NCBI RefSeq assembly: GCF_900240285.1
Contig: NZ_OESS01000001.1
Coordinates: forward strand, 372,001-436,000
From: Halobacillus sp. Marseille-P3879
Lineage (GTDB): Bacteria; Bacillota; Bacilli; Bacillales; Halobacillaceae
Direction: 5' to 3'
DNA length: 64,000 nucleotides
Below, in pieces: positions 1-64,000 of the stretch. Below the pieces are notes generated by a model, which did no database searches, was not told the DNA's origin, and was given only the letters and a program-made list of their open reading frames with translations. Each line of letters opens with the position of its first letter. The stretch's first letter is position 1. The translations under genes were made by a program, and so were the position numbers.

Positions 1-594
1 GACCATGGTGGTGAATATCCAGCGATCGTTCCATTGCTGCCGACAGGAGATCATACTTCCATTCCGCATCTTACCTGGTCTGATCGTCCCTTTGTAGATG
101 GCAGCCCGGTAATTGTTGAATTAGCCGGTTGTTATAAGCGTTACCACGTGCCCCTTGCTCGAACGGTTTCAATCGGGGAGCCTAATCAGAAACTGGAGCT
201 GCTGGCCCCAGTGGTGTTAGAAGGGATCCAAAATGTATTAGAAGCTGCAAAGCCAGGGGTAACGTGCAGTGATCTTGAAGCGGTTTGGTCGAAGAGTATT
301 AAAAAGCATGGATTTGAGAAAGAATCCCGGCTTGGATACTCAGTAGGTCTGAACTATCCGCCTGACTGGGGAGAGCATACAGCGAGTATTAGAAAAGGGG
401 ACCCTACCGTACTTGAGCCAAATATGACGTTTCATTTGATTCCGGCTTTATGGTTTGACTATGACGGTATTGAGATCAGCGAAACATTTAGAGTCACGGA
501 AACAGGCTGCGAACGATTTACGACATACCCGCAGGAACTTATAGTCAAGCGTGAGTCCTCTATATTGATAAACAGCAGCGACCAAATTAGTTAA
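1..594 (+). CDS. doeA: Ectoine hydrolase, M24 family (5' end outside window)
   Basis: The reading frame is open from base 1, so this is the C-terminal ~197 residues of a longer protein. It hydrolyses ectoine to N-acetyl-2,4-diaminobutyrate, the first catabolic step, in the cytoplasm. Visible landmarks are HGGEYPAIVPLLPTG, AGCYKRYHVPLARTV, a GLNYPPDWGEHT segment and the C-terminal ISETFRVTETGCE, which follow the DoeA/EutD ectoine hydrolase pattern rather than generic Xaa-Pro peptidases. It is followed after 4 nt by an OCD-family gene and then a deacetylase and dehydrogenases, the normal setting for ectoine use. Whether the N-terminal creatinase-like domain is present cannot be seen. The exact substrate stereochemistry is inferred from the family. 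Confidence 0.88.
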   Translation, partial: DHGGEYPAIVPLLPTGDHTSIPHLTWSDRPFVDGSPVIVELAGCYKRYHVPLARTVSIGEPNQKLELLAPVVLEGIQNVLEAAKPGVTCSDLEAVWSKSIKKHGFEKESRLGYSVGLNYPPDWGEHTASIRKGDPTVLEPNMTFHLIPALWFDYDGIEISETFRVTETGCERFTTYPQELIVKRESSILINSSDQIS

Positions 595-598
595 GGGG

Positions 599-1582
599 GT
601 GGGAACGATTCGTTTATATGAACGGGATCGAATTGAACGGGTGATACGACTGGATACTACTTTAATCGATAAAGTAGAAGGGGCTTTTACCGATTTAACA
701 ACAAAACAAGTGACAATGCCGCCGATTATGCGAATCGATGTCCCGGCGAATAACGGCGAAGTAGATATTAAGTCTGCTTATATTGAAGGATTAGACAGCT
801 TTGCGGTTAAGTTGTCTTCCGGATTCTTTGATAACCCTAAACGAGGTCTTCCCAGTGCAAACGGAATGATGATTCTGTTAAGTGCCGAAACCGGGGAGCC
901 TCTGGCTGTCTTTGCTGATAACGGGCTGTTGACTGACTTAAGGACAGCTGCTGCAGGAGCCGTAGCTGCCCGTTCTTTAAGCAGAGAAGACAGCAGGACA
1001 GCAGGGATAATTGGTACAGGTTCTCAAGCCAGATATCAGCTCGAAGCGCTGACTACGGTACGTGCCATTGAACAAGTATATGTGTTTGGGCGCAATGAAG
1101 AGAAAGCAGAGCTGTACAAGAGAGAAATGGAAACGAAACTTGGTATTGCTGTGAAAGTCATGACAACGGTAAGAGAAGTGGTTGAAAACAGTGATATTGT
1201 CGTTACCACTACACCTGCTGACGAGCCGATTATTCATTCGGAATGGCTCCATAAGGGATTGCATATAACTGCGATGGGTTCTGACGCAGAGCATAAGCAG
1301 GAGCTTAGTCCAGAGGTCCTGGAAACAGCAGATCTGTTTGTATGTGATGTGGTTAGTCAATCTGAGCGTCTAGGTGAATTAAGGGCTTGTTCAAATCAGA
1401 AGGTAATAAACTCAGCAGTTGAGCTTGGCCAGATTACAAGCGGGAGTAAAGACGGCAGAATAAGTAATGATCAAGTAACGATTTGTGATTTAACCGGAAC
1501 GGGGGCACAAGATACAGCGATCGCCCGGTATGTATATCAATTATTGGTGAACAGGGAGGATGAGAATCATGAAAGAAGCTAA
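599..1582 (+). CDS. Ornithine cyclodeaminase/mu-crystallin family protein (EutC-like)
   Basis: About 325 residues with the family's NAD-binding fold: a GIIGTGSQARYQLEAL dinucleotide loop near residue 138, VVTTTPADEPI, and ITAMGSDAEHKQEL. Members in ectoine clusters are called EutC and are thought to act on diaminobutyrate-type intermediates, possibly in 5-hydroxyectoine use. The GTG at 599 lies inside the ribosome site itself (AAGGGGGTG at 593-601); an in-frame ATT at 608 sits at ideal spacing and may be the true, rare start. It overlaps the next gene by 14 nt. The usual partner EutB (a threonine-dehydratase-type PLP enzyme) is not beside it; a gamma-lyase-type PLP enzyme is. Function on a specific substrate is inference. 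Confidence 0.82.
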   Translation: MGTIRLYERDRIERVIRLDTTLIDKVEGAFTDLTTKQVTMPPIMRIDVPANNGEVDIKSAYIEGLDSFAVKLSSGFFDNPKRGLPSANGMMILLSAETGEPLAVFADNGLLTDLRTAAAGAVAARSLSREDSRTAGIIGTGSQARYQLEALTTVRAIEQVYVFGRNEEKAELYKREMETKLGIAVKVMTTVREVVENSDIVVTTTPADEPIIHSEWLHKGLHITAMGSDAEHKQELSPEVLETADLFVCDVVSQSERLGELRACSNQKVINSAVELGQITSGSKDGRISNDQVTICDLTGTGAQDTAIARYVYQLLVNREDENHERS

Positions 1583-2768
1583 ATTTGGAACAAAATCAAT
1601 TTGGGCTGGAGAAAAAGATCAATTAGCATTTGGAGCTACGCAGGTACCGGTTGTTCATAGTGTTTCTTTTGGATATGACGATATGGATGACTGGTATGAA
1701 GTTGCGATTGGCAATAAAAAGGGCCACATTTACGGCCGTAACACGAATCCGACCGTAGAAGCTTTTGAAGAGAAAATCCGGATCCTTGAAGGCGCAGAAG
1801 CAGCAACCAGCTTTTCTACTGGAATGGCGGCGATCAGCAATACTCTTGGTACGCTGCTTCATCCCGGCGACAGGATTGTTTCGATTAAAGACACTTATGG
1901 CGGAACGAATAAAATTTTCACAGAGTTTCTTCCTCAGTTGAATATAGATGTCATGCTTTGTGATACTGGTGATCATGATGCGATTGAATCAGAAATAGAG
2001 AAAGGCTGCAAGGTCCTCTATTTAGAGAGCCCAACCAATCCAACTGTAAAAATAACTGATATTAAGAGAATGGCCAAAGCTGGTAAAGCGGTCGGAGCAA
2101 CAGTCGTCGTAGATAATACGTTTGCTACACCTGTTAACCAGAATCCAATTGATCTCGGTGTTGATTTGGTGATTCACAGTGCAACTAAATTTCTCGGAGG
2201 GCATGCCGATGCTTTAGGAGGAGCAGTATGCGGCAGTAAAGAGCTTGTAGAGAAGATTTATCATTACCGTGAAATCAATGGAGCCACATTAGATCCGATG
2301 GCGGCTTACCTTTTATTAAGAGGGATGAAAACTTTAAAGCTGCGGATTGAAAAACAGAACCAAAATGCTCAGCAAATTGCTGAATTCTTAAAGCAGTTCG
2401 ACGTAGTAGAAGATGTGTTTTATCCAGGTTTGGCAGAACACACAGGTCATGAAATTGCGAAGGAGCAAATGAGAGGATTTGGCGGTATGCTTAGTTTCTC
2501 CGTCAAAGGAGGCGTTGATACGGTTCGTCACCTGCTTCCAAGCTTAAAATACGCAAACCGTGCAGCTAACCTTGGAAGTGTAGAAACAATTGTCGGACCA
2601 GCAAGGACCACGAGTCATGTAGAATGCACTCCTGCAGAGCGAGCAGCGATGGGTATTCCTGAAGGGCTGATTCGCTACTCAGCCGGCATTGAAGATATTG
2701 AAGATTTAAAACAAGATTTAGAGCAGGCGTTTCAGGCACTTCCAAAGGATTTAGCGGTTCAGAGCTAA
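1569..2768 (+). CDS. Cystathionine gamma-lyase/synthase-family PLP enzyme
   Basis: 399 residues, full length for the Cys/Met-metabolism PLP family. Seen: YGRNTNPT near the N-terminus, a substrate/PLP segment LESPTNPTVKI, the aspartate in VVDNTFATP, and the PLP lysine in HSATKFLGGH. The second ATG (1569) is preferred over 1560 because GGGAGGA at 1554-1560 is 8 nt upstream. In ordinary metabolism these enzymes cleave cystathionine, homocysteine or methionine. Its place between eutC-like and deacetylase genes, with a homoserine dehydrogenase two genes on, suggests a role in the ectoine pathway, perhaps elimination on a C4 amino acid derivative. That is inference; a plain methionine/cysteine gene is the alternative. 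Confidence 0.85.
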   Translation: MKEAKFGTKSIWAGEKDQLAFGATQVPVVHSVSFGYDDMDDWYEVAIGNKKGHIYGRNTNPTVEAFEEKIRILEGAEAATSFSTGMAAISNTLGTLLHPGDRIVSIKDTYGGTNKIFTEFLPQLNIDVMLCDTGDHDAIESEIEKGCKVLYLESPTNPTVKITDIKRMAKAGKAVGATVVVDNTFATPVNQNPIDLGVDLVIHSATKFLGGHADALGGAVCGSKELVEKIYHYREINGATLDPMAAYLLLRGMKTLKLRIEKQNQNAQQIAEFLKQFDVVEDVFYPGLAEHTGHEIAKEQMRGFGGMLSFSVKGGVDTVRHLLPSLKYANRAANLGSVETIVGPARTTSHVECTPAERAAMGIPEGLIRYSAGIEDIEDLKQDLEQAFQALPKDLAVQS

Positions 2769-2783
2769 ACTGAGGTGAGGTTG

Positions 2784-3959
2784 ATGAAGCAGCGGAACGT
2801 CTTAAACCATAGGAAAAAAGCCGAAGCTGTTTACCCGGAGCTGGTCAAATGGAGACGCGATTTTCATAAACATCCGGAATTAAGCTTTAATGAGAAACGG
2901 ACGAGTGAAAAAGTTATAGAGGTTTTGCAAAGCTTTGACGGGTTCCACATTCAATCTAACGTGGGAGGTTATGGAGTGATAGCCTCCCTGTCCAATGGGG
3001 ACGGTCCGGTTATCGGACTACGGGCGGATATGGACGCTTTACCGATTCAAGAGCAGTCGGCCTGTGAATATGCATCGAGGAATCCCGGCGTCATGCATGC
3101 TTGTGGCCATGACGCCCATACAGCGATATTGCTTGGGGCGGCCAAAATATTAAGTGAAAACAGAAAACATTTAAAGGGCACGATTAAGCTGATTTTTCAG
3201 CCGGCAGAAGAGGCTTGTGATGAAAATGGCGAGTCTGGAGCTGTGAAAATGCTCCAATCGGGTTTCCTGGATGATATTGATCGTGCAGTGGCTTTGCATA
3301 TGTGCCCCTGGCAGCCAAGAGGGACGATTCAACTGCATGACGGTCCCAGTATGGCAAACAATGACGAATTTGATCTTGCCATTAAAGGGCGAGGAGGACA
3401 TGGAGGTTATCCTCAGGATACAATTGATCCCTTATGGCTTTCGGCGCAGGTTCTTCAGGCCCTCTACAGCATGAATGGACGTAAAATAGATCCTTTACAA
3501 GTGGGAACAATCAGTCTAGGGCAGATACACGGCGGGAAAGCTCACAATATTATTCCTGATGAAGTGATGGTTAAAGGAACCATTCGCTCTTATGAAAAAA
3601 ACGTACGTTTGACGCTGATAGATGAGCTTGAAAATGCAGCTTCTCTTGCAAGTGCTTTAGGCGGATCCTATGAATTAAGGATAAATGAAGGGGAACCGGC
3701 ACTGATCAACCATCCTTATATCAATGAAATTATTGAGAAAGCAGCAGAGGGTTTTCATATTGTTAAGAAACCTTTTGGAATGGGAAGTGAAGACTTCAGC
3801 TATATAACGGAAAAAATTCCGGCAGCCATGTTTTTTCTCGGATGTAGACTGGAAGAAGAACGCGGCCTGCATCATCCACAGTTTGACATTGATGAATCCG
3901 CCCTGGTTGATGGTACAGCAATTTTAGTCGGTTTTGTAGAACATTTGTTAAAAAGGTGA
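2784..3959 (+). CDS. M20 amidohydrolase, probable N-acetyl-diaminobutyrate deacetylase
   Basis: 391 residues of the M20D aminoacylase/amidohydrolase type: metal ligands in HACGHDAHTAILLGAA, the glutamates of QPAEEACDENGESGA, a histidine in VALHMCPW, and a C-terminal GMGSEDFSYI with a final HHPQFDIDE. It should remove an N-acyl group from an amino acid. In this operon the expected substrate is N-acetyl-2,4-diaminobutyrate, giving free diaminobutyrate. In Halomonas that step uses DoeB, which belongs to a different (AstE/AspA) family, so this would be a non-orthologous replacement. ATG 2784 follows GAGGTGAGG; the upstream GTG at 2775 overlaps that site. It overlaps the following open frame but not its likely start. 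Confidence 0.82.
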   Translation: MKQRNVLNHRKKAEAVYPELVKWRRDFHKHPELSFNEKRTSEKVIEVLQSFDGFHIQSNVGGYGVIASLSNGDGPVIGLRADMDALPIQEQSACEYASRNPGVMHACGHDAHTAILLGAAKILSENRKHLKGTIKLIFQPAEEACDENGESGAVKMLQSGFLDDIDRAVALHMCPWQPRGTIQLHDGPSMANNDEFDLAIKGRGGHGGYPQDTIDPLWLSAQVLQALYSMNGRKIDPLQVGTISLGQIHGGKAHNIIPDEVMVKGTIRSYEKNVRLTLIDELENAASLASALGGSYELRINEGEPALINHPYINEIIEKAAEGFHIVKKPFGMGSEDFSYITEKIPAAMFFLGCRLEEERGLHHPQFDIDESALVDGTAILVGFVEHLLKR

Positions 3960-3970
3960 GGAGGAGGACA

Positions 3971-5023
3971 ATGACAACAAATATTGCATTTATCGGGTTT
4001 GGAGGCGTTGGGCAGGCCCTGGCGGAAATCATAAGGGATCGAAAAAACAGCTTAGTATCATCCTATGGGTTAGACGCAAAGATCGTAGCAGTCTCAGACG
4101 TAATGAAAGGGTCGATTTATCACCCGGAAGGTTTGGATATCGATGAACTGCTGTCCGCTGTACGGGAGAAGGGATCCGTAGAAGCTTATGGAAAAGCTCC
4201 TCACGCTACTACCGGGTTAGACAGTATCGAGACGATCACTAATACAAATGCTGACGTTATTGTTGAAGTAACATTTACAGATGTGAATACAGGGGAACCG
4301 GCTATTACTCACTGCCGCAAAGCCTTTGAGCACGGGAAAAGCGTAGTGACTACGAACAAAGGGCCTGTGGCACTTGCTTATCGTGAACTGGAAGAACTGT
4401 CCAGAAAAAATAATGCCTTTTTCGGATTTGAAGGCACTGTGATGAGCGGAACGCCGGCATTGCGTATGCCGATAGAAACGTTAGCAGGCAACCAAATTAC
4501 AGAAGTACGTGGAATATTGAATGGAACGACGAATTATATTTTGACCGAAATGGAAAAAGGTCAGTCATATGAAGAGTCATTAGAAAAAGCACAAAAACTA
4601 GGGTATGCAGAGGCCGACCCGACAAGTGACGTAGAAGGGTACGATGCGCGGTACAAAGCAGCCATCCTTTCCAATTATATAATGAATAACCCGATCTCCC
4701 ATAAAGAAGTGGAGTGTAAAGGGATAAGCGGTGTCACTTTAGATGACGTACAATCTGCTTTAAAAGAAGGAAAAAGGTGGAAGCTGCTTGCTCGAATAAA
4801 AAATGAAAAAGGAAAGGTGAAGGCTTCTGTGATGCCGGAATGCATTGAAAACAGCGATCCGCTGGCAAGTGTAACAGGGGCAACTAACGCGATTGTATAT
4901 GAATGTGACTTATCCGGTCCGATTATGTTAACGGGCGCAGGAGCAGGACTGAAGGAAACGGGGTTTTCGTTGTTAATTGACTTAATTCATTACCAGAAGG
5001 AGAAAAAGCTGGCCAAAATTTAA
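3971..5023 (+). CDS. Short homoserine dehydrogenase (no ACT domain)
   Basis: 350 residues. It begins with a Rossmann segment IAFIGFGGVGQALAEI, has the NAD(P)-site NKGPVALAY, a GILNGTTNYIL stretch and the ADPTSDVEGYDA catalytic region of homoserine dehydrogenases. It lacks the C-terminal ACT regulatory domain of biosynthetic enzymes (about 430 residues), so it should not be feedback-inhibited by threonine that way. Reaction: aspartate semialdehyde to or from homoserine. Aspartate semialdehyde is the C4 intermediate of ectoine breakdown, which explains its position. ATG 3971 follows GGAGGAGG; the in-frame GTG at 3956 is within the previous gene's stop region. Confidence 0.85.
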   Translation: MTTNIAFIGFGGVGQALAEIIRDRKNSLVSSYGLDAKIVAVSDVMKGSIYHPEGLDIDELLSAVREKGSVEAYGKAPHATTGLDSIETITNTNADVIVEVTFTDVNTGEPAITHCRKAFEHGKSVVTTNKGPVALAYRELEELSRKNNAFFGFEGTVMSGTPALRMPIETLAGNQITEVRGILNGTTNYILTEMEKGQSYEESLEKAQKLGYAEADPTSDVEGYDARYKAAILSNYIMNNPISHKEVECKGISGVTLDDVQSALKEGKRWKLLARIKNEKGKVKASVMPECIENSDPLASVTGATNAIVYECDLSGPIMLTGAGAGLKETGFSLLIDLIHYQKEKKLAKI

Positions 5024-5038
5024 TGGGTGGTGATTACT

Positions 5039-6487
5039 ATGCATACGAAGGTGAAAGCGATGAAAATGCTTATCGGCGGGAAATGGGTAGAGGGAAAGAA
5101 GTCTGTGGAAGTTGTGAACCCTCAAAACAATGAGCCGATTGCTACTGTCCCATTAGCTTCGAAGGATCAAATGTTGGAAGCGGTTGAAGCGGCGGAGAGA
5201 GCGTACCAGACCACTACGGTATGGCCGACTCACGAGCGGATTGCAATCTTAACAAAGGTTTCCAACTATATGATGGAGCATGCAGAAGATTTTGCTAAGG
5301 TTATTGCAAGTGAAGGGAGTAAGACCATAAATGAAGCCCGTGGGGAAGTAAAGCGTGCCGCTCAAACGATTCAGATCAGTGCGGAAGAAGCACGCAGAAT
5401 TAACGGAGAAACAATTAACTTCGACCAGAATGAAGGCAGTGAGAACCGCGTTGGATATTATTATCGTTTTCCGATCGGTGTAGTAGGAGCCATTACGCCT
5501 TTTAATGACCCCTTGAATATGGTAGCTCATAAAATTGGTCCAGCGATTGCTTCCGGCAATGCCATTGTGCTTAAACCGGCGACAGTAACTCCGCTTAGTG
5601 CATTAAAATTAGCTGATGCTTTTGTGAAAGCGGGACTGCCGGAGGGATTTCTCTCAGTCGTAACTGGGTCTGGACGTGAGATTGGTAATACACTTGTGCA
5701 GCATCCTGCGGTGCAGATGATTTCCTTTACCGGAGGACCGGAAGCAGGTGAAAAAATTACTCAAAAAGCAGGAACAAAAAAGCTAAGCATGGAGCTTGGA
5801 TCTAATTCTCCTGTAATTGTCCTTGAGGACGCTGACTTGCATGATGCTGTACAGTCTACGGTGTCCGGAGCTTTCTCAGCTGTTGGTCAGAATTGTATTG
5901 GGGTTCAAAGAGTTTATGTGCAAAAAAGCATATATGACACTTTTCTCGATACGTTTGTTAATCGAACCTCAGAGCTTAATGTAGGCGACAAAATGGATGA
6001 ATTAACCGATATGGGTCCTTTAATTAGTGAAAAGGAAGCACTTCGAGTAGAAAACTGGGTAAATGAAGCTGTAGGTAAAGGAGCAGTAGTTGAATTCGGT
6101 GGAAAACGTAAGGGTGCTTACTATACGCCGACTATTTTATCGAATGTCCCGGAAGATGCCACCATTGCAAAGGAAGAGATCTTCGGTCCTGTTGTTTTAA
6201 TTTATCCTGTGGATTCGCTGTATGAAGCTGTAGAGAAGGCAAACGATGTAAACTACGGTCTGCAGGCCGGTATTTTCACAAGTAATATTAATCAAGCCTT
6301 TTATGCCATAAAACACATGAATGTGGGCGGTATCATGATCAATGACAGCAGTGATTATCGAATTGATGCGATGCCGTTTGGAGGTACAAAGGGTTCAGGT
6401 ATCGGACGTGAGGGAATTCAATTTGCAATTGAGTCCATGACCGAAGCAAAGGTGGTTTCCTTTAGGCTTCAAGAAAAATTATTATAA
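5039..6487 (+). CDS. NAD(P)-dependent aldehyde dehydrogenase, probable aspartate-semialdehyde oxidising (DoeC-like)
   Basis: 482 residues with the complete aldehyde dehydrogenase set: ITPFNDPLNMVAHKIGPA, NAIVLKPATVTPLSA, FTGGPEAGEKI, the general-base glutamate in LSMELGSN and the nucleophilic cysteine in GQNCIGVQR, then EEIFGPVV. DoeC-type members oxidise aspartate semialdehyde to aspartate, the last step of ectoine degradation, and that is the likely role here; succinate-semialdehyde or methylmalonate-semialdehyde dehydrogenase activity cannot be excluded from sequence. ATG 5039 is chosen over GTG 5027/5030 because GGGTGGTG lies just upstream. It is the last gene before a strong terminator, so the operon ends here. 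Confidence 0.85.
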   Translation: MHTKVKAMKMLIGGKWVEGKKSVEVVNPQNNEPIATVPLASKDQMLEAVEAAERAYQTTTVWPTHERIAILTKVSNYMMEHAEDFAKVIASEGSKTINEARGEVKRAAQTIQISAEEARRINGETINFDQNEGSENRVGYYYRFPIGVVGAITPFNDPLNMVAHKIGPAIASGNAIVLKPATVTPLSALKLADAFVKAGLPEGFLSVVTGSGREIGNTLVQHPAVQMISFTGGPEAGEKITQKAGTKKLSMELGSNSPVIVLEDADLHDAVQSTVSGAFSAVGQNCIGVQRVYVQKSIYDTFLDTFVNRTSELNVGDKMDELTDMGPLISEKEALRVENWVNEAVGKGAVVEFGGKRKGAYYTPTILSNVPEDATIAKEEIFGPVVLIYPVDSLYEAVEKANDVNYGLQAGIFTSNINQAFYAIKHMNVGGIMINDSSDYRIDAMPFGGTKGSGIGREGIQFAIESMTEAKVVSFRLQEKLL

Positions 6488-6496
6488 GAATTATAC

Positions 6497-6530
6497 AGGA
6501 AAAGCCACTATATTTTAGTGGCTTTTTCCT
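6497..6530 (+). terminator. Intrinsic terminator of the ectoine operon
   Basis: GC-containing stem AAAGCCACTA / TAGTGGCTTT with a short AT loop, followed by a T run. It ends the unit formed by the six genes upstream. Confidence 0.85.
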
Positions 6531-6603
6531 TTGCTTTCAAAGGATATTTTCTCTCCTCATGCACAAATTAAAGGGGAGGAAAGATTCCTTAAGGAGGCAA
6601 AAC

Positions 6604-7332
6604 ATGATGAGAAAAATAATTTACACATCATGCATGATATTATGTGCGTCAGCTCTTACGGCATGTGGTGCTAATAATGATGACCCGGCGGATAATGCCG
6701 CATCAGAATATAATCAAGTTACCTATGGACCGGGTGCTGAAGGCGAAGATAGACGTATGAATGATTTAAATCGTTTTGATGAGAATTTCCCGTTTGATAA
6801 CAAAACCCCTTTTTATCCGTACGATCGGAATACAGAGGAAAATCGACAACAGTATAATAACGACGGACCGTATCCTCACGGTGGAGAGGAACGAGAAGGA
6901 GATCAAAAAAGGGAACAGCAAGAAAGATCTGGTGACCAGGAGCAACAGCAGGTTACAGGGGATATCCACGAACAAGTTGTACAGTTGACAAATGAAGCAC
7001 GGGAAGAGCAGGGATTAGAGCCGCTTGAGCTAAGTGAGGAAGTATCTGAAGTAGCTCAGGAGAAATCTGAAGACATGGCCGAAAATGATTATTTTTCCCA
7101 CACTTCTCCAACTTATGGCAGTCCTTTTGACATGTTGCAAGAGTTTAACGTTGACTATAATACAGCTGCAGAGAATATTGCTGCTGGACAGCAGACACCT
7201 GAAGAAGTAGTGGACGGGTGGCTGAATAGTTCAGGACACCGTAAAAACATTATGAATGAAAACATGACGGAAATTGGCGTAGGTTATGAAGAAAATGGTC
7301 ATCACTGGACCCAGATGTTTATTGGAAATTAA
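6604..7332 (+). CDS. CAP-domain (SCP/YkwD-like) lipoprotein
   Basis: 242 residues. The N-terminus is a lipoprotein signal with lipobox LTAC (cysteine ~residue 21), so it should be anchored outside the membrane. A low-complexity acidic and Gln/Glu/Arg-rich linker (about residues 45-125) leads to a C-terminal CAP domain: VVQLTNEAREEQGL, KSEDMAENDYFSHTSPTYGSP, ENIAAGQQTPEEVVDGWLNSSGHRKNIM and HHWTQMFIG. CAP proteins of this kind occur on spore or cell surfaces; the biochemical role is not settled. AAGGAGG precedes ATG 6604. A close paralogue of the CAP domain lies at 56202. Confidence 0.88.
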   Translation: MMRKIIYTSCMILCASALTACGANNDDPADNAASEYNQVTYGPGAEGEDRRMNDLNRFDENFPFDNKTPFYPYDRNTEENRQQYNNDGPYPHGGEEREGDQKREQQERSGDQEQQQVTGDIHEQVVQLTNEAREEQGLEPLELSEEVSEVAQEKSEDMAENDYFSHTSPTYGSPFDMLQEFNVDYNTAAENIAAGQQTPEEVVDGWLNSSGHRKNIMNENMTEIGVGYEENGHHWTQMFIGN

Positions 7333-7334
7333 TC

Positions 7335-7362
7335 AAAAGACGCGATCCTTCGCGTCTTTTTC
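7335..7362 (+). terminator. Intrinsic terminator after CAP lipoprotein
   Basis: Stem AAAAGACGCG / CGCGTCTTTT with a six-base loop and T run, beginning 3 nt after the stop codon. Confidence 0.85.
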
Positions 7363-7445
7363 ATTTGGAAGAATTAACATCGATTGTTTTCCTAAAGAGT
7401 CTGGAATGCTAATAACAACCATTTATTATCCAGGAGGTGATCTTC

Positions 7446-8147
7446 ATGAAAAAGATCCTGCTCGTGTTCTGCTTTGTTTTTTTTCTACAAAACATTCAGC
7501 CGTATTTTACTCAAGCGGATTCCCGACAGCTCACTGCCATTGGTGATTCGATCCCTTATGGTTACAACTTAAGCAAAGATAATCACGACCCTTCAGAAAA
7601 AGCTTTTCCATATACAATCGGGGAACAGGCTGGACTTGAAGTTACGAATTTAGGGATCCCCGGGCTTACTTCAGAAGAGCTGTTAAAAGCGGTAAAGCAT
7701 AACGACATATTCAGGGATACGATTCGGGAATCCGATTATATAGTCCTGTACATTGGAGGAAACGATCTTTTAAATTTACTAAAGAAACATAAAGGTGTTA
7801 AAGGAATTGATATGGATGAAGCGGCCATCGTTGTACGCAATCTTTTATTTAATGTTTATTCTATTATAATGGAGCTTGATCAATTAACTGATGGTAAAAT
7901 TCTTGTATATAACATTTATAACCCCTATCCAGAAGAAGGAAAATCGCTGGATCGGCCTCTTCAGTATATTAATACTCAATATAGTTCATTGATTAAACTG
8001 CTCAGCCATTTTACAGAAGTGAGGCTTGTAAATGCTTATAAGGCATTTAAAGGTCATCCTGAATACATTTTAAAGGATGATGTTCACCCAACAGCTGAAG
8101 GCCAAATCGTACTTGCGAATTTAGGATTAAAAAAACTAAAGAAGTAA
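7446..8147 (+). CDS. Secreted SGNH/GDSL-family hydrolase
   Basis: 233 residues with an N-terminal signal peptide (MKKILLVFCFVFFLQ...). Catalytic blocks of the SGNH family are all visible: block I AIGDSIPYGYNL (nucleophile Ser), block III GGNDLLN, and block V DDVHPTAEG (Asp and His). Block II glycine is probably in TNLGIPGLTSEEL. Expected activity is hydrolysis of an ester, lipid or carbohydrate acyl group outside the cell; the substrate cannot be told. Start ATG 7446 follows GGAGGTGA; an in-frame GTG at 7437 overlaps that site. Confidence 0.87.
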   Translation: MKKILLVFCFVFFLQNIQPYFTQADSRQLTAIGDSIPYGYNLSKDNHDPSEKAFPYTIGEQAGLEVTNLGIPGLTSEELLKAVKHNDIFRDTIRESDYIVLYIGGNDLLNLLKKHKGVKGIDMDEAAIVVRNLLFNVYSIIMELDQLTDGKILVYNIYNPYPEEGKSLDRPLQYINTQYSSLIKLLSHFTEVRLVNAYKAFKGHPEYILKDDVHPTAEGQIVLANLGLKKLKK

Positions 8148-8203
8148 GGATAGGCAGACAAAGGAACCATGTCTTTGCTTCTTTTATGTTTTCCCTTAAG
8201 AAC

Positions 8204-8213
8204 TTGTTATAAT
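8204..8213 (+). promoter_or_regulatory. Extended -10 promoter of the Gfo/Idh gene
   Basis: TGTTATAAT, i.e. a TGn motif joined to a consensus TATAAT at 8208-8213, about 35 nt before the start codon. No convincing -35 at the proper distance. Confidence 0.5.
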
Positions 8214-8248
8214 GAGGGTAACTTTGATTAAATAAGGGGAATTTACAT

Positions 8249-9235
8249 ATGATTCGATTTGGAATAATTGGTACTAATTTTATTACTGAGCTGATGATTG
8301 AGGCGGGGCAGCATTTAAGTGGTTTTAAGCTGCAGGCCGTCTATTCCCGGACAGAGGAACGAGCAAAGGAGTTCGCCCGATCCTGGAAAGCCCCGCTCAT
8401 TTTTACCTCTGTAGAAGATATGGTGAAAAGCGATGAAGTGGATGCAGTCTATGTGGCAAGCCCAAACTCATTTCATGAGGAACATGCTTTATTGGCGATG
8501 AAGCATGGGAAACATGTACTTTGTGAAAAACCAATGGCTTCAAACGAAGCAGAAGTTAATAGAATGGTTCAAACGGCAGCAGATCATAATGTAGTCCTTA
8601 TGGAAGCTGTTAAATCCACCTTGATGCCATCCTTTTTGTCGATTCAATCAAACCTTCATAAAATCGGTAAAATCCGCCGTTATACAGGCAATTTCTGTAA
8701 GTATTCCTCCCGTTATGACGCCTACAGGGAAGGAACAATTTTGAATGCATTTAATCCGAAGTTCTCAAATGGGTCTTTAATGGACTTAGGGGTGTATGGA
8801 ATTTATCCGATGGTCGTGCTGTTTGGCCAGCCTGAAAGCATAAAGGCCAATGGAGTAGCTTTAGAATCGGGGGTAGATGGAGAAGGAAGCTTAATTGCTC
8901 ATTATAAAGATATGGAAGCAGTAATTATGCATTCGAAAATCAGTCATTCCTATGCTGCCTCAGAAATACAGGGGGAAGAGGGAGTCATCGTTATTCCTAA
9001 TATTTCTGAGCCTAAAGATGTGTATATTCAATATAATAACGGAGAAGTCGAAAGCCTGGATATTCCAGATCAGTACCCGCCGATGTATTATGAAATTGAA
9101 GAGTTTACGAAACAAATAGAAGACCGCCGCCGGTCAGTATGCAACAATTCTTTAGAAAACAGTCAACTGGCGGCTCACCTATTGGAAGAAGCCAGAAAAC
9201 AAATGGGGATTTCGTTTCCTGCCGATGAGCATTAA
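8249..9235 (+). CDS. Gfo/Idh/MocA-family NAD(P)-dependent oxidoreductase
   Basis: 328 residues. N-terminal Rossmann fold FGIIGTNFITELMIEAG, the family signature HVLCEKPMASNEAEV with the catalytic-type lysine (EKP), and a C-terminal alpha/beta dimerisation half containing GSLMDLGVYGIYP. Such enzymes oxidise sugars, polyols or biliverdin-type substrates; the substrate here is unknown. It is monocistronic with its own promoter and a shared terminator downstream. A second member of the same family is at 58712 but it is only distantly alike. Confidence 0.85.
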   Translation: MIRFGIIGTNFITELMIEAGQHLSGFKLQAVYSRTEERAKEFARSWKAPLIFTSVEDMVKSDEVDAVYVASPNSFHEEHALLAMKHGKHVLCEKPMASNEAEVNRMVQTAADHNVVLMEAVKSTLMPSFLSIQSNLHKIGKIRRYTGNFCKYSSRYDAYREGTILNAFNPKFSNGSLMDLGVYGIYPMVVLFGQPESIKANGVALESGVDGEGSLIAHYKDMEAVIMHSKISHSYAASEIQGEEGVIVIPNISEPKDVYIQYNNGEVESLDIPDQYPPMYYEIEEFTKQIEDRRRSVCNNSLENSQLAAHLLEEARKQMGISFPADEH

Positions 9236-9240
9236 GCTGG

Positions 9241-9277
9241 AAAAGCGGACTAGTGTTGTTACTTAGTCCGCTTTTTT
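9241..9277. terminator. Bidirectional terminator between convergent genes
   Basis: Stem AAAAGCGGACTA / TAGTCCGCTTTT (one-sided mismatch near loop) with A run on one flank and T run on the other, lying between the Gfo/Idh gene and the convergent HxlR gene, whose last codons it overlaps. Confidence 0.8.
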
Positions 9278-9646
9278 ATGGGATTGCAATATTTCTTCGT
9301 GGATAGAGGGATCTGGCTTGCGTGTTCTCATTTTTTTGTGAACCAGCCCCCACTTATTCATCGATTCTAAGAATGAGTATGTAGATTGCCCGTAGGGTGT
9401 CAGCCGGTATTCCACTCGAGGGGAGACGGTACCAAAATCAATGCGTTCTACCAGCCCTTCATCAATCAGTTTACGTAATTCCCGCGAAAGGATTCGAGAC
9501 GAAATATTCCCGTCAATCGCCCGTCTTAACTCGTTAAAGCGAAGTTGATTGTGATGGATTAATTCCCATAAAATTACACCCTTCCACTTTCCGCACAAGA
9601 CTTCCAGAGTAATATCAATTCCTGTTTCACTCTTCCCATCCTTCAT
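9263..9646 (-). CDS. HxlR-family transcriptional regulator
   Basis: 127 residues, a single winged-helix domain: DITLEVLCGKWKGVILWEL, LRFNELRRAIDGNISSRILSRELR and a wing with VSPRVEYRLTPYG. The invariant cysteine near the N-terminus (LCGKW) is the residue that senses aldehydes or disulfide stress in HxlR, HypR and YodB relatives. ATG 9646 is preferred to 9670 because GGGGTGA precedes it at correct spacing. It overlaps the upstream small gene by 20 nt and so is co-transcribed and probably coupled. It may control the divergent ABC exporter genes through the inverted repeat at 9890-9951; this is inference. Confidence 0.87.
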   Translation of the reverse strand: MKDGKSETGIDITLEVLCGKWKGVILWELIHHNQLRFNELRRAIDGNISSRILSRELRKLIDEGLVERIDFGTVSPRVEYRLTPYGQSTYSFLESMNKWGLVHKKMRTRKPDPSIHEEILQSHKKAD

Positions 9647-9854
9647 CAGTGTCACCCCGTCTTGCTTCATCCGTTTGTTTTTTCATCGCTTTCTGATACC
9701 CTTCCATTATCCCTTGAGCATAAACTCTATTAAGAACGGTCATGGTATGGGGAATGACTTGATCATTAGAGGAATCTGATATTTTGTTCAGTAAGTCCAC
9801 TAATTCCAGAAATTCATCAGTAACAGGGAAGATGGGCTTAATGTTATCTTTCAA
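9627..9854 (-). CDS. Small hypothetical protein encoded upstream of HxlR
   Basis: 75 residues if it starts at TTG 9854, which has GGAAGGTGAT upstream; starts at ATG 9869 or TTG 9872 would add a few residues but overlap the ribosome site. The protein is acidic and predicted mostly helical (EFLELVDLLNKI, VYAQGIMEGYQKAMKKQ). I do not recognise a family. It overlaps the regulator gene by 20 nt, so it is likely translated coupled to it and could be a partner or antagonist of the regulator. Confidence 0.6.
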   Translation of the reverse strand: MKDNIKPIFPVTDEFLELVDLLNKISDSSNDQVIPHTMTVLNRVYAQGIMEGYQKAMKKQTDEARRGDTDEGWEE

Positions 9855-9889
9855 ATTATCACCTTCCATCAACGATACTTTTGTACCAT

Positions 9890-9951
9890 AATATTTTATG
9901 CGGTTTTACAAATCTCTACAAGTAGTTACAATTTTGTTACCGTAAAATATT
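9890..9951. promoter_or_regulatory. Long inverted repeat in divergent intergenic region (candidate operator)
   Basis: AATATTTTATGCGGT at 9890-9904 is matched in reverse by ACCGTAAAATATT at 9939-9951 (two-base insertion in one arm). It lies between the HxlR unit and the divergent ABC exporter. The rest of the 9873-10155 gap is AT-rich with no supported gene; a stretch open in frame with the exporter from 10009 lacks a ribosome site. Confidence 0.4.
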
Positions 9952-10155
9952 AATGTAATAATACCTAAGCTCTATTTTGAAGACGATATCCCGGTTAAAG
10001 ATTCTGCAATGGTGGGCTGTGAAAAGATAAACGCCGACAAGAAGAAATTCTACAAAAAACAAGGTCCTGTCCATAGAAATTCCAATCAGTTCTACCCCGG
10101 CAAGAAATCCTGTATAATTATTAGGAACTCTCAAAGAAACAGTGGAGGACATTTT

Positions 10156-11865
10156 ATGAAAAAAATTTTTTCATATGCCTTAGCATACAAATCGTCAGCC
10201 ATTATTGCTCTGTTGTTAATGTTAATTGAACTGGCGGTGGAACTTGTACAGCCTTTGCTGATGGCTCATATAATTGATGAAGGAATTATCAAAGAGAATT
10301 ACACGGTTGTATCTATATGGGGAGGAGTGCTGATCGGGCTGTCTTTGCTGGCTTTTACCGCTGGTATAACGAACTCCTTTTTTGCAGCTAACGTAAGCCA
10401 GGGTGTAGGCTTTGACCTGCGCCGGGACTTATTTAAGAAAGTACAAGCTTTTACAAATGAGAACTTCCAATCGTATTCTACACCGAATTTAGTCACTAGA
10501 ATGACAAACGATGTGATCCAGATTCAAAACTTAGTTCTCATGCTGATGAGAATTGCGTTGCGAGCTCCATTATTTATTGTGTTTGCTTTAGTTATGGCTT
10601 TCACTGTCAATGTGACATTAGCACTCATCCTTGTAGCAGCCGTTCCTGTTCTAGGTGGGTTTCTATTTTGGATTCTGCTGAAAGGGGTCAAGCTTTTTAA
10701 AGGAGTTCAGTCCCGTCTTGATGGGGTGAACACGGTCATTCGTGAGAACCTGTCTGGTATACGTTTAATAAAAGGTTTTAATAGAGGGGATTATGAAGAG
10801 GAACGCTTTCAGGAGGTAAATACCTCACTGACGGTAAAAAATAAACGAGCCTTATGGCTGATGGAAGTAGCTATGCCCGTCATTATGCTGGGAATGAATA
10901 TTGTTATTCTTGTCCTCCTTTTTACAGGAGCTGTCCAGCTTAATATGGGGGGAGCTCAAGCGGGTGAAGTAGTTGCTGTTATTAATTATGCGACACGGAT
11001 TATGTTTACTTTTTCTATATTTTCTTTTTTAATAATGGTATTTTCCCGCGGAAACGCCTCTGCCAATCGCATCAGCGAAGTGTTGGAGGAACAGACTCCG
11101 TCATTTCTTGCAGCTGAAGCAGGCAGAGACCTGAATGTTTCAGGAAATGTTACCTTTGAAAATGTAGCGTTCTATCGCGAACATTCGGAGGTCTTAAAAG
11201 ATATATCGTTTAGAGTAAAGGCAGGAGAAACTGTAGGCATATTAGGAGAGACAGGGTCTGGCAAAACGTCTCTTCTTCACTTGCTGCCTCGCCTGGTAGA
11301 GAAAAACAAAGGCTCCATTCTATTTGATGAGATAGACATCGAACGTATTAACATTAAAAGCCTGCGCCGGCAAATCAGTCTTGTTCCTCAAGACATTCAT
11401 CTATTTTCCGGAAGTGTGAAAGAAAATATTGCCTGGGGAAAAGAACACGCCGATGAACAGGAAATTATTGAAGCAGCTAAACAGGCGGAGATTCATTCTT
11501 TTATTACTTCTTTGCCAAATGGCTATGAAACAATTCTTGGACAGAAAGGTGTAACTTTTTCAGGAGGGCAGAAGCAGCGTCTCTCCATTGCCAGAGCGCT
11601 TGTTCGAGATCCTAAGATTTTAATCCTTGATGATAGTACGAGTGCCCTGGATGCTCATACGGAGGCAAGACTATTACAGACGTTAAAACAGCGGAATTGT
11701 ACCATTTTTATGGTTGCCCAAAAGATCAGCTCACTGCGAGCCGCGGACCAGATTTTAGTTATACAAAAGGGGAGTTTACTTGCAAAGGGAGATCATCACT
11801 ATCTGCTTTCTTCAAGTCCCTATTACCGACAGGTTTATCAATCTCAGCAAGAGGAAGTGATGTAA
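10156..11865 (+). CDS. ABC exporter half-transporter, degenerate-site subunit (YfiB-like)
   Basis: 569 residues: about six membrane segments (residues 1-310) followed by an ATPase domain. Walker A is GETGSGKTS and the signature is FSGGQKQR, both canonical, but Walker B reads ILILDDSTS, with Asp where the catalytic Glu should be. That is the hallmark of the degenerate half of a heterodimeric type IV exporter. Start ATG 10156 has GTGGAGGAC upstream. The stop codon shares one base with the next ATG (TAATG), so both halves are made together. Such pairs (YfiBC, BmrCD, LmrCD) export drugs or peptides; substrate unknown. Confidence 0.9.
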   Translation: MKKIFSYALAYKSSAIIALLLMLIELAVELVQPLLMAHIIDEGIIKENYTVVSIWGGVLIGLSLLAFTAGITNSFFAANVSQGVGFDLRRDLFKKVQAFTNENFQSYSTPNLVTRMTNDVIQIQNLVLMLMRIALRAPLFIVFALVMAFTVNVTLALILVAAVPVLGGFLFWILLKGVKLFKGVQSRLDGVNTVIRENLSGIRLIKGFNRGDYEEERFQEVNTSLTVKNKRALWLMEVAMPVIMLGMNIVILVLLFTGAVQLNMGGAQAGEVVAVINYATRIMFTFSIFSFLIMVFSRGNASANRISEVLEEQTPSFLAAEAGRDLNVSGNVTFENVAFYREHSEVLKDISFRVKAGETVGILGETGSGKTSLLHLLPRLVEKNKGSILFDEIDIERINIKSLRRQISLVPQDIHLFSGSVKENIAWGKEHADEQEIIEAAKQAEIHSFITSLPNGYETILGQKGVTFSGGQKQRLSIARALVRDPKILILDDSTSALDAHTEARLLQTLKQRNCTIFMVAQKISSLRAADQILVIQKGSLLAKGDHHYLLSSSPYYRQVYQSQQEEVM

Positions 11866-13688
11866 TGGCTGACAGTAAATCAAGCAATCGACCGGTCATT
11901 CAACGTCATCACCATGGGATTGGGACAGCCCCGCCTAAAGTTGAGAACATGAAGTCAACGTTGAAACGAATTTGGAGTTACATGTATGAGGAGAAAGGTA
12001 AGTTTAACCTTGTTCTAGCCATAATTGTGCTAAGCTCTGCGTTATCTCTTTTAGGACCTTATTTACTGGGTGCAGCCGTGGATAAAGTGATTGCTGAACG
12101 GAATGCAGGAACATTATGGATGATGCTGAGCCTTTTATTTGGTGTATATGTGTTTCATTCTCTATTTCTCTGGCTTCAAAATTATTGGATGATCACTATT
12201 TCTCAAAATACGGTTTATAAAATGCGTCGTCATTTGTTTTCCCATTTGCAGCGGCTCCCTATATTATTCTTCCAAAAGCGCCAGCAGGGAGAACTAATGA
12301 GCCGTCTGACGAATGACATGGAAAATGTAAGCAGGACTTTGAATACGGCAGTCGTTCAATTTGTAACAAGTGTCCTCACGATTCTCGGTACGCTTGTGAT
12401 TATGTTTTGGCTCAGTCCGCTCCTTACATTATTGACTATTACGATCGTTCCTGTAATGTATTTCGGAATGAAATGGATTACAAAGCGGACTGGTAAGTAT
12501 TTTAAAGAGCAGCAGAAACATTTAGGAGATGTGAATGGGTATGTAGAGGAAATGTTTTCAGGGCAAACGATTATTTCTATGTTTTCACGGGAAGAACGGG
12601 TGATTAAAGATTTTGAACGAAAGAATGAAGCCTTAAAAAAATCTGGCTACTGGGCTCAAACCTATTCAGGATTTATTCCTAAACTAATGAACATGCTTAA
12701 TAATATAAGCTTTGCGATCATTGTAGGGGCCGGAGGATTGCTTGCATTAAATGAAAGCATTTCTATAGGAATTATCGTGACGTTCACAACTTATTCCAGG
12801 CAGTTTACCCGTCCGCTTAATGATCTGGCGAACCAATACAATATGATCCTCTCTGCTGTAGCCGGAGCAGAGCGGGTTTTTCAAATCATTGACGAAAATG
12901 AAGAAAAGCAGGATGAAAGAAACGCTGAAAATATAAAGGAAATTAAAGGTGATATAAAATTTCGCTCCGTCCATTTTTCGTATGAGGATGAAGAAGAGAC
13001 GTTAACCGACATTAACTTTCACGCAGCATCTGGAGAAACTATTGCGTTAGTTGGGCCTACAGGGGCTGGAAAGACAACAATTATTTCATTGCTTTCCCGC
13101 TTTTATGAAATTGATGAAGGGACTATTCTCATCGATGGAAAAGAAATTAATACGATTACCAGGGATAGTTTAAGGAGTCAAATGGGCGTTGTCCTGCAGG
13201 ATTCGACCATGTTCCATACTACAATTAGAGAAAACTTGAGGTATGGGCGCCTGCATGCAACAGATGAAGAAGTTGAGAAAGCAGCTAAAGCGGCTCACGC
13301 TCATGAATTTATTACACAGCTTCCTAATGGATATGATACAGTTCTTGATTCTGACGGAGGAGGAGTAAGTCACGGGCAGAGACAGCTGCTTTCCATTGCC
13401 CGGGCCATGCTTGCAGATCCGGCTTTACTTATTCTAGACGAAGCGACTAGCAGTATTGATACTGTTACTGAAATAAAAATTAACGATGCTCTTGCCAGGC
13501 TTATGAAAGGCAGAACCAGTTTTGTTATTGCTCACCGGCTCAATACCATTCGTGCAGCAGATCAAATATTAGTGCTTCAGCATGGAGAGATTATAGAGCA
13601 TGGGGATCATAAGGAACTGTTAGAACAAGGAGGGTTTTATTCCGAATTAGTCAGAGCCCAGCAAGCTGAAAGCCAGGCATCTGTATAA
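11865..13688 (+). CDS. ABC exporter half-transporter, catalytic subunit (YfiC-like)
   Basis: 607 residues: His-rich N-terminal tail (QRHHHGIG), six membrane segments, then an ATPase domain with Walker A GPTGAGKTT and an intact Walker B LLILDEATSSID including the catalytic Glu. Its signature is altered, VSHGQRQ instead of LSGGQ. Together with the upstream subunit this gives one complete ATP site (this Walker A/Glu with the partner's SGGQ) and one degenerate site (partner's Walker A/Asp with this SHGQ), the classic asymmetric arrangement. Located in the membrane; exports an unknown compound. Confidence 0.9.
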   Translation: MADSKSSNRPVIQRHHHGIGTAPPKVENMKSTLKRIWSYMYEEKGKFNLVLAIIVLSSALSLLGPYLLGAAVDKVIAERNAGTLWMMLSLLFGVYVFHSLFLWLQNYWMITISQNTVYKMRRHLFSHLQRLPILFFQKRQQGELMSRLTNDMENVSRTLNTAVVQFVTSVLTILGTLVIMFWLSPLLTLLTITIVPVMYFGMKWITKRTGKYFKEQQKHLGDVNGYVEEMFSGQTIISMFSREERVIKDFERKNEALKKSGYWAQTYSGFIPKLMNMLNNISFAIIVGAGGLLALNESISIGIIVTFTTYSRQFTRPLNDLANQYNMILSAVAGAERVFQIIDENEEKQDERNAENIKEIKGDIKFRSVHFSYEDEEETLTDINFHAASGETIALVGPTGAGKTTIISLLSRFYEIDEGTILIDGKEINTITRDSLRSQMGVVLQDSTMFHTTIRENLRYGRLHATDEEVEKAAKAAHAHEFITQLPNGYDTVLDSDGGGVSHGQRQLLSIARAMLADPALLILDEATSSIDTVTEIKINDALARLMKGRTSFVIAHRLNTIRAADQILVLQHGEIIEHGDHKELLEQGGFYSELVRAQQAESQASV

Positions 13689-13704
13689 AGAAGGGTTTAT
13701 AACA

Positions 13705-13821
13705 AAACACGGAATAAAATATAAAATAATCCGAACGATTTTGTTGAAATCAGTTCGGATTTATTTATAAGTCGATGAAGGAATTTTTTATCATCGCTCC
13801 GTCAAAACACTTCGCTTTTTT
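13705..13821 (-). repeat. Dispersed palindromic repeat, copy A
   Basis: Core palindrome at 13724-13766 with arms AATAATCCGAACGATTTT and the reverse-complementary GAAATCAGTTCGGATTTATT. A conserved flank related to GTTTTGACGGAGCGATG on the opposite strand is at 13796-13815. Reverse orientation relative to copies B, D and E. It fills the gap between two convergent genes. Confidence 0.85.
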
Positions 13822-13849
13822 GTAGGTATATTGCACTTTTCCAACTTCT

Positions 13850-14503
13850 TTATTTCGTGGAGAGACCATGCATTATAAATTGAACGGTTCTTTCCATTTC
13901 TTTCTCATCGTCCCAGTCAAGCTGCGGAGCAACAATAAAGCGTGTCACGATTAAACCGATTAAGGATGTCATGACCATACGGATGACAGTGGGAGTGGGA
14001 TATTCTATAATCTTGCCTTCCTGCTTATAGTATTCAATTAAATGTTCAAAGCGGGTATAGACGTGCTCAATGAATACCTGTTTTAATTGTTCCTGCAGAT
14101 CCTGGTGAAAGGCCATTTCCTGAAGCATGATGCGTACTAATGGAAGGTTTTCTTTTACGAATTCGAACCGGTTTTCTATGATTTTATAAAGCAGTTCCTT
14201 AAAGTTTTCCGGACGCTGCTCAAACACTTGCTCTGCAAAGTGAGAAGCAAAAACCGGTAGTGTGAATTTTACCATCACTGGAGTAACAATCGATACGAGC
14301 AGTTCTTTTTTAGTTTTATAGTGGCGGAAGATGGTTCCTTCTGCTACACCGGCTTTCTCAGCTATTTCGCTTGTCGAAGAAGAAGCGTATCCTTTTTCAG
14401 CAAAAATTTCTACAGCAGCTTTAAGAATTTGGGCTTGTTTTGGAGTTTTTTTAGGTTCGCCCTCTTCAAGAATTTGTAATAGTTGATTAAAGTCATTTTT
14501 CAT
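13850..14503 (-). CDS. TetR/AcrR-family transcriptional repressor
   Basis: 217 residues. N-terminal HTH: QILKAAVEIFAEKGYASSSTSEIAEKAGVAEGTIFRHYKTKKELL, followed by an all-helical ligand domain. It is the third gene of a minus-strand operon behind an ABC-2 ATPase and permease, 32 nt after the permease. It probably represses that operon (and itself) by binding the two TGAGTGATTACTCA-type palindromes ahead of the ATPase gene. ATG 14503 is chosen since AAGAGGTG is 6-7 nt upstream; GTG 14512 overlaps it. Confidence 0.9.
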   Translation of the reverse strand: MKNDFNQLLQILEEGEPKKTPKQAQILKAAVEIFAEKGYASSSTSEIAEKAGVAEGTIFRHYKTKKELLVSIVTPVMVKFTLPVFASHFAEQVFEQRPENFKELLYKIIENRFEFVKENLPLVRIMLQEMAFHQDLQEQLKQVFIEHVYTRFEHLIEYYKQEGKIIEYPTPTVIRMVMTSLIGLIVTRFIVAPQLDWDDEKEMERTVQFIMHGLSTK

Positions 14504-14535
14504 TCCATGCACCTCTTATTATTGCAATTATCTTA

Positions 14536-15549
14536 CTACAACGGCCTGTGTCTCTTCAAGGCGTATATATTTAGGAGCGTGAACAGAGCAGTAAAAGCAG
14601 TCAATACATATAAATCGAACTGAAAATCGGTGAAACCTTCATTTCTCAGCATAATTCCCCTCAGGGCTTCAGCCCCGTAAGTCAATGGCATTACCTGACC
14701 AATGGCCTGCAGCCAGCCTGCCATCCCCTCTATAGGAAACAGTCCTGAGAAGAAAACCTGCGGAACTATGACTAATGGTATAAACTGAATCATCTGAAAC
14801 TCATTTTTAGCAAAGGCTGATAGCAGTGTACCTAAGCTTAAGGCTGTGATGGCAAGGAGAAATGTGACAAGCAGAACGTATAGAAAACGGCCGTCCATAT
14901 ACATATCAAGGACATATATAGAGTATCCAGCAATTAAGAAAGATTGAACGATGGTAAATACTCCAAAGCCTATTAAATAGCCACCCACTAATTCACTACG
15001 CTTCAGCGGTGTGGAAAGAATACGCTCCAACGTTCCTTGTGTTCGCTCACGAAGGAAGGAAACACCACCTACAATAAACACAAAGAAAAAGACGAAGAAA
15101 CCGATTAACACAGGGCCTACATAATCAAATAATCCGAGCTCTTCCGAACCATGCCAGAAGTTGACTTTCATGTCGTCGGAGTCGTTTCCCTGCACGTTTT
15201 GCAGCTGTTCTTTGACTATAGAAGTGCTGTTAGGGTCACTGCCTTCAATCGTAACGGATGGCTTACCGTCTTCCCATAAAATAAAAGCGTCCAATTCTGC
15301 CTCTGCTATCTCCTCTTTTGCTTGATTTTCTCCCATGGTGATTACGTTTATATCCTCTTGTTCATTAATTCTTTCTTCAAAAGCATCCGGCACATCAATT
15401 ACCGCAATGTTCAATGTGTCTTTCTCACTGTCTAAAACCAGCCACATCAATGTTAAAACAAAGATTGGAGCTAAAATCATTAAGGCTAAGCTGCGTTTAT
15501 CTCTTTTAAACTGAATTAAGATTCTACGGGTGATCGTTAATGAATTCAT
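14536..15549 (-). CDS. ABC-2 type transporter permease
   Basis: 337 residues. One N-terminal membrane segment (LALMILAPIFVLTLMWLVL), a ~130-residue extracytoplasmic domain, then five C-terminal segments including GGVSFLRERTQGTLERILSTPLKRSELVGGY, the conserved ABC-2 cytoplasmic loop. It is the membrane half of an exporter energised by the preceding gene, with which it overlaps by 4 nt (ATGA). Likely substrates are drugs or other hydrophobic compounds, as is common for TetR-controlled systems of this design, but this is inference. Confidence 0.9.
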   Translation of the reverse strand: MNSLTITRRILIQFKRDKRSLALMILAPIFVLTLMWLVLDSEKDTLNIAVIDVPDAFEERINEQEDINVITMGENQAKEEIAEAELDAFILWEDGKPSVTIEGSDPNSTSIVKEQLQNVQGNDSDDMKVNFWHGSEELGLFDYVGPVLIGFFVFFFVFIVGGVSFLRERTQGTLERILSTPLKRSELVGGYLIGFGVFTIVQSFLIAGYSIYVLDMYMDGRFLYVLLVTFLLAITALSLGTLLSAFAKNEFQMIQFIPLVIVPQVFFSGLFPIEGMAGWLQAIGQVMPLTYGAEALRGIMLRNEGFTDFQFDLYVLTAFTALFTLLNIYALKRHRPL

Positions 15550-16268
15550 TGCGAAGCACCTCCATAATGAAGAAAAACTTCTTCAATCGTGTCGGCACCA
15601 ATCTCTTCTCTAAGATCCGCAGGCGTATTCATGGCAATAATCCTTCCTTCTCGAAGCATCGCTAAACGATCACACTTCTCTGCTTCGTCCATGACGTGGG
15701 TAGTAACAATAATAGTAACACCATGATCTTTAAGCCGGTTTAATTCCTTCCAGATCGACTGGCGGAGGACGGGATCTATTCCGACGGTCGGCTCATCAAG
15801 TATGATCATTTCTGGTTCGTGAAGAAGAGCTGCAGCAAGAGAGAGTCTTCTTTTCATCCCCCCGGAATAAGTGTCAACAGGATGATCTGCCACTTCTGTC
15901 AGGTTTACCATTTCAAGGAGTTCCTTAATCCTTCTCTTTTTCTCCTGCTTCTTTAACCGATAAATGGATGCAAAGAAATCCAGGTTTTCCTTTCCGCTCA
16001 ACTCTTGGTAAAGAGCATCGGATTGTGCCATGAATCCATAGCGTTTCATTTGGGCAAGAGAAGGCATTTTCTCACCATTCATATAGACGTCTCCACTAGT
16101 TGGTTCTAACAATCCTGTAACTAATTTAATCAGCGTTGTTTTACCGGATCCAGAGGGGCCTAATAAGCCAAAGATTTCTCCTTTAGGAATATGAAGCGTA
16201 ATCTCAGAAAGGACTTCCTTACTGTCGAACCGATGGGACACATCCTGAAGGACTATAACGCTGGTCAT
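15546..16268 (-). CDS. ABC transporter ATP-binding protein (drug-export type)
   Basis: 240 residues, complete ATPase: Walker A GPSGSGKTT, Q-loop in FMAQSDALYQELSG, signature YSGGMKRR, Walker B MIILDEPTVGID, and H-loop TTHVMDEA. It drives the ABC-2 permease encoded next. Start ATG 16268 follows GGGAGGTGG; the longer GTG-started frame to 16301 runs through the operator and is rejected. First gene of a three-gene operon with the TetR repressor. Confidence 0.92.
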   Translation of the reverse strand: MTSVIVLQDVSHRFDSKEVLSEITLHIPKGEIFGLLGPSGSGKTTLIKLVTGLLEPTSGDVYMNGEKMPSLAQMKRYGFMAQSDALYQELSGKENLDFFASIYRLKKQEKKRRIKELLEMVNLTEVADHPVDTYSGGMKRRLSLAAALLHEPEMIILDEPTVGIDPVLRQSIWKELNRLKDHGVTIIVTTHVMDEAEKCDRLAMLREGRIIAMNTPADLREEIGADTIEEVFLHYGGASQ

Positions 16269-16286
16269 CCAACCACCTCCCATTAA

Positions 16287-16300
16287 TGAGTGATTACTCA
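16287..16300. promoter_or_regulatory. TetR operator site 1
   Basis: TGAGTGATTACTCA, a near-perfect palindrome 19 nt ahead of the ATPase start codon. Its exact reverse complement recurs at 16337-16350. Confidence 0.75.
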
Positions 16301-16336
16301 CTTCTTAGTTTAAAGTGAAAGATGAGAAAAGTAAAG

Positions 16337-16350
16337 TGAGTAATCACTCA
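16337..16350. promoter_or_regulatory. TetR operator site 2
   Basis: TGAGTAATCACTCA, the reverse complement of site 1, with centres 50 bp apart (about five helical turns). The pair should bracket the operon promoter and fits binding of two repressor dimers on one DNA face. Confidence 0.75.
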
Positions 16351-16434
16351 CGAATAAATGAGAAAAAGTAGACAAGTTTAGGAGGCATGTCTGCATATAC
16401 ATGTGCTAAATATGCCTTTTAAGGAGGGAATCAT

Positions 16435-16890
16435 TTGAAAGCATTAGTATTATCAGGAAAAAAGATTATGTGGGTTGTCAGTGGATGTACATTACTCGCG
16501 GTATTATTATTTGTATTCGGTTCATTTGGTGACAGTCTCCCTACCTTTTCCGGAAGTGAGCAGGAAAAGGCAAGAGAAGTAAACATAGTAACAGGAGAAT
16601 TTAAAGCAGAGAATGCAGACGGAGAACAAATTGAAACGTACCGCTTTGACCCTGGCACAATCTTTGCTGAAGCAGGAGAGCCTTTAAAGTTAAATATTTA
16701 TGGAGTAAATGGAGAAGAACACCCTTTTGTAATTGAAGGAACAGAGGAACAAGGAGTTGTTCATCAAGGGAATGAAACAGTGGTGGATGTAAAGTTTGAC
16801 AAGGAAGGTGTGTACCGTATGATTTGCACGACCCATTCTGACTTCGAAACAGATGGTCCGATGGTAGCTTATATTGTTGTAGATGATTAA
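16435..16890 (+). CDS. Membrane-anchored cupredoxin-domain protein
   Basis: 151 residues starting at TTG with AAGGAGGG 8 nt upstream. One N-terminal membrane anchor (residues ~11-31), a linker, then a small beta-rich domain. A full set of type I copper ligands is visible: His96 (GEEHPFVI), Cys131 and His134 (MICTTHSDF) and Met143 (DGPM). It should therefore be an extracytoplasmic copper protein, either an electron carrier or copper chaperone. No oxidase or copper transporter gene is adjacent. The region 16301-16434 upstream holds the divergent TetR-controlled promoter. Confidence 0.8.
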   Translation: MKALVLSGKKIMWVVSGCTLLAVLLFVFGSFGDSLPTFSGSEQEKAREVNIVTGEFKAENADGEQIETYRFDPGTIFAEAGEPLKLNIYGVNGEEHPFVIEGTEEQGVVHQGNETVVDVKFDKEGVYRMICTTHSDFETDGPMVAYIVVDD

Positions 16891-16950
16891 ATGATTCTCC
16901 ATTTTCCAAAGGCAGGGTTTCCAAGGAAGCTTAAGGCCGTGCCCACTTAA

Positions 16951-17062
16951 AAGCGAAGTATTTGACGAAGCGATGGTGTTAATTCTCTTTAACATAAATA
17001 ATCCGAACTGATCCCTACAGAATCATTCGGATTATTTTATGATTTATTCAGTTTTGTCCCAG
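16951..17062 (+). repeat. Dispersed palindromic repeat, copy B
   Basis: Core at 16994-17040: ATAAATAATCCGAACTGAT ... AATCATTCGGATTATTTTAT. Left flank AAGCGAAGTATTTGACGAAG and right flank TTTATTCAGTTTTGTCCCA match the other copies. It occupies the gap between the convergent cupredoxin and PspC genes. Confidence 0.85.
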
Positions 17063-17076
17063 ACTGTCCCGTTTAC

Positions 17077-17283
17077 TTATGCTTCATTATTTAATTCTTT
17101 GTCAGTCGGCATGATAATAGCTGCCACGATGTACACGAGCAATAAAAACCCACTGCTTAAAAAGATTCCGACCGCATACAATATACGTAACAGACTTGAA
17201 TCAATATCATACAATTCACTTATTCCACCTAGTGTACCAGTCAGCATCTTGTTACTTGTTGATTTGTACAATTTCTTTTTCAA
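17077..17283 (-). CDS. PspC-domain membrane protein
   Basis: 68 residues from TTG 17283: KLYKSTSNKMLTGTLGGISELYDIDSSLLRILYAV is the PspC domain, with a following hydrophobic segment (IFLSSGFLLLVYIVAAIIM). PspC proteins take part in envelope-stress responses at the membrane. An ATG at 17292 is in frame but sits directly on the ribosome site AAAGGAG; TTG 17283 has correct spacing and gives the usual N-terminus of the family. It follows the GNAT gene by 15 nt, so the two form an operon. Confidence 0.85.
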   Translation of the reverse strand: MKKKLYKSTSNKMLTGTLGGISELYDIDSSLLRILYAVGIFLSSGFLLLVYIVAAIIMPTDKELNNEA

Positions 17284-17298
17284 TTCCCTCATCTCCTT

Positions 17299-17751
17299 TT
17301 AGGTCAGTTCTTTTGAAAAGACAATCATATCAAGGGCCCGAATGCCATTTTCATAGAGGGGGGCGGGATAATCACAGAAGAAATCTCTGCGAATTGAATT
17401 CATTCGAAACCCGCATTTCTGGTAAAAAGCGATGTTTTCCAAACTGGAATTAGCTGTCCCTACTATAATTTCACTAAAACCCCTTTTTTGAAACATCGTA
17501 CATGACTCGGTAAGCACTTGCTTTCCAATTCCTGTACCTCGCCGATCAGGAACAATTGCAATATTTTTTAGTTCAACGATTCCTTCAGCAGGGAAAATAA
17601 ATAAACAGACACCGATAGAATGATCCTGCTCACAAATGGTATACATTTCTCCTTTATTGATATATTCAGCAATCAGGGTTTCACTTTCATCTGCAAGTAG
17701 AAGCAGTGGAAGGTAGTCATGCCGATTATGTACCTGCTGTAAGTAAGTCAT
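17299..17751 (-). CDS. GNAT-family N-acetyltransferase (YvbK-like)
   Basis: 150 residues with the acetyl-CoA binding motif VPDRRGTGIGKQVL and the following NSSLENIAFYQKCGFRM of GNAT enzymes. The PLLLLADESETLIAEYINKGEMY opening resembles B. subtilis YvbK. It transfers an acetyl group to an unknown amine. AAGGAGATCAAT precedes ATG 17751. Confidence 0.85.
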   Translation of the reverse strand: MTYLQQVHNRHDYLPLLLLADESETLIAEYINKGEMYTICEQDHSIGVCLFIFPAEGIVELKNIAIVPDRRGTGIGKQVLTESCTMFQKRGFSEIIVGTANSSLENIAFYQKCGFRMNSIRRDFFCDYPAPLYENGIRALDMIVFSKELT

Positions 17752-17853
17752 ATTGATCTCCTTCGCTTCATTTTATTCTTTTTACGTTGATTCATTCAAA
17801 AAGGTTTCGTTATGTTACAATTTTTATAAGTTTGATTTGAGAGGAGAGATCCG

Positions 17854-18024
17854 ATGCAGCGAAAACTGTCAATTGCCGGGTGGTTATTATTTCTTTTAGG
17901 GGTAGGGCTGTGGCTGTTAAAAATAGAAGTTGCCTTTCAGGAAGCGGATTCTGTGTTAATCGGCCTTGGTGCTATCCTGCTTCTCTTTTCAGGGATAATG
18001 AAGTTTAAAGATCAGCAATCGTGA
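17854..18024 (+). CDS. Small two-segment membrane protein
   Basis: 56 residues, too short for ordinary ORF cut-offs. GAGGAGAG lies 8 nt before ATG 17854. Two hydrophobic stretches (about residues 5-24 and 33-49) separated by a short acidic turn (EVAFQEADS), with basic ends, as expected for a helical hairpin. A strong terminator begins 25 nt after the stop. I do not recognise a named family; function unknown. Confidence 0.7.
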   Translation: MQRKLSIAGWLLFLLGVGLWLLKIEVAFQEADSVLIGLGAILLLFSGIMKFKDQQS

Positions 18025-18048
18025 CTCTCCTCTTGATCATTAGGCGGG

Positions 18049-18076
18049 AAACCAGGGGATCTCCCTGGTTTTTTTA
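18049..18076 (+). terminator. Intrinsic terminator after small membrane protein
   Basis: Stem AAACCAGGG / CCCTGGTTT, five-base loop, then a run of seven T. The stretch 18077-18292 that follows holds no supported gene. Confidence 0.88.
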
Positions 18077-18292
18077 TGTTCTAGGAAACTTATGCATGTC
18101 GTGTCTACCAGAGCGCCTGCGCTTTTTTTTCTGGGTTTTAGATCGTGTTCGAATTGTTGATAATCCGGGGAGCATAATAAACAGGAATGCCTCCATGGCT
18201 AGTTATAGTTTTTAGAAGGATTATGGTACTATTGAAGAGGATTAAATTTATTTGAATCGTGCTTTTTTAGAAAAAGGAGAAGTGAAATTTAA

Positions 18293-19606
18293 ATGGCTCA
18301 GGAAGACCACATATATGATTTGATAGGGGTAGGGATTGGTCCCTTTAATTTAAGTCTGGCGGCGTTACTGGACGAGATTGATGAAGTCAGCAGTGTTTTC
18401 TTTGAACAGAAAGAGAAATTTGATTGGCATCCAGGTATGCTGATAGAAGGAACGAAGCTTCAAGTTCCTTTCTTAGCCGACTTAGTCACAATGGCCGATC
18501 CCACCAATAAACACAGCTTTTTAAATTACATCAGCAAAAATGACCGAATGTATCAATTTTATTTTCTGCAAAGACTCGACATTCCCCGCCGCGAGTACAA
18601 CGATTACTGTCAATGGGTGTCTGAGAGGTTAAGCAGCTGTCAATTCGCTAGTCGTGTCTCAACTATCCGTCATGTAAGAGAAGAAGAGACCTACTTTGAA
18701 GTAGTGGTAGAGAATTTACAGTCAAACGAAACTCATGTTTATAAGACGAGGCATATAGTGATGGGTACAGGAAGTGTTCCTGTAATGCCTAAGTCCTTTC
18801 AAAATCTGCCCGAACAAGATGTCTTCCACACAGCCGACTATATTCCTAATAAGGACCGCTGTCGGACGGCTGAATCTGTTACAGTCGTTGGTTCGGGCCA
18901 GAGTGCAGCTGAAACCTTCCGGGAGTTGTTAAAAGAGCAGCGGGAATGCGGCTTCCGCTTAGATTGGATTACTCGATCTCCAAGCTTTGAATCGATGGAA
19001 GAGTCGAAGCTGAGCCTTGAACACTTTTCTCCTGACTATGTGAAATACTTTTATCAGCTGCCGCAGAAAGATAAGGATGAGATTTTTGCCAATCAGGGCT
19101 TATATTATAAAGGAATCAGCAATCATACGATCGAAGACATCTATAATCTGTTGTACGAATATTCAATTGGTGAAGATGAATTAAATGTTGGTTTACAGGT
19201 TTTAAGTGAGGTCCAGGGCATTGAAGAAAAGAGTGACGGCACGGGCTACCTGCTCGATTGCTTTCACTGGCAGAAAAAAGAATCTTTTCAGCACGAATCT
19301 GAAGTCGTAATTACAGCGACAGGATATAAGCCGTATGTGCCTGAATTCATTTATTATTTAAGTGACTTTCTTCAATGGGATGACGAAGGGCGGTACAAAG
19401 TGGAAGCGGACTATCGTTTGAAAAAGAAAGAAGATGTTAACAACGAAATCTATGTTCACAGCGGAATTTCCCATACTCACGGTGTCGGCTCTACCAACCT
19501 GGGTTTAGCCGTACATCGAAACAAGGTAATTATTAATCACCTTCTCGGACGGGAAGTATATAAGATGCCCGAGAAAAGCATCTTCCAATCCTTCGATATC
19601 GAATAA
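18293..19606 (+). CDS. L-lysine N6- / L-ornithine N5-monooxygenase family (siderophore type)
   Basis: 437 residues. FAD site DLIGVGIGPFNLSLAALL, substrate/FAD segment WHPGMLIEGTKLQVPFLADLVTMADPT, NADPH site VTVVGSGQSAAETFRELL, and the C-terminal ATGYKP with HTHGVGSTNLG are all characteristic of IucD/AlcA/RhbE-type enzymes. It hydroxylates the side-chain amine of lysine or ornithine (or a diamine), the first step of hydroxamate siderophores such as aerobactin or schizokinen. No siderophore synthetase or transporter gene is nearby and a terminator follows directly, so it stands alone. AAAGGAGAAG precedes ATG 18293. Confidence 0.85.
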   Translation: MAQEDHIYDLIGVGIGPFNLSLAALLDEIDEVSSVFFEQKEKFDWHPGMLIEGTKLQVPFLADLVTMADPTNKHSFLNYISKNDRMYQFYFLQRLDIPRREYNDYCQWVSERLSSCQFASRVSTIRHVREEETYFEVVVENLQSNETHVYKTRHIVMGTGSVPVMPKSFQNLPEQDVFHTADYIPNKDRCRTAESVTVVGSGQSAAETFRELLKEQRECGFRLDWITRSPSFESMEESKLSLEHFSPDYVKYFYQLPQKDKDEIFANQGLYYKGISNHTIEDIYNLLYEYSIGEDELNVGLQVLSEVQGIEEKSDGTGYLLDCFHWQKKESFQHESEVVITATGYKPYVPEFIYYLSDFLQWDDEGRYKVEADYRLKKKEDVNNEIYVHSGISHTHGVGSTNLGLAVHRNKVIINHLLGREVYKMPEKSIFQSFDIE

Positions 19607-19611
19607 ATACG

Positions 19612-19642
19612 AAGACCAGCTGAGTGAGAGCTGGTCTTTTTT
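19612..19642 (+). terminator. Intrinsic terminator after N-monooxygenase gene
   Basis: Stem AAGACCAGCT / AGCTGGTCTT with seven-base loop and T run. Confidence 0.87.
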
Positions 19643-19814
19643 CTATGGCTGTAAATCTCCAGGACTCGATGATAATTATCCAAGTTGTAAGCACATGAAT
19701 TCCAGAAAAAAGTTTAAAAATTTTTTCACTTAATGTAAACGCTTACTAAGTATGTATAATCATTCTTTTCTATCTCAAACACTTCGCTATAAAATAAAAC
19801 TTTCTCTCCACCTG

Positions 19815-19842
19815 TTGACAGATTTTATCACACGAGTAATAA
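19815..19842 (+). promoter_or_regulatory. Promoter of the arginine operon
   Basis: Consensus -35 TTGACA at 19815-19820 and a -10-like TAATAA at 19837-19842, 16 nt apart. The 19643-19814 stretch upstream shows no gene. Confidence 0.55.
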
Positions 19843-19846
19843 TAGC

Positions 19847-19874
19847 ATAAATATACGTTATATATAATATTTAT
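19847..19874. promoter_or_regulatory. Candidate ArgR/AhrC operator (ARG box) before argC
   Basis: ATAAATAT and ATATTTAT face each other across 12 AT-rich bases just downstream of the argC promoter. ARG boxes are AT-rich imperfect palindromes of this sort, and repression by arginine is expected for this operon. Sequence similarity alone is weak because the region is very AT-rich. Confidence 0.4.
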
Positions 19875-19902
19875 ACATATACAAAAAAGAGGTGAAGGAA
19901 CA

Positions 19903-20937
19903 GTGGAAATTGGAATTATTGGGGCTACGGGATATGGCGGCGCGGAGCTGTTTCGCCTGTTACACAACCACCCCGAAGTGAAAAATGTCAAATTATATTC
20001 GTCTACACAAAGCGGAGAGTTCTTTCAAGAAATATACAGTCACGTTAATAACAAAAATTATACATTACAAGAGCTTAACCCTGAGGAGATGAAGCAGCAG
20101 CTCGATATCATATTCCTGGCTACCCCCGCAGGAGTATCCAGTGAGTTGACTCCCCAACTGCTGGGAGGAAAAGGGAAAGTCATCGATCTCTCAGGGGATC
20201 TACGGTTAAAGGATCGCGAAACGTATAACAAGTGGTACAAAAACACAGCGGCAGGAGAAGAAGTGATCGAACAATCGGTGTACGGCCTGCCTGAATGGAA
20301 CAAGGAAGCCATTCAATCAGCCAGCGTAATTGCCAATCCCGGCTGCTATCCAACAGCTGTTCTTCTCGGTCTCGGTCCCGTGGTCAGTAAGCAGTGGGCT
20401 GACCCGGAGCGCCTTATCATTGATGCGAAGTCAGGGATATCCGGAGCAGGAAAGAAAGCAAGTGAAGTGACTCATTTTGCGAATACACAGGAAAACTTTC
20501 GAATTTATAAAGTGAATCAGCATCAGCATATTCCTGAAATCGAACAGCAGCTGATGCATTGGGATACAGATATCGAGCCAGTTACGTTTTCTACTCATCT
20601 CGTCCCTATGACACGTGGAATTATGTCAACGATTTACGTTGATTTAAAAGGTTCTCATACCCTTGATGAACTCATTCAATTATATGAGGAAGCGTATGAA
20701 CAGGAGCCTTTTGTCCGAATAAGGAAAGCGGGAGAATTCCCCTGCACGCGCGATGTATATGCATCAAATTATTGCGATATCGGCTTAGCGCTCGACGACC
20801 GGACAGGACGACTTACCATTGTTTCAGTGATTGATAACCTTATGAAGGGTGCAGCCAGTCAGGCCTTACAAAATATGAATCTAGCAGTAGGGGTAGAAGA
20901 AACGACTGGCTTAAACCATATTCCGGTATATCCATAA
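19903..20937 (+). CDS. argC: N-acetyl-gamma-glutamyl-phosphate reductase
   Basis: 344 residues starting at GTG 19903 behind AGAGGTGAAGG. NADP-binding GIIGATGYGGAELFRLL and the active-site cysteine in ANPGCYPTA identify it. It reduces N-acetylglutamyl phosphate to the semialdehyde, third step of arginine synthesis. First gene of argC-J-B-D-carA-carB-argF, the B. subtilis gene order. Confidence 0.95.
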   Translation: MEIGIIGATGYGGAELFRLLHNHPEVKNVKLYSSTQSGEFFQEIYSHVNNKNYTLQELNPEEMKQQLDIIFLATPAGVSSELTPQLLGGKGKVIDLSGDLRLKDRETYNKWYKNTAAGEEVIEQSVYGLPEWNKEAIQSASVIANPGCYPTAVLLGLGPVVSKQWADPERLIIDAKSGISGAGKKASEVTHFANTQENFRIYKVNQHQHIPEIEQQLMHWDTDIEPVTFSTHLVPMTRGIMSTIYVDLKGSHTLDELIQLYEEAYEQEPFVRIRKAGEFPCTRDVYASNYCDIGLALDDRTGRLTIVSVIDNLMKGAASQALQNMNLAVGVEETTGLNHIPVYP

Positions 20938-20961
20938 CTCATAAAGAAAGGGAGAGAGCGA

Positions 20962-22188
20962 TTGATTCAACTAACGGACGCGCACAAGATTGTAAAAGTA
21001 GAGGATGGGACCATAACGTCGCCTAAAGGCTTCATGTCAGGAGGGCTTCATTGCGGTCTGAGGCGTTCAAGAAAAGACTATGGATTGTTAATGAGTATAC
21101 AGCCCGCCTCTGTCGCGGCCGTTTACACACAAAGTCATTTTCAGGCCCCTCCGATCAAGGTGACCCAGGAGAGTATAGCTTCTTCAAAAAAGATCCAGGC
21201 GCTGGCTGTAAATAGTGCAATTGCCAACGCTTGTACTGGTGAAGAAGGTCTGGCCAATGCTTATAGGATGAGGTCCTTAATTGCTCAACGCTATGTCATT
21301 TCAGAAGATTACGTTGCTGTGGCTTCGACGGGGGTTATCGGTCAACAGCTTGAAATGGCTAAAATTGAGTATGGCTCTATGAATGTCCAGCCATCTAAGG
21401 AAGGAGACCATGACTTCCAACAAGCAATTTTAACAACGGATACGTGCGAGAAGTCAGCTTGCTATCAAGTTGAAATAGAGGGGCAGACCGTTACTATTGC
21501 CGGCGCGGCGAAAGGGTCGGGAATGATTCATCCTAATATGGCAACCATGCTCGGTTTTATTACAACGGATGCCGCGATTGAGTCAGAACACTTGCAGGCT
21601 GCTCTGAGCCAATCAATCGATAAATCTTTTAATCAAATTACAGTCGATGGGGAAACATCGACAAATGATATGGTATTGACGATGGCGAACGGATGTGTGG
21701 AGCATGAAGCTCTAACTCCTGAACATGACGACTGGAGCTCTTTTCAAAAAACACTTCAGCTTGTATGTGAGGATTTGGCGAAGCAGATTGCAAAAGATGG
21801 TGAAGGGGCAACGAAATTAATTGAGGTGAATGTAAGAGGAGCTTTAACTGACGATGAGGCCCGCATTATATCTAAAAAAGTGGTCGGCTCCAGTCTCGTA
21901 AAAACTGCGGTGTATGGCATCGATGCCAACTGGGGACGAATCGTCGGTGCCATCGGCCATAGTGAAGCTCAGGTAGATGCGACCAACTGCGATATTTACA
22001 TTGAAAGTCAGCTTGTTTTCAGTAAAGGTACACCGAATCCATTTTCCGAGGAGCAGGCGATGGAAGATATGAAGAAAGAGACGGTTAAAATCTATATCGA
22101 GCTTCATGAGGGTAAGGGTTCAGGAACTGCATGGGGGTGTGATTTAACATATGACTATGTCAAAATCAATGCAAGCTATCGAACATGA
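20962..22188 (+). CDS. argJ: Bifunctional ornithine acetyltransferase / N-acetylglutamate synthase
   Basis: 408 residues from TTG 20962, with AAAGGGAGAGA upstream. The self-cleavage site with its nucleophilic threonine is seen as HPNMATMLGF, splitting precursor into alpha and beta chains. Also seen: IANACTGEEG, TVDGETSTNDM and NWGRIVGAIG. It moves acetyl groups from acetylornithine to glutamate, making the pathway cyclic; whether it also uses acetyl-CoA (bifunctional form) cannot be read off. Its last 38 nt overlap argB. Confidence 0.94.
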   Translation: MIQLTDAHKIVKVEDGTITSPKGFMSGGLHCGLRRSRKDYGLLMSIQPASVAAVYTQSHFQAPPIKVTQESIASSKKIQALAVNSAIANACTGEEGLANAYRMRSLIAQRYVISEDYVAVASTGVIGQQLEMAKIEYGSMNVQPSKEGDHDFQQAILTTDTCEKSACYQVEIEGQTVTIAGAAKGSGMIHPNMATMLGFITTDAAIESEHLQAALSQSIDKSFNQITVDGETSTNDMVLTMANGCVEHEALTPEHDDWSSFQKTLQLVCEDLAKQIAKDGEGATKLIEVNVRGALTDDEARIISKKVVGSSLVKTAVYGIDANWGRIVGAIGHSEAQVDATNCDIYIESQLVFSKGTPNPFSEEQAMEDMKKETVKIYIELHEGKGSGTAWGCDLTYDYVKINASYRT

Positions 22189-22969
22189 ACACAAGCCGGT
22201 CTTAGTCATTAAACTGGGTGGGAGCATGATTGACCACATTTCAGAAAGCTTTTATCAAAGTTTCTGCGAGCTGACAAAACGTTACCGGTGTATCGTCGTA
22301 CATGGAGGCGGCCCTGCTATCTCCTCGCTGTTAGAGGACTTAAATATTAAGGGTGAGTTTTTTGAAGGGCTTCGTAAGACGACTGCAGAGACGTTAGAAG
22401 TGGTGACTATGACTTTAGGTGGTACGGTAAGTGCTCAAGTCACCTCTGCTTTTACGAAACAAGGCGTTCCCTGCGTAGGGTTAAAAGGATCGGATGGAGG
22501 TCTGCTGAAAGCCCGGTTAATCAATGAAGAGAAGCTAGGGTTAGTTGGAGATATCGAAGAAGTTAACGTCAGCCTGATCAATCAAATATTAGAGCAAAAT
22601 TATATCCCCGTCATCGCCCCGCTTGCTACAACAAGTGACGAGCAAATGGTAAATGTGAATGCGGACATTGCAGCGGCAGCAGTCGCCAACGCAGTTAAAG
22701 CGGAAAAGCTGTTGTTCGTCACTGATGTCCCAGGCATTTTAAATAACGGACAAATGATTTCGAAAACCACTCCTGAAGAAATACAGAAGCTTATCGAAGA
22801 TGGGGTGATTTACGGAGGGATGATTCCGAAAGTAAAGTCAGCAGTTAATGCGCTGTCTGAACACTTAAATGAAGTTCTTATTGTGAGTGGAGAACAGTCC
22901 CTAGTTCAAGGCAACTTTATAAAAGGGACCACGATTTATCAGGATGTAAAGGAAGGAGTCGTCAAATGA
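22151..22969 (+). CDS. argB: Acetylglutamate kinase
   Basis: About 272 residues. ATP/substrate segments [23 protein letters not shown] and the C-terminal [11 protein letters not shown] are diagnostic of the amino-acid kinase fold. It phosphorylates N-acetylglutamate. Start is uncertain: ATGs at 22151, 22157 and 22169 all lie inside argJ; the first has a GGGGGTG 11 nt upstream. The long overlap with argJ points to translational coupling. It overlaps argD by 4 nt (ATGA). Confidence 0.93.
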
Positions 22970-24120
22970 GTGTGTTTCCAACCTATAACCGTTTTCCGTT
23001 AACTATTGAATCCGGGGAAGGAACGGTTGTGACAGATGATGAAGGAAATCAGTATTTAGACTTTGTGTCAGGTATTGCGGTATGTAATCTTGGTCATCGT
23101 CCTCCTGCTGTTGAACAGGCTGTTCAGGAGCAGATCGGCAAAGTGTGGCACGTATCCAATTTATATCAGATTCCGGTACAACAGGAAGCAGCTGAGCTTT
23201 TAACAGCTGAAACACAACTCGATTATGCTTTCTTTTGTAATAGCGGAGCTGAAGCGAATGAAGCGGCGATTAAACTTGCGAGAAAGCATACTGGGAAGGA
23301 AAAAATAATTACATTTAAGCAGTCATTCCATGGCAGGACGTTTGCAACGATGAGTGCCACCGGTCAAGAAAAGGTTCATCAAGGCTTTGGTACACTCCTT
23401 CCTACATTTGAATACCTTCCGTACAATGATGCAGAAGCAGTGGCTGAAGTGAACGGAGAAGAGGCAGCAGCAATCATGGTGGAAGTTATTCAAGGGGAAG
23501 GCGGCGTTGTCGAAGGGACGGAGCTGTTCCTCCAAGCTGTACAGAAGAAATGCCGCGAAACAGGGGCCCTGCTCATCATCGATGAAGTACAAACCGGTAT
23601 TGGCCGTACAGGAGAGCCATTTGCCTACCAGCACTTTCATTTAGATCCTGATATTGTAACCTCAGCAAAAGGGCTTGGCAGCGGATTTCCAGTTGGAGCT
23701 ATGCTTGGGAAAGCCGAACTTGCTGATACATTTTCAGCGGGGTCGCACGGTTCAACCTTTGGCGGCAATCCATTAGCTTCTGCGGCAGTGAAAGCAACAC
23801 TTCAAACGATTTTCCCACAACAGTTCTTAAAAGACGTAAAGGTAAAAGGCAAATACCTTAAGCAGCTGTTAGAAGAGCAGCTTTTACCAATAGACGGAGT
23901 AATAGAAATAAGAGGAAAAGGACTAATGATTGGCATTGAATTGGATGAACAAGCCATCGACTTCATTCATAAACTTCGAGGGAAAGGGCTTCTGGCGGTG
24001 CTGGCGGGTCCTAAGGTCATTCGATTGCTTCCTCCTTTAAATGTGTCGGAGGAAGAGATTGATAAGGCCGTGTCAACCCTTGCAGATGTACTGCAACTAG
24101 AGAAATCAAGTGCACAGTAA
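22966..24120 (+). CDS. argD: Acetylornithine aminotransferase
   Basis: 384 residues, class III aminotransferase. Seen: [46 protein letters not shown] and the PLP lysine in [11 protein letters not shown]. It converts N-acetylglutamate semialdehyde to N-acetylornithine. Followed by a hairpin terminator before carA, which may attenuate the downstream half of the operon. Confidence 0.94.
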
Positions 24121-24124
24121 GGTT

Positions 24125-24157
24125 ACTTTGCCAGGGTTTCCCTGCAAAGTATTTTTA
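24125..24157 (+). terminator. Hairpin terminator or attenuator between argD and carA
   Basis: ACTTTGCCAGGG and CCCTGCAAAGT pair across a three-base loop with one bulged base, followed by ATTTTT. It should reduce, not necessarily stop, transcription into carA. Confidence 0.65.
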
Positions 24158-24181
24158 CTCATAACATTGTATAAAAATACT
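24148..24181. promoter_or_regulatory. Inverted repeat ahead of carA, candidate ARG box
   Basis: AGTATTTTTA at 24148-24157 and TAAAAATACT at 24172-24181 form perfect 10-bp arms around a 14-bp spacer. It overlaps the terminator's T run, so it may be an ArgR site, an antiterminator arm, or chance in AT-rich DNA. Confidence 0.4.
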
Positions 24182-24215
24182 GAACAACTAATAAAGATAC
24201 AGCGAGGTGTAAAGA

Positions 24216-25280
24216 ATGCAGGGATTCCTGACATTACAAGAAGGCCAGAGTTTTAAAGGGCAAGCATCTGGCCAATGGCAGAAGCCGGTAGAAGGAGAAG
24301 TGGTGTTTTTCACGGGCATGACGGGCTATCAAGAGGTATTAACAGACCCTTCCTATAAAGGGCAGATCGTTGTATTCACTTACCCATTGATCGGTAACTA
24401 CGGCATCAATGAAGATGATTCTGAAAGCGGCAGTCCGCAGGTAGGCGGAGTGGTAATGATGCATTGTGCAGAGGAAGCCTATCACTATCAAGCGACGTCA
24501 TCTTTAAAAGACTATTTAACTAAATGGAACGTGCCTTTTTTGACTGAAGTCGATACGAGAGAAGTAACGAAATCCATTCGAAGCGAAGGTACGTGTCAGG
24601 CTGTGATGGCCCATGAATCCATTCAGCCGTCGGATACGAAAACAGTGGGACAGATTTATTTAGCTTCGAAATCCCAAGTGACGACTCATGGAAAAGGTAA
24701 GCAGCATATTGCCGTGATTGACTTTGGATATAAGGAGTCTATTGTAGATCAGCTCGTTGAACGCGGAGTAAGCGTTTCTGTCGTTCCTTTTACGCATGCA
24801 CAGAAGGTACATGAGCTTCAGCCAGATGGAGTGGTGTTGTCAAATGGGCCCGGAGATCCAAAAGATGCAACGAAACATTTATCTGAAATAAAAGGGGTGC
24901 TGGAGCAATTTCCGACTTTAGGGATCTGTTTTGGGCATCAAGTGATCGCTTTAGCCTATGGAGCAGATACGAAAAAGCTGGCTTTCGGCCACCGGGGTGC
25001 CAACCATCCTGTTAAAGATGTGCAGACAGGACGTGTATTTATTACATCTCAGAATCATAACTATGTTGTGGACGATGAGAGTGTAGCAAATACGGTGCTT
25101 GAAGTCAGCTTCAGCCACGTTAACGACGGATCCGTTGAAGGCTTGATGCATCCGTCCAAGCCAATCTTATCTGCACAGTTTCACCCTGAAGCCAACCCGG
25201 GACCTGAGGATGCCTTATGGTTATTCGATGAATTTTTCACAAGTGTAAACAGCAAGAAAGGAGTGCAGATCTATGCCTAA
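24216..25280 (+). CDS. carA: Carbamoyl-phosphate synthase small subunit (arginine type)
   Basis: 354 residues. N-terminal half with GMTGYQEVLTDPSYKGQIV; C-terminal class I glutaminase with nucleophile in LGICFGHQ and the His/Glu pair in FHPEANPGPEDALW. It supplies ammonia from glutamine to CarB. Its place in the arg operon marks it as the arginine-specific enzyme rather than the pyrimidine one (PyrAA). Overlaps carB by 8 nt. Confidence 0.95.
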   Translation: MQGFLTLQEGQSFKGQASGQWQKPVEGEVVFFTGMTGYQEVLTDPSYKGQIVVFTYPLIGNYGINEDDSESGSPQVGGVVMMHCAEEAYHYQATSSLKDYLTKWNVPFLTEVDTREVTKSIRSEGTCQAVMAHESIQPSDTKTVGQIYLASKSQVTTHGKGKQHIAVIDFGYKESIVDQLVERGVSVSVVPFTHAQKVHELQPDGVVLSNGPGDPKDATKHLSEIKGVLEQFPTLGICFGHQVIALAYGADTKKLAFGHRGANHPVKDVQTGRVFITSQNHNYVVDDESVANTVLEVSFSHVNDGSVEGLMHPSKPILSAQFHPEANPGPEDALWLFDEFFTSVNSKKGVQIYA

Positions 25281-28200
25281 GAAAGTTCTTGTCATCGGTT
25301 CGGGCCCTATCGTCATCGGCCAGGCAGCGGAGTTTGATTATTCAGGGACGCAGGGGTGTCTTGCACTTAAGGAAGAGGGACACGAAGTCATCCTTGTAAA
25401 CAACAATCCTGCTACGATCATGACAGATAATGAAATTGCCGATCACGTGTACTGTGAGCCGTTAACCGTTCAGAGTGTCGAAGCGATTATTAAAAAGGAA
25501 AAACCTGACGCAGTTCTTGCCGGTCTGGGTGGGCAGACAGGATTAAACCTGGCTGTTGAAATGAATAAGCATGATTTATTTACTAAATATAACCTCGAAC
25601 TTCTAGGGACGAGTGTCGCATCGATTCAGCAGGGGGAAGACCGTGAACTGTTTCGTGAATTGATGGATGAATTAAAGCAGCCCGTACCGGAAAGTGAAGT
25701 AATTGCAAGTGTGGAGGAAGCCTTAAAGTTCACTGAGCATTATGGCTACCCTGTGATCAGTCGTCCGGCTTACACATTAGGAGGCCGTGGAGGCGGCATT
25801 GTAGATAACGAGGAAGAATTAAAGGAATTAATAGCAAATGGCCTAAAGGCAAGCCCCATCGGCCAGGTTATTATTGAAAAAAGCATCGCTGGGTTTAAAG
25901 AAGTCGAATATGAAGTGATGCGCGATGCCAACGGTACGTGCATCAGTGTCTGCAATATGGAAAACTTTGATCCCGTCGGGGTGCATACAGGAGATTCCAT
26001 CGTTGTGGCCCCATCCCAGACGCTTACGGATCAGGAATATCAAATGTTAAGAACCGCTGCCTTTACGATTATTTCGGCATTGGATGTCGTAGGCGGATGT
26101 AACGTTCAATTCGCGCTCGATCCGTATAGTAAAAAATACTATGTGATTGAAGTTAACCCGCGTGTAAGCCGTTCATCGGCGCTTGCATCAAAAGCAACGG
26201 GCTATCCAATCGCTAAAATGGCGACGAAGCTGGCGCTCGGTTTTACACTGGATGAACTGATCAACCCGTTAACAGGCACCACCTACGCTAGTTTCGAACC
26301 GGCGCTGGATTATGTAGTAGTAAAATTCCCGCGCTGGCCGTTTGATAAGTTTTCCCATGCAGACCGCAAGCTTGGAACGAAAATGAAAGCGACAGGAGAA
26401 GTAATGGCTATTGACCGCACGCTTGAAGGTGCTTTTCAAAAAGCAGTGGCTTCTCTTGATCAAACTATCCCGGAATTAGCAGGCAGCCTTGAAGAACATA
26501 TAACGAAGCCGACTGATTTACGATATTTCGCGATTGTCGAACTGTTAAAGAAAGGGACGTCTGTAAAAGAGATACATGATAAGACAGCAATTGATTTATT
26601 TTTCCTTCAAGTTGTTGCGAATATCGTACAGATGGAGAAGACGCTTCAGTCGCATGAGCTCGATCTGAAGTTAATGAAGACAGCCAAAATCCATGGATTT
26701 ACCGATCAAAAGATTGCTGCGCTTAAGGGAATAGACGAAGCAGAAGTGAAGAAGCTGCGGACGCAATACGGGGTCACACCGAGCTACAAAATGGTTGATA
26801 CGTGTGCCGCTGAATTTGAAGCGGCAACAAATTATGTGTATACAACCTATGCAGGTATAAATGAAATTGAACCACTGCCGACTAATAAAAAGGCATTAAT
26901 TATCGGCTCTGGCCCGATTCGGATCGGTCAGGGTGTCGAGTTCGATTACAGTGCGGTTAAGGCGATTCAGAGTCTGCAGAAGCTGGGCTGGACCACGGTA
27001 ATGATTAATAACAACCCAGAAACTGTAAGCACCGATTACACGACCGCCGACCGTCTTTATTTTGATCCAATTAACAAAGAAGTAATTGAATCGATTGTTG
27101 AGCATGAAGGTATTGACCTTGTCTTTACTCAATTTGGAGGACAGACAGCGATCAATATTGCAGAGGAACTTGCTGAGGCGGACATTCCGCTGGCTGGAGT
27201 AAGTGTGGATACGATTGAGCAGCTTGAGGATCGTGAACAGTTTTATTCTGTGCTGCAGAGTATCGACGTGCCGCATATTCCAGGTGAGATGTGCCATACG
27301 ATGAGAGAAGCTCTGGAAGCCGCCGAATCTTATCAATATCCACTGCTCTGCCGGCCGTCCTATGTTATCGGTGGTCAGGGCATGGTAAAGGTAGAGAACG
27401 AGGAGCAGTTAAAGGCAGCACTTGAGCAAACAGATGCCCGCCATTACCCGATCGTACTTGACCAGTTTATGACGGGAAGTGAAGCAGAGGTAGATCTTGC
27501 AGCAGACGGGAAGAACGTATTTATTCCAGAAATTATGGAGCACGTTGAACCTGCAGGCGTTCACTCAGGTGACAGTATGGCGCTGTTCCCATCACAGAGC
27601 CTGTCATCAGCCGTTAAAGCAAAGATTAAAGAGTACGCACAAAAAATCGTTCAGAAGGTAAACTATCAAGGCTTAATGAACATTCAATTTTTAATCGCTG
27701 AAGATACTGTGTACGTCTTAGAAGTGAATCCACGAGCAAGTCGGACCGTACCTATTATTAGCAAAGTATCGGATGTCTCATTAATCGATTTAGCTGTTAA
27801 AGTCCTTGTAAAAGATCAGGTGAGCTCACTTAAGGACATTGCACAGCCGTTGATTCAGAAAGCTGCCGTTAAATATCCGCTGTTCTCTTCACACGCACTG
27901 CCTGAGCTCGACCATAAGCTGGGAGCTAACATGCTGTCTACTGGAGAAGGCATGTGTCTTGCCGATACAGCCGATGAAGCAATGGCTAAAGTATTCGAAC
28001 ATCTTCCTAACTTGTACGAAAACGAGCACGCCTGTTTAATCGAATCCACCCGTTTTGTAAAAGGACAGTCGAGCGATGTGAAGTTCACGGAGTGGCTGGA
28101 ATTGAAAGAAGCGAAGGTTTATATGAATGATGGAAATAAAGAAGAAGATTCGCTGAAAAGGATTCAAGCATTAAAAGCAGGAGTAACCGTATTTACGCAA

Positions 28201-28293
28201 GCCACCACGTTTAATGCATACGTCGATTCGCTGGCTTACGACCCTTACCAACCAACCCCGCTTCCCGGGAGTAAAGAAAAGGAGTGCGTGTAG
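25273..28293 (+). CDS. carB: Carbamoyl-phosphate synthase large subunit (arginine type)
   Basis: 1006 residues, slightly shorter than the ~1070 of pyrimidine-type enzymes and similar to arginine-type ones. Two homologous ATP-grasp halves are visible, each opening with a LVIGSGPIVIGQAAEFDYSG / LIIGSGPIRIGQGVEFDYSA motif (near residues 6 and 545), plus the EVNPRVSRSSALASKATG and EVNPRASRTVPIISKVS metal-site segments. The C-terminal allosteric (MGS) domain is abbreviated. Makes carbamoyl phosphate with CarA for ArgF. Confidence 0.95.
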   Translation: MPKKVLVIGSGPIVIGQAAEFDYSGTQGCLALKEEGHEVILVNNNPATIMTDNEIADHVYCEPLTVQSVEAIIKKEKPDAVLAGLGGQTGLNLAVEMNKHDLFTKYNLELLGTSVASIQQGEDRELFRELMDELKQPVPESEVIASVEEALKFTEHYGYPVISRPAYTLGGRGGGIVDNEEELKELIANGLKASPIGQVIIEKSIAGFKEVEYEVMRDANGTCISVCNMENFDPVGVHTGDSIVVAPSQTLTDQEYQMLRTAAFTIISALDVVGGCNVQFALDPYSKKYYVIEVNPRVSRSSALASKATGYPIAKMATKLALGFTLDELINPLTGTTYASFEPALDYVVVKFPRWPFDKFSHADRKLGTKMKATGEVMAIDRTLEGAFQKAVASLDQTIPELAGSLEEHITKPTDLRYFAIVELLKKGTSVKEIHDKTAIDLFFLQVVANIVQMEKTLQSHELDLKLMKTAKIHGFTDQKIAALKGIDEAEVKKLRTQYGVTPSYKMVDTCAAEFEAATNYVYTTYAGINEIEPLPTNKKALIIGSGPIRIGQGVEFDYSAVKAIQSLQKLGWTTVMINNNPETVSTDYTTADRLYFDPINKEVIESIVEHEGIDLVFTQFGGQTAINIAEELAEADIPLAGVSVDTIEQLEDREQFYSVLQSIDVPHIPGEMCHTMREALEAAESYQYPLLCRPSYVIGGQGMVKVENEEQLKAALEQTDARHYPIVLDQFMTGSEAEVDLAADGKNVFIPEIMEHVEPAGVHSGDSMALFPSQSLSSAVKAKIKEYAQKIVQKVNYQGLMNIQFLIAEDTVYVLEVNPRASRTVPIISKVSDVSLIDLAVKVLVKDQVSSLKDIAQPLIQKAAVKYPLFSSHALPELDHKLGANMLSTGEGMCLADTADEAMAKVFEHLPNLYENEHACLIESTRFVKGQSSDVKFTEWLELKEAKVYMNDGNKEEDSLKRIQALKAGVTVFTQATTFNAYVDSLAYDPYQPTPLPGSKEKECV

Positions 28294-29256
28294 ATGAACT
28301 TAATGGATATGATGACAACTTCTAACCATACACTAAAAGGCAGAGATGTGCTAACCTGGCTTGATTTCAATCAAACTGATATCTCCCAGCTGCTGGCGAG
28401 AGCTCAGGATCTTAAAGAGAACAAGCACAACAGTACATTGAACGGAAAAACATTAGGGATGATTTTTGAAAAATCCTCTACACGTACGCGCGTCTCCTTT
28501 GAAGTGGGAATGGTACAAATGGGCGGTCACGCGCTTTATTTAAATACCCGTGATATCCAAATCGGGCGCGGCGAAACAATTGCCGATACTGCCAGAGTAT
28601 TATCAGGCTATGTTGACGCTATTATGTACCGCACAACCTCCCATGAAAAACTGACTGAACTTGCCGAGCATGCCTCAATTCCAGTCATTAACGGATTGTG
28701 TGATATCTATCACCCTTGTCAGGCACTGGCTGACGTATTTACCATACTTGAGCTGAAAGGACGCTTAAGTGGTGTTAAGGTTGTCTATATCGGCGACGGA
28801 AACAATGTGGCTCATTCTCTCATGGTCCTTTCCGCCATGATGGGTATGGAAGTCGTGGTTGCAGCTCCAAAAGGATATCAACCTGACCCCGGCATTGTGA
28901 AAAAAGCACAACAAGTCGCTGAAGAAAACAACGGCTCGGTGAAAGTGGAGACCGATCCATCCATTGCCGTCCAGGGGGCCGATGTTATTTACACAGACGT
29001 CTGGACCAGTATGGGGCAGGAAGAGGAAGCCAAAGAACGATTAACAGCTTTAGCCGATTATCAGGTGAATGAAGAGTTACTTCGGATAGCTAAAGACGAC
29101 GTTCACTTTCTGCACTGCCTTCCAGCACACCGTGAAGAAGAAGTGACGGCCTCAGTAATTGATGGACCTCATTCCGCAGTATTCCAGCAAGCGGAAAATA
29201 GACTGCATGTGCAAAAAGCCATCCTGCAGTCTGTGATTGGAACTCCAAATTCGTAG
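28294..29256 (+). CDS. argF: Ornithine carbamoyltransferase
   Basis: 320 residues. Carbamoyl-phosphate loop EKSSTRTRVSFEVG, HPCQALADVFT, and the ornithine/catalytic loop HFLHCLPAHREEE. It joins ornithine and carbamoyl phosphate to citrulline. ATG 28294 comes straight after the carB stop with AAAGGAG 8 nt upstream, so translation is coupled. Last gene of the operon; argG and argH must lie elsewhere. Confidence 0.95.
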   Translation: MNLMDMMTTSNHTLKGRDVLTWLDFNQTDISQLLARAQDLKENKHNSTLNGKTLGMIFEKSSTRTRVSFEVGMVQMGGHALYLNTRDIQIGRGETIADTARVLSGYVDAIMYRTTSHEKLTELAEHASIPVINGLCDIYHPCQALADVFTILELKGRLSGVKVVYIGDGNNVAHSLMVLSAMMGMEVVVAAPKGYQPDPGIVKKAQQVAEENNGSVKVETDPSIAVQGADVIYTDVWTSMGQEEEAKERLTALADYQVNEELLRIAKDDVHFLHCLPAHREEEVTASVIDGPHSAVFQQAENRLHVQKAILQSVIGTPNS

Positions 29257-29264
29257 TCTGATTA

Positions 29265-29298
29265 AAACACAGCCCGACCTCGGAAGGGCTGTGTTTTT
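29265..29298 (+). terminator. Terminator of the arginine operon
   Basis: Stem AAACACAGCCC / GGGCTGTGTTT, ten-base loop, T run. Confidence 0.9.
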
Positions 29299-29506
29299 AT
29301 GCATATTCATAAGAATTTAGGTAGACTCCAGAAAAATTAATTAATCCGGGACTAGCCTGAGATAAGGAAATAGTCCCTGTCAGACTTTATAGTCCACACT
29401 TTCACATTTACCCGTTTTCTATGAAAATAAGGCTTTACAATCGAAATATCTTAGCGAATATTCAAATATGGAGCGGGTGTAGAAAGAACCATTTTCCTTA
29501 TTGGTG

Positions 29507-29535
29507 TTGGAAGTCACCAAACATTCATTTATACT
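29507..29535 (+). promoter_or_regulatory. Promoter of the thiC riboswitch transcript
   Basis: TTGGAA, 17 nt, TATACT; the riboswitch begins about 20 nt further on. The 29299-29506 stretch upstream holds no gene I can support. Confidence 0.6.
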
Positions 29536-29557
29536 GAAGTCAAATTGAATAGTTATA

Positions 29558-29655
29558 ACTAGGGGAGCCCAATGAGCTGGGCTGAGAAAGAACGCGTTGA
29601 AGTTTCTTGACTCTTTGGACCTGATCTGGATCATGCCAGCGTAGGAAAGTTAGAA
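29558..29655 (+). ncRNA. TPP riboswitch 1 (thi box), controls thiC
   Basis: Aptamer signatures: AGGGGAGCCC ... GGGCTGAGA at 29561-29586, GGACCTGATCTGGATCATGCC at 29617-29637 region and GCGTAGGAAAGT at the 3' side. It binds thiamin pyrophosphate and, with the terminator at 29692, stops transcription before thiC. Confidence 0.95.
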
Positions 29656-29691
29656 CGAACCATCAATGTAACTATACTCCTGTATACATAT

Positions 29692-29730
29692 TAGCCGGGT
29701 CCAGCCATATTTTATGGACCCGGCTTTTTT
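29692..29730 (+). terminator. Riboswitch expression-platform terminator before thiC
   Basis: AGCCGGGTCCA and TGGACCCGGCT pair, followed by a T run, 128 nt ahead of the thiC start. Confidence 0.9.
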
Positions 29731-29785
29731 ATGTGCTTCAATACACTGCTGCCTGGAATTTCCGATCTCGTCCTTTTAAATTTAA

Positions 29786-31642
<1,857 letters not shown>

Positions 31643-31705
31643 TCGGAATCCTTTCTGTAGATAAGGTTCGGTTAAAGTTCCCCTAATTAAGGAGAGGCTG
31701 GCCGA

Positions 31706-31811
31706 AATTGAATAAAGCATAAAATAATCCGAACGATTTTACTGAAATCGGTTCGGATTATTTTTGGGACAAGGAAGGATTTAACCCTCACTCTGTCAAA
31801 GCACTTTGCTT
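31706..31811 (-). repeat. Dispersed palindromic repeat, copy C
   Basis: Core 31720-31766: AAAATAATCCGAACGATTTT ... GAAATCGGTTCGGATTATTT, with an AATAAAGCAT flank on the left and a reverse-strand TTTGACAGAGTG flank on the right. Reverse orientation. Lies between convergent thiC and phosphoesterase genes. Confidence 0.85.
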
Positions 31812-31854
31812 TCCTGCGGGATCTTAACTACAGGAGTCTTACCACCAAGTCAAT

Positions 31855-32877
31855 CTAGGGCTCCAATGGGACCTCAATGGTAAATTCATCTTTCCCGGGA
31901 CGATTCTTTGGATCGTAATAATTGTAATCATTTAGGTAAGGAGAATACGTTTTTACGTCAATTTTATTTTCTTCCTGGTTTACGTGTAACAGGCGCATAT
32001 AGCCCTTTCCACCCTCAGAGATACCCTGGTAATTGGCGAACAGCTGATATACTTTTCGGTCAGGGGTGCCGTCCCCGTTATCGTCTATTTGGTCGACTTT
32101 TTTCGATGCCCCGTAGTAATGCCCGCTCAGGGTGGCTACTACGTTCTCATTGGGCTTAATAATCTGCTCATACAAGTCTTCGCCAAGCCGGCTTCTTTTT
32201 CCAGTAGGCAGTAAGTATTGGTGAAGGTTAATGAAGGCAATGTGGTCCGGGTGTTTTTCCAGAACATCGTTTACCCAGTCAATTTCTTCCTGTGAAATAC
32301 CCCAGCTCATATACACCATGATAAATTTGTTGCCATTTATACTTAAGAGATCATAGTGACCACGGTTGTCTTTATATGAATCACCATAGTAAGATTGATT
32401 CTCGAACTGCGCTTGGCCGAAGTGTTTGGAGAATGGTGCGTAATCTTTATTTTTTAAATCAATATCATGATTACCTGCTAATACGCCATAGGGTAATTTG
32501 GCGTTCTGCAGAACATTCATGGAATCCACGGCGTGCTTCCATTGTTCCTCGTTATCCCAATTGTTAACGATATCGCCTGTATGAATGACGTAGGGGATAG
32601 AGAGTTTTTCTTTATTTGAAGCAATCCAATTGGTCATACTCTTATAAATATGTGGATGATGTTTAGAGTAATATTGAGTGTCAGTCATCCAAACAAATGT
32701 GTAGTCGTACGATGATTCGGCATTCACCGGGTTATGAACTGTCTGATATCTCTCTTCATGTGAGTCATTTGCAGGAGGGGAAGTAGAGTTGTTAGAGGTT
32801 TCGGTAACCTGGTGAAAATTAAGCATTAGAACGATTGTGCATATGGCAGTTGTTACTATTTCGCGGACTTTCCCCAT
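31855..32877 (-). CDS. Secreted calcineurin-like metallophosphoesterase
   Basis: 340 residues with an N-terminal hydrophobic signal or anchor (residues ~7-23) and a Ser/Thr/Asn-rich linker. The dimetal site is complete: WMTDTQYY, HTGDIVNNWDNEEQW, LAGNHDID, FINLHQYLL and TLSGHYYG. It should hydrolyse phosphoesters outside the cell; the substrate is unknown. AGGGGGGATACT precedes ATG 32877. It splits the thiamin genes physically but is on the opposite strand and has no riboswitch. Confidence 0.87.
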   Translation of the reverse strand: MGKVREIVTTAICTIVLMLNFHQVTETSNNSTSPPANDSHEERYQTVHNPVNAESSYDYTFVWMTDTQYYSKHHPHIYKSMTNWIASNKEKLSIPYVIHTGDIVNNWDNEEQWKHAVDSMNVLQNAKLPYGVLAGNHDIDLKNKDYAPFSKHFGQAQFENQSYYGDSYKDNRGHYDLLSINGNKFIMVYMSWGISQEEIDWVNDVLEKHPDHIAFINLHQYLLPTGKRSRLGEDLYEQIIKPNENVVATLSGHYYGASKKVDQIDDNGDGTPDRKVYQLFANYQGISEGGKGYMRLLHVNQEENKIDVKTYSPYLNDYNYYDPKNRPGKDEFTIEVPLEP

Positions 32878-33100
32878 TAGTATCCCCCCTGTATAGCGTG
32901 TATTTTGTTTGAAGTTCTTTTGGTGATAATCCTTAAGTTGTAGTTTCTCTTTTTACGTCATTTATTATGCGGTGTCTGTACAACTTTCAACGGGGATGAA
33001 ACGGTAGGATTTCCTTGAATGAGCGGGGTCTCTTATGGATTGAGGTAAGAACGACGAGAGTTGATTTTCAAGTGAAGCCTTTCTTGTAATAAAATGATTC

Positions 33101-33129
33101 TTGTTATTTTTGTAGGAATATGTTCTAAT
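33101..33129 (+). promoter_or_regulatory. Promoter of the ylmB riboswitch transcript
   Basis: TTGTTA, 17 nt, TCTAAT, ending 28 nt before riboswitch 2. The remaining 32878-33100 sequence contains the divergent phosphoesterase leader and no gene. Confidence 0.45.
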
Positions 33130-33156
33130 TATGATTAACAAAATTATATATGAATC

Positions 33157-33250
33157 TTCACTAGGGGAGCCGTGAATCGGCTGAGAGAAGCAAGTCAGCA
33201 GCTTTGACCCTTATGACCTGATCTAGATCATACTAGCGTAGGGAAGTGAA
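33157..33250 (+). ncRNA. TPP riboswitch 2, controls ylmB-tenA
   Basis: CTAGGGGAGC ... GGCTGAGAGAAG, then GACCTGATCTAGATCATACTA and GCGTAGGGAAGTG, the thi-box consensus. A downstream AGCGAG (33250-33255) can pair with CTCGCT of the terminator, a plausible antiterminator. Confidence 0.94.
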
Positions 33251-33292
33251 GCGAGTAATCATTCTTTCGTGAAACATAATTTTTAACAGATA

Positions 33293-33328
33293 AGCTCGCT
33301 CCTTCCAAACAGGAGCGAGCTTTTTTTA
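33293..33328 (+). terminator. Riboswitch expression-platform terminator before ylmB
   Basis: AGCTCGCTCCT / AGGAGCGAGCT stem with a seven-base loop and seven T. Confidence 0.9.
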
Positions 33329-33477
33329 ATGGGCAAGAATTCTATGTGAAATGCTTGTGGTGCATCCATTTCGCCAAAATTTAATTAAACTTAACAAGCT
33401 CATGTTACTGAGTCGTTCGAGTTTTTTAAAAAACTACGCCATTAATTGCCTGTTTTTTAAAGAAAGGAGAAGTGTAT

Positions 33478-34767
33478 ATGAACAAAGAGCTGAGCTGCTT
33501 ACTGGATAAAGTGGGAGAAAGAGAAGATGAACTTCTGGCTTTATTATCTGATTTAGTCAGCTTTCCCACCTTGAGTCCGCCTGCCCGCAATGCAGAAGAA
33601 GCTCAGGAGTATGTTGCTGAGCAGCTGAAGAAGCTTGGTTTTACTATTGATTCCTGGGATTTGTATCCGGGAGACCCTGTCATAGTTGGAACGAAACAGG
33701 GACAGCGGGAGAATCGAGCGAATAGTCTCATTATTAATGGCCATATAGACGTGGCAGCTATTGAGGAGAATGAAAGCTGGGATTATGATCCGTTTGTATG
33801 CACAGTCAAAGAGGATAAAGTGGTCGGACGCGGGGTTGCAGATATGAAGGGCGGATTGGCAGGAGCACTGTTTGCTCTCAAGGTGCTGCATGAAGCTGGA
33901 ATAGAACCTGAAGGAAATCTCTATTTTCAGTCCGTCGTCGGGGAGGAAGTAGGAGAGGCAGGGACTAAATCTTGTTGTGAGAGAGGATATAAAGCAGATT
34001 TAGCTCTAGTAGTCGATACAAGTAACTGCTCTATACAAGGGCAGGGAGGTGTCATTACCGGCTGGATCACAATCGAAAGCCCTGAAACCTTCCATGATGC
34101 CAGCAGGCGGTCGATGATTCATGCTGGCGGCGGTCTGCATGGAGCAAGTGCAATAGAGAAAATGATGAAGGTAATAAACGCCTTACAGGAACTCGAACAG
34201 CACTGGGCTGTGACGAAATCGAGTCCCGGTTTTCCTTCGGGATCTAATACGATTAATCCAGCTGTAATTGAAGGAGGACGGCATGCTGCGTTTATTGCTG
34301 ATCGCTGCTCCTTGTGGGTTACAGTTCATTACTACCCTGAGGAACACTATGAGGACGTGATCAGAGAAATTGAACAACATATCCATCATGCAGCAAAAGC
34401 TGATCCCTGGTTAAAAGATCATCCTCCGCAATTTTCCTGGGGAGGCACATCGATGATTGAAGACAAGGGAGAAATTTTTCCGGCATTTTCTATAGATTCG
34501 AGCCATCGGGAAGTCCAAAGATTAGCTGACGCGCATCAGCTTATTTATAAAAGCCCTGTTGATTATTCAATGTCTCCTACCGTCACTGATGGAGGCTGGT
34601 TAGGGGAAGCGGGCATTCCTACGGTCCTATACGGTCCGGGTACGCTTGCTGAGGCCCACGCCGTAAACGAATCAATTGACCGTACACAGCTTCTTCAGTT
34701 TACAAAAACGATGGTTGCATTTTTATATGACTGGTTTCAAAACTCTAAGAGGAAGGATGAATGCTGA
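33478..34767 (+). CDS. ylmB: N-formyl-4-amino-5-aminomethyl-2-methylpyrimidine deformylase, M20 family
   Basis: 429 residues. M20 metal-site segments: INGHIDVAAIEENESW, GRGVADMKGGLAGAL and VVGEEVGEAGTK. Among M20 enzymes, those under TPP riboswitches beside tenA are YlmB, which deformylates a base-degraded thiamin product so that TenA can regenerate the pyrimidine. That context, rather than the motifs, gives the assignment. ATG 33478 follows AAAGGAGAAG. The stop overlaps tenA's start (TGATG). Confidence 0.85.
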   Translation: MNKELSCLLDKVGEREDELLALLSDLVSFPTLSPPARNAEEAQEYVAEQLKKLGFTIDSWDLYPGDPVIVGTKQGQRENRANSLIINGHIDVAAIEENESWDYDPFVCTVKEDKVVGRGVADMKGGLAGALFALKVLHEAGIEPEGNLYFQSVVGEEVGEAGTKSCCERGYKADLALVVDTSNCSIQGQGGVITGWITIESPETFHDASRRSMIHAGGGLHGASAIEKMMKVINALQELEQHWAVTKSSPGFPSGSNTINPAVIEGGRHAAFIADRCSLWVTVHYYPEEHYEDVIREIEQHIHHAAKADPWLKDHPPQFSWGGTSMIEDKGEIFPAFSIDSSHREVQRLADAHQLIYKSPVDYSMSPTVTDGGWLGEAGIPTVLYGPGTLAEAHAVNESIDRTQLLQFTKTMVAFLYDWFQNSKRKDEC

Positions 34768-35453
34768 TGTTTACAGATCGACTCTATCAAAAGGCTGAGC
34801 CGATATGGAACAAGTATCTTGAGCACCCTTTTGTAAAAGGAATCGGCGATGGAAGCTTAGAGCTTGAAAAGTTTAAATTCTTCATGGAACAGGATTACTT
34901 ATATTTAATCGACTACTGCCGAGTATTTGCTCTAGGAAGTGTGAAGGCTTCCCGTCTCGAGACAATGACGTTATTTGCAGACCTGCTTCACTCCACCTTG
35001 ACTGAAGAAATGGAGCTTCACCGGGGATATGCAGAAAAAATCGGAATCAGCAGAGAAGACTTAGAAAACACAAAACCGTCAGCTACACTGCTTGCTTATA
35101 CCAGTTACATGCTTAACAAGGCTCAGCAAGGGTCTGAGGCTGAGGTGGTGGCATGTGTTCTTGCCTGTGCCTGGAGCTACAATGAAATCGGCTTAGCGTT
35201 GTTTCAGAAAGAGGGAGCGAGTGAACATGAGTTCTACGGCGATTGGATCAAGATGTACGCTTCTGATGAATTCACCCAGCTTGCAGAAGACATAAAAAAA
35301 CTTATGAATCAGCTGGCTGACGATAAGCCGGAGCGTGAGAAGGCTCATCTGGAAGAGATTTTTCTTCATACGAGTAAACTGGAGTACATGTTTTGGGAGA
35401 TGGCTGAAAAGCAGAAAATGTGGTTAGAAGATTCCGATCTTCTGGAGGATTGA
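34767..35453 (+). CDS. tenA: Aminopyrimidine aminohydrolase / thiaminase II
   Basis: 228 residues, all-helical TenA fold. The active-site set is visible: Asp43 and Tyr46-type residues in EQDYLYLIDYCR, the catalytic Cys134 in VACVLACAWSYNEIG and a late Glu in KLEYMFWEMA. It hydrolyses aminomethylpyrimidine to HMP in thiamin salvage, downstream of YlmB. Start could also be ATG 34761; 34767 is favoured by ribosome-site distance and overlap with the ylmB stop. Confidence 0.93.
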   Translation: MFTDRLYQKAEPIWNKYLEHPFVKGIGDGSLELEKFKFFMEQDYLYLIDYCRVFALGSVKASRLETMTLFADLLHSTLTEEMELHRGYAEKIGISREDLENTKPSATLLAYTSYMLNKAQQGSEAEVVACVLACAWSYNEIGLALFQKEGASEHEFYGDWIKMYASDEFTQLAEDIKKLMNQLADDKPEREKAHLEEIFLHTSKLEYMFWEMAEKQKMWLEDSDLLED

Positions 35454-35484
35454 GAGGAAAACAGGGTTGAAATTTCATAATACT

Positions 35485-35600
35485 ATTCCGCTGGGGGGAC
35501 CTTTTTATAGCATGGAATACTATGCTGATTCATTGTATAAGGTTGAGACTTTAAGACCCTTAGAACCTGATCTGGCTGACACCAGCGAAGGGAAGTGGAG
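35485..35600 (+). ncRNA. TPP riboswitch 3, controls ykoEDC
   Basis: Variant aptamer CTGGGGGGACC ... GGTTGAGACTTT, AGAACCTGATCTGGCTGACACC and GCGAAGGGAAGTGG. The P1/P3 region (a 30-nt extension with GCATGGAATACTATGC) is longer than in the other two. It starts about 30 nt after the tenA stop. Confidence 0.92.
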
Positions 35601-35630
35601 TTTTGGAGAGCGTTTTAAGTTTTCCGATTC

Positions 35631-35665
35631 TTCCACTTTCCTATGAAACAGGAAAGTGGATTTTT
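35631..35665 (+). terminator. Riboswitch expression-platform terminator before ykoE
   Basis: TCCACTTTCCT / AGGAAAGTGGA stem, seven-base loop, T run; its left arm repeats the 3' end of the aptamer (AGTGGA region), as needed for switching. Confidence 0.88.
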
Positions 35666-35708
35666 GTTTATAAATAAATTATTTCATCGAAAAGGAGACT
35701 TGTAAAAA

Positions 35709-36287
35709 ATGGAAAAAGGTTTGAAGCTGACAGATATTTTAGTAACTATTATTATCGCACTGATTTTTGGAGTGATTTATAAACTGTGGGGACCGTTATA
35801 TGGAGTGGTTTCGACATTGGGTCTGCACGTGGAACAACTGATTTATGGAATGTGGTTTATTGCTGCGGTCGTTGCCTATTTGATTATACGAAAGCCCGGG
35901 GTCGCTTTACTGGCGGAAGTTGCTGCAGCCCAGGGTGAGTTTATTTTTGGCGGGGAGTGGGGAGTAGCCACTTTAATATTCGGGCTGGGCCAAGGACTTG
36001 CAGCTGAATTAATTTTCGCGGCTTTTCGTTATAAGCGTTATGATATGTTGATTGCTTCGTTAGCAGGTATTGCCGCTGCACTGGCCTCCATTGGGATTGA
36101 TTACTATTATGGCTACATCGGAGACTTAGCGCTTTGGAACTTACTCATCCTGTTTGGGGCCAGAATAATTGGTGCCATTATCATTTCCGGCATTTTCGCA
36201 TATTTAATCGTGCAGTCGTTAGAGAAAACAGGAGTAACTAACCTCGTCAGGCCCGCTTCCAAGGAAGACTATAAGGCACTGGGGTAG
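35709..36287 (+). CDS. ykoE: HMP/thiamin ECF transporter substrate-binding (S) component
   Basis: 192 residues, about six membrane helices. Landmarks of YkoE: KLWGPLYGVV, GMWFIAAVVAYLIIRKPGVALLAEV and FGLGQGLAAELIFA. It captures the thiamin precursor HMP and works with the ATPase YkoD and the coupling protein YkoC encoded next. AAAGGAGACTTG is upstream. The accessory YkoF of B. subtilis is not in this operon. Confidence 0.9.
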   Translation: MEKGLKLTDILVTIIIALIFGVIYKLWGPLYGVVSTLGLHVEQLIYGMWFIAAVVAYLIIRKPGVALLAEVAAAQGEFIFGGEWGVATLIFGLGQGLAAELIFAAFRYKRYDMLIASLAGIAAALASIGIDYYYGYIGDLALWNLLILFGARIIGAIIISGIFAYLIVQSLEKTGVTNLVRPASKEDYKALG

Positions 36288-36304
36288 CAAACAGGAGGAT
36301 GACC

Positions 36305-37771
36305 ATGACTAGTATCGCTGGTATGACGAACATGCGGCTGAAATTCCCGGGAGAGGAATCTTTATTGTTTAAAGATTTCTCCCTTTCTTTGAACAAAGGG
36401 GAGAAAGTTCTGCTTCTTGGGCCGTCAGGATCAGGGAAGTCGACGCTCTTGCAAGTGTTGACGGGACTTATCCCTGACAGTGTAGAAGTTCCTATGAAAG
36501 CAGATGACATCATAATACCGGATTCCTGGGGGTTTTTATTTCAAGATCCAGATACTCAGTTTTGTATGCCTTATGTCGATGAGGAAATTGCTTTCGTTCT
36601 TGAGAACCTTCAAGTACCTCGAGAAAAAATGAAAAGCTGCATTGAGTACTATTTACGTGAAGCAGGATTAACTTTTAAAGATATTCATACAAAAATCCAA
36701 ACCTTATCCGGCGGAATGAAGCAGCGGCTGGCGATTGCATCGGTTCTTGCTCTCGAGCCCGAGGTATTGTTCTTAGATGAACCAACCGCCATGCTGGATC
36801 CTGAAGGGACAAAGCATGTATGGGAAACGATAAAGAATGTGGGAGAAAATAAAACCGTCGTTATCGTTGAACATAAAATTGAACATGTGATCGATTTTGT
36901 TGACCGGGTGATCCTTCTTGGTGACAACGGTGAAATTATTGCAGATGGTTCAAAAGAGAAAGTGATTGATCAGCATAAACAAGTTCTCATTGACCAGGGA
37001 ATTTGGTACCCGGGTGTTTGGGAAGATTATATACAAACCAGAACAAGAAATACTACAGCGGCTTCGATAAACAAGGAACAAGAAGCAGTGCATTTATCCG
37101 ATTTTTCTGCTTACAGGGGGAATAACGAAGTACTTCATGTAGAGGAGGCCAATGCTCATCCTGGAGAATGGATTACGGTTCTTGGAGAGAATGGGGCAGG
37201 AAAAAGCACTTTGTTACTTGCGCTGATGAACTTAATTAAATTCAAAGGGACGTATCGTATTCTCGAAAAGGAATGGAAGCAGATTAAACTATTCGCCGAT
37301 TCAATCACTTTTGTTTTTCAGAACCCTGAATTTCAATTCGTCACTAATTCTGTTTATGAAGAAGTTGCTTTTACTCTTAAGCTGAAGAAATGGAGAGAAG
37401 AGGAGATTTCCTCAAGAGTTAACGAGCTGCTCGATCTGTACCACTTGCAGCATCATAAGCACCTCCATCCCTACCAATTATCTACCGGGCAAAAGCGGAG
37501 ATTGAGCGTTGCGGCTTCAATTGTTAAAGAGCAGCCCATCATTCTGCTAGATGAACCTACATTCGGACAGGATGCGAAAAACACGTTTTCACTTTTAGAG
37601 CAGCTTGAACAGTTAAAGGAAGAAGGTGCTGTAATTATTATGGTGACGCATGATTTAAACATTGCGGAGCACTTTGCAACGAAAGTGTGGCGTGTGGAAA
37701 ACGGAAAACTCGTTGAGGAACCTCCTTCTCCCGATTATTTAGAAAAACAGCAGACAGCTGTGAATTTATAG
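36305..37771 (+). CDS. ykoD: Energy-coupling factor ATPase, two fused ATP-binding domains
   Basis: 488 residues. Domain 1: Walker A LGPSGSGKS, signature LSGGMKQR, Walker B LFLDEPTAMLD. Domain 2 (from about residue 265): LGENGAGKS, LSTGQKRR, ILLDEPTFGQD. Both sites look functional. Fused ATPases like this energise ECF transporters. ATG 36305 is chosen; ATG 36299 touches AGGAGG directly. Confidence 0.92.
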   Translation: MTSIAGMTNMRLKFPGEESLLFKDFSLSLNKGEKVLLLGPSGSGKSTLLQVLTGLIPDSVEVPMKADDIIIPDSWGFLFQDPDTQFCMPYVDEEIAFVLENLQVPREKMKSCIEYYLREAGLTFKDIHTKIQTLSGGMKQRLAIASVLALEPEVLFLDEPTAMLDPEGTKHVWETIKNVGENKTVVIVEHKIEHVIDFVDRVILLGDNGEIIADGSKEKVIDQHKQVLIDQGIWYPGVWEDYIQTRTRNTTAASINKEQEAVHLSDFSAYRGNNEVLHVEEANAHPGEWITVLGENGAGKSTLLLALMNLIKFKGTYRILEKEWKQIKLFADSITFVFQNPEFQFVTNSVYEEVAFTLKLKKWREEEISSRVNELLDLYHLQHHKHLHPYQLSTGQKRRLSVAASIVKEQPIILLDEPTFGQDAKNTFSLLEQLEQLKEEGAVIIMVTHDLNIAEHFATKVWRVENGKLVEEPPSPDYLEKQQTAVNL

Positions 37772-37783
37772 GAGAAATGAGAT

Positions 37784-38587
37784 ATGGCAATAGACTTTTC
37801 TTATAAGGAAACATGGCTTCATAAAACAAATCCGAGCTTGAAATTAATCATTATTGGACTTTTGTTTATTCAATTATTGATGATTCATAATCCGAACGTT
37901 CTCATCAACTACATGGTTGGAACACTGCTTCTCTATCTCTTCTTTACAGGTCATCCGTGGAAACGGTTGTTCATTATTGCGATTCCATTTCTCTTAATCT
38001 TCCTTACGTCGTCTACCTCCATGATTTTCTTTGGACAAGGGGAGGTCACCTGGATGAAATGGGGGCTGGTGCACATTACTGAGGAAAGCTTTTTCCGCGG
38101 GTTACATTTAGGTTTTCGTGGAATAATATTTGCTGCTTTAGGAGTTATTTTTGCTTTAACCACCCGCCCTGTTTATTTGTTTTATTCCTTAATGCAGCAA
38201 TTAAAGCTGAAGCCGAAGTATGCTTACAGCTTCATGGCTGCGATTAGACTCATTCCAATTATGATAGAGGAAATGCAAACGCTGCACTATGCATTGAAAG
38301 TACGAGGAGTTCAAGCGGAAAAAGGCATAAGAGGATTTTATAAAAAACTGAAATCTTATGCGATTCCTCTTCTTTCTCAAAGTATAAGAAGAGCCTATCG
38401 AATTGCGGTGGCAATGGAGGCCAAACGTTTTTCCAACCACACAAACCGTACTTATTTCTATAAATTAGGTTTCTCGAGATTCGATGTGCTTTTAATGGGC
38501 TGCCTATTGACCATTATTTGCCTGGCTTACTATACAGGGATTCATCATCCATACTTTTCCATAACAGATGTCCGTCACAATAGCTAA
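37784..38587 (+). CDS. ykoC: Energy-coupling factor transmembrane (T) component
   Basis: 267 residues, five to six membrane helices and the coupling motif region TLHYALKVRGVQAEKGIRGFYKKLKSYAIPLLSQSIRRAYRIAVAMEAKRF shortened here to its key A-R-G and A-x-x-R-G-type elements (ALKVRG; AMEAKRF). It transmits ATPase motion to YkoE. Gap of 12 nt after ykoD. No terminator hairpin was clear after it. Confidence 0.88.
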   Translation: MAIDFSYKETWLHKTNPSLKLIIIGLLFIQLLMIHNPNVLINYMVGTLLLYLFFTGHPWKRLFIIAIPFLLIFLTSSTSMIFFGQGEVTWMKWGLVHITEESFFRGLHLGFRGIIFAALGVIFALTTRPVYLFYSLMQQLKLKPKYAYSFMAAIRLIPIMIEEMQTLHYALKVRGVQAEKGIRGFYKKLKSYAIPLLSQSIRRAYRIAVAMEAKRFSNHTNRTYFYKLGFSRFDVLLMGCLLTIICLAYYTGIHHPYFSITDVRHNS

Positions 38588-38629
38588 AAACGAATTTTAT
38601 TAATGATGTTTAACATAATGTTCGTAAAT
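38586..38629. promoter_or_regulatory. Pair of candidate PurBoxes before purT
   Basis: AAAAACGAATTTT (38586-38598) and, inverted, AATGTTCGTAAAT (38617-38629) match the PurR box AWWWCCGAACWWT with two and one mismatches, in inverted arrangement 18 nt apart. B. subtilis PurR uses such pairs 16-17 nt apart. Confidence 0.5.
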
Positions 38630-38708
38630 TGTCCCGAAAACTCTTGATAAATGAAGGGGAGAAACGATAAGATAACGGTAAACCAAAACAATCAGGAGGA
38701 GTTATACC

Positions 38709-39887
38709 ATGTTGGGAGCACCGAATCAAAACTATGCTAAAACAATGATGCTGTTAGGGGCTGGGGAATTAGGGAAAGAAGTGGTCATTGAAGCCCAGCG
38801 TCTGGGGATCGAGACGGTTGCAGTCGATCGGTATGAAGGGGCGCCGGCCATGCAGGTGGCTCACCGCTTTGATGTGATTGATATGCTTAACGGTGAGCAA
38901 TTACGAACCGTAATTGAAAAAGAGAAGCCGGATTATATTGTGCCTGAAATAGAAGCAATAGCTACTGACACTCTTCAGGAATTGGAGAATGAGGGATATA
39001 ATGTAATTCCAACCGCTTATGCTACTCAGTTGACGATGGACCGAGAAGGCATTCGACGGCTGGCGAGTGAAAAATTAGAACTCCCAACGGCAAAATATGA
39101 ATTTGCCAACTCCTTAGATGAACTGAAAGAGGCAGTAGCCGCCATCGGTACGCCTTGCGTAATTAAACCAATTATGAGCTCTTCCGGGAAGGGGCAAAGC
39201 CTGTGCCGGACGGAGGCAGAAATTGAAAACTCCTGGCAGGAAGCATTGAGCAGTGGACGTGGAAACAGCACGCGGGTAATTGTAGAAGAGTTTATTCATT
39301 TTGATTCGGAAATCACGCTGTTAACCGTTCGTTCTTCGACGGGGACGTATTACTGTCCTCCCATCGGTCATCAACAGCAAGGCGGCGATTATATTCAATC
39401 ATGGCAGCCTCATGCGATGAGCGAAGAACACATAAGACAAGCAGAGGAAATTGCTAAGAAAGTTACAGATGAAATCGGAGGATACGGTGTTTTCGGTGTA
39501 GAGTTGTTTATCACTTCAGAAGGAGTGTATTTCAGCGAAGTATCACCGAGACCGCATGATACAGGGATGGTTACTTTAGTGACTCAGGATCTCTCGGAAT
39601 TCGCTCTTCACGTGCGGGCCATCTTAGGGCTGCCTATTGAAGACGTCCACCTTGTGACAGCGGGAGCAAGTCATGCTGTCAAATCCTCGGTTGAAAGCGA
39701 CAACTATTATATTACCGGCGTTGAAAATGCCCTTACCGTACCTCACACTCAAGTACGTCTTTTCGGAAAGCCTGATGCCAAAGCTGGCCGCCGCATGGCT
39801 GTTATACTTAGCAGGGGTGAGAACGTGGAGACAGCATGCAGACAGGCCGAAAAGGCAGCATTAGAAATAAGTATAGAAAGCATATAA
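38709..39887 (+). CDS. purT: Formate-dependent phosphoribosylglycinamide formyltransferase
   Basis: 392 residues, ATP-grasp enzyme. Seen: [67 protein letters not shown] and the C-terminal [18 protein letters not shown]. It formylates GAR using formate and ATP in purine synthesis, an alternative to folate-dependent PurN. AGGAGGAG precedes ATG 38709. Monocistronic, with probable PurR control. Confidence 0.95.
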
Positions 39888-39913
39888 ATGTAAATTATTT
39901 TAAAAAAACTAAG

Positions 39914-39960
39914 CAGCCGGGCACAGCTGAATGAACAGGGTGTGCCTGGCTTTTATTTTT
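39914..39960 (+). terminator. Terminator of purT
   Basis: AGCCGGGCACA / TGTGCCTGGCT stem (one G-T pair) and T-rich tail. Confidence 0.82.
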
Positions 39961-40124
39961 TCGTTATAAAGTCTAATTATAAGGGTAAATAAATTGTGGG
40001 GAGTAGTAACCGAAGGTGATTTAGGGCAGTGAAAAAAATTTATCCCTTAAACGCAATGATATTTGCCTTTTTGTAGAAGAATATAAATCGATGGAAATAT
40101 GACAAATTAAACAAAGGAGATAAG

Positions 40125-41588
40125 ATGAAACAGACTAAAGAAATAGGTTGGAACCTCGATAACAGTTATTCCCGGCTTCCGGAGACGTTCTATGAGCATG
40201 TTGAACCAAGTCCTGTGAGCTCACCCAGGCTGATCGCCTTTAATGGTGCACTAGCAAATTCTATAGGATTGGACGCTGAGAAGCTGCAGTCGGAAGGAGT
40301 AGGTGTGTTAGCTGGGAATGAGATTCCAGAAGGTGCTCAGCCCATTGCTCAGGCCTATGCAGGTCATCAATTTGGGAGTCTTACCATGTTAGGAGATGGC
40401 CGCGCTGTGCTGATTGGAGAACAAATTACGCCTGCTGGAGACCGTTTGGATATTCAGCTTAAGGGCTCCGGCCGTACTTCTTTCTCTCGTGGTGGCGATG
40501 GCCGGGCGACTCTTGGTCCAATGCTTCGTGAATATATTATAAGTGAAGCCATGCACGGGCTGGGGATTCCTACTAATCGCAGCCTTTCCGTTGTTACAAC
40601 TGGCGAAACTGTAAGAAGAGAAACAGACCTGCCCGGTGCGGTTCTTACCAGGGTGGCTTCCAGTCATCTGCGTATCGGCACCTTTGAATATGCAGCAGGG
40701 CGGGGAAGTGTAGAAGAACTTAGAAAGCTGGCTGATTATGCAATTAAGCGTCACTATCCTGAAATCGAAAATAACGAAGATCGATATCTTTCTCTATTCG
40801 AAGAAGTTGTTAAACGACAGGCCGCACTGATTGCTAGTTGGGAGCTGGTCGGTTTTATTCATGGTGTAATGAACACTGACAACATGACAATTAGTGGGGA
40901 AACTATTGATTATGGACCTTGTGCCTTTATGGACGAGTATGATCCTGATACCGTATTCAGTTCAATTGATGTTCAAGGACGCTACGCTTATAAAAACCAG
41001 CCGCCAATCGGCCAGTGGAACCTTGCTCGCTTTGCAGAAGCTATAATTCCGCTGATTCATGAGAATCAAGAACATGCTGTGGAGCTAGCGGTTGAAGTTC
41101 ATTCTAAATTTGAGCCGCATTACCACTCTCATTGGCTCTCAGGCATGAGGAAAAAGCTGGGTTTATTCAACGAAGAGGATCAGGACGAAGCGTTGATTGA
41201 AGATCTTCTACGAATTATGGAAAAGCACCGTGCTGATTATACGAATACTTTCCGAGCTCTCACATTAGACCAGCCTGAGGCCACTGCCATGCATGGTACA
41301 ACAGAGTTTACGAACTGGCATGGGCAATGGCAGTCAAGACTGAACCGTCAGGAGGAAGAAAAGTCTTCTGTTTATCAGCTGATGAAGAAATCAAATCCTG
41401 CGATCATTCCTCGCAACCATCGGGTGGAGGAAGCACTTGAAGCTGCCGTAGCAAAAGAAGATTATAGTGTGATGGAGCGGTTGATCGATGTTCTTTCGGA
41501 TCCTTATGCTTATTCCCCGGACCAGGAGAAATATGCTGAATTGCCCGATCCGTCCTGCGGTCCTTACCAGACTTTTTGCGGAACATGA
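40125..41588 (+). CDS. selO: SelO/YdiU-family protein adenylyltransferase (pseudokinase)
   Basis: 487 residues, the family's usual length. Landmarks: [95 protein letters not shown]. SelO binds ATP in flipped orientation and transfers AMP to Ser/Thr/Tyr of target proteins. The C-terminus ends [11 protein letters not shown] with two cysteines (third residue from end is Cys); in eukaryotes this position holds selenocysteine, and in E. coli a C-terminal Cys takes part in a regulatory disulfide. AAAGGAGATAAG precedes the ATG. Cytosolic; targets unknown. Confidence 0.93.
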
Positions 41589-41599
41589 TCATAATACTA

Positions 41600-41636
41600 A
41601 AGCGCTTGTTCTCATTACAGGGAGCAAGCGTTTTTC
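41600..41636 (+). terminator. Terminator of selO
   Basis: CGCTTGTTCTC / GGGAGCAAGCG with G-T pairs and a T run. Confidence 0.8.
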
Positions 41637-41722
41637 CATGAACCACCTCTGCGGGGAGTTTTAGTCCACATGGAGCAGGGTAATTAGTTAAGGCGTGTTA
41701 TCCTAAGAAGGAGGGAAATAAA

Positions 41723-42508
41723 ATGAGCAAAACAATCTTTATCACTGGGGCAGGAACAGGATTAGGCAAAGGAACAGCGATTGGATTGGCTAAAAAAGGC
41801 CATCGTGTAATTGCGGCGGTTGAAATTATTTCTCAAATAACAAGTTTACGCGAAGCAGCTGCAGAAGCAGGCGTTAACTTAGAGGTTATAAAATTAGATA
41901 TTACAAATAAGCGTGACCAGCAGCTGATTACAGAGTACGATTATGATGTTTTCGTAGCTAATGCGGCAATAGGCGAAGGCGGTCCAATTGCTGAAATTCC
42001 AGTAGATCGAGTTCGGGATGTGTTTGAAACGAATGTATTCAGCACCCTTGAAAATGCCCAGCTTGCAGCTAAAAAGTTCGTAGATAAGAAACAGGGTAAA
42101 ATCATATTCCTTAGCTCCATCGTCGGAATTGTTGGTATGCCTTACCTCGGCGCTTATGTCTCGTCCAAGCATGCCATTGAAGCGATTGCAAAGACAATGA
42201 AAGCTGAACTTGAAGAATTCGGTGTTCAGGTCGCTACGATTAATCCAGGGCCGTTTGAAACTGGCTTTAATGACCGTATGTTTGAGGAAAAGCATAAATG
42301 GTACGACGAAAACAAAAATTTCACTCCGAGAGAATCGATTGCAGAAACGGAGAAGATTCTGGATGAGCAGTATGATCCTCAGAAAATGATCGATAAAATG
42401 GTTGAAGTGGTGGAATCCGACCACCATAATTTCCGTACAGCGTATCCTCAGGATGCAGAAAAGATGATGAAAGAAGAAGAGAAGAAGAATTGGGAGGAGA
42501 AAGTGTAA
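41723..42508 (+). CDS. Short-chain dehydrogenase/reductase
   Basis: 261 residues, classical SDR. Cofactor loop TGAGTGLGKG, NAAIG, catalytic Ser in IIFLSSIVG, and Tyr/Lys in YVSSKHAIEAI, followed by INPGPFETGF. The loop and the acidic residue after beta-2 (AAVE) suggest NAD rather than NADP, weakly. Substrate unknown. GAAGGAGGG precedes the ATG. Confidence 0.9.
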   Translation: MSKTIFITGAGTGLGKGTAIGLAKKGHRVIAAVEIISQITSLREAAAEAGVNLEVIKLDITNKRDQQLITEYDYDVFVANAAIGEGGPIAEIPVDRVRDVFETNVFSTLENAQLAAKKFVDKKQGKIIFLSSIVGIVGMPYLGAYVSSKHAIEAIAKTMKAELEEFGVQVATINPGPFETGFNDRMFEEKHKWYDENKNFTPRESIAETEKILDEQYDPQKMIDKMVEVVESDHHNFRTAYPQDAEKMMKEEEKKNWEEKV

Positions 42509-42724
42509 AGGGTTGTCAGTAATTTTCTTTTGCTTAAGTGAGGATCTGGACTGCCTCTGCTGATCCCACACTGTTATAAACTACAAAATTAACAGTAATG
42601 ATGAATGCCGCTCCAACATACTCTATGGTAGAGCATCATCATAAAAGAACGTTAGGATCATAGATTTCTGGGTATAAGTAATTATAGAGAGCGTAACTTA
42701 TCTGGCAGACTTATAAGGTAGTTG

Positions 42725-42753
42725 TTGAAAATAAGTCGAAGCTCTTATATCAT
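42725..42753 (+). promoter_or_regulatory. Promoter candidate for the 42805 gene
   Basis: TTGAAA, 17 nt, TATCAT. The rest of the ~296-nt gap 42509-42804 shows nothing I can support. Confidence 0.4.
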
Positions 42754-42804
42754 TATGTCTATAGATGGTGCCAGAGATTTTGAATTCCGCAGAGGAGTGA
42801 ACTC

Positions 42805-43068
42805 ATGTTAAAGGAAACTGACTTTCCAACAGAAGAAATGAAGAAACAATGGATCAAGGTACGGAATAAGAAATTAGAAGAGATGGCTCAATATTTCAGG
42901 CCTTATTTCCATCTTACTAAAGTCAGGGAAAACAAGAGCAGTTACGAGGTTCAAGGTTACTTTTATCAGCCTGGTTTTGGCGAGGTAAGAATGGCTTTTG
43001 AATTCAGCTATGAGAATGTAGCTAAATATACAGATTTATTTGATGAGCCAATTGAAGAGAACCAGTAG
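42805..43068 (+). CDS. Small hypothetical protein
   Basis: 87 residues with AGAGGAGTG upstream and an independent terminator. Charged N-terminal helix (EEMKKQWIKVRNKKLEEMAQYF) followed by alternating aromatic/charged stretches suggesting beta strands (SYEVQGYFYQPGFGEVRMAFEFSYE). No signal peptide or membrane segment. I do not recognise the family; cytosolic protein of unknown role. Confidence 0.7.
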   Translation: MLKETDFPTEEMKKQWIKVRNKKLEEMAQYFRPYFHLTKVRENKSSYEVQGYFYQPGFGEVRMAFEFSYENVAKYTDLFDEPIEENQ

Positions 43069-43078
43069 GATCGACGAT

Positions 43079-43117
43079 GAATCCCCCACCTGATATCGCT
43101 GATAGGTGGGGGATTTC
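43079..43117. terminator. Bidirectional terminator between convergent genes
   Basis: AATCCCCCACCT / AGGTGGGGGATT, twelve paired bases with a T-rich exit on the plus strand; sits between the small gene and the convergent membrane protein gene. Confidence 0.85.
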
Positions 43118-43573
43118 TTAAGGAAAAACTCCCAGCTTCTCTAATTTATTAGTGGTGATAGTGAGGACAATAAAGCCTGCCACGTACATTAGGGCGGTAT
43201 AAAAGAAACTCCAGCCTTCATTATAATCCACGATATTGAGAAGGAGACTAATATATTCGATTGCCGCCATTCCACTAATAAATAGAACAAGTAATAAAAC
43301 TCGGTTCTTTTTTTTATAACACAATAAGTAAGAGAACCAGACTCCAGCGATAGTGAAGATTCCAAAGTCAAGAAGTATGGAGTCAAAAAGCACAACTTTA
43401 GGCATGTGATGTACCTTCCATAACCCCATATGGCTCCCTGCTTGATTACAAGTTACGGCTGTCAGAGCGGTGATAGGCGCTATAGTGAAAAAGATTTTAG
43501 GTGCTTGTTTATAAAGATAAATTCCCAAAACCCAGGGAAGTATAAAACCCGCTATGATGATAAAAAAGAACAT
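43118..43573 (-). CDS. Small integral membrane protein, unknown (possibly CBO0543-like)
   Basis: 151 residues from ATG 43573 (AGAGGTGA upstream). Five hydrophobic segments, beginning FFFIIIAGFILPWVLGIYLY. It contains SHMGLWKVHHMPKVVLFDSILLDFGIF, reminiscent of the conserved loop of CBO0543-type Bacillus membrane proteins, a family without known function; the match is from memory and tentative. Confidence 0.65.
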   Translation of the reverse strand: MFFFIIIAGFILPWVLGIYLYKQAPKIFFTIAPITALTAVTCNQAGSHMGLWKVHHMPKVVLFDSILLDFGIFTIAGVWFSYLLCYKKKNRVLLLVLFISGMAAIEYISLLLNIVDYNEGWSFFYTALMYVAGFIVLTITTNKLEKLGVFP

Positions 43574-43689
43574 TATAATCACCTCTTATTATATTATTTT
43601 CCATTTCATAGATTATATACGTAAACTTCACAAGGCTTATTAGCACAAAAAATTTCAATAGAAAATGAAGACGTGGCCGCGCCCGCGAA

Positions 43690-43803
43690 AAAGCAACGTG
43701 TTGTGACGGATCTATGGTGAAATCCTTTTCTGGCCAATAAATAATCCGAACTGATTTCAACAAAATCGTTCGGATTATTATTTGCTTTATTCAGTTTTTC
43801 CCA
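43690..43803 (+). repeat. Dispersed palindromic repeat, copy D
   Basis: Core 43737-43785: ATAAATAATCCGAACTGATT ... AAATCGTTCGGATTATT; left flank CGTGTTGTGACGGATC, right flank TGCTTTATTCAGTTTTTCCC. Unlike the other copies it lies between two tandem minus-strand genes. The remaining sequence of the 43574-43848 gap holds no gene. Confidence 0.83.
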
Positions 43804-43848
43804 GCCTCATTCACAGACCGTCTAAATGATCTTCGTCCGCCATGGTAT

Positions 43849-44718
43849 TTACTTTATGTCCACGTAAAAGGTATGCATCATCTTAATAATCGTTCCTAGC
43901 GTCTGTTTTTTAAAAGCGTCCGTTACAGACTCACCAGTTGGGTTGCTGTAATAAAAGGCCTCTACGTCTTTATTATAAGCAAAACCGATTGCTGATAATG
44001 CTTCTTGAAGCTCTTCCGGCAGCCCCGTCAAGCCGGTATGTTCCGTAAAGTATTCGGTTGGATATACCCATACATCCACATCCGTAAGCCCCGTCTCAAC
44101 GACGAAAAGGTCGTGCTCATTCTTAGAAATCCATTGATCCTTTGAAAAAAGGGAGACCCCTGAGTCTTCGAGTCCTGAAATCCCATCCAGATTAATCCCG
44201 AAGATTCCGTTGATTGCTGTCCGAATAGAGGGACCGTTAATTTTCTTGCCAGCGGCTTTCATATATAGGTCCAAGACTTCTATTTTGGACAAATTCATAA
44301 TGAAACTTTCCTCTGTATTTCTTGTGGGCAGTGCTTCTTCGATCCTTTCAAAAATGATCTGAGGATACTTGTCCGCCTTCCCGGCTTCCAGGTCGGAGAC
44401 AGCTTTTAGATCTATGCCATATATCTGATCTACAATCCGTCTTACATCTTCAGTAGAGATTTTTTTTCCATGATGGACTAAGTATTTATCCATAATTTCT
44501 ACCTTTTTCATCTCATTTATATTGGCCAAAGCTCTAGGAAAAGGGAGCGGTCCTTTTGTCTCTTTCCGTAATGCTTTATATACCCCTTTAACAATTTCTT
44601 TAGGATACTTCGAGTTCTCTTCCATGGATACGAGTGACATCGTAATCCCGGTTGAAATGATTAATAATACGGTAATAATCCCAAACGGTTTCTTCGTTTT
44701 TTCTGAGAATCGTTTCAT
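43849..44718 (-). CDS. Membrane-anchored protein with an internal duplication, unknown
   Basis: 289 residues. One N-terminal membrane segment (residues ~12-31, FGIITVLLIISTGITMSLV) with basic start, so the rest is probably outside the cell. A ~45-residue unit is duplicated: residues ~68-113 (KKVEIMDKYLVHHGKKIS ... GIDLKAVSDLEAG) and ~142-187 (SKIEVLDLYMKAAGKKIN ... GINLDGISGLEDSG). The C-terminal third is aromatic-rich (VWVYPTEYFTEHTG; FAYNKDVEAFYYSNP). No catalytic motif recognised. Likely a sporulation or envelope-related protein, but that is a guess. Confidence 0.7.
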   Translation of the reverse strand: MKRFSEKTKKPFGIITVLLIISTGITMSLVSMEENSKYPKEIVKGVYKALRKETKGPLPFPRALANINEMKKVEIMDKYLVHHGKKISTEDVRRIVDQIYGIDLKAVSDLEAGKADKYPQIIFERIEEALPTRNTEESFIMNLSKIEVLDLYMKAAGKKINGPSIRTAINGIFGINLDGISGLEDSGVSLFSKDQWISKNEHDLFVVETGLTDVDVWVYPTEYFTEHTGLTGLPEELQEALSAIGFAYNKDVEAFYYSNPTGESVTDAFKKQTLGTIIKMMHTFYVDIK

Positions 44719-44821
44719 CCTTTATCCTCCCTTATTGGTCGATGCCTTCACATGAAAGTATACTCTATCCTGTTTATCGGACAAACTTCTTCTATGTTCA
44801 GGCGTAACCGGGAAAAAGGTG

Positions 44822-46234
44822 CTACATAAAGAAGGAGAGGGCAAAATAACCTGCAGCAGCAGCGCCAGCAGCTAACAGGGCAGGCTTTAGTTTAAACTTG
44901 GCGTATTCAATAGTATTTAAGTTTAAAATACCAGCTGATGTATTTGTGTCGTCACTAAGCGGGGAAGAGAAGGCTCCAAATGTCCCGCTTGCAAATACGG
45001 CTCCAATCGTAATAGGAAGAGAGCTTCCCGCAGTGACAGCGATCGATAAAGCCACGGGCATTAGAATTCCCCATGTACCCCAGGCCGAGCCAATAAAGTA
45101 AGATAGGCCGCAGCCAAGTACAAATATAATCACAGCAACATAATTCCCAGGGATCCAGTCAAACCATTCAGAGATTGTATCAGCAAATTCGAGTGCTTCT
45201 GTTCCTTTACTAAGCCCCCAAACCATAGCGAGCAGTAAAATGACGTTCATCATATCATTTCCACCGTCGATAAGACCGTCCATCATTCGTTTTAAATGTT
45301 CTTTCTTAAATTTTAAGTAAACAACGAACCAGACAATAGTTACAACGACAGCCAGGACCATAGCATCTAACACGCCTTCATTAATGAGAGCTCCAAACCC
45401 TGATTTCCCTTCCTCAATTCCGATGGCATACATAAAAACGAAGGTGAGGACGATAACGCTGAACAATGGGATGATTAAGTTCCACGGCTTAGCCGGCAAA
45501 TCACGCATAACGGCGGGGTGACAGTCTTCCCATTGATCGTCCTCTTGTTCTTTTTTCTCTTCGGGAGTTTTTTCTTTATCGTTTGCAGGCTTTTTACCCT
45601 TATGGAAGAAACTTAAATAAAAGCCTAGTATTAACATGGCAAAGGCAAAGAAGTTATACGGAATACTTTGGAGGAAAAGAGTGTAGGCGTCTCCTTCTGT
45701 ATCAGCCTGGTGAAGCGATAAATCTACTACAGAGGTCATATAGCCTACAAAAGCTGTAGCGACTGGAATTAAAACGACCAGGGGGGTAGCTGTCGTCTCA
45801 ATGACAAAAGCAAGCTCCTGCTTTGCCATCGGCACCTTCTTACGCATGGCTTTCATCACGGGACCGATTGTCACGATACGAAAGCTTGGTGCGGCAAATG
45901 TGCCCACAGATGAAATCCAGGTAAGAATGAATGCCCCACGTTTATTTTCAATTCTTTCCGTTGCAGCTTTAACAAAGCCTTTAATACCACCGGACATGCG
46001 AACTAACCCGATTAAAGCAGAGAAGGCATACAAGAATATGATAATCTTTAAATTACTTTCATCCGAGAGGCCTTCCATAATGAACTGGAGGGTCTTGATC
46101 ATTCCATTCAGCCAATGAGGATCGACCAAATAACCAGCCACGACAACCCCGAATAGTAAACTGGGTATAACCTGTTTTGTCCATATTGCAGCCGCTATGA
46201 CGACAATAAAAGGAATGACCGATACAAAGTCCAT
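44822..46234 (-). CDS. Na+/H+ antiporter, NhaC family
   Basis: 470 residues from ATG 46234 (GAGGTGG upstream). About eleven to twelve membrane helices. Family features: SALIGLVRMSGGIKGF, SSVGTFAAPSFRIVTIGPVM, VIETTATPLVVLIPVATAF and a C-terminal SYFIGSAWGTWGILMPVALS with FGAFSSPLSDDTNTSAGI. A hydrophilic loop rich in Lys and Glu lies mid-protein. It probably expels sodium in exchange for protons, useful in a halophile; exchange of organic ions, as in some NhaC relatives, is possible. Confidence 0.88.
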   Translation of the reverse strand: MDFVSVIPFIVVIAAAIWTKQVIPSLLFGVVVAGYLVDPHWLNGMIKTLQFIMEGLSDESNLKIIIFLYAFSALIGLVRMSGGIKGFVKAATERIENKRGAFILTWISSVGTFAAPSFRIVTIGPVMKAMRKKVPMAKQELAFVIETTATPLVVLIPVATAFVGYMTSVVDLSLHQADTEGDAYTLFLQSIPYNFFAFAMLILGFYLSFFHKGKKPANDKEKTPEEKKEQEDDQWEDCHPAVMRDLPAKPWNLIIPLFSVIVLTFVFMYAIGIEEGKSGFGALINEGVLDAMVLAVVVTIVWFVVYLKFKKEHLKRMMDGLIDGGNDMMNVILLLAMVWGLSKGTEALEFADTISEWFDWIPGNYVAVIIFVLGCGLSYFIGSAWGTWGILMPVALSIAVTAGSSLPITIGAVFASGTFGAFSSPLSDDTNTSAGILNLNTIEYAKFKLKPALLAAGAAAAGYFALSFFM

Positions 46235-46368
46235 GCTCGCCACCTCTTCCTATAGCTCTTTTACTTCATTAGCTTGAGTGAAGGCGGGAGATAGTATGCA
46301 TCAGAATGAGAAAAATGCAGTAAATGCTTTTTAATAACAGTGATTTTTAAATTTTTTCTGTAAAGGGG

Positions 46369-46397
46369 TTGTAAAACGCTTTCATAGTATTTATACT
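46369..46397 (+). promoter_or_regulatory. Promoter of the sugar-acid/RuMP operon
   Basis: TTGTAA, 17 nt, TATACT, followed at once by the palindromic operators. A weak cre-like sequence overlaps the -35 region. Confidence 0.6.
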
Positions 46398-46399
46398 GA

Positions 46400-46430
46400 A
46401 CTAAATCGGTTTACTAAACCGGTTTAGTAA
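46400..46430. promoter_or_regulatory. Tandem LacI-family operators
   Basis: A perfect 20-bp palindrome TTACTAAACCGGTTTAGTAA (46411-46430) with a partial second copy ACTAAATCGGTTTAC overlapping its left side, centres 13 bp apart. The CG centre is typical for LacI-family sites. Position just after the -10 fits repression of the gene that follows by its own product. Confidence 0.8.
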
Positions 46431-46461
46431 AAAGTTTGATACAGATTTGAGGTTGCAGAAA

Positions 46462-47487
46462 ATGAAAACAGTCACAATGGCAGATGTTGCTGAGCAAGCA
46501 AATGTCTCTAAAAGCACCGTTTCACAATATTTAAATAAACGTTATGACTATATGGGTGAAAAAACAAAGCTGAGAATCGAAGAAGCGATTAGAGAGCTTG
46601 GCTACCAGCCTAATATCGTAGCGAGAAGCCTGAAGCAGAAATCAACGAAAACCATTGGAGTTATTGTAGCAAACATTCTCCACACTTTCTCTACTGAAGT
46701 AAGCAGGGCAATTGAAGATGTATGTCACCTGCAAGATTTTCACACGATCATTTGTAATGCCGATGATGACCCTGCTAAAGAAAAAAAGTACATTGAAATG
46801 TTGAGGGCGAAGCAGGTTGATGGATTGATTATCTTTCCGACTGGGAATAATCGGGAACTGTATAAAAGGATGCTTGACGAAAAATATCCGGTTGTGTTTT
46901 TAGACCGTTCGGTAGCAGATATTCCTGTTTCCTCAGTCATGCTGGAGAATGAAAAGGCCTCGGAGCTTGCTGTTCATCATTTTTATGAGAAAGGACACAA
47001 GCTCATTGCAATGATTACTTCGTCGATTGCGGAGAGTGTGTCACCTAGGGTAGAAAGAATGAAAGGATTTAAGAAAGCGCTTCAGTCACTAGGTCTCACA
47101 GAAAGAGAAGAGTATGTAAAAAGTGTAGAACCTGACGAGGTAAGAAGATCCCTTCATGAGATGTGGCAGAACTCAGAACCTCCGGAAGCTATACTTGCAG
47201 GAAATGATCGAGTATTAAAGGAAATTCTAACGTTTGTTAAAGAAAAAAATCTATCAATACCAGGTGATCTATCTATTATAGGAGTCGATGATGTTCCTTA
47301 TGCGGACTTTTATAATCCGCCTTTAACTACGGTGGCCCAGCCTACCTTTGAAATGGGAAAAACAGCGGCTGAAGTATTGCTCGACAAAATTAAAAAAAAG
47401 CAGCCGGAAGATAATCGTCCTGATGATCGGTTTGAACCAAAATTAATCGTTAGGGATTCGGTAGCGGATAGAGGAGGAGTGCAATAA
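46462..47487 (+). CDS. LacI-family transcriptional regulator (KdgR-like)
   Basis: 341 residues. HTH: MADVAEQANVSKSTVSQYLNKRYDYMGEKTKLRIEEAI with hinge LGYQPNIVARSLK; then a periplasmic-binding-like sensor domain (TIGVIVANILHTFSTEV; LAGNDRVLKEIL; GVDDVPYADFYNPPLTTVAQP). Tyr replaces the common 'R' in the recognition segment. It probably represses the operon that it heads, using the palindromes at 46400-46430, and releases with a sugar acid or phosphorylated derivative. ATG 46462 is preferred to TTG 46447. Shares one base with the next gene (TAATG). Confidence 0.9.
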   Translation: MKTVTMADVAEQANVSKSTVSQYLNKRYDYMGEKTKLRIEEAIRELGYQPNIVARSLKQKSTKTIGVIVANILHTFSTEVSRAIEDVCHLQDFHTIICNADDDPAKEKKYIEMLRAKQVDGLIIFPTGNNRELYKRMLDEKYPVVFLDRSVADIPVSSVMLENEKASELAVHHFYEKGHKLIAMITSSIAESVSPRVERMKGFKKALQSLGLTEREEYVKSVEPDEVRRSLHEMWQNSEPPEAILAGNDRVLKEILTFVKEKNLSIPGDLSIIGVDDVPYADFYNPPLTTVAQPTFEMGKTAAEVLLDKIKKKQPEDNRPDDRFEPKLIVRDSVADRGGVQ

Positions 47488-48443
47488 TGTCTACAGATGT
47501 AATCACGATAGGGGATGCGATGGTCACCTTCAACCCTTCCCACCATGGCCCGATGCGCTTTGCTTCGTCATTTGAACGTAAGGCAGGAGGAGCAGAATTT
47601 AACTTTGCTCTAGGCTGTGCCCGGCTTGGGTTACAAACGCGATGGATCAGTCGTTTAGGAAATGATGAATTTGGTAAATACATTCGGAACTATGCCCGTG
47701 GAGAGGGAATTGACGTAAGAGATGTCAAACTGCTGGACGGTTACCCGACTTCGTTAAATTTTAAGGAAATCAGCGAAGACGGAAGCGGCAGAACCTTTTA
47801 TTATCGAGAGAACTCGCCGACACAAGCATTAACAGAGAAATCTCTAACCGAGGAAACGTTTAGTAATTGTAAGCTTCTTCATATAAGCGGGGTTTTCGCC
47901 GCGATTGACCCGGTTAAAAACATTCCCTTGTTAAAGAAAGCGGCAATCATGGCTAAGAATGCCGGCGCTCTCGTCTCATTTGATCCTAATATCCGTTTAA
48001 AGCTTTGGGATAAAGCAGAGGCCAAAGAAAAACTCACGGAACTTTTGAATTATGCAGATGTACTTCTGACAGGGGATGAAGAAGCTGATTTGTTATTTGA
48101 TACCCATGAAACAAGAGAGGTAATAAAGATTTGCCAATCTTATGGTATATCTTCGGCAGCTATTAAAAAAGGAGAAAAAGGTGCAGTCGCCTTCCACGAG
48201 GAGGAAGTTATTGAGACTGCTGCAGTTCCGCCGAGCAAAGTTGTCGATACTGTAGGGGCCGGGGATGGGTTTGATGCAGGGTTTATTTATGGTCTGATTC
48301 ATCAATGGCCGCTTGGCCGCATCCTGAATATAGCCAATACTATTGGTTCAATGGTAGTTAGCGTGTCCGGAGACAATGAAGGTTTACCTGAACTTGAGGA
48401 TGTTCTGGTGAAGCTTGGAGAAAAAGAGTTAATCGAGAGGTGA
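47487..48443 (+). CDS. kdgK: PfkB-family sugar kinase, probable 2-keto-3-deoxygluconate kinase
   Basis: 318 residues. ITIGDAMVTFNP, GGAEFNFALGCARLG, and the catalytic ATP-site motif DTVGAGDGFDAGFIYGL identify PfkB kinases; overall layout resembles KdgK. It would phosphorylate 2-keto-3-deoxygluconate (KDG) to KDPG for the aldolase three genes on. Other ketose or sugar-acid substrates remain possible. Confidence 0.85.
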   Translation: MSTDVITIGDAMVTFNPSHHGPMRFASSFERKAGGAEFNFALGCARLGLQTRWISRLGNDEFGKYIRNYARGEGIDVRDVKLLDGYPTSLNFKEISEDGSGRTFYYRENSPTQALTEKSLTEETFSNCKLLHISGVFAAIDPVKNIPLLKKAAIMAKNAGALVSFDPNIRLKLWDKAEAKEKLTELLNYADVLLTGDEEADLLFDTHETREVIKICQSYGISSAAIKKGEKGAVAFHEEEVIETAAVPPSKVVDTVGAGDGFDAGFIYGLIHQWPLGRILNIANTIGSMVVSVSGDNEGLPELEDVLVKLGEKELIER

Positions 48444-48447
48444 AACT

Positions 48448-49095
48448 ATGAATCTTCAACTTGCGCTTGATCGTTTGTCTGAAGAAGAATGTCTGACGAT
48501 AATAAGTGAAACAAATGAATATGTGGACTGGATTGAAATTGGAACGGGTGTAATTAAAGAGTATGGAATGTCGATTGTTCGCAAAGTTAGAAAGCGTTAT
48601 CCTGAATCCATTATCGTAGCTGATATGAAAACATGTGATGCAGGAGCTCATGAAGCTTCCCAGGTATTTGAAGCCGGGGCAGATATTACGACAGTTATGG
48701 CTTTTGCAGCTGATCAAACGATTGAAGATATGGTTGCGAAAGCAAATGAGTATAACGGTCGGATTATGGTTGATCTGCTCAATGTAGAGGATTCAGAAAG
48801 AGTAAGAGAGCTCAGCAGATTAGGAGTTGACCTGGTGAGTCTCCACTTTGGCAAGGATATGCAGCAGAAAGGGGAGATGGATCAGTCTTTATTTGGACTA
48901 ATCAGTGATTTCCCTCAGCTGGAGGTAGCGGTAGCAGGAGGGATAAACCTTCGCTCGTTACCTGATGTACTTTCCCATCAACCTGATACGGTAATAGTTG
49001 GCAGTGCTATCACGAAAAAGGCAGACCGTGAAGAAGCCGCTAGACAAATTAAGGAGGTTATCAAGTCCTATGAAACAAACGATACACACCGTTAG
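48448..49095 (+). CDS. hxlA: 3-hexulose-6-phosphate synthase
   Basis: 215 residues, orotidine-decarboxylase-like barrel. NLQLALDRLSEEE, VADMKTCDAGAHEASQVFEAGADITTVM and VAVAGGINLRSLPDVL match B. subtilis HxlA. The D-x-K-T-x-D-A-G form favours hexulose-phosphate synthase over the related 3-keto-L-gulonate-6-phosphate decarboxylase (UlaD). It joins formaldehyde and ribulose 5-phosphate, or runs in reverse to release formaldehyde. Overlaps hxlB by 26 nt. Confidence 0.85.
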   Translation: MNLQLALDRLSEEECLTIISETNEYVDWIEIGTGVIKEYGMSIVRKVRKRYPESIIVADMKTCDAGAHEASQVFEAGADITTVMAFAADQTIEDMVAKANEYNGRIMVDLLNVEDSERVRELSRLGVDLVSLHFGKDMQQKGEMDQSLFGLISDFPQLEVAVAGGINLRSLPDVLSHQPDTVIVGSAITKKADREEAARQIKEVIKSYETNDTHR

Positions 49096-49624
49096 TTATG
49101 AAGTGAGCCAAGTTCTGGCAGGCATAGATGAAAAACAAGCTGAGCGAATTGCTCTATCGATTGAAGATGCAGGAAGAATTTTTGTCACAGGTGAAGGCCG
49201 TTCCGGCTTAATGGGAAAAGCCTTTGCGATGAGATTAATGCATGCAGGCTATGAAGTGTATGTAACAGGAGAAACCATTACTCCAAGCATTCAAGAAGGT
49301 GACTTATTACTGGCGATTTCTGGTTCTGGTTCAACATCATCAATTTGTCAATTCGCTGAAAAAGCGAAGAAGCAAGGTGCTGTAATCGCTTCTGTCACTA
49401 CGAACAGAGAATCACGTCTGGCAGAAGTCAGTGATTACGTGCTTGTGGTGCCAGCAGCAACTAAGAAACGTCTGGCAGAAGAACCTGAAACGATTCAGCC
49501 TCTTGGCAATCAGTTCGATCAGTCGCTTCATTTACTGCTGGACGCCATCATTATTTATACAGTCAATCAATCCATGAAAACAAACAATGAAGAAATGACA
49601 GGTCGTCACGCGAATCTTGAATAG
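49070..49624 (+). CDS. hxlB: 6-phospho-3-hexuloisomerase (SIS domain)
   Basis: 184 residues, one SIS domain: VTGEGRSGLMGKAFAMRLMHAGYEVYVTGETITPSIQEGDLLLAISGSGSTSS is the PHI signature region (broken into GEGRSGLMGKAFAMRL and ISGSGSTSS elements), and PLGNQFDQSLHLLLDAI is the C-terminal mark. It interconverts hexulose 6-phosphate and fructose 6-phosphate. AAGGAGG lies 12 nt upstream, a rather long gap, within hxlA. Confidence 0.87.
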   Translation: MKQTIHTVSYEVSQVLAGIDEKQAERIALSIEDAGRIFVTGEGRSGLMGKAFAMRLMHAGYEVYVTGETITPSIQEGDLLLAISGSGSTSSICQFAEKAKKQGAVIASVTTNRESRLAEVSDYVLVVPAATKKRLAEEPETIQPLGNQFDQSLHLLLDAIIIYTVNQSMKTNNEEMTGRHANLE

Positions 49625-49637
49625 GAGGAAGAGAAGC

Positions 49638-50255
49638 ATGCAGAAAATATTAAATCAAGCAAAAGTCATCCCGGTGGTCCGGAAAGCTAATGAAGATAAT
49701 GTGGTCCCTATAGCTGAAGCTTTATACGCTGGAGGTATCTCGGTTATTGAAATCACAGCTGAAACTCCTAAAGTTGAAGAATTAATTAGAAAAGTTAGAA
49801 ACAGTTCCTGCGATATTCTGGTAGGAGCTGGAACCGTGCTAGATGCTGAGACAGCAAGAGCCGTGATTACGGCAGGTGCTCAGTTTCTTGTCTCTCCAAC
49901 ATTCAATCAGGACGCCATTAAAATGGCCAACCGTTACGGAATTCCTTTTATGAGTGGTGCGATGACACCGACTGAGGTGTTAACGGCTTTTGAGGCTGGA
50001 GCCGCTATGGTTAAAGTGTTTCCAGCAGGCTCAATGGGACCAGATTATATTAAGAATATTCGCGGTCCTCTGCCGCATATCCCGATAATGGCAACAGGGG
50101 GGATCCACCTGGACAATATGGTTGATTACTTGAAAGCAGGAGCTCAAGCAGTAGGTGTTGGAAGTCAGCTTGTGGCAGCTGATCAATTAGAGTCTGCCGA
50201 AGATTATCAGAAGTTAACGAAAGAAGCAGAGCGTTACATTCAAAAGTCCCTTTAA
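49638..50255 (+). CDS. kdgA: 2-dehydro-3-deoxy-phosphogluconate (KDPG/KHG) aldolase
   Basis: 205 residues, class I aldolase barrel. VIPVVRK, EITAETPKVEELI, VGAGTVLDAETA, FLVSPTFN and the Schiff-base lysine in MVKVFPAGSMGPDYIKNIRGP, then IMATGGIHLDNM. It splits KDPG to pyruvate and glyceraldehyde 3-phosphate. ATG 49638 follows TAGGAGGAAG. Confidence 0.92.
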   Translation: MQKILNQAKVIPVVRKANEDNVVPIAEALYAGGISVIEITAETPKVEELIRKVRNSSCDILVGAGTVLDAETARAVITAGAQFLVSPTFNQDAIKMANRYGIPFMSGAMTPTEVLTAFEAGAAMVKVFPAGSMGPDYIKNIRGPLPHIPIMATGGIHLDNMVDYLKAGAQAVGVGSQLVAADQLESAEDYQKLTKEAERYIQKSL

Positions 50256-50269
50256 TTTTTATCATTTCA

Positions 50270-50283
50270 TGAAAGCGCGTTCA
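50270..50283. promoter_or_regulatory. Candidate cre (CcpA) site between kdgA and dctP
   Basis: TGAAAGCGCGTTCA matches the catabolite-response consensus TGWAANCGNTNWCA at all but one position and is itself nearly palindromic. CcpA binding here could block transcription into the transporter genes when good carbon is present. Confidence 0.5.
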
Positions 50284-50304
50284 ATAATAGAGGAGGGAAT
50301 ATTC

Positions 50305-51327
50305 ATGAAAAACGCAGCATGGGCTATCACCATCTTTGTAATTCTCGTCCTTTCTGGCTGCAGCAATGCTGCAGGGGGCAAAGACGATGAGGACAAAATT
50401 AAGATTATTGCTGCCCATAACCAGACGTCGCCTGAAAATCCGTATCAATACGGAATGGAAGAATTTAAACGCGTGGCAGAGGAAGAATCTGACGGCAGGA
50501 TTGAAGTTGAAGTTCACGCCGGAACTCTCGGTACAAGTGAATCAGAGCTGGTAGAGAAGCTCAAGCTCGGAGGAGCTGACCTTGTACTCGTCTCTCCGGG
50601 GTTTATGTCTCAAACAGGAATCAGAGAGATTGATCTATTCGCTATGCCTTATATATTTGAAGATTATGAGCACTGGGAACAGGTAGTGGACGGTGAAGTA
50701 GGAGAAGAAGTGGCGCAGACTATCGAGGAAAAGTCAAATGGTGACTTTAAAATGATGGGATATTGGAGCGCGGGAGTGCGTCACTACTATGGCGGTAAGC
50801 CTTTGGAGTCAATCGATGATTTAAAAGGAATGAAATACCGTACCCAAACCTCCGGAGCAATTGCAGAATATTGGGAAGCTGCCGGGGCGGTGCCTACTAA
50901 CGTTTCGTGGGGAGAATTATATCAAGGTCTTCAGCAGGGTATAGTAGATTCGTCTGAGAACTCCTATCCTTATTTCGTACAGCAAAATCACCATAAGACG
51001 AAAAACGGGAAATATATTACCGAGACAGCCCACGACTATACAACGCGTTTCTTACTCATGAACGGTAATAAGTTTGAGGAGTATACCGAAGAGCAGCAGC
51101 AGATCGTACTAAAAGCAGCAAATGCCGCTGTTGAAGAAGAAAGAAAAGTGGATATGGAACAGGAGGAAGAGTACAAACAGCTTGCGATTGAAGAGGGAGC
51201 TGAGGTGAACGACATCGATCGGGAACCTTTTATTGAATTAGCTGAGCCATATCAAGAGAAAATGGCTGAGGAGATTGGGCCTAGTGCCGTGAACCTTTTA
51301 GAAGAAATAAGAAGTTTAAGAGATTAA
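50305..51327 (+). CDS. TRAP transporter solute-binding lipoprotein (DctP family)
   Basis: 340 residues with a lipoprotein signal and lipobox LSGC. DctP features: GTLGTSESELVEKLKLGGADLVLVSPGFM, the substrate-carboxylate arginine in MKYRTQTSGAIAEYWEAAGAVPTNVSWGELYQGLQQGIVDSSEN (key parts: GMKYRTQ, PTNVSWGELYQGLQQG, DSSENS). It should bind an organic or sugar acid outside the membrane and pass it to DctQM. Ligand by context a hexuronate, aldonate or KDG-like acid; this is inference. AGGAGGG precedes ATG 50305. Confidence 0.9.
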   Translation: MKNAAWAITIFVILVLSGCSNAAGGKDDEDKIKIIAAHNQTSPENPYQYGMEEFKRVAEEESDGRIEVEVHAGTLGTSESELVEKLKLGGADLVLVSPGFMSQTGIREIDLFAMPYIFEDYEHWEQVVDGEVGEEVAQTIEEKSNGDFKMMGYWSAGVRHYYGGKPLESIDDLKGMKYRTQTSGAIAEYWEAAGAVPTNVSWGELYQGLQQGIVDSSENSYPYFVQQNHHKTKNGKYITETAHDYTTRFLLMNGNKFEEYTEEQQQIVLKAANAAVEEERKVDMEQEEEYKQLAIEEGAEVNDIDREPFIELAEPYQEKMAEEIGPSAVNLLEEIRSLRD

Positions 51328-51360
51328 GGTGAAATTATCTTACAGAAGGAGGAGAGCGGC

Positions 51361-51837
51361 TTGTTTATAAAACTTCTGGAACGTACTCAATTGGCGTTAG
51401 GAATCCTGTTTCTTGTTATATTTTTCATTACGATTGTGATCCAGGTGTTGACGAGGTTTGTAGGAGTATCTGCGATTTGGACCGAAGAAGTGGCCACGTA
51501 TTCATTTATTTGGTCCGTCTTTATGGGTGCTGCTGTGATGGTGAATAAAAGAGATCATTTTCAATTTGATTTACTGCTGAATAAACTGAAGGGAAAAAAG
51601 AAAAAGTCTCTGTATTTATTCAATGATGTGATCCTGTTATTATTCAGTGCTGCATTACTGATATTAGGGATTATAGTGGTAGACAGCTTTTGGAACTTTA
51701 GGTGGGAATCACTCCCTGAAATGAAAATGGGGTACGTATGGCTGTCCATTCCTACTATGGCAGGCACTATGGTCATCTATACGATTGCTCATATGCTGAA
51801 TAATATAAAAACCTTTAACAGAGAGGAGTCAGCCTGA
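51361..51837 (+). CDS. TRAP transporter small permease (DctQ family)
   Basis: 158 residues, four membrane helices, starting at TTG 51361 with AAGGAGGAGAGCGG upstream. The WTEEVATYSFIWSVFMGAAVMVNKRDHFQFDLL region (conserved E-E and R-D-H-F elements) is typical DctQ. Forms the membrane complex with DctM, whose ATG overlaps its stop (TGATG). Confidence 0.9.
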   Translation: MFIKLLERTQLALGILFLVIFFITIVIQVLTRFVGVSAIWTEEVATYSFIWSVFMGAAVMVNKRDHFQFDLLLNKLKGKKKKSLYLFNDVILLLFSAALLILGIIVVDSFWNFRWESLPEMKMGYVWLSIPTMAGTMVIYTIAHMLNNIKTFNREESA

Positions 51838-53126
51838 TGATCGGTTTACTACTGCTTGGATTGTTTATATTGCTGATGGTAATTGGGATACCGATCGCTT
51901 TTGTGATTGGCATCGTTGCCCTGCTGGGTTTTATGAACATTCCTTACACACCTGAAGCACTGATGCCTGTTAAGATGTTGAATGGATTAGACTCCTTTGT
52001 ACTTTTATCTGTGCCTTTGTTTATACTAGCTGCCAATCTAATGAACAGTGGTCAGATCTCGCAGAAGCTGATCGACTTCGCTCTTTCAGTTGTAGGGCAT
52101 ATCAGAGGGGGATTAGCCCACGCAAACATTTTAGTTTCAATGTTATTTGCAGGGATTTCTGGTGCCGCACAGGCGGATACAGCCGGAGTAGGAAAAATCC
52201 TTATCCCCAATATGAAGAAGCAGGGATATGATAATGCCACAGCCGTGGGTGTAACCGCAGCTTCTTCAACTATCGGGGTAATTATTCCTCCGAGTATTCC
52301 CATGATTATTTTCGCAGGATTAACAAATGTTTCAGTCGGGGCGCTTTTTCTTGTAGGAATTATTCCTGGAGTACTGATAGGCGGAGGAATGATGGTTCTC
52401 ATTTATATTCTTGCTAAGAAACGGAAGTACCCGGTTTACCAGCGGGCCTCTTTAAGCAACTTTTTTAAACAGTTCCTTGATGTACTGCCGGCTCTTTTTA
52501 CTCCGATCATTTTAATTGGCGGAGTGGTATCGGGAATATTTACGGCAACGGAAGCAGCGGCTTTTGCTTCGATTTATACCGTTATTATTGGTATGTTCTA
52601 CTATAAGACATTGAAGATTAAGCATTTTCCTAAGATTCTGGTGGATACACTGACGCTCAGCTCGTTATCATTATTTGCGTTAGCAGCAGCAAATGCGCTG
52701 GGTGAATTGATGAGCTATTATCAATTAGCTCAATGGACCGAACAGTTTTTTGCCAGCTCAATTGACAGCAAATGGATCTTCCTGCTGATCATCATTGCTT
52801 TCTTCTTATTTGTAGGAACCTTTATGGATGCCATACCAGCCATGATTTTATTTGTGCCGGTAATATTACCAGTGGCTGAAACCTTTGGAGTCGATCCATT
52901 ATTATTAGGAATCATAACCATTATGACCCTTGCCATTGGCTTAGTAACACCGCCATATGGGTTATGTCTGCTGTTAGCAGCGAAAATTGGAAAGCTGCCC
53001 ATTGAACGGTCCTTTGGAGCGGTCATGCCCTATATAGCAATTGTACTCGTTGTACTCGCTGTCATATCTTTTATCCCGGGAGTAGCTTTCTATATTCCTG
53101 AGATGCTTAGTCCTGATATGTTTTAA
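51837..53126 (+). CDS. TRAP transporter large permease (DctM family)
   Basis: 429 residues, about twelve helices. SVPLFILAANLMNSG, AGISGAAQADTAGVGKILIP, TAASSTIGVIIPPSIPMIIFA, TATEAAAFASIY and ATPPYGL-type VTPPYGLCLLLAAKIG are DctM hallmarks. It drives sodium-coupled uptake of the acid bound by DctP. Last gene of the operon, followed by repeat copy E. Confidence 0.92.
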   Translation: MIGLLLLGLFILLMVIGIPIAFVIGIVALLGFMNIPYTPEALMPVKMLNGLDSFVLLSVPLFILAANLMNSGQISQKLIDFALSVVGHIRGGLAHANILVSMLFAGISGAAQADTAGVGKILIPNMKKQGYDNATAVGVTAASSTIGVIIPPSIPMIIFAGLTNVSVGALFLVGIIPGVLIGGGMMVLIYILAKKRKYPVYQRASLSNFFKQFLDVLPALFTPIILIGGVVSGIFTATEAAAFASIYTVIIGMFYYKTLKIKHFPKILVDTLTLSSLSLFALAAANALGELMSYYQLAQWTEQFFASSIDSKWIFLLIIIAFFLFVGTFMDAIPAMILFVPVILPVAETFGVDPLLLGIITIMTLAIGLVTPPYGLCLLLAAKIGKLPIERSFGAVMPYIAIVLVVLAVISFIPGVAFYIPEMLSPDMF

Positions 53127-53202
53127 ATTAAGCGGGATTGGGACACAAGTAACGCAGTGATGTCAAAAAACGACCATTCATATAAACGCAGATGATCCAC
53201 GG

Positions 53203-53315
53203 AAAGCGAAGCGTTTTGACGGAGCGATGGTGTGAATTCTCTTTAATATAAATAATCCGAACTGATTTCACCAAAATCGTTCGGATTATTTTATGCTTTA
53301 TTCAGTTTTGTCCCA
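53203..53315 (+). repeat. Dispersed palindromic repeat, copy E
   Basis: Best-preserved copy. Left flank AAGCGAAGCGTTTTGACGGA then GCGATGGTGTGAATTCTC; core 53247-53294 with ATAAATAATCCGAACTGATT and AAATCGTTCGGATTATTT arms; right flank TGCTTTATTCAGTTTTGTCC. It lies between convergent dctM and the epimerase gene. Confidence 0.88.
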
Positions 53316-53322
53316 ACTTCGC

Positions 53323-53742
53323 TTATTTATCTTCCGGATAGTCACAGTATTCGATTATGGTTCCTTCTGTGTCAGCAGGGTTTAAATAGATCAACCTTCT
53401 GCCGTGTTTATTCGTGCGGCGTGTCTCTTCCATGACACGAATGCCCTGTTCTTCTAACTCGTCAATCGCTTTATTCAGATCAGCAACCCGGTAGGCAATA
53501 TGGTGAACGCCTTTTCCTTTTTGTTTAATAAAGCGCGCAATCGGCGAAGTGCTGTTGTTCGTAGGACAGAGCAGTTCAGTTCTTTCTCCTTCTACGTCCA
53601 TGATCGCAATTTCGCTTTCGACTCCAGGTGCTTCACTGCGGTAACGATCGATCAATGTTCCCCCAAGAATGGTCGTATAAAATTCGACCGCTTCGTCCAG
53701 CTGACGAACTGCTACTCCTATATGGTCTAGCTTTTTCTTCAT
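53323..53742 (-). CDS. mce: Methylmalonyl-CoA epimerase (VOC superfamily)
   Basis: 139 residues, two VOC half-motifs: LDHIGVAVRQLDEAVEFYTTILGG and GVHHIAYRVADLNKAIDELEEQGIRV. Metal ligands are the His in LDHIG, the His/Glu in HHIAYRV and TIIEYC. It interconverts methylmalonyl-CoA epimers in propionate metabolism; the mutase and carboxylase genes are not next to it. AGAGGAGAATGA lies before ATG 53742. Confidence 0.82.
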   Translation of the reverse strand: MKKKLDHIGVAVRQLDEAVEFYTTILGGTLIDRYRSEAPGVESEIAIMDVEGERTELLCPTNNSTSPIARFIKQKGKGVHHIAYRVADLNKAIDELEEQGIRVMEETRRTNKHGRRLIYLNPADTEGTIIEYCDYPEDK

Positions 53743-53845
53743 TATTCATTCTCCTCTGCACGAGCTGGTCTTATTTTATCATATTATATTTCTTTTTCTC
53801 TTTTCTCAGACCTGTGGTAATCTGAGTTTTTAGGAGGTTGACAGA

Positions 53846-54235
53846 GTGCTTAAAGTTTTAATATTGGTCGCGGGATTAATAGGGATATATGAATTGGTCA
53901 AAAAAGAGTTACCAAAGGTGAAATACTCTGTTTTTGCTTACTTTGTTTTACTCTCTGCTGTTTTTGCAGGAGGATTATTTCACATTTCAACGAGTTATCA
54001 GTTAAACAAAAATCCGATCGACGGAGGATTTTCCGCTCTCTATGAGTGGGTCGGCTTATTCAGCTATTTTTTTATTGTTCCTCTCGTCATATTGTTATTC
54101 TACAAAATTTACAAATGGACTCCGGATTCCGCAAACCCGAGGATTGTAAAAGGAATACTGATGGTAACCATTACAGTGGCGGGCATTATTTCCTTATTCT
54201 TTTTCATCCTTATTTTTTATGGGTTTGCCCCATAA
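53846..54235 (+). CDS. Small integral membrane protein, unknown
   Basis: 129 residues from GTG 53846 (AGGAGG 8 nt upstream). Four hydrophobic helices: residues ~2-14, 27-45, 65-88 and 103-126. No conserved motif recognised. Function unknown. Confidence 0.7.
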   Translation: MLKVLILVAGLIGIYELVKKELPKVKYSVFAYFVLLSAVFAGGLFHISTSYQLNKNPIDGGFSALYEWVGLFSYFFIVPLVILLFYKIYKWTPDSANPRIVKGILMVTITVAGIISLFFFILIFYGFAP

Positions 54236-54314
54236 AAGGTGAAATGAAAAGGAATTTTGATAAATGGTGACGAATTAGTAATGGAAACCACTATTAGTCA
54301 GGGAGGGATTATTT

Positions 54315-54770
54315 ATGGCTTTCCTCGAGAACACTGTAATTATAAAGAAACCGTTGACGGAAGTTTTTCAAATAGCTACTGATTTTACAAAAAGCCCTGA
54401 ATTTATGGACGCCGTAGTCGAAGTCGAGCCTTTAACCGAGGGACCTGTACGTAAAGGCTATCAATTTAAAGAAGTCCGTGAAATTCGTGGCAGGAAGGCC
54501 GCGTCCACCATTGAAATTACTGAATACGAGCAGAACAGGTCTTATACAGCAAGCAGTGAACAGAATGGTCTTGAGCTGAGATACCACTATACGTTCATTG
54601 AAACTACCGGGGGGACAAAGGTTAAATTCGCAGGTGAGCTTTTCACAAAGGGAATACGCAACAAGCTTTTCCAGCCTTTAATAAAGAAAATTATTAAAAA
54701 AGAAGATGAACATCATTTAGACAACTTAAAGTCATATATAGAACAGGACAGCGAAAGTGGAAATGGGTAA
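54315..54770 (+). CDS. SRPBCC (START/Bet v1-like) family protein
   Basis: 151 residues. The opening ENTVIIKKPLTEVFQIATDFTKSPEFM and the later PVRKGYQFKEVREIRGRKAASTIEITEYE, LRYHYTFIETTGGTKVKFAGEL strands are typical of the polyketide-cyclase/SRPBCC fold, which holds small hydrophobic ligands. No named function. CAGGGAGGG precedes the ATG; a terminator follows. Confidence 0.8.
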   Translation: MAFLENTVIIKKPLTEVFQIATDFTKSPEFMDAVVEVEPLTEGPVRKGYQFKEVREIRGRKAASTIEITEYEQNRSYTASSEQNGLELRYHYTFIETTGGTKVKFAGELFTKGIRNKLFQPLIKKIIKKEDEHHLDNLKSYIEQDSESGNG

Positions 54771-54807
54771 AAAACAAATGTTATACTTAACTTAAACAGC
54801 AAAGTAC

Positions 54808-54846
54808 GGAAAAAAGGTCTCACATTCCAAGGAGGCCTCTTTTTTA
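54808..54846 (+). terminator. Terminator after SRPBCC gene
   Basis: AAAAAAGGTCTC pairs with GGCCTCTTTTTT (one bulge, one G-T pair), ending in a T run. Confidence 0.65.
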
Positions 54847-54878
54847 TCGCCAACATGATTAAAGGAGATGGAAAGCAT

Positions 54879-56015
54879 ATGAACTATTCCTCGCCTGAAT
54901 GGCTGCAAAGCATGCAGTCATTTGCTAAAGATGCCTGGAATGAATCACAGTTTACTCAAGCCACAGCCATTCAAAATGAAAGCATCCCCTTTATAGTAGA
55001 AGGGAAAGATGTGATTGCAGAGGCACCGACAGGGAGCGGGAAAACGCTAGCTTATTTACTCCCAATGCTTAATTCTATAGATTCAGAGAAAAAGAACACG
55101 CAAGTCCTTGTACTGGCTTCTTCGCATGAACTCGTTATGCAGATTCATACCGAAGTGCAAAGATGGTCAAAAGGCAGCGGGGTTCAGAGCGCTACTTTAA
55201 TCGGCGGAGCGAACATCAAGCGTCAAATGGACAAGCTGAAGAAGAAGCCTCAGTTAGTTGTGGGAACTCCAGGAAGAGTGTATGAGTTAATGCGTAAGAA
55301 GAAGCTGAAGGCCCATGAAATCAAAACAATCGTATTGGATGAAGCGGATCAGCTGCTCGTTTCTGAGCATATTCAAACGGTGCAGGATATAATAACAAGT
55401 ACTTTAAAAGAGCGCCAGATCCTACTCTTTTCCGCTACTCTGCCACCGGAAGTAGAAAAAACAGCGGCGGATTTTATGAAATCTCCTGAAATCATTCGTG
55501 TAAAGGAGGAAGAACAAAAGCCCGACGTAGAGCACTTATACATTTCATGTGAAGACCGTGATAAAGTAGAGTTATTAAGGAAAATGGTCCATCTCGATCA
55601 GTTTAAAGGTCTTGCCTTTATGCGTGACATCGGAAACTTGAGCGTTTATGCAGAGAAACTGGAATATAAAGGAGTTAACTTGGCTGTTTTACACAGCGAT
55701 GCAAAAAAAGAGCAGCGTGCCAAAGCTTTAAAAGGTTACCGTACGGGAGACTATCAGTTATTACTGGCCACAGATATCGCTGCTCGAGGTATTGATATTC
55801 CAGAGATCAATTACATTATTAACTTTGACGTTCCTAAAGATCCAGCTGCCTACGTCCATCGGGCAGGCAGGACAGCCAGACTTGGGTCTGCCTCAGGAAG
55901 AGTTATTTCTCTCGTAAACCCAGTAGAAGAAAAACGACTAAAAAAGATGGCTCGGGATCATGAATTTAACCTGCAGCGCATTACAATAGTTAAAGGTAAA
56001 CTTCAATATCGTTAA
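54879..56015 (+). CDS. yfmL: DEAD-box RNA helicase
   Basis: 378 residues with all core motifs: Q motif FTQATAIQ, motif I APTGSGKT, GG/TPGR VGTPGRVYE, DEAD VLDEADQ, SAT, LLATDIAARGID and HRAGRTAR. It lacks the RNA-targeting C-terminal domain of DbpA, and its length and the FMRDIGNLSVYAEKL segment match B. subtilis YfmL, involved in large ribosomal subunit maturation and cold growth. ATG 54879 has AAAGGAG 11 nt upstream. Confidence 0.9.
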   Translation: MNYSSPEWLQSMQSFAKDAWNESQFTQATAIQNESIPFIVEGKDVIAEAPTGSGKTLAYLLPMLNSIDSEKKNTQVLVLASSHELVMQIHTEVQRWSKGSGVQSATLIGGANIKRQMDKLKKKPQLVVGTPGRVYELMRKKKLKAHEIKTIVLDEADQLLVSEHIQTVQDIITSTLKERQILLFSATLPPEVEKTAADFMKSPEIIRVKEEEQKPDVEHLYISCEDRDKVELLRKMVHLDQFKGLAFMRDIGNLSVYAEKLEYKGVNLAVLHSDAKKEQRAKALKGYRTGDYQLLLATDIAARGIDIPEINYIINFDVPKDPAAYVHRAGRTARLGSASGRVISLVNPVEEKRLKKMARDHEFNLQRITIVKGKLQYR

Positions 56016-56019
56016 ATGC

Positions 56020-56055
56020 CGGGTTCCCTGAAATAGACAGGGAGCCCATTTTTAG
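56020..56055 (+). terminator. Terminator of yfmL
   Basis: GGGTTCCCTG / CAGGGAGCCC stem, seven-base loop, ATTTTT. Confidence 0.8.
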
Positions 56056-56201
56056 TTTTAAAACAGGAGGGTAAAGGGAATAGTTGAAATAACTGGTGAC
56101 ATTCCCATAACTTTTAATCATAAAATGAATGGAAGTCCTATGGACGAAAACCTCAGAAGATGAAATACTAAGAGGTAACCAGCACGAAGGAGTGGACTTG
56201 T

Positions 56202-56939
56202 ATGATTAAAAAATATGTACTGGTCTTTATTGGTGTATTGTTTATGGTTTCTGTAGCCACTCCCGCATTAGCAGAGCAAATGTGGAAGAACAATAATGAG
56301 GAATCAACGACTTTTGATAGATGGTCAACTTATATAAAAGACTGGTTTGCCGAACAAGACATTACAGTCGAAGAATTTGAGACCAATTTAAAGAACCTTT
56401 TTAATCCTGAGCAGCTGCCGGCTTCTGAGGGAGAGCAGCCTGAACAAAGAAAGCTGGAGGAAAAAATCAACGAAAGAGCAGCGATAGAAGAAGATGATAA
56501 TCAGGAAGAAGAACCTGCGGAGTCACTGCAAGCAGAAGATCCTTCAGAGTTTGAACAGGAAGTGGTGACACTCGTCAATGAAGAACGAGCGAAAGAGGAT
56601 CTGCCTCCTCTGGAAATGTATGATCGTTTAAGTGATCTTGCCAGATTGAAGTCTCAGGATATGGCGGACAATGATTATTTTGATCATACCTCTCCTACGT
56701 ACGGAACACCGTTTGAGATGATGGATCAATACGATTTCACTTATTGGTCTGCAGGTGAAAACATTGCAGCAGGCCAGCGCTCTCCAGAGCAGGTTGTTGA
56801 AGGCTGGATGAACAGTCCCGGTCACCGGGAAAACATTATGAAGGAAGACTTTACTCATATTGGAGTAGGTTATGTAGAGGAAAACGGAGATCGTTATGGC
56901 ACGTATTGGACCCAGATGTTTATGGCTCCACGAGAATAA
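56202..56939 (+). CDS. Secreted CAP-domain (SCP/YkwD-like) protein
   Basis: 245 residues with a cleavable signal peptide (MIKKYVLVFIGVLFMVSVATPALA). An acidic linker (about residues 30-115) leads to a CAP domain: VVTLVNEERAKEDLPPL, LKSQDMADNDYFDHTSPTYGTPFEM, SAGENIAAGQRSPEQVVEGWMNSPGHRENIM, YWTQMFM. It is a clear paralogue of the lipoprotein at 6604 in the CAP domain but is freely secreted. AAGGAGTGG precedes ATG 56202. Its terminator has been split by an IS element. Confidence 0.88.
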   Translation: MIKKYVLVFIGVLFMVSVATPALAEQMWKNNNEESTTFDRWSTYIKDWFAEQDITVEEFETNLKNLFNPEQLPASEGEQPEQRKLEEKINERAAIEEDDNQEEEPAESLQAEDPSEFEQEVVTLVNEERAKEDLPPLEMYDRLSDLARLKSQDMADNDYFDHTSPTYGTPFEMMDQYDFTYWSAGENIAAGQRSPEQVVEGWMNSPGHRENIMKEDFTHIGVGYVEENGDRYGTYWTQMFMAPRE

Positions 56940-56952
56940 CCTACTAATGAAA

Positions 56953-56977
56953 AAGACAGGCATGAGCTGCCTGTCTT
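56953..56977 (+). terminator. Terminator stem-loop of CAP gene = left 25-bp target duplication
   Basis: AAGACAGGC / GCCTGTCTT hairpin with seven-base loop. The T run that should follow is missing here and is found after the identical right copy at 57719-57743. Confidence 0.8.
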
Positions 56978-57026
56978 CAGCTTGTAGAGAAACCCCGTGT
57001 TTTTCTGCAAGCTTTTTTGTGTGCGC

Positions 57027-57146
57027 GGGCGGGTGAATACCACTCGCTTTCCGCGGACGAACGCCCGAGCCTCCTCGTGAAACCCACACTGCGGGGTCTC
57101 GGATCGCCCGTTTTTCCGCAGGAGTCTCGCAGTATTCGCCCGCCCG
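57027..57146. repeat. GC-rich interspersed palindromic repeat
   Basis: About 120 bp, far richer in G+C than its surroundings, bounded by GGCGGGTGAATAC and GTATTCGCCCGCC, with CGCTTTCCGCGG, GCCTCCTCG, GCGGGGTCTCGG and CCGCAGGAGTCTCG inside. This arrangement recurs in many Bacillaceae genomes as a short interspersed repeat. Only one copy in this window. It lies between the IS end and the transposase stop, so it probably inserted into the IS or is carried by it. Confidence 0.75.
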
Positions 57147-57153
57147 TAACCGA

Positions 57154-57200
57154 AAAAGACTCCCCTTCACCTAGCTAACCCTGTCCAGGTGAAGGGCAAT
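57154..57200 (-). terminator. Hairpin at the transposase stop
   Basis: CCCCTTCACC and GGTGAAGGG pair, with AAAAAGA/TCTTTTT flanks; the transposase stop codon lies within it. Typical end of IS1182-type genes. Confidence 0.65.
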
Positions 57201-57610
57201 CTTTTTCATGTTCTGACAGCCAGCTGTCAGTAATGCATGTTCCCGGACATTTTCCTTTCCACGCAAACGACAATAACGCAGCCCGTGCAGTTCTTCGGAA
57301 TCTACGAAGCTACGTTCCACTTTTTCTTTTCTCATTCGATAAATCCACTTGCCTTCATTCGTGCGATGATCAAGATAAAAGAAGACCTCCGGCTTATTCT
57401 CCCGATACAAATAACCACTTTCCGAATCCGTATCACTGACTTTTTTTCCTTAGTTTTCTTCATCTCCTCCTTCTCTTGGAGAGGCTTTTTTCCGTGCTTC
57501 ACTCAATCTTCCAAAATAGCTTCATTAAGGTCATCGATATCTTTGGGTACCAGCTTTGCAATGGTCACTAATTCGATTTCACTTTGGCGTTCTTTTCAAG
57601 AGTGAAACAT
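57171..57610 (-). pseudogene. Remnant of IS1182-family DDE transposase
   Basis: Reading the minus strand from ATG 57610: after an early stop, RQSEIELVTIAKLVPKD (N-terminal part), a jump to NEAILED, stop, [20 protein letters not shown], a frameshift, then [20 protein letters not shown] and YLDHRT, which runs straight into [18 protein letters not shown] and the C-terminal [16 protein letters not shown] ... [16 protein letters not shown]. The order is that of IS1182 transposases but the section between DHRT and the last ~75 residues is deleted, along with much of the N-terminal half. Clearly dead. Confidence 0.85.
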
Positions 57611-57718
57611 GACTAACACTGCCTTAGAGAGTTCTTACCTATAGTGTACCAAATTAACGTGGTAAAAAATGAAAGTTCCAGAAAAAATAAAGACTGTCGA
57701 GACTTACTCGACAGTCTG

Positions 57719-57743
57719 AAGACAGGCATGAGCTGCCTGTCTT
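57719..57743 (+). repeat. Right 25-bp target duplication (terminator hairpin copy)
   Basis: Identical to 56953-56977 and followed by the T run, showing the original terminator of the CAP gene before insertion. The 57744-57925 stretch beyond it holds no gene. Confidence 0.85.
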
Positions 57744-57925
57744 TTTCATGTATAAGCCAGATTATTTGTCTTCTTTGTTTTTAAGAGTTTATAAGTTGAA
57801 TACGCCATTAACCCGAATGTTGTATGTCATATATTTATTTTTCACGAAATTTCCCCCTTATATGACAACTTCATTTCGGGAACAACCTGCTTGTAGTAGA
57901 AATTAACAATTTTTCACGAAAAAGC

Positions 57926-58546
57926 TTATGAATTCTTGCGGCCAGGTATAGAACGTATATAGCCTTCTACGGTTGGACTGTCAATATGTTTCTCAGACTG
58001 GTGCCATATAATAAAGAGGTAAAGCAGCGTAATCAACATAGCTGTTAATCCTGCGATCATGAATCCAAGGGTGGGGGTTGCATCGTAATAGAGGAAAGCT
58101 CCCTGGTGGTAAATAAAGAAAACCGCGCTTGTTATGGAAAAGTAAGCCATTCGATCCGAATATTCTCTTGGCTTGCGAAAAGGGCATTTTAACAGCAGTG
58201 GAGCCCAATAAATGAGCGAGCTGATAATTAGAACACATAAATGTAATATGAACCCTACAGAGTATGGGATCATAGTGAGCAGCTCATAGCTTAATAAGAC
58301 CCCTCCTATAAATATAAACGTACTAAGCAGCAGTTTGCGGCTGAGATGAACCATCCAACGGAGTTGATGCGAGAACCAGAGGTGTTTGGAATTAGCGAAG
58401 ATGATGGCCAGGGGGACCAGGACGAAAGCAATTAAACTACGAATGAAGTTTTCGATGAAGAATCCATTCGTGAAAAAGAAAGCAATCATCCCTACGGCAC
58501 CTACTGCAACAATGACGGGCGAGGAACGAAGGGTGGATTGAAACAA
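57926..58546 (-). CDS. Polytopic membrane protein, unknown
   Basis: 206 residues from TTG 58546, which is 9 nt after GAGGAG; ATG 58555 is in frame but abuts it. Six hydrophobic helices. Histidines near helix ends (SKHLWFSHQLRWMVHLSRKLLL; IYHQGAFLYY) recall the caa3-type cytochrome oxidase assembly factor CtaG, but the resemblance is weak and it is shorter. Function unknown. Divergent from the oxidoreductase gene at 58712. Confidence 0.65.
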   Translation of the reverse strand: MFQSTLRSSPVIVAVGAVGMIAFFFTNGFFIENFIRSLIAFVLVPLAIIFANSKHLWFSHQLRWMVHLSRKLLLSTFIFIGGVLLSYELLTMIPYSVGFILHLCVLIISSLIYWAPLLLKCPFRKPREYSDRMAYFSITSAVFFIYHQGAFLYYDATPTLGFMIAGLTAMLITLLYLFIIWHQSEKHIDSPTVEGYIRSIPGRKNS

Positions 58547-58711
58547 GATAATCATCTCCTCAGGCTTTACAAATAATTTTCCCGATAATGGAAGTTTTAA
58601 ACGCAGTTTTAGAAGGCGTATGAATCTCTAAGAGGATAGGTTGAAGTAACATAGAGAAACAAGTAATGGTATAATTTTAAGAAAAGTTAGTGAGTAAGGG
58701 AGATGTTATGT

Positions 58712-59674
58712 ATGAAATGGGGTATTATGAGTGCAGCCAATATCGCAAAGAAAGCCTTAATTCCTGCTCTTCAGCGGACAGAAGGAGCAGAGGTTTATGC
58801 AATAGCCAGTCAAAGCGGAAAAGAAAAAGAGATCGCCGAGCAGTTTGGAATTCCCATTACTTATAATAGTTATGAGGCCATGTTGAACAATCCTGAAGTG
58901 GAAGCGGTTTATATTCCGCTGCCAAATCACCTGCATAAAGAATGGACCAAAAAAGCGGCCCAGGCAGGAAAACACATTCTATGTGAAAAACCTGCAGCTT
59001 TAACGCAAGCAGATGTATCGGACATGATCGAGACGTGTAACAGGAACGGTGTTTATTTCCTGGAAGCATTTATGTACCAGTTTCACCCTCAGCACCAAAA
59101 AGTGAAAGATTTAATAAGCGGTGGAGCAGTAGGAGAAGTCAGTCTGATAAGAACAAGCTTTTCTTTTAATTTCAGCAGGGACAACTACAACATTCGACTT
59201 GACGCCGCCAAAGGGGGCGGTGCAATGTGGGATGTGGGGTGCTATGGGGTTCACTCTGCACTTCACCTAATGAATGAAAAGGTGATGCGAGTAACGGGAG
59301 CTGCCAACATTGATCCTGACTATAAAGTGGATACTACGTCTTCTGCCACACTTACGCTAAATAACGGGACTCTCATCCAGGTGGATTGCAGTTTCGATTC
59401 GGCTTCGAGAAATACATATGAGGTGGTGGGCGCAAAAGGGATTATAACCGTGCATGACGCTTACCGCCCGGACAAGAAAAATCATCAAGGGAGAATCACT
59501 CTGGAGAACGAAAAGGGAATTCAGGAATATGCAGAGTCCGGGGATCAATACAGCCTTCAGATAAGAACTTTTATGGAAGCTGTTAAGAATAATAGCTCGT
59601 TGGAACAATTCCATAAGGAGACGCTTCGATATATAGAAGCTATGGAAGCTATTCAAAAGGAAATCCTGATATAA
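58712..59674 (+). CDS. Gfo/Idh/MocA-family oxidoreductase
   Basis: 320 residues. Rossmann start MKWGIMSAANIAKKALIPAL, family signature HILCEKPAALTQADV with the catalytic lysine, and GGGAMWDVGCYGVHSAL. The opening GIMSAANIA is seen in glucose-fructose-oxidoreductase and dihydrodiol-dehydrogenase-like members. Substrate unknown. ATG 58712 is 9 nt past AAGGGAG; ATG 58703 overlaps it. The frame shows no operon partners. Confidence 0.87.
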   Translation: MKWGIMSAANIAKKALIPALQRTEGAEVYAIASQSGKEKEIAEQFGIPITYNSYEAMLNNPEVEAVYIPLPNHLHKEWTKKAAQAGKHILCEKPAALTQADVSDMIETCNRNGVYFLEAFMYQFHPQHQKVKDLISGGAVGEVSLIRTSFSFNFSRDNYNIRLDAAKGGGAMWDVGCYGVHSALHLMNEKVMRVTGAANIDPDYKVDTTSSATLTLNNGTLIQVDCSFDSASRNTYEVVGAKGIITVHDAYRPDKKNHQGRITLENEKGIQEYAESGDQYSLQIRTFMEAVKNNSSLEQFHKETLRYIEAMEAIQKEILI

Positions 59675-59748
59675 CGCGCCATGGGATAGAGGCTGGATGG
59701 CAGCATGGGAGGAGAGATCCCATAGACGCCTTCCGACAAAATTAATCC

Positions 59749-59776
59749 TTGAAAAATTAAAAAAGAGGAGTAGAAT
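59749..59776 (+). promoter_or_regulatory. Promoter of the 47-residue protein gene
   Basis: TTGAAA, 16 nt, TAGAAT, about 46 nt before the start codon. Confidence 0.45.
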
Positions 59777-59822
59777 AGGTATATCCGCTATAAGAGGATT
59801 TTATCCATAAGGAGGAATTAAA

Positions 59823-59966
59823 ATGGCTTGGTTACATGGGATCCACGCTGCTCGATTTCTATTTATTGGGTTTTTCTCGTTAACAGCGTTAAGCCTTATT
59901 ACTTTTCAATCGATTGGAATCATTCAAGCTTTTATTGATTTTTTTGAGTTTTTCAGACGTAAATAA
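59823..59966 (+). CDS. Small 47-residue hydrophobic protein
   Basis: Missed by length cut-offs. Excellent ribosome site (AAGGAGG, 7 nt from ATG), own promoter and own terminator. The sequence is hydrophobic throughout (RFLFIGFFSLTALSLITF ... IIQAFIDFFEFF) and ends RRK, so a single helix with an amphipathic Phe-rich tail at the membrane. No family recognised. Complete gene architecture makes it likely real. Confidence 0.68.
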   Translation: MAWLHGIHAARFLFIGFFSLTALSLITFQSIGIIQAFIDFFEFFRRK

Positions 59967-59973
59967 TAGGAGG

Positions 59974-60008
59974 GATGAGCTTGATTAACTTTAAGCTCAT
60001 CTTTTTTT
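59974..60008 (+). terminator. Terminator of the 47-residue protein gene
   Basis: GATGAGCTT / AAGCTCATC stem, ten-base loop, seven T. Confidence 0.85.
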
Positions 60009-60142
60009 ATGGGTCATCACAAATATGATCGTTTCTTATGAAGAGCACTCGAAAATTGCTTAATGCAAAGACATAATCCCTTAAAATCATACTGCCCTTC
60101 CGGCATTATTAAATAAAAAAAAGCCATCCCCCTTCTATTTGT

Positions 60143-60178
60143 CAAAAAAAATACCAGCAGCCGAATAAGGCCGCCGGC
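60143..60178 (-). terminator. Terminator of the subtilisin gene
   Basis: On the minus strand CCGGCGGCC / GGCTGCTGG (two G-T pairs) followed by a T run. The stretch 60009-60142 shows no gene. Confidence 0.75.
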
Positions 60179-60208
60179 TATATAGTTAGGAAAAAAGGGG
60201 GGGGTAAT

Positions 60209-61327
60209 TTATTGAACAGCTTCCTCGGCATTGACGAGACCATTTCCATAGTCGAAGGAATCGCCAAGCGGGGTAGCGGTTTCGTTTAAAATTGTTCGTA
60301 CTTCATCATTACTTAAACTTAAATCATCAGCAAGGACAAGAGCAGCCACACCAGCTACGTGCGGGCTGGCCATGGATGTACCGTCAAATTCTTCATAAGA
60401 ATCTCCAGGTACGGAACTCAAAACGTCTACTCCTGGCGCCATTACTTCTAACTCCTCTCCACGACTGGAGAATGAGGCCACATTGTTGTCTCCATCAACT
60501 GCACCTACAGCCATAGCAGAATCGTACTTCGCCGGGTATCCAATCGTATTAAACGGGCCAAATGAACCTTCATTACCTGCGGCTGCCACGACAAGAATGC
60601 CGCTGTCATCTGCATTATCCACTGCCTGTTCAAGTGTGGAAGAACCAATTGATCCACCCAGGCTCATATTAATAACATCCATGTCGTTATCAATTGCCCA
60701 TTCGATTCCTGCAGCAATATCACTATAAGAACCGCTTCCTTCGCCATTTAGCACTTTAACAGCGTACAGGTCACTTTCTGGAGCTGTCCCCAGGACGCCG
60801 AGATCATTATCAACTCCCGCTACTGTACCAGCTACGTGAGTACCGTGACCATTTTGATCGTTATACGGGTCTGGTTCTTCACTCACAAAGCTTTCACCAC
60901 CGGCTACATCAAGGTCTTCATGGTCTGCTTCAATCCCTGAATCCAGGACAGCTACTTTTACACCGGAACCACTATTTCCGTCTTCCTGAACATCATCGGC
61001 ATTGATTTGCGAAATGCCTTCTGGTGTCGTTTGTTCAAATGCTTGAGCTTCGTGATCTTTCTCAACAAAATCAATAGTAGGGTTTTTAGAAAGCGCATCA
61101 ACTGCTTGTTCAGGCAGTTTGGCTTTTACTACATTCATATGTTTATACTGATGCTCTACCTCGCCGCCTAAACTTGTAACAGCATTTGATCGAGCATCAT
61201 TCTTAAAACCTATTAAGTAATCTTCAACTGGAGCTTCTTTAGAATCGGCACTAGCTGCGCTTCCAAATAGGGTGGAGAAAGCAAGCGCGAATAATAGAAT
61301 AAAACTTATCCATTTCCACTGCTTCAT
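60209..61327 (-). CDS. Secreted subtilisin-family serine protease (S8), preproenzyme
   Basis: 372 residues: signal peptide (to about residue 28), I9 propeptide ([16 protein letters not shown] ... [15 protein letters not shown], to about residue 98) and mature protease. Catalytic Asp129 (VLDSG), His161 (NGHGTHVAG), Asn252 (oxyanion hole) and Ser318 ([12 protein letters not shown]) are all present. The mature part is strongly acidic with few lysines ([19 protein letters not shown]), as in high-salt-adapted subtilisins. AAAGGAGGACATTGA precedes the ATG. Extracellular protein degradation. Confidence 0.95.
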
Positions 61328-61568
61328 TCAATGTCCTCCTTTTGTTGATTACATAAAAGCCCGGGCAAAGATTATGTAATATCTAAATTGTTACAATATT
61401 ATGATAACACGGTTTTGTCAGGATTGTTATTGGGAAAGGAGAGGAGGTTTTATGGCTCTAAGGGGGGAGGTTTCGACAGGACTTGTTCAAGTTTAGGGGG
61501 AGTTGGAAGGTGAAATATGTGTATTTTATCTGAAATGTATGTAAATTTGCTGAAATGTCCCTAAAACA
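61328..61568. other. Non-coding gap upstream of subtilisin gene
   Basis: Holds the subtilisin ribosome site and a possible minus-strand promoter (TTGTAA and TAATCT-like elements around 61365-61395). A 14-codon plus-strand frame at 61451 with a good ribosome site is too short to call. Nothing else seen. Confidence 0.4.
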
Positions 61569-61608
61569 AAAAATCTCCCCTATCTAGAACTAGAGAGGGG
61601 AGGACTTT
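61569..61608. terminator. Terminator of the response regulator gene
   Basis: TCTCCCCTATCTAG / CTAGAGAGGGGAGG stem with a two-base loop and A/T runs on both sides; works for the minus-strand gene ending at 61609. Confidence 0.8.
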
Positions 61609-62229
61609 TTAATGGGTATACCATTCATATAATTTTTTAGGACGGCCGATCTTCTGGTGCCGCACGATTTGTTTCACTTTTCCGTCCTCTAGCAAATGCA
61701 TAAGGTAACGGTAGACAGTAGGGTAGGCTAGCCCTACGCTGGAAGAAATCTCGTCTACAGATTTAGGAGTCTGATGCTCCTTCAGGCAGGCAGCAATTGA
61801 ATCAAGTGTCCCTTTGCTAATGCCCTTGGCAGAGTATACGTCTTCTTCAATCTTTAAACGATTCCTCATGTTTACTATTTGAATGTGAAGATGAATACGG
61901 GAAATAATATCGAGAGCCTTAATCGGCTTTAATGCAAAGTCGGTTGCCCCTTCCTGAATAAACTCTTCTGCTGTTTCATATCGATCATCTTCAGTCAGGA
62001 TTAGGATGGGGATCTGCTGATTCTCATAACGAACCTGTTTGACGAATTCTAATCCATCCATTACAGGCATATGGTAATCAACGACCAAGATATCATAATG
62101 ATTATTATTAAATAAGTATAGTCCGTCCCGCCCATCTACAGCAGTATCAGCTTGTAATCCATCTTTCTCGCATAATTCTTTCATCATTTCCCGCAGTGAT
62201 TCATCATCATCGACAATTAATAACCTCAC
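61609..62229 (-). CDS. Response regulator with CitB/DcuR-type HTH output
   Basis: 206 residues. Receiver: acidic pocket DDDE at residues 7-10, phospho-acceptor Asp51 (VVDYHMPVMDG), Thr in LTED and Lys in LKPIKALDI. Output: GTLDSIAACLKEHQTPKSVDEISSSVGLAYPTVYRYLMHLLEDGKV, like the DNA-binding end of CitT/DcuR/MalR regulators, which control uptake or use of carboxylic acids. No sensor kinase gene is next to it, so it is an orphan. Single-gene unit. Confidence 0.87.
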   Translation of the reverse strand: MRLLIVDDDESLREMMKELCEKDGLQADTAVDGRDGLYLFNNNHYDILVVDYHMPVMDGLEFVKQVRYENQQIPILILTEDDRYETAEEFIQEGATDFALKPIKALDIISRIHLHIQIVNMRNRLKIEEDVYSAKGISKGTLDSIAACLKEHQTPKSVDEISSSVGLAYPTVYRYLMHLLEDGKVKQIVRHQKIGRPKKLYEWYTH

Positions 62230-62352
62230 CGAAACGCAACCTCCTTTTCGTACTCTTTACCGCGTCGCCGTATTAATACTATTAATATTATAATTTAACA
62301 GCTAGGTTGGCAATGGTTTAAGCATAGAATTTCTACAAATCGCACAATACAA

Positions 62353-62387
62353 TCAAAAGCCCCGTGACGGTTCAGGTCACAGGGCTG
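62353..62387 (-). terminator. Terminator of the MDR oxidoreductase gene
   Basis: On the minus strand GCCCTGTGACC / GTCACGGGGC with a short loop and CTTTTG tail. Confidence 0.65.
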
Positions 62388-62395
62388 GTGAGCAT

Positions 62396-63388
62396 TTAGG
62401 TGATGGAAAAACCAATCTTTCCGAAATTCTTCGTTTCACGCAAGTATTCAAACGCTTCTTTGTACTCAGACAAGGCAAACATACGGTCCAGCTCCGGCTT
62501 AATATTGTGCTGCTCAATAAATTGGAGCATTGCTTTAAATTCTTCAGCACTCCCCATAGTTGAACCAAGAAGGTTATACTGCCCATAGAAGAATTGCCGG
62601 ATATCGATAGTTACTTCATCCTCAGTTGTCGCTCCAAAGGTTACGATTGTTCCGCCTTTACGAATGATCTTTAAAGACTTCGAGAAAGTTGCCTGGCCAA
62701 TACTTTCCACGAGGATATCGATCTGTTCATCCTTTAACTCTTCATTCCAATCAGACTGCGTTAAAATACCTTTATCGGCTCCAAGTTCTTTTGCTTTGTT
62801 TAATTTTTCTTCGCTGCGCGATGTGACAATTACCCGTGCTCCCGCTGCCTTGGCAAATTTTAATGCGAAGGTAAGAACACCACTGCCGATACCGGGCAGC
62901 ATAACTGTATCGCCCTGCTTAATTTTTGCCCGTGTAAATAATACACGGTAAGCCGTAAGTGCAGCAAGGGGAAGAACTCCTGCTTCTTCCCAGTTTAAGT
63001 GGGAGGGTTTGGGTTCAACATGATCAGCGGATATAGTGATATATTCTGCAAATGTTCCGTGATCCGGCAGCCCTAGTATTTCAAATCCGGCCGGGGGAGC
63101 GTCACTGTTATGCTTCCAGCCAAGACCAGGGTTTAAAACCACTTCATCGCCTTTGGACAGATGGTTTACATCAGCTCCTACTTCATCGACCACACCTGCC
63201 CCGTCTGAACCTAAAATAAGGGGAGGCTCATCCGTCTTATGCCGGTTCGTGACTGCGACGTCTCTTCGGTTCATACCGGCCGTTTTCAATTTAACCCTTA
63301 CCGTGTGAGGTTCAACAGATGGCGTTTCCATTTCTTCGTATGATAGTCCGTTTAGCCCTTCAGTTTTTGAATGATTTATAGCTTTCAT
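62396..63388 (-). CDS. MDR-family NAD(P)-dependent alcohol dehydrogenase/quinone reductase-like
   Basis: 330 residues. GroES-like N-terminal domain with GMNRRDVAV and LILGSDGAGVVDEVG, then a Rossmann domain with LPGIGSGVLTFALKFAKAAGARV and VTSRSEEKLNKAKELGADKGI. The cysteine cluster for structural zinc and the usual catalytic-zinc cysteine are absent, so it is probably zinc-independent, like YogA or quinone reductases. Substrate unknown. Its ATG overlaps the preceding ATPase gene's stop by 4 nt, so they are co-transcribed. Confidence 0.85.
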   Translation of the reverse strand: MKAINHSKTEGLNGLSYEEMETPSVEPHTVRVKLKTAGMNRRDVAVTNRHKTDEPPLILGSDGAGVVDEVGADVNHLSKGDEVVLNPGLGWKHNSDAPPAGFEILGLPDHGTFAEYITISADHVEPKPSHLNWEEAGVLPLAALTAYRVLFTRAKIKQGDTVMLPGIGSGVLTFALKFAKAAGARVIVTSRSEEKLNKAKELGADKGILTQSDWNEELKDEQIDILVESIGQATFSKSLKIIRKGGTIVTFGATTEDEVTIDIRQFFYGQYNLLGSTMGSAEEFKAMLQFIEQHNIKPELDRMFALSEYKEAFEYLRETKNFGKIGFSIT

Positions 63389-64000
63389 TTTGCTGCATCC
63401 TCCTTCAATAAAGTAGATAAATGGTCTGCGAAAATAGAGAGCTTGTCCATATCGGACACGTCCTCTTCAAATAAAGGCACTTTAATTGTCTGCTGTCTTT
63501 TAAATTCATAGTCGATTTCATCCAGATAATTCTTTTCCTGTTTTCTGCGCTTTTCTAAAAAGGCACCGTCAGCATGTTCTGGAAGCACTTTATTTACGAT
63601 CAGCGTTTTCACGTGCAGGGCATGCTGAGCAAGCTGTTTTATGGCTTGCTTAGTCTCAAGAATCGGAAGGCGCTCAGGAATTAAAACAAAAATAAAGCCT
63701 GTCTGCCTGCTGTCTAGAATAATGTCCCTGACGGCTGTGAACTTTTCCTTCCTTTTTTGCAGCACTTCGTAAATGGGATCATCTACAGGATCACCATCAT
63801 TCAACAGTTCAGTATAATTATCTGTGATTTTCTTTCTTCGTTCAAGCATTCCGTCGATCCATACACTCATCAGCTCGGGGAGGGTAAGAAGCCGAATCGT
63901 ATGACCTGTGGGCGCTGTGTCAAATACAATCTTATCAAACTGGTCAGCTTCTTCTAAAATAATCGAGATGAGGCGGTCGAATAAAGCAGCTTCATCAGCC
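63385..64000 (-). CDS. ArsA/Get3-type ATPase (N-terminal part beyond right edge)
   Basis: The frame is open to the window edge: before the ATG at 63870 it reads ADEAALFDRLISII and IVFDTAPTGHTIRLLTLPEL, so the true start lies beyond 64000. The DTAPTGHT motif is the switch II region of ArsA/TRC40 ATPases. Downstream are SVWIDGMLERRKKI and the conserved VLIPERLPILETKQAIKQL and LIVNKVLP. Without the P-loop, the metal-site residues cannot be judged. Bacterial members are linked to arsenite efflux or unknown roles; no arsenic genes are adjacent. Confidence 0.88.
   Translation of the reverse strand, partial: ADEAALFDRLISIILEEADQFDKIVFDTAPTGHTIRLLTLPELMSVWIDGMLERRKKITDNYTELLNDGDPVDDPIYEVLQKRKEKFTAVRDIILDSRQTGFIFVLIPERLPILETKQAIKQLAQHALHVKTLIVNKVLPEHADGAFLEKRRKQEKNYLDEIDYEFKRQQTIKVPLFEEDVSDMDKLSIFADHLSTLLKEDAAK

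Follow-up and report, generated by a model that had tools for sequence, protein, structure and literature searches.

The names hxlA and hxlB are read as evidence of formaldehyde metabolism, and the genes are used in engineered methylotrophs. The locus analysed here raises the question of what such a pair does in an operon with a kinase of 2-keto sugar acids, a kdgA-type aldolase and a TRAP importer. The operon lies at 46447–53126 of a 64,000-nt stretch of DNA from a Halobacillus-like host (the window, to which all coordinates refer; Table 1). Its eight genes follow one another on a single strand as lacI-kinase-hxlA-hxlB-kdgA-dctPQM, which confirms the gene set, order, overlaps and short gaps of the initial annotation, and the same operon is widespread among relatives of the host. 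We propose, with a probability of roughly 70%, that it breaks down imported 2-keto sugar acids and that HxlB and HxlA turn 2-keto-6-phosphogluconate into ribulose-5-phosphate and CO2. The observations behind this proposal are gene content, conservation, a shared operator, a residue signature, the clade structure of HxlA and the presence of hxlAB at the position of kguD in related operons.

Table 1. Features of the operon and of the DNA before and within it
Feature	Position	Strand	Remark
Promoter-like pair TTGTAA-17-TATACT	46369-46397	+	called by position only
Overlapping pair of LacI-type operators, offset by 13 bp	46397-46431	.	predicted
LacI-family regulator	46447-47487	+	likelier start ATG 46462, preceded by GAGG
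PfkB kinase, KDG/2-ketogluconate (2-keto sugar acid) kinase group	47487-48443	+	1-bp overlap with lacI
hxlA, OMPDC-suprafamily enzyme with Arg9 and Lys136	48448-49095	+	4-bp gap after kinase
hxlB, SIS isomerase with GEGRS	49070-49624	+	26-bp overlap with hxlA
kdgA, KDPG/KHG aldolase	49638-50255	+	13 bp after hxlB
cre-like site	50270-50283	.	1 mismatch
dctP, TRAP solute-binding protein	50305-51327	+	49 bp after kdgA
dctQ, TRAP small permease	51361-51837	+	33 bp after dctP
dctM, TRAP large permease	51837-53126	+	1-bp overlap with dctQ

The sequence elements described before and within the operon are all present, but they differ in weight. The second operator, TTTACTAAACCGGTTTAGTAAA (46410–46431), is a perfect palindrome as first described, of 22 bp and not 20 bp. 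The chance expectation for a palindrome with up to three mismatches is 0.01 per window, and a further operator copy with three mismatches overlaps it from 46397. Pairs like the promoter-like one before lacI occur 18 times in the window against 14.8 times in shuffles, so the call depends on its position. The cre-like site before dctP is weak, because its one-mismatch class is not clearly above chance: the window has 11 such matches where 4.6 are expected, and 5 of 100 shuffles reach 11.

By family score, both enzymes resemble those of formaldehyde fixation. HxlA scores 269 bits against the 200-bit cut-off of the NCBIfam equivalog-domain model TIGR03128 for HPS, and HxlB scores 238 against 160 bits for the PHI equivalog-domain model TIGR03127. 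The two nearest folds of the HxlA model in a structure search are HPSs, and HxlA stays below the UlaD/SgbH cut-offs (125 against 250 bits for PRK13306; 106 against 294 bits for PRK13305). These scores and folds count against our reading and favour an ordinary HPS and PHI that supply or drain ribulose-5-phosphate or detoxify formaldehyde, their co-transcription with the acid genes being incidental. The fact that the window hxlA is the only copy in the host genome also favours this explanation. The residues point elsewhere. On whether HxlA lacks HPS-specific residues in its active site, a point raised by the initial annotation, the alignment gave a divided answer: E30, D59, K61, D64, D109, H133 and A163 are kept, and positions 9 and 136 are unlike those of every HPS compared. 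After removal of identical proteins only, 185 HxlAs left 148 distinct ones. Arg9 is present in all 118 distinct HxlAs that adjoin sugar-acid genes, and Lys136, at the position of R139 in UlaD, in 116. The two exceptions (Ile in L091; Val in L181, which itself lies within a kguE/kguK operon) count against our reading. Another 24 distinct HxlAs have Leu9 and Tyr136; hxlR adjoins 17 of these, a lower bound because a single reference sequence served to detect hxlR. Three solved HPSs have L or E at position 9 and L, I or T at the UlaD-139 position, and neither Arg9 nor Lys136 occurs in HPSs adjoining hxlR or S-(hydroxymethyl)glutathione dehydrogenase. The UlaD mutant structure 1xbx, titled E112D/R139V/T169A with D-ribulose-5-phosphate, marks this position, and the R139V mutation of UlaD reportedly raises HPS activity. 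In a tree from a quick search (51 of the 148 distinct HxlAs and four PDB rows, both signature columns included), the HxlAs of acid operons form one side of a branch with SH-aLRT support of 98, and within them a kgu subclade (support 99) and a TRAP/uxu subclade (98) are separated. Judged by its sequence, the window HxlA falls in a clade separate from that of the formaldehyde-fixing HPSs, and we propose that it is a 3-keto-6-phosphogluconate decarboxylase.

The HxlB motif co-varies with the HxlA type. The window HxlB has GEGRS in place of the GAGRS of solved PHIs, as do 88 of the 100 acid loci with a called HxlB, and GAGRS is found in 18 of 20 such Leu9/Tyr loci. Exceptions on the acid side have T or N (eight), D (one) or GAGRS (L181, L191 and L192), and these count against our reading. 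The window HxlB is proposed to be a 2-keto/3-keto-6-phosphogluconate isomerase. Six genomes (G021, G142, G149, G352, G360 and G369) each hold a canonical Tyr-type copy of HxlA plus a copy 58–64% identical to the window HxlA, the signature residue of the second copy having been read for G021. These pairs, and the partition of the residues by gene neighbourhood, argue against an ordinary HPS.

Gene neighbourhoods were compared as well; the 80 named loci stem from a single query, close relatives are among them, and some genomes are present twice (named and unnamed). The gene zwf adjoins seven canonical hxlA loci in 6 genomes and no acid-type locus tested, which further argues against an ordinary HPS/PHI pair, and the formaldehyde-type S-(hydroxymethyl)glutathione dehydrogenase gene frmA adjoins one canonical locus and none of the acid type tested; how a neighbourhood is classed varies with the length of its stretch (3.6 to 19 kb), and fewer further genes could come into view at the canonical loci. 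The window operon has no hxlR, and a lacI stands there instead. A formaldehyde module of the RuMP pathway would be marked by hxlR, zwf or genes of C1 oxidation beside hxlAB, and none of these was recognised in the window operon. A gene for ribulose-5-phosphate isomerisation, rpiA, was found in the stretches of 23 of 80 relatives, which fits ribulose-5-phosphate as the product; in 13 it is on the same strand (in 12 inside the gene run), and the 10 cases on the other strand weigh against our reading. The single gnd inside a gene run (L075) can be read in line with our proposal, but it would also fit a dissimilatory RuMP cycle and favours an ordinary HPS/PHI pair. Overall, we regard such a pair as improbable here.

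A role in acid catabolism is suggested by the kgu-type operons of some Bacilli, which carry hxlAB of the window's clade. In the window's order, L178, L179 and L182–L184 have kguE-kinase-kguT-hxlA-hxlB or close variants, and L185 is of the same class without a kguE call. The Klebsiella/Enterobacter operon used for comparison reads ptxS-kguE-kguK-MFS-kguD/ghrB, and in the related operons hxlAB occupies the place of the reductase gene kguD. Their kinases are 50–55% identical to a Klebsiella protein annotated as 2-ketogluconate kinase, and the two that were compared are 37% identical to the KdgK of the host's uxa cluster. No uronate gene was called in the 2-ketogluconate operons bearing same-clade HxlAs. 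The window operon resembles the kgu operon (ptxS-kguE-kguK-kguT-kguD) in its LacI-type regulator, its importer and a PfkB kinase predicted to make a 2-keto-6-phospho acid. It differs in having a TRAP importer for KguT, hxlAB for kguD, no kguE and a kinase that does not group with KguK. The fact that its kinase, LacI and TRAP importer are not kgu orthologues counts against our reading. Plasmids of L. salivarius and Lev. brevis also gave KguE-like TIM-barrel matches, but these have a different gene context that lacks hxlAB.

The window LacI, whose family-model matches are below cut-off, is 51–52% identical to the LacI of the kguEKT-hxlAB operons L182–L184; its identity with the kgu regulator of Enterobacter is 27%. 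Conversely, the regulators of L178 and L179 score 260 and 256 bits against the Enterobacter protein and 198 and 204 bits against the window LacI. L179 carries TTGGAACCGGTTCCAT, one base off the Enterobacter site, and L178 yielded no site of this kind. PtxS is reported to bind TGAAACCGGTTTCA and to respond to 2-ketogluconate (PMC11678583); the window operator shares the core AAACCGGTTT with this published site, and the flanks differ. The window-type core precedes lacI in many relatives and is found before TRAP-type and kgu-type operons alike. In L182–L184 one copy precedes kguE or kguK and another hxlA/hxlB, and in L185 it lies before kguK only. The named loci hold 127 such sites, and the reversed control holds 1; a stricter core, scanned upstream of lacI only, was found at 27 of the 112 lacI genes, some of them in 3.6-kb loci that are too short to reach the operator. 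Its absence from 23 of the 79 named loci of at least 5 kb is a point against our reading.

In the host genome the operator cluster recurs once, before a second operon with an Ldh2-type dehydrogenase, a second TRAP importer, a Zn-dehydrogenase, uxuA and uxuB. Of nine stretches with this arm, seven have the operator in front of it and one ends too early upstream to tell; the L210 stretch has enough upstream sequence and no operator, which again counts against our reading. Of 44 family genomes, 11 have the Ldh2-type dehydrogenase, and each of these belongs to the 27 whose HxlA is at least 52% identical. The earlier statement that uronate isomerase, dehydrogenase and dehydratase are missing is true of the operon, but not of the wider genome, as the second operon codes for two dehydrogenases together with UxuB and the dehydratase UxuA, and uxaC lies elsewhere.

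The best match of the kinase is KDG kinase model NF040938 (197 bits against a cut-off of 400), and this cut-off does not discriminate, because the KdgK of the host's uxa cluster also scores only 193 bits. The kinase is 36% identical to that KdgK and 39% identical to Klebsiella KguK; the latter value rules it out as KguK. Its Y105, R107, R170 and D260 align with Y103, R105, R167 and D251 of the T. thermophilus KDG kinase, which are site residues of that enzyme, and Asn takes the place of its Y89. According to PMC6651773, a 2-ketogluconate kinase accepts both KG (kcat/KM 16,770 per s per M) and KDG (7,370 per s per M), and KG is also a substrate of KDG kinases. KdgA (TIGR01182, 198 against 156 bits) is proposed as the exit for a 3-deoxy substrate; its gene is absent from 21 of the 80 named stretches. 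The nearest solved relatives of DctP are the TRAP solute-binding proteins 4x8r, 4xfe, 4pf8 and 4pc9, which we take to be uronate-binding; resemblance to these and not to a known 2-ketogluconate binder counts against our reading.

2-Keto-6-phosphogluconate is fructose-6-phosphate with a carboxylate at C1. In the proposed pathway, the acid taken up by the TRAP importer would most likely be 2-keto-D-gluconate and/or KDG, and one PfkB kinase would phosphorylate both at C6. KDPG, which has no hydroxyl at C3, would be split by KdgA into pyruvate and glyceraldehyde-3-phosphate. HxlB would convert 2-keto- to 3-keto-6-phosphogluconate, as PHI does in a like step on fructose-6-phosphate, and HxlA would release D-ribulose-5-phosphate and CO2, a reversal of HPS chemistry with CO2 in place of formaldehyde as the leaving group. 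The ribulose-5-phosphate could be passed on by RpiA, whose gene some relatives have in the operon. The second operon may feed the route from aldonates, the Ldh2-type dehydrogenase oxidising D-mannonate or D-gluconate at C2 to 2-ketogluconate and UxuA converting mannonate to KDG. Substrates, reaction direction, regulator binding and each enzymatic step are predictions. The idea of the initial annotation that HxlA acts on a pathway intermediate as a decarboxylase or aldolase gains support from Arg9/Lys136, hxlAB in place of kguD and rpiA in some operons.

A decarboxylase could also work in the L-series, and we consider this somewhat less likely still than an ordinary HPS/PHI pair. HxlA would then resemble KGPDC and convert 3-keto-L-gulonate-6-phosphate to L-xylulose-5-phosphate as in ula/sgb, with L-gulonate entering through the second TRAP importer. 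The ula/sgb/yia operons serve the use of L-ascorbate and 2,3-diketo-L-gulonate, and in yia/sgb operons a TRAP importer occurs together with an OMPDC-family decarboxylase, a kinase and an Ldh2 dehydrogenase. Decarboxylation of a 3-keto-hexonate-6-phosphate by an OMPDC-suprafamily enzyme is common to those operons and the proposed route; yia also shares the TRAP importer, kinase and Ldh2 dehydrogenase, and all differ in having an L-series substrate and epimerases and no known SIS isomerase or RpiA. For the L-series speak this content of yia/sgb operons, with YiaK a 108-bit match of the Ldh2 protein, and Lys at the UlaD R139 position. At positions 112, 139 and 169 (wild-type E112 and T169 taken from mutant PDB titles) the window HxlA has D109, Lys136 and A163, so it has neither the UlaD set nor a full HPS set: D109 and A163 are HPS-like, which argues against the L-series, and Lys136 is not. 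Other points against it are the D-series enzyme gene rpiA in some operons, the retained HxlB-type isomerase, the D-series kgu context and the fact that no UlaE/UlaF-type epimerase was recognised in the course of annotation. The second arm does resemble the H. influenzae L-gulonate set: the pathway, given as GulPQM, GulD, UxuB, UxuA, KdgK and KdgA (PMC5788505), corresponds to the second operon plus kinase and KdgA, and in this published version has neither HxlAB nor the Ldh2 dehydrogenase.

Least likely, and not supported here, is the formaldehyde-releasing acid of the initial annotation, an O-methylated compound such as 4-O-methyl-glucuronate whose freed methanol or formaldehyde HxlA/HxlB would fix as ordinary HPS/PHI: the family scores above cut-off, UxuA/UxuB in the second arm and the uronate-like relatives of DctP fit it, but HxlA is not of the hxlR-linked type, same-clade hxlAB lies in kgu-type operons without recognised uronate genes, Arg9/Lys136 is missing from HPSs beside hxlR or S-(hydroxymethyl)glutathione dehydrogenase, zwf and frmA adjoin none of the acid-type loci tested, 21 of 80 named stretches lack kdgA, and no demethylase or methanol dehydrogenase is among the annotated genes (flanking ORFs are partly annotated).

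Compared with hxlAB of the RuMP pathway, the proposed 2-keto acid route has homologous enzymes, the same 2-keto/3-keto and C–C bond chemistry and D-arabino stereochemistry; the RuMP pair differs in using formaldehyde as C1 unit, often with hxlR, and in Leu9/Tyr in the Bacillota copies seen. The L-threonate pathway LtnD-OtnI-OtnK-OtnC (PMC12540250) likewise combines C2 oxidation, a shift of the keto group from C2 to C3, phosphorylation and decarboxylation, unlike the proposed route with C4 acids, other enzyme families and the kinase after the isomerase. Among the open-access matches listed, with subscription journals mostly outside, no title or abstract joins hxlAB with 2-ketogluconate or KDG catabolism.

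A little less firmly than for the operon itself, we suggest that re-tooled RuMP enzymes probably form a widespread redox-neutral route that takes 2-ketogluconate to ribulose-5-phosphate and CO2 and needs no NAD(P)H. Bacillaceae would have it in TRAP-type operons, and Bacilli and at least one further class of the phylum in operons of the kgu type. If this is true, many proteins annotated as formaldehyde-fixing HPS and PHI would be sugar-acid enzymes, and a whole HxlA clade, recognisable by Arg9, Lys136 and its neighbours, would do something else. The route would close 2-ketogluconate catabolism in bacteria with a kgu-like operon that lacks kguD, and would give uronates and aldonates a cofactor-free entry into the pentose phosphates. 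It would also be a natural experiment in which one active site has switched its leaving group from formaldehyde to CO2.

The eight genes that the initial annotation had placed in one LacI-regulated operon of KDG, hxlAB and TRAP genes stand as a unit, all on the + strand with gaps of at most 49 bp. The window kinase and LacI matched NCBIfam models below the cut-off. The genome, of 4.17 Mb in 9 contigs, has one hxlA copy. A protein similar to the antiporter encoded upstream of lacI is found near the operon in loci L032 and L035 of other genomes. The interval after dctM is apparently bounded by imperfect inverted ends, judged by eye (AAGCGGGATTGGGACA / TGTCCCAACTTCGCTT).

Features of the Halobacillus genome (window positions unless a contig is named)
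Feature	Location	Strand	Remarks
Na+/H+ antiporter family gene (PF03553)	44822-46243		divergent, upstream of lacI
Second operator copy	starts 46397		3 mismatches, overlaps the palindrome
Putative operator upstream of lacI	46410-46431		perfect 22-bp palindrome
lacI-kinase-hxlA-hxlB-kdgA-dctP-dctQ-dctM operon	46447-53126	+	neighbouring genes overlap or are at most 49 bp apart
Perhaps a small mobile repeat	53128-53320		about 190 bp, between dctM and the next gene
Putative operator cluster before the second operon (arm)	G000:C9:1068490-1068524		arm: Ldh2-type dehydrogenase, second dctPQM, Zn-dehydrogenase, uxuA, uxuB
uxaB-uxaC-uxaA-kdgA-kdgK cluster	contig C7		separate from window operon and arm; own kinase and aldolase

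The 185 HxlAs in the loci examined comprised 148 distinct proteins, and a neighbourhood was classed as acid when a keto-acid kinase, TRAP, kguT, uxuA or Ldh2 dehydrogenase gene lay no more than 9 kb away on the same strand. Arg9 is present in all 118 distinct HxlAs near sugar-acid genes and Lys136 in 116, the exceptions being L091 (Ile) and L181 (Val). Leu9 with Tyr136, the canonical pattern, occurs in 24 distinct HxlAs, 17 of which have an hxlR-like gene within 1.5 kb, and sugar-acid genes were absent from the stretches of all 24; 6 of the 148 have neither pattern. The HxlB motif co-varies with HxlA type, being GEGRS in 88 of 100 acid loci with HxlB called (the exceptions have GAGRS in L181, L191 and L192, and T, N or D in nine) and GAGRS in 18 of 20 Leu9/Tyr loci. 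Identity alone does not separate the two kinds because, among the matches listed from 397 genomes of the order, HxlAs were either at least 49% or 37-44% identical to that of the window, and the latter set mixes canonical copies with those of operons resembling the 2-ketogluconate utilisation (kgu) operon. Six genomes (G021, G142, G149, G352, G360 and G369) have both a canonical Tyr-type copy and one 58-64% identical to the window HxlA, the key residue of the latter having been read in G021 only. In an alignment on solved structures, Lys136 corresponds to Arg139 of the 3-keto-L-gulonate-6-P decarboxylase UlaD. According to PDB titles, this site is mutated along with E112 and T169 in 1xbx (UlaD with D-ribulose-5-P). 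Changes at E112/R139/T169 are reported to raise HPS activity.

The genes for zwf, gnd and S-(hydroxymethyl)glutathione dehydrogenase were sought with references from two plasmids. zwf adjoins seven canonical loci (L137, L143-L147 and L156, from six genomes, L145 being the same as L156) and none of the acid-type loci tested, gnd adjoins L137 (canonical) and L075 (acid-type), and the glutathione-linked dehydrogenase was seen only in canonical locus L188, from which its reference was taken. The distribution of zwf and gnd therefore indicates that a pentose-phosphate oxidation loop tends to accompany canonical hxlAB, and the combination is likely a dissimilatory RuMP loop. In Bacilli, canonical hxlAB often adjoins zwf, plus gnd in two cases (L202:47-6198; L137, L143-L147, L156). 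Some acid-type operons are accompanied by rpiA. The window proteins exceed the NCBIfam cut-offs for HPS (HxlA) and PHI (HxlB), and it had been proposed that the imported acid may release formaldehyde; a role of the window hxlAB in formaldehyde metabolism is unlikely. The decarboxylase role for HxlA, offered as the alternative, is well supported by the comparative data and can be put forward as a specific pathway.

In a tree of 55 rows (51 HxlAs and 4 PDB rows), acid-operon HxlAs lie on a single side of one branch (SH-aLRT 98) and there separate into kgu-type (99) and TRAP/uxu-type (98) sets, the former of which suggests the substrate. Five loci of the window's order (L178, L179 and L182-L184) have lacI-kguE-kinase-kguT-hxlA-hxlB or a close variant, and L185, from the same class and a different order, has a kgu-like arrangement with no kguE call. 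L176, from a different class of the same phylum, has kdgA, kguE, kinase, hxlA and hxlB, and plasmids of Tetragenococcus and Lacticaseibacillus have kguE-like-permease-kinase-hxlA-hxlB-kdgA. The Klebsiella 2-ketogluconate kinase shares 50-55% identity with the kinases of L176-L179 and L182-L185, and 43-45% with the lactobacillar ones. Enterobacterial plasmids have ptxS-kguE-kguK-MFS-kguD, so annotated in L186, with ghrB instead in L187 and L201. From the kgu-like gene orders and kinase identities, hxlAB therefore stands where kguD would. KguD reduces 2-keto-6-phosphogluconate to 6-phosphogluconate, according to PMC11678583. L183 encodes a KguD-like protein (36%) close to the operon in divergent orientation, and this identity fits the level of the general 2-hydroxyacid dehydrogenase family. 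The TIM-barrel protein KguE is found in kguD-type and hxlAB-type operons alike (L130:1387-2184, L191:6001-6750, L186:6007-6756), and its role may therefore be independent of the choice between reductase and decarboxylase.

Predicted regulation connects the kgu-type and TRAP/uxu-type hxlAB operons. LacI identity to the window LacI is 51-52% in L182-L184, where the recognition helices are near-identical to its own, and 45% in L185. The window-type core TAAAyCGrTTTA precedes kguE (L182-L184) or kguK (L185) and recurs before hxlA or hxlB in L182-L184. In the named loci it has 127 sites in 1.14 Mb versus 1 in reversed sequence; among the 79 loci that are 5 kb or longer, 56 contain it and 23 lack it. 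According to PMC11678583, the regulator PtxS, which responds to 2-ketogluconate, binds TGAAACCGGTTTCA. Compared with the Enterobacter kgu regulator, those of L178 and L179 reach 260 and 256 bits, higher than the 198 and 204 bits obtained with the window LacI; a putative operator in L179 differs by one base from the Enterobacter kgu site, and a site of that form was not found in L178.

2-Keto-6-phosphogluconate is fructose-6-P whose C1 is a carboxylate. PHI shifts the ketone of fructose-6-P between C2 and C3, and HPS joins C1 to, or parts it from, ribulose-5-P (Ru5P). Acting on the acid, HxlB would convert 2-keto-6-phosphogluconate to 3-keto-6-phosphogluconate in a PHI-like step, and HxlA would split the latter into Ru5P and CO2 in an HPS-like step, which corresponds to the latter half of what 6-phosphogluconate dehydrogenase catalyses, minus the redox step. 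The added positive charges at positions 9 and 136 of HxlA would suit a carboxylate. AlphaFold models this protein with high confidence (pLDDT 92.6). Acid-type HxlA might instead serve a route through L-xylulose-5-P, but this is disfavoured by the presence of RpiA, which fits a D-ribulose-5-P product. KDPG cannot be isomerised to a 3-keto form and depends on KdgA, which would account for kdgA being a frequent but non-essential companion of hxlAB. The window kinase retains the residues aligned with Y103, R105, R167 and D251 of KDG kinase, with Asn at Y89; one kinase accepting both KDG and 2-ketogluconate has precedent in PMC6651773.

One HxlA scan gave 80 loci from named genomes, with 7 kb flanks where available, and gene content was taken from the contiguous same-strand run by best BLAST hit. 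These runs include dctM in 74 loci, hxlB in 67, lacI in 65, a window-like kinase in 64, kdgA in 59, a small cupin in 23, Ldh2-type dehydrogenase in 20, Zn-dehydrogenase in 16, uxuA in 14 and rpiA in 12; rpiA lies outside the run in 11 further stretches, on the opposite strand in 10. The usual core is kinase, hxlA, hxlB and transporter, and kdgA, not found in 21 of the 80 stretches, is an optional member. The cupin gene stands after dctM (for example, L045:11152-11427) and encodes a Cupin_2 protein some 92-106 aa long; the window has no such gene. In one Planococcus operon (L075:11521-13662), 6-phosphogluconate dehydrogenase and RpiA genes are added downstream of the TRAP genes. In two Psychrobacillus loci (L109:5382-7639 and L110) the gene order is hxlB-Ldh2 dehydrogenase-hxlA and hxlB is preceded by the same operator, perhaps a reduced form of the proposed pathway. 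A contig labelled Chryseobacterium (L103, JAGGQZ010000013.1) carries a uxu/hxlA operon of Bacillaceae type and is probably mislabelled or contaminated. HxlA matches occur in 29 of the 44 family genomes, with at least 52% identity in 27; of the other two, G012 has a canonical copy only and G034 a kgu-type copy.

A genome scan for the 22-bp operator that allowed at most 3 mismatches found one other place, the cluster before the arm. The arm SBP is nearest to 4pc9/4pcd (309 bits), and the next matches are distant, namely sialic-acid SBPs (157 bits) and 4pbq, the H. influenzae L-gulonate SBP (156 bits). The Zn-dehydrogenase, UxuB, UxuA, kinase and KdgA jointly match the H. influenzae L-gulonate pathway as presented in PMC5788505. 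Ten other family genomes have the Ldh2-type dehydrogenase, and the arm is present in all 8 sampled. The operator precedes the arm in 7 of 9 stretches, this genome included; of the two in which it was not seen, L205 ends inside lacI and L210 is site-free over 745 bp upstream of lacI. All 11 of the 44 family genomes with the dehydrogenase are among the 27 with HxlA at least 52% identical (hypergeometric 0.0017, uncorrected for relatedness). The other 16 have such an HxlA and lack the dehydrogenase, and therefore the window operon can probably function without the arm. Its kinase is no orthologue of KguK, nor are its LacI and transporter orthologues of PtxS and KguT, and therefore the actual substrate of the window operon could be a close chemical neighbour of 2-ketogluconate.
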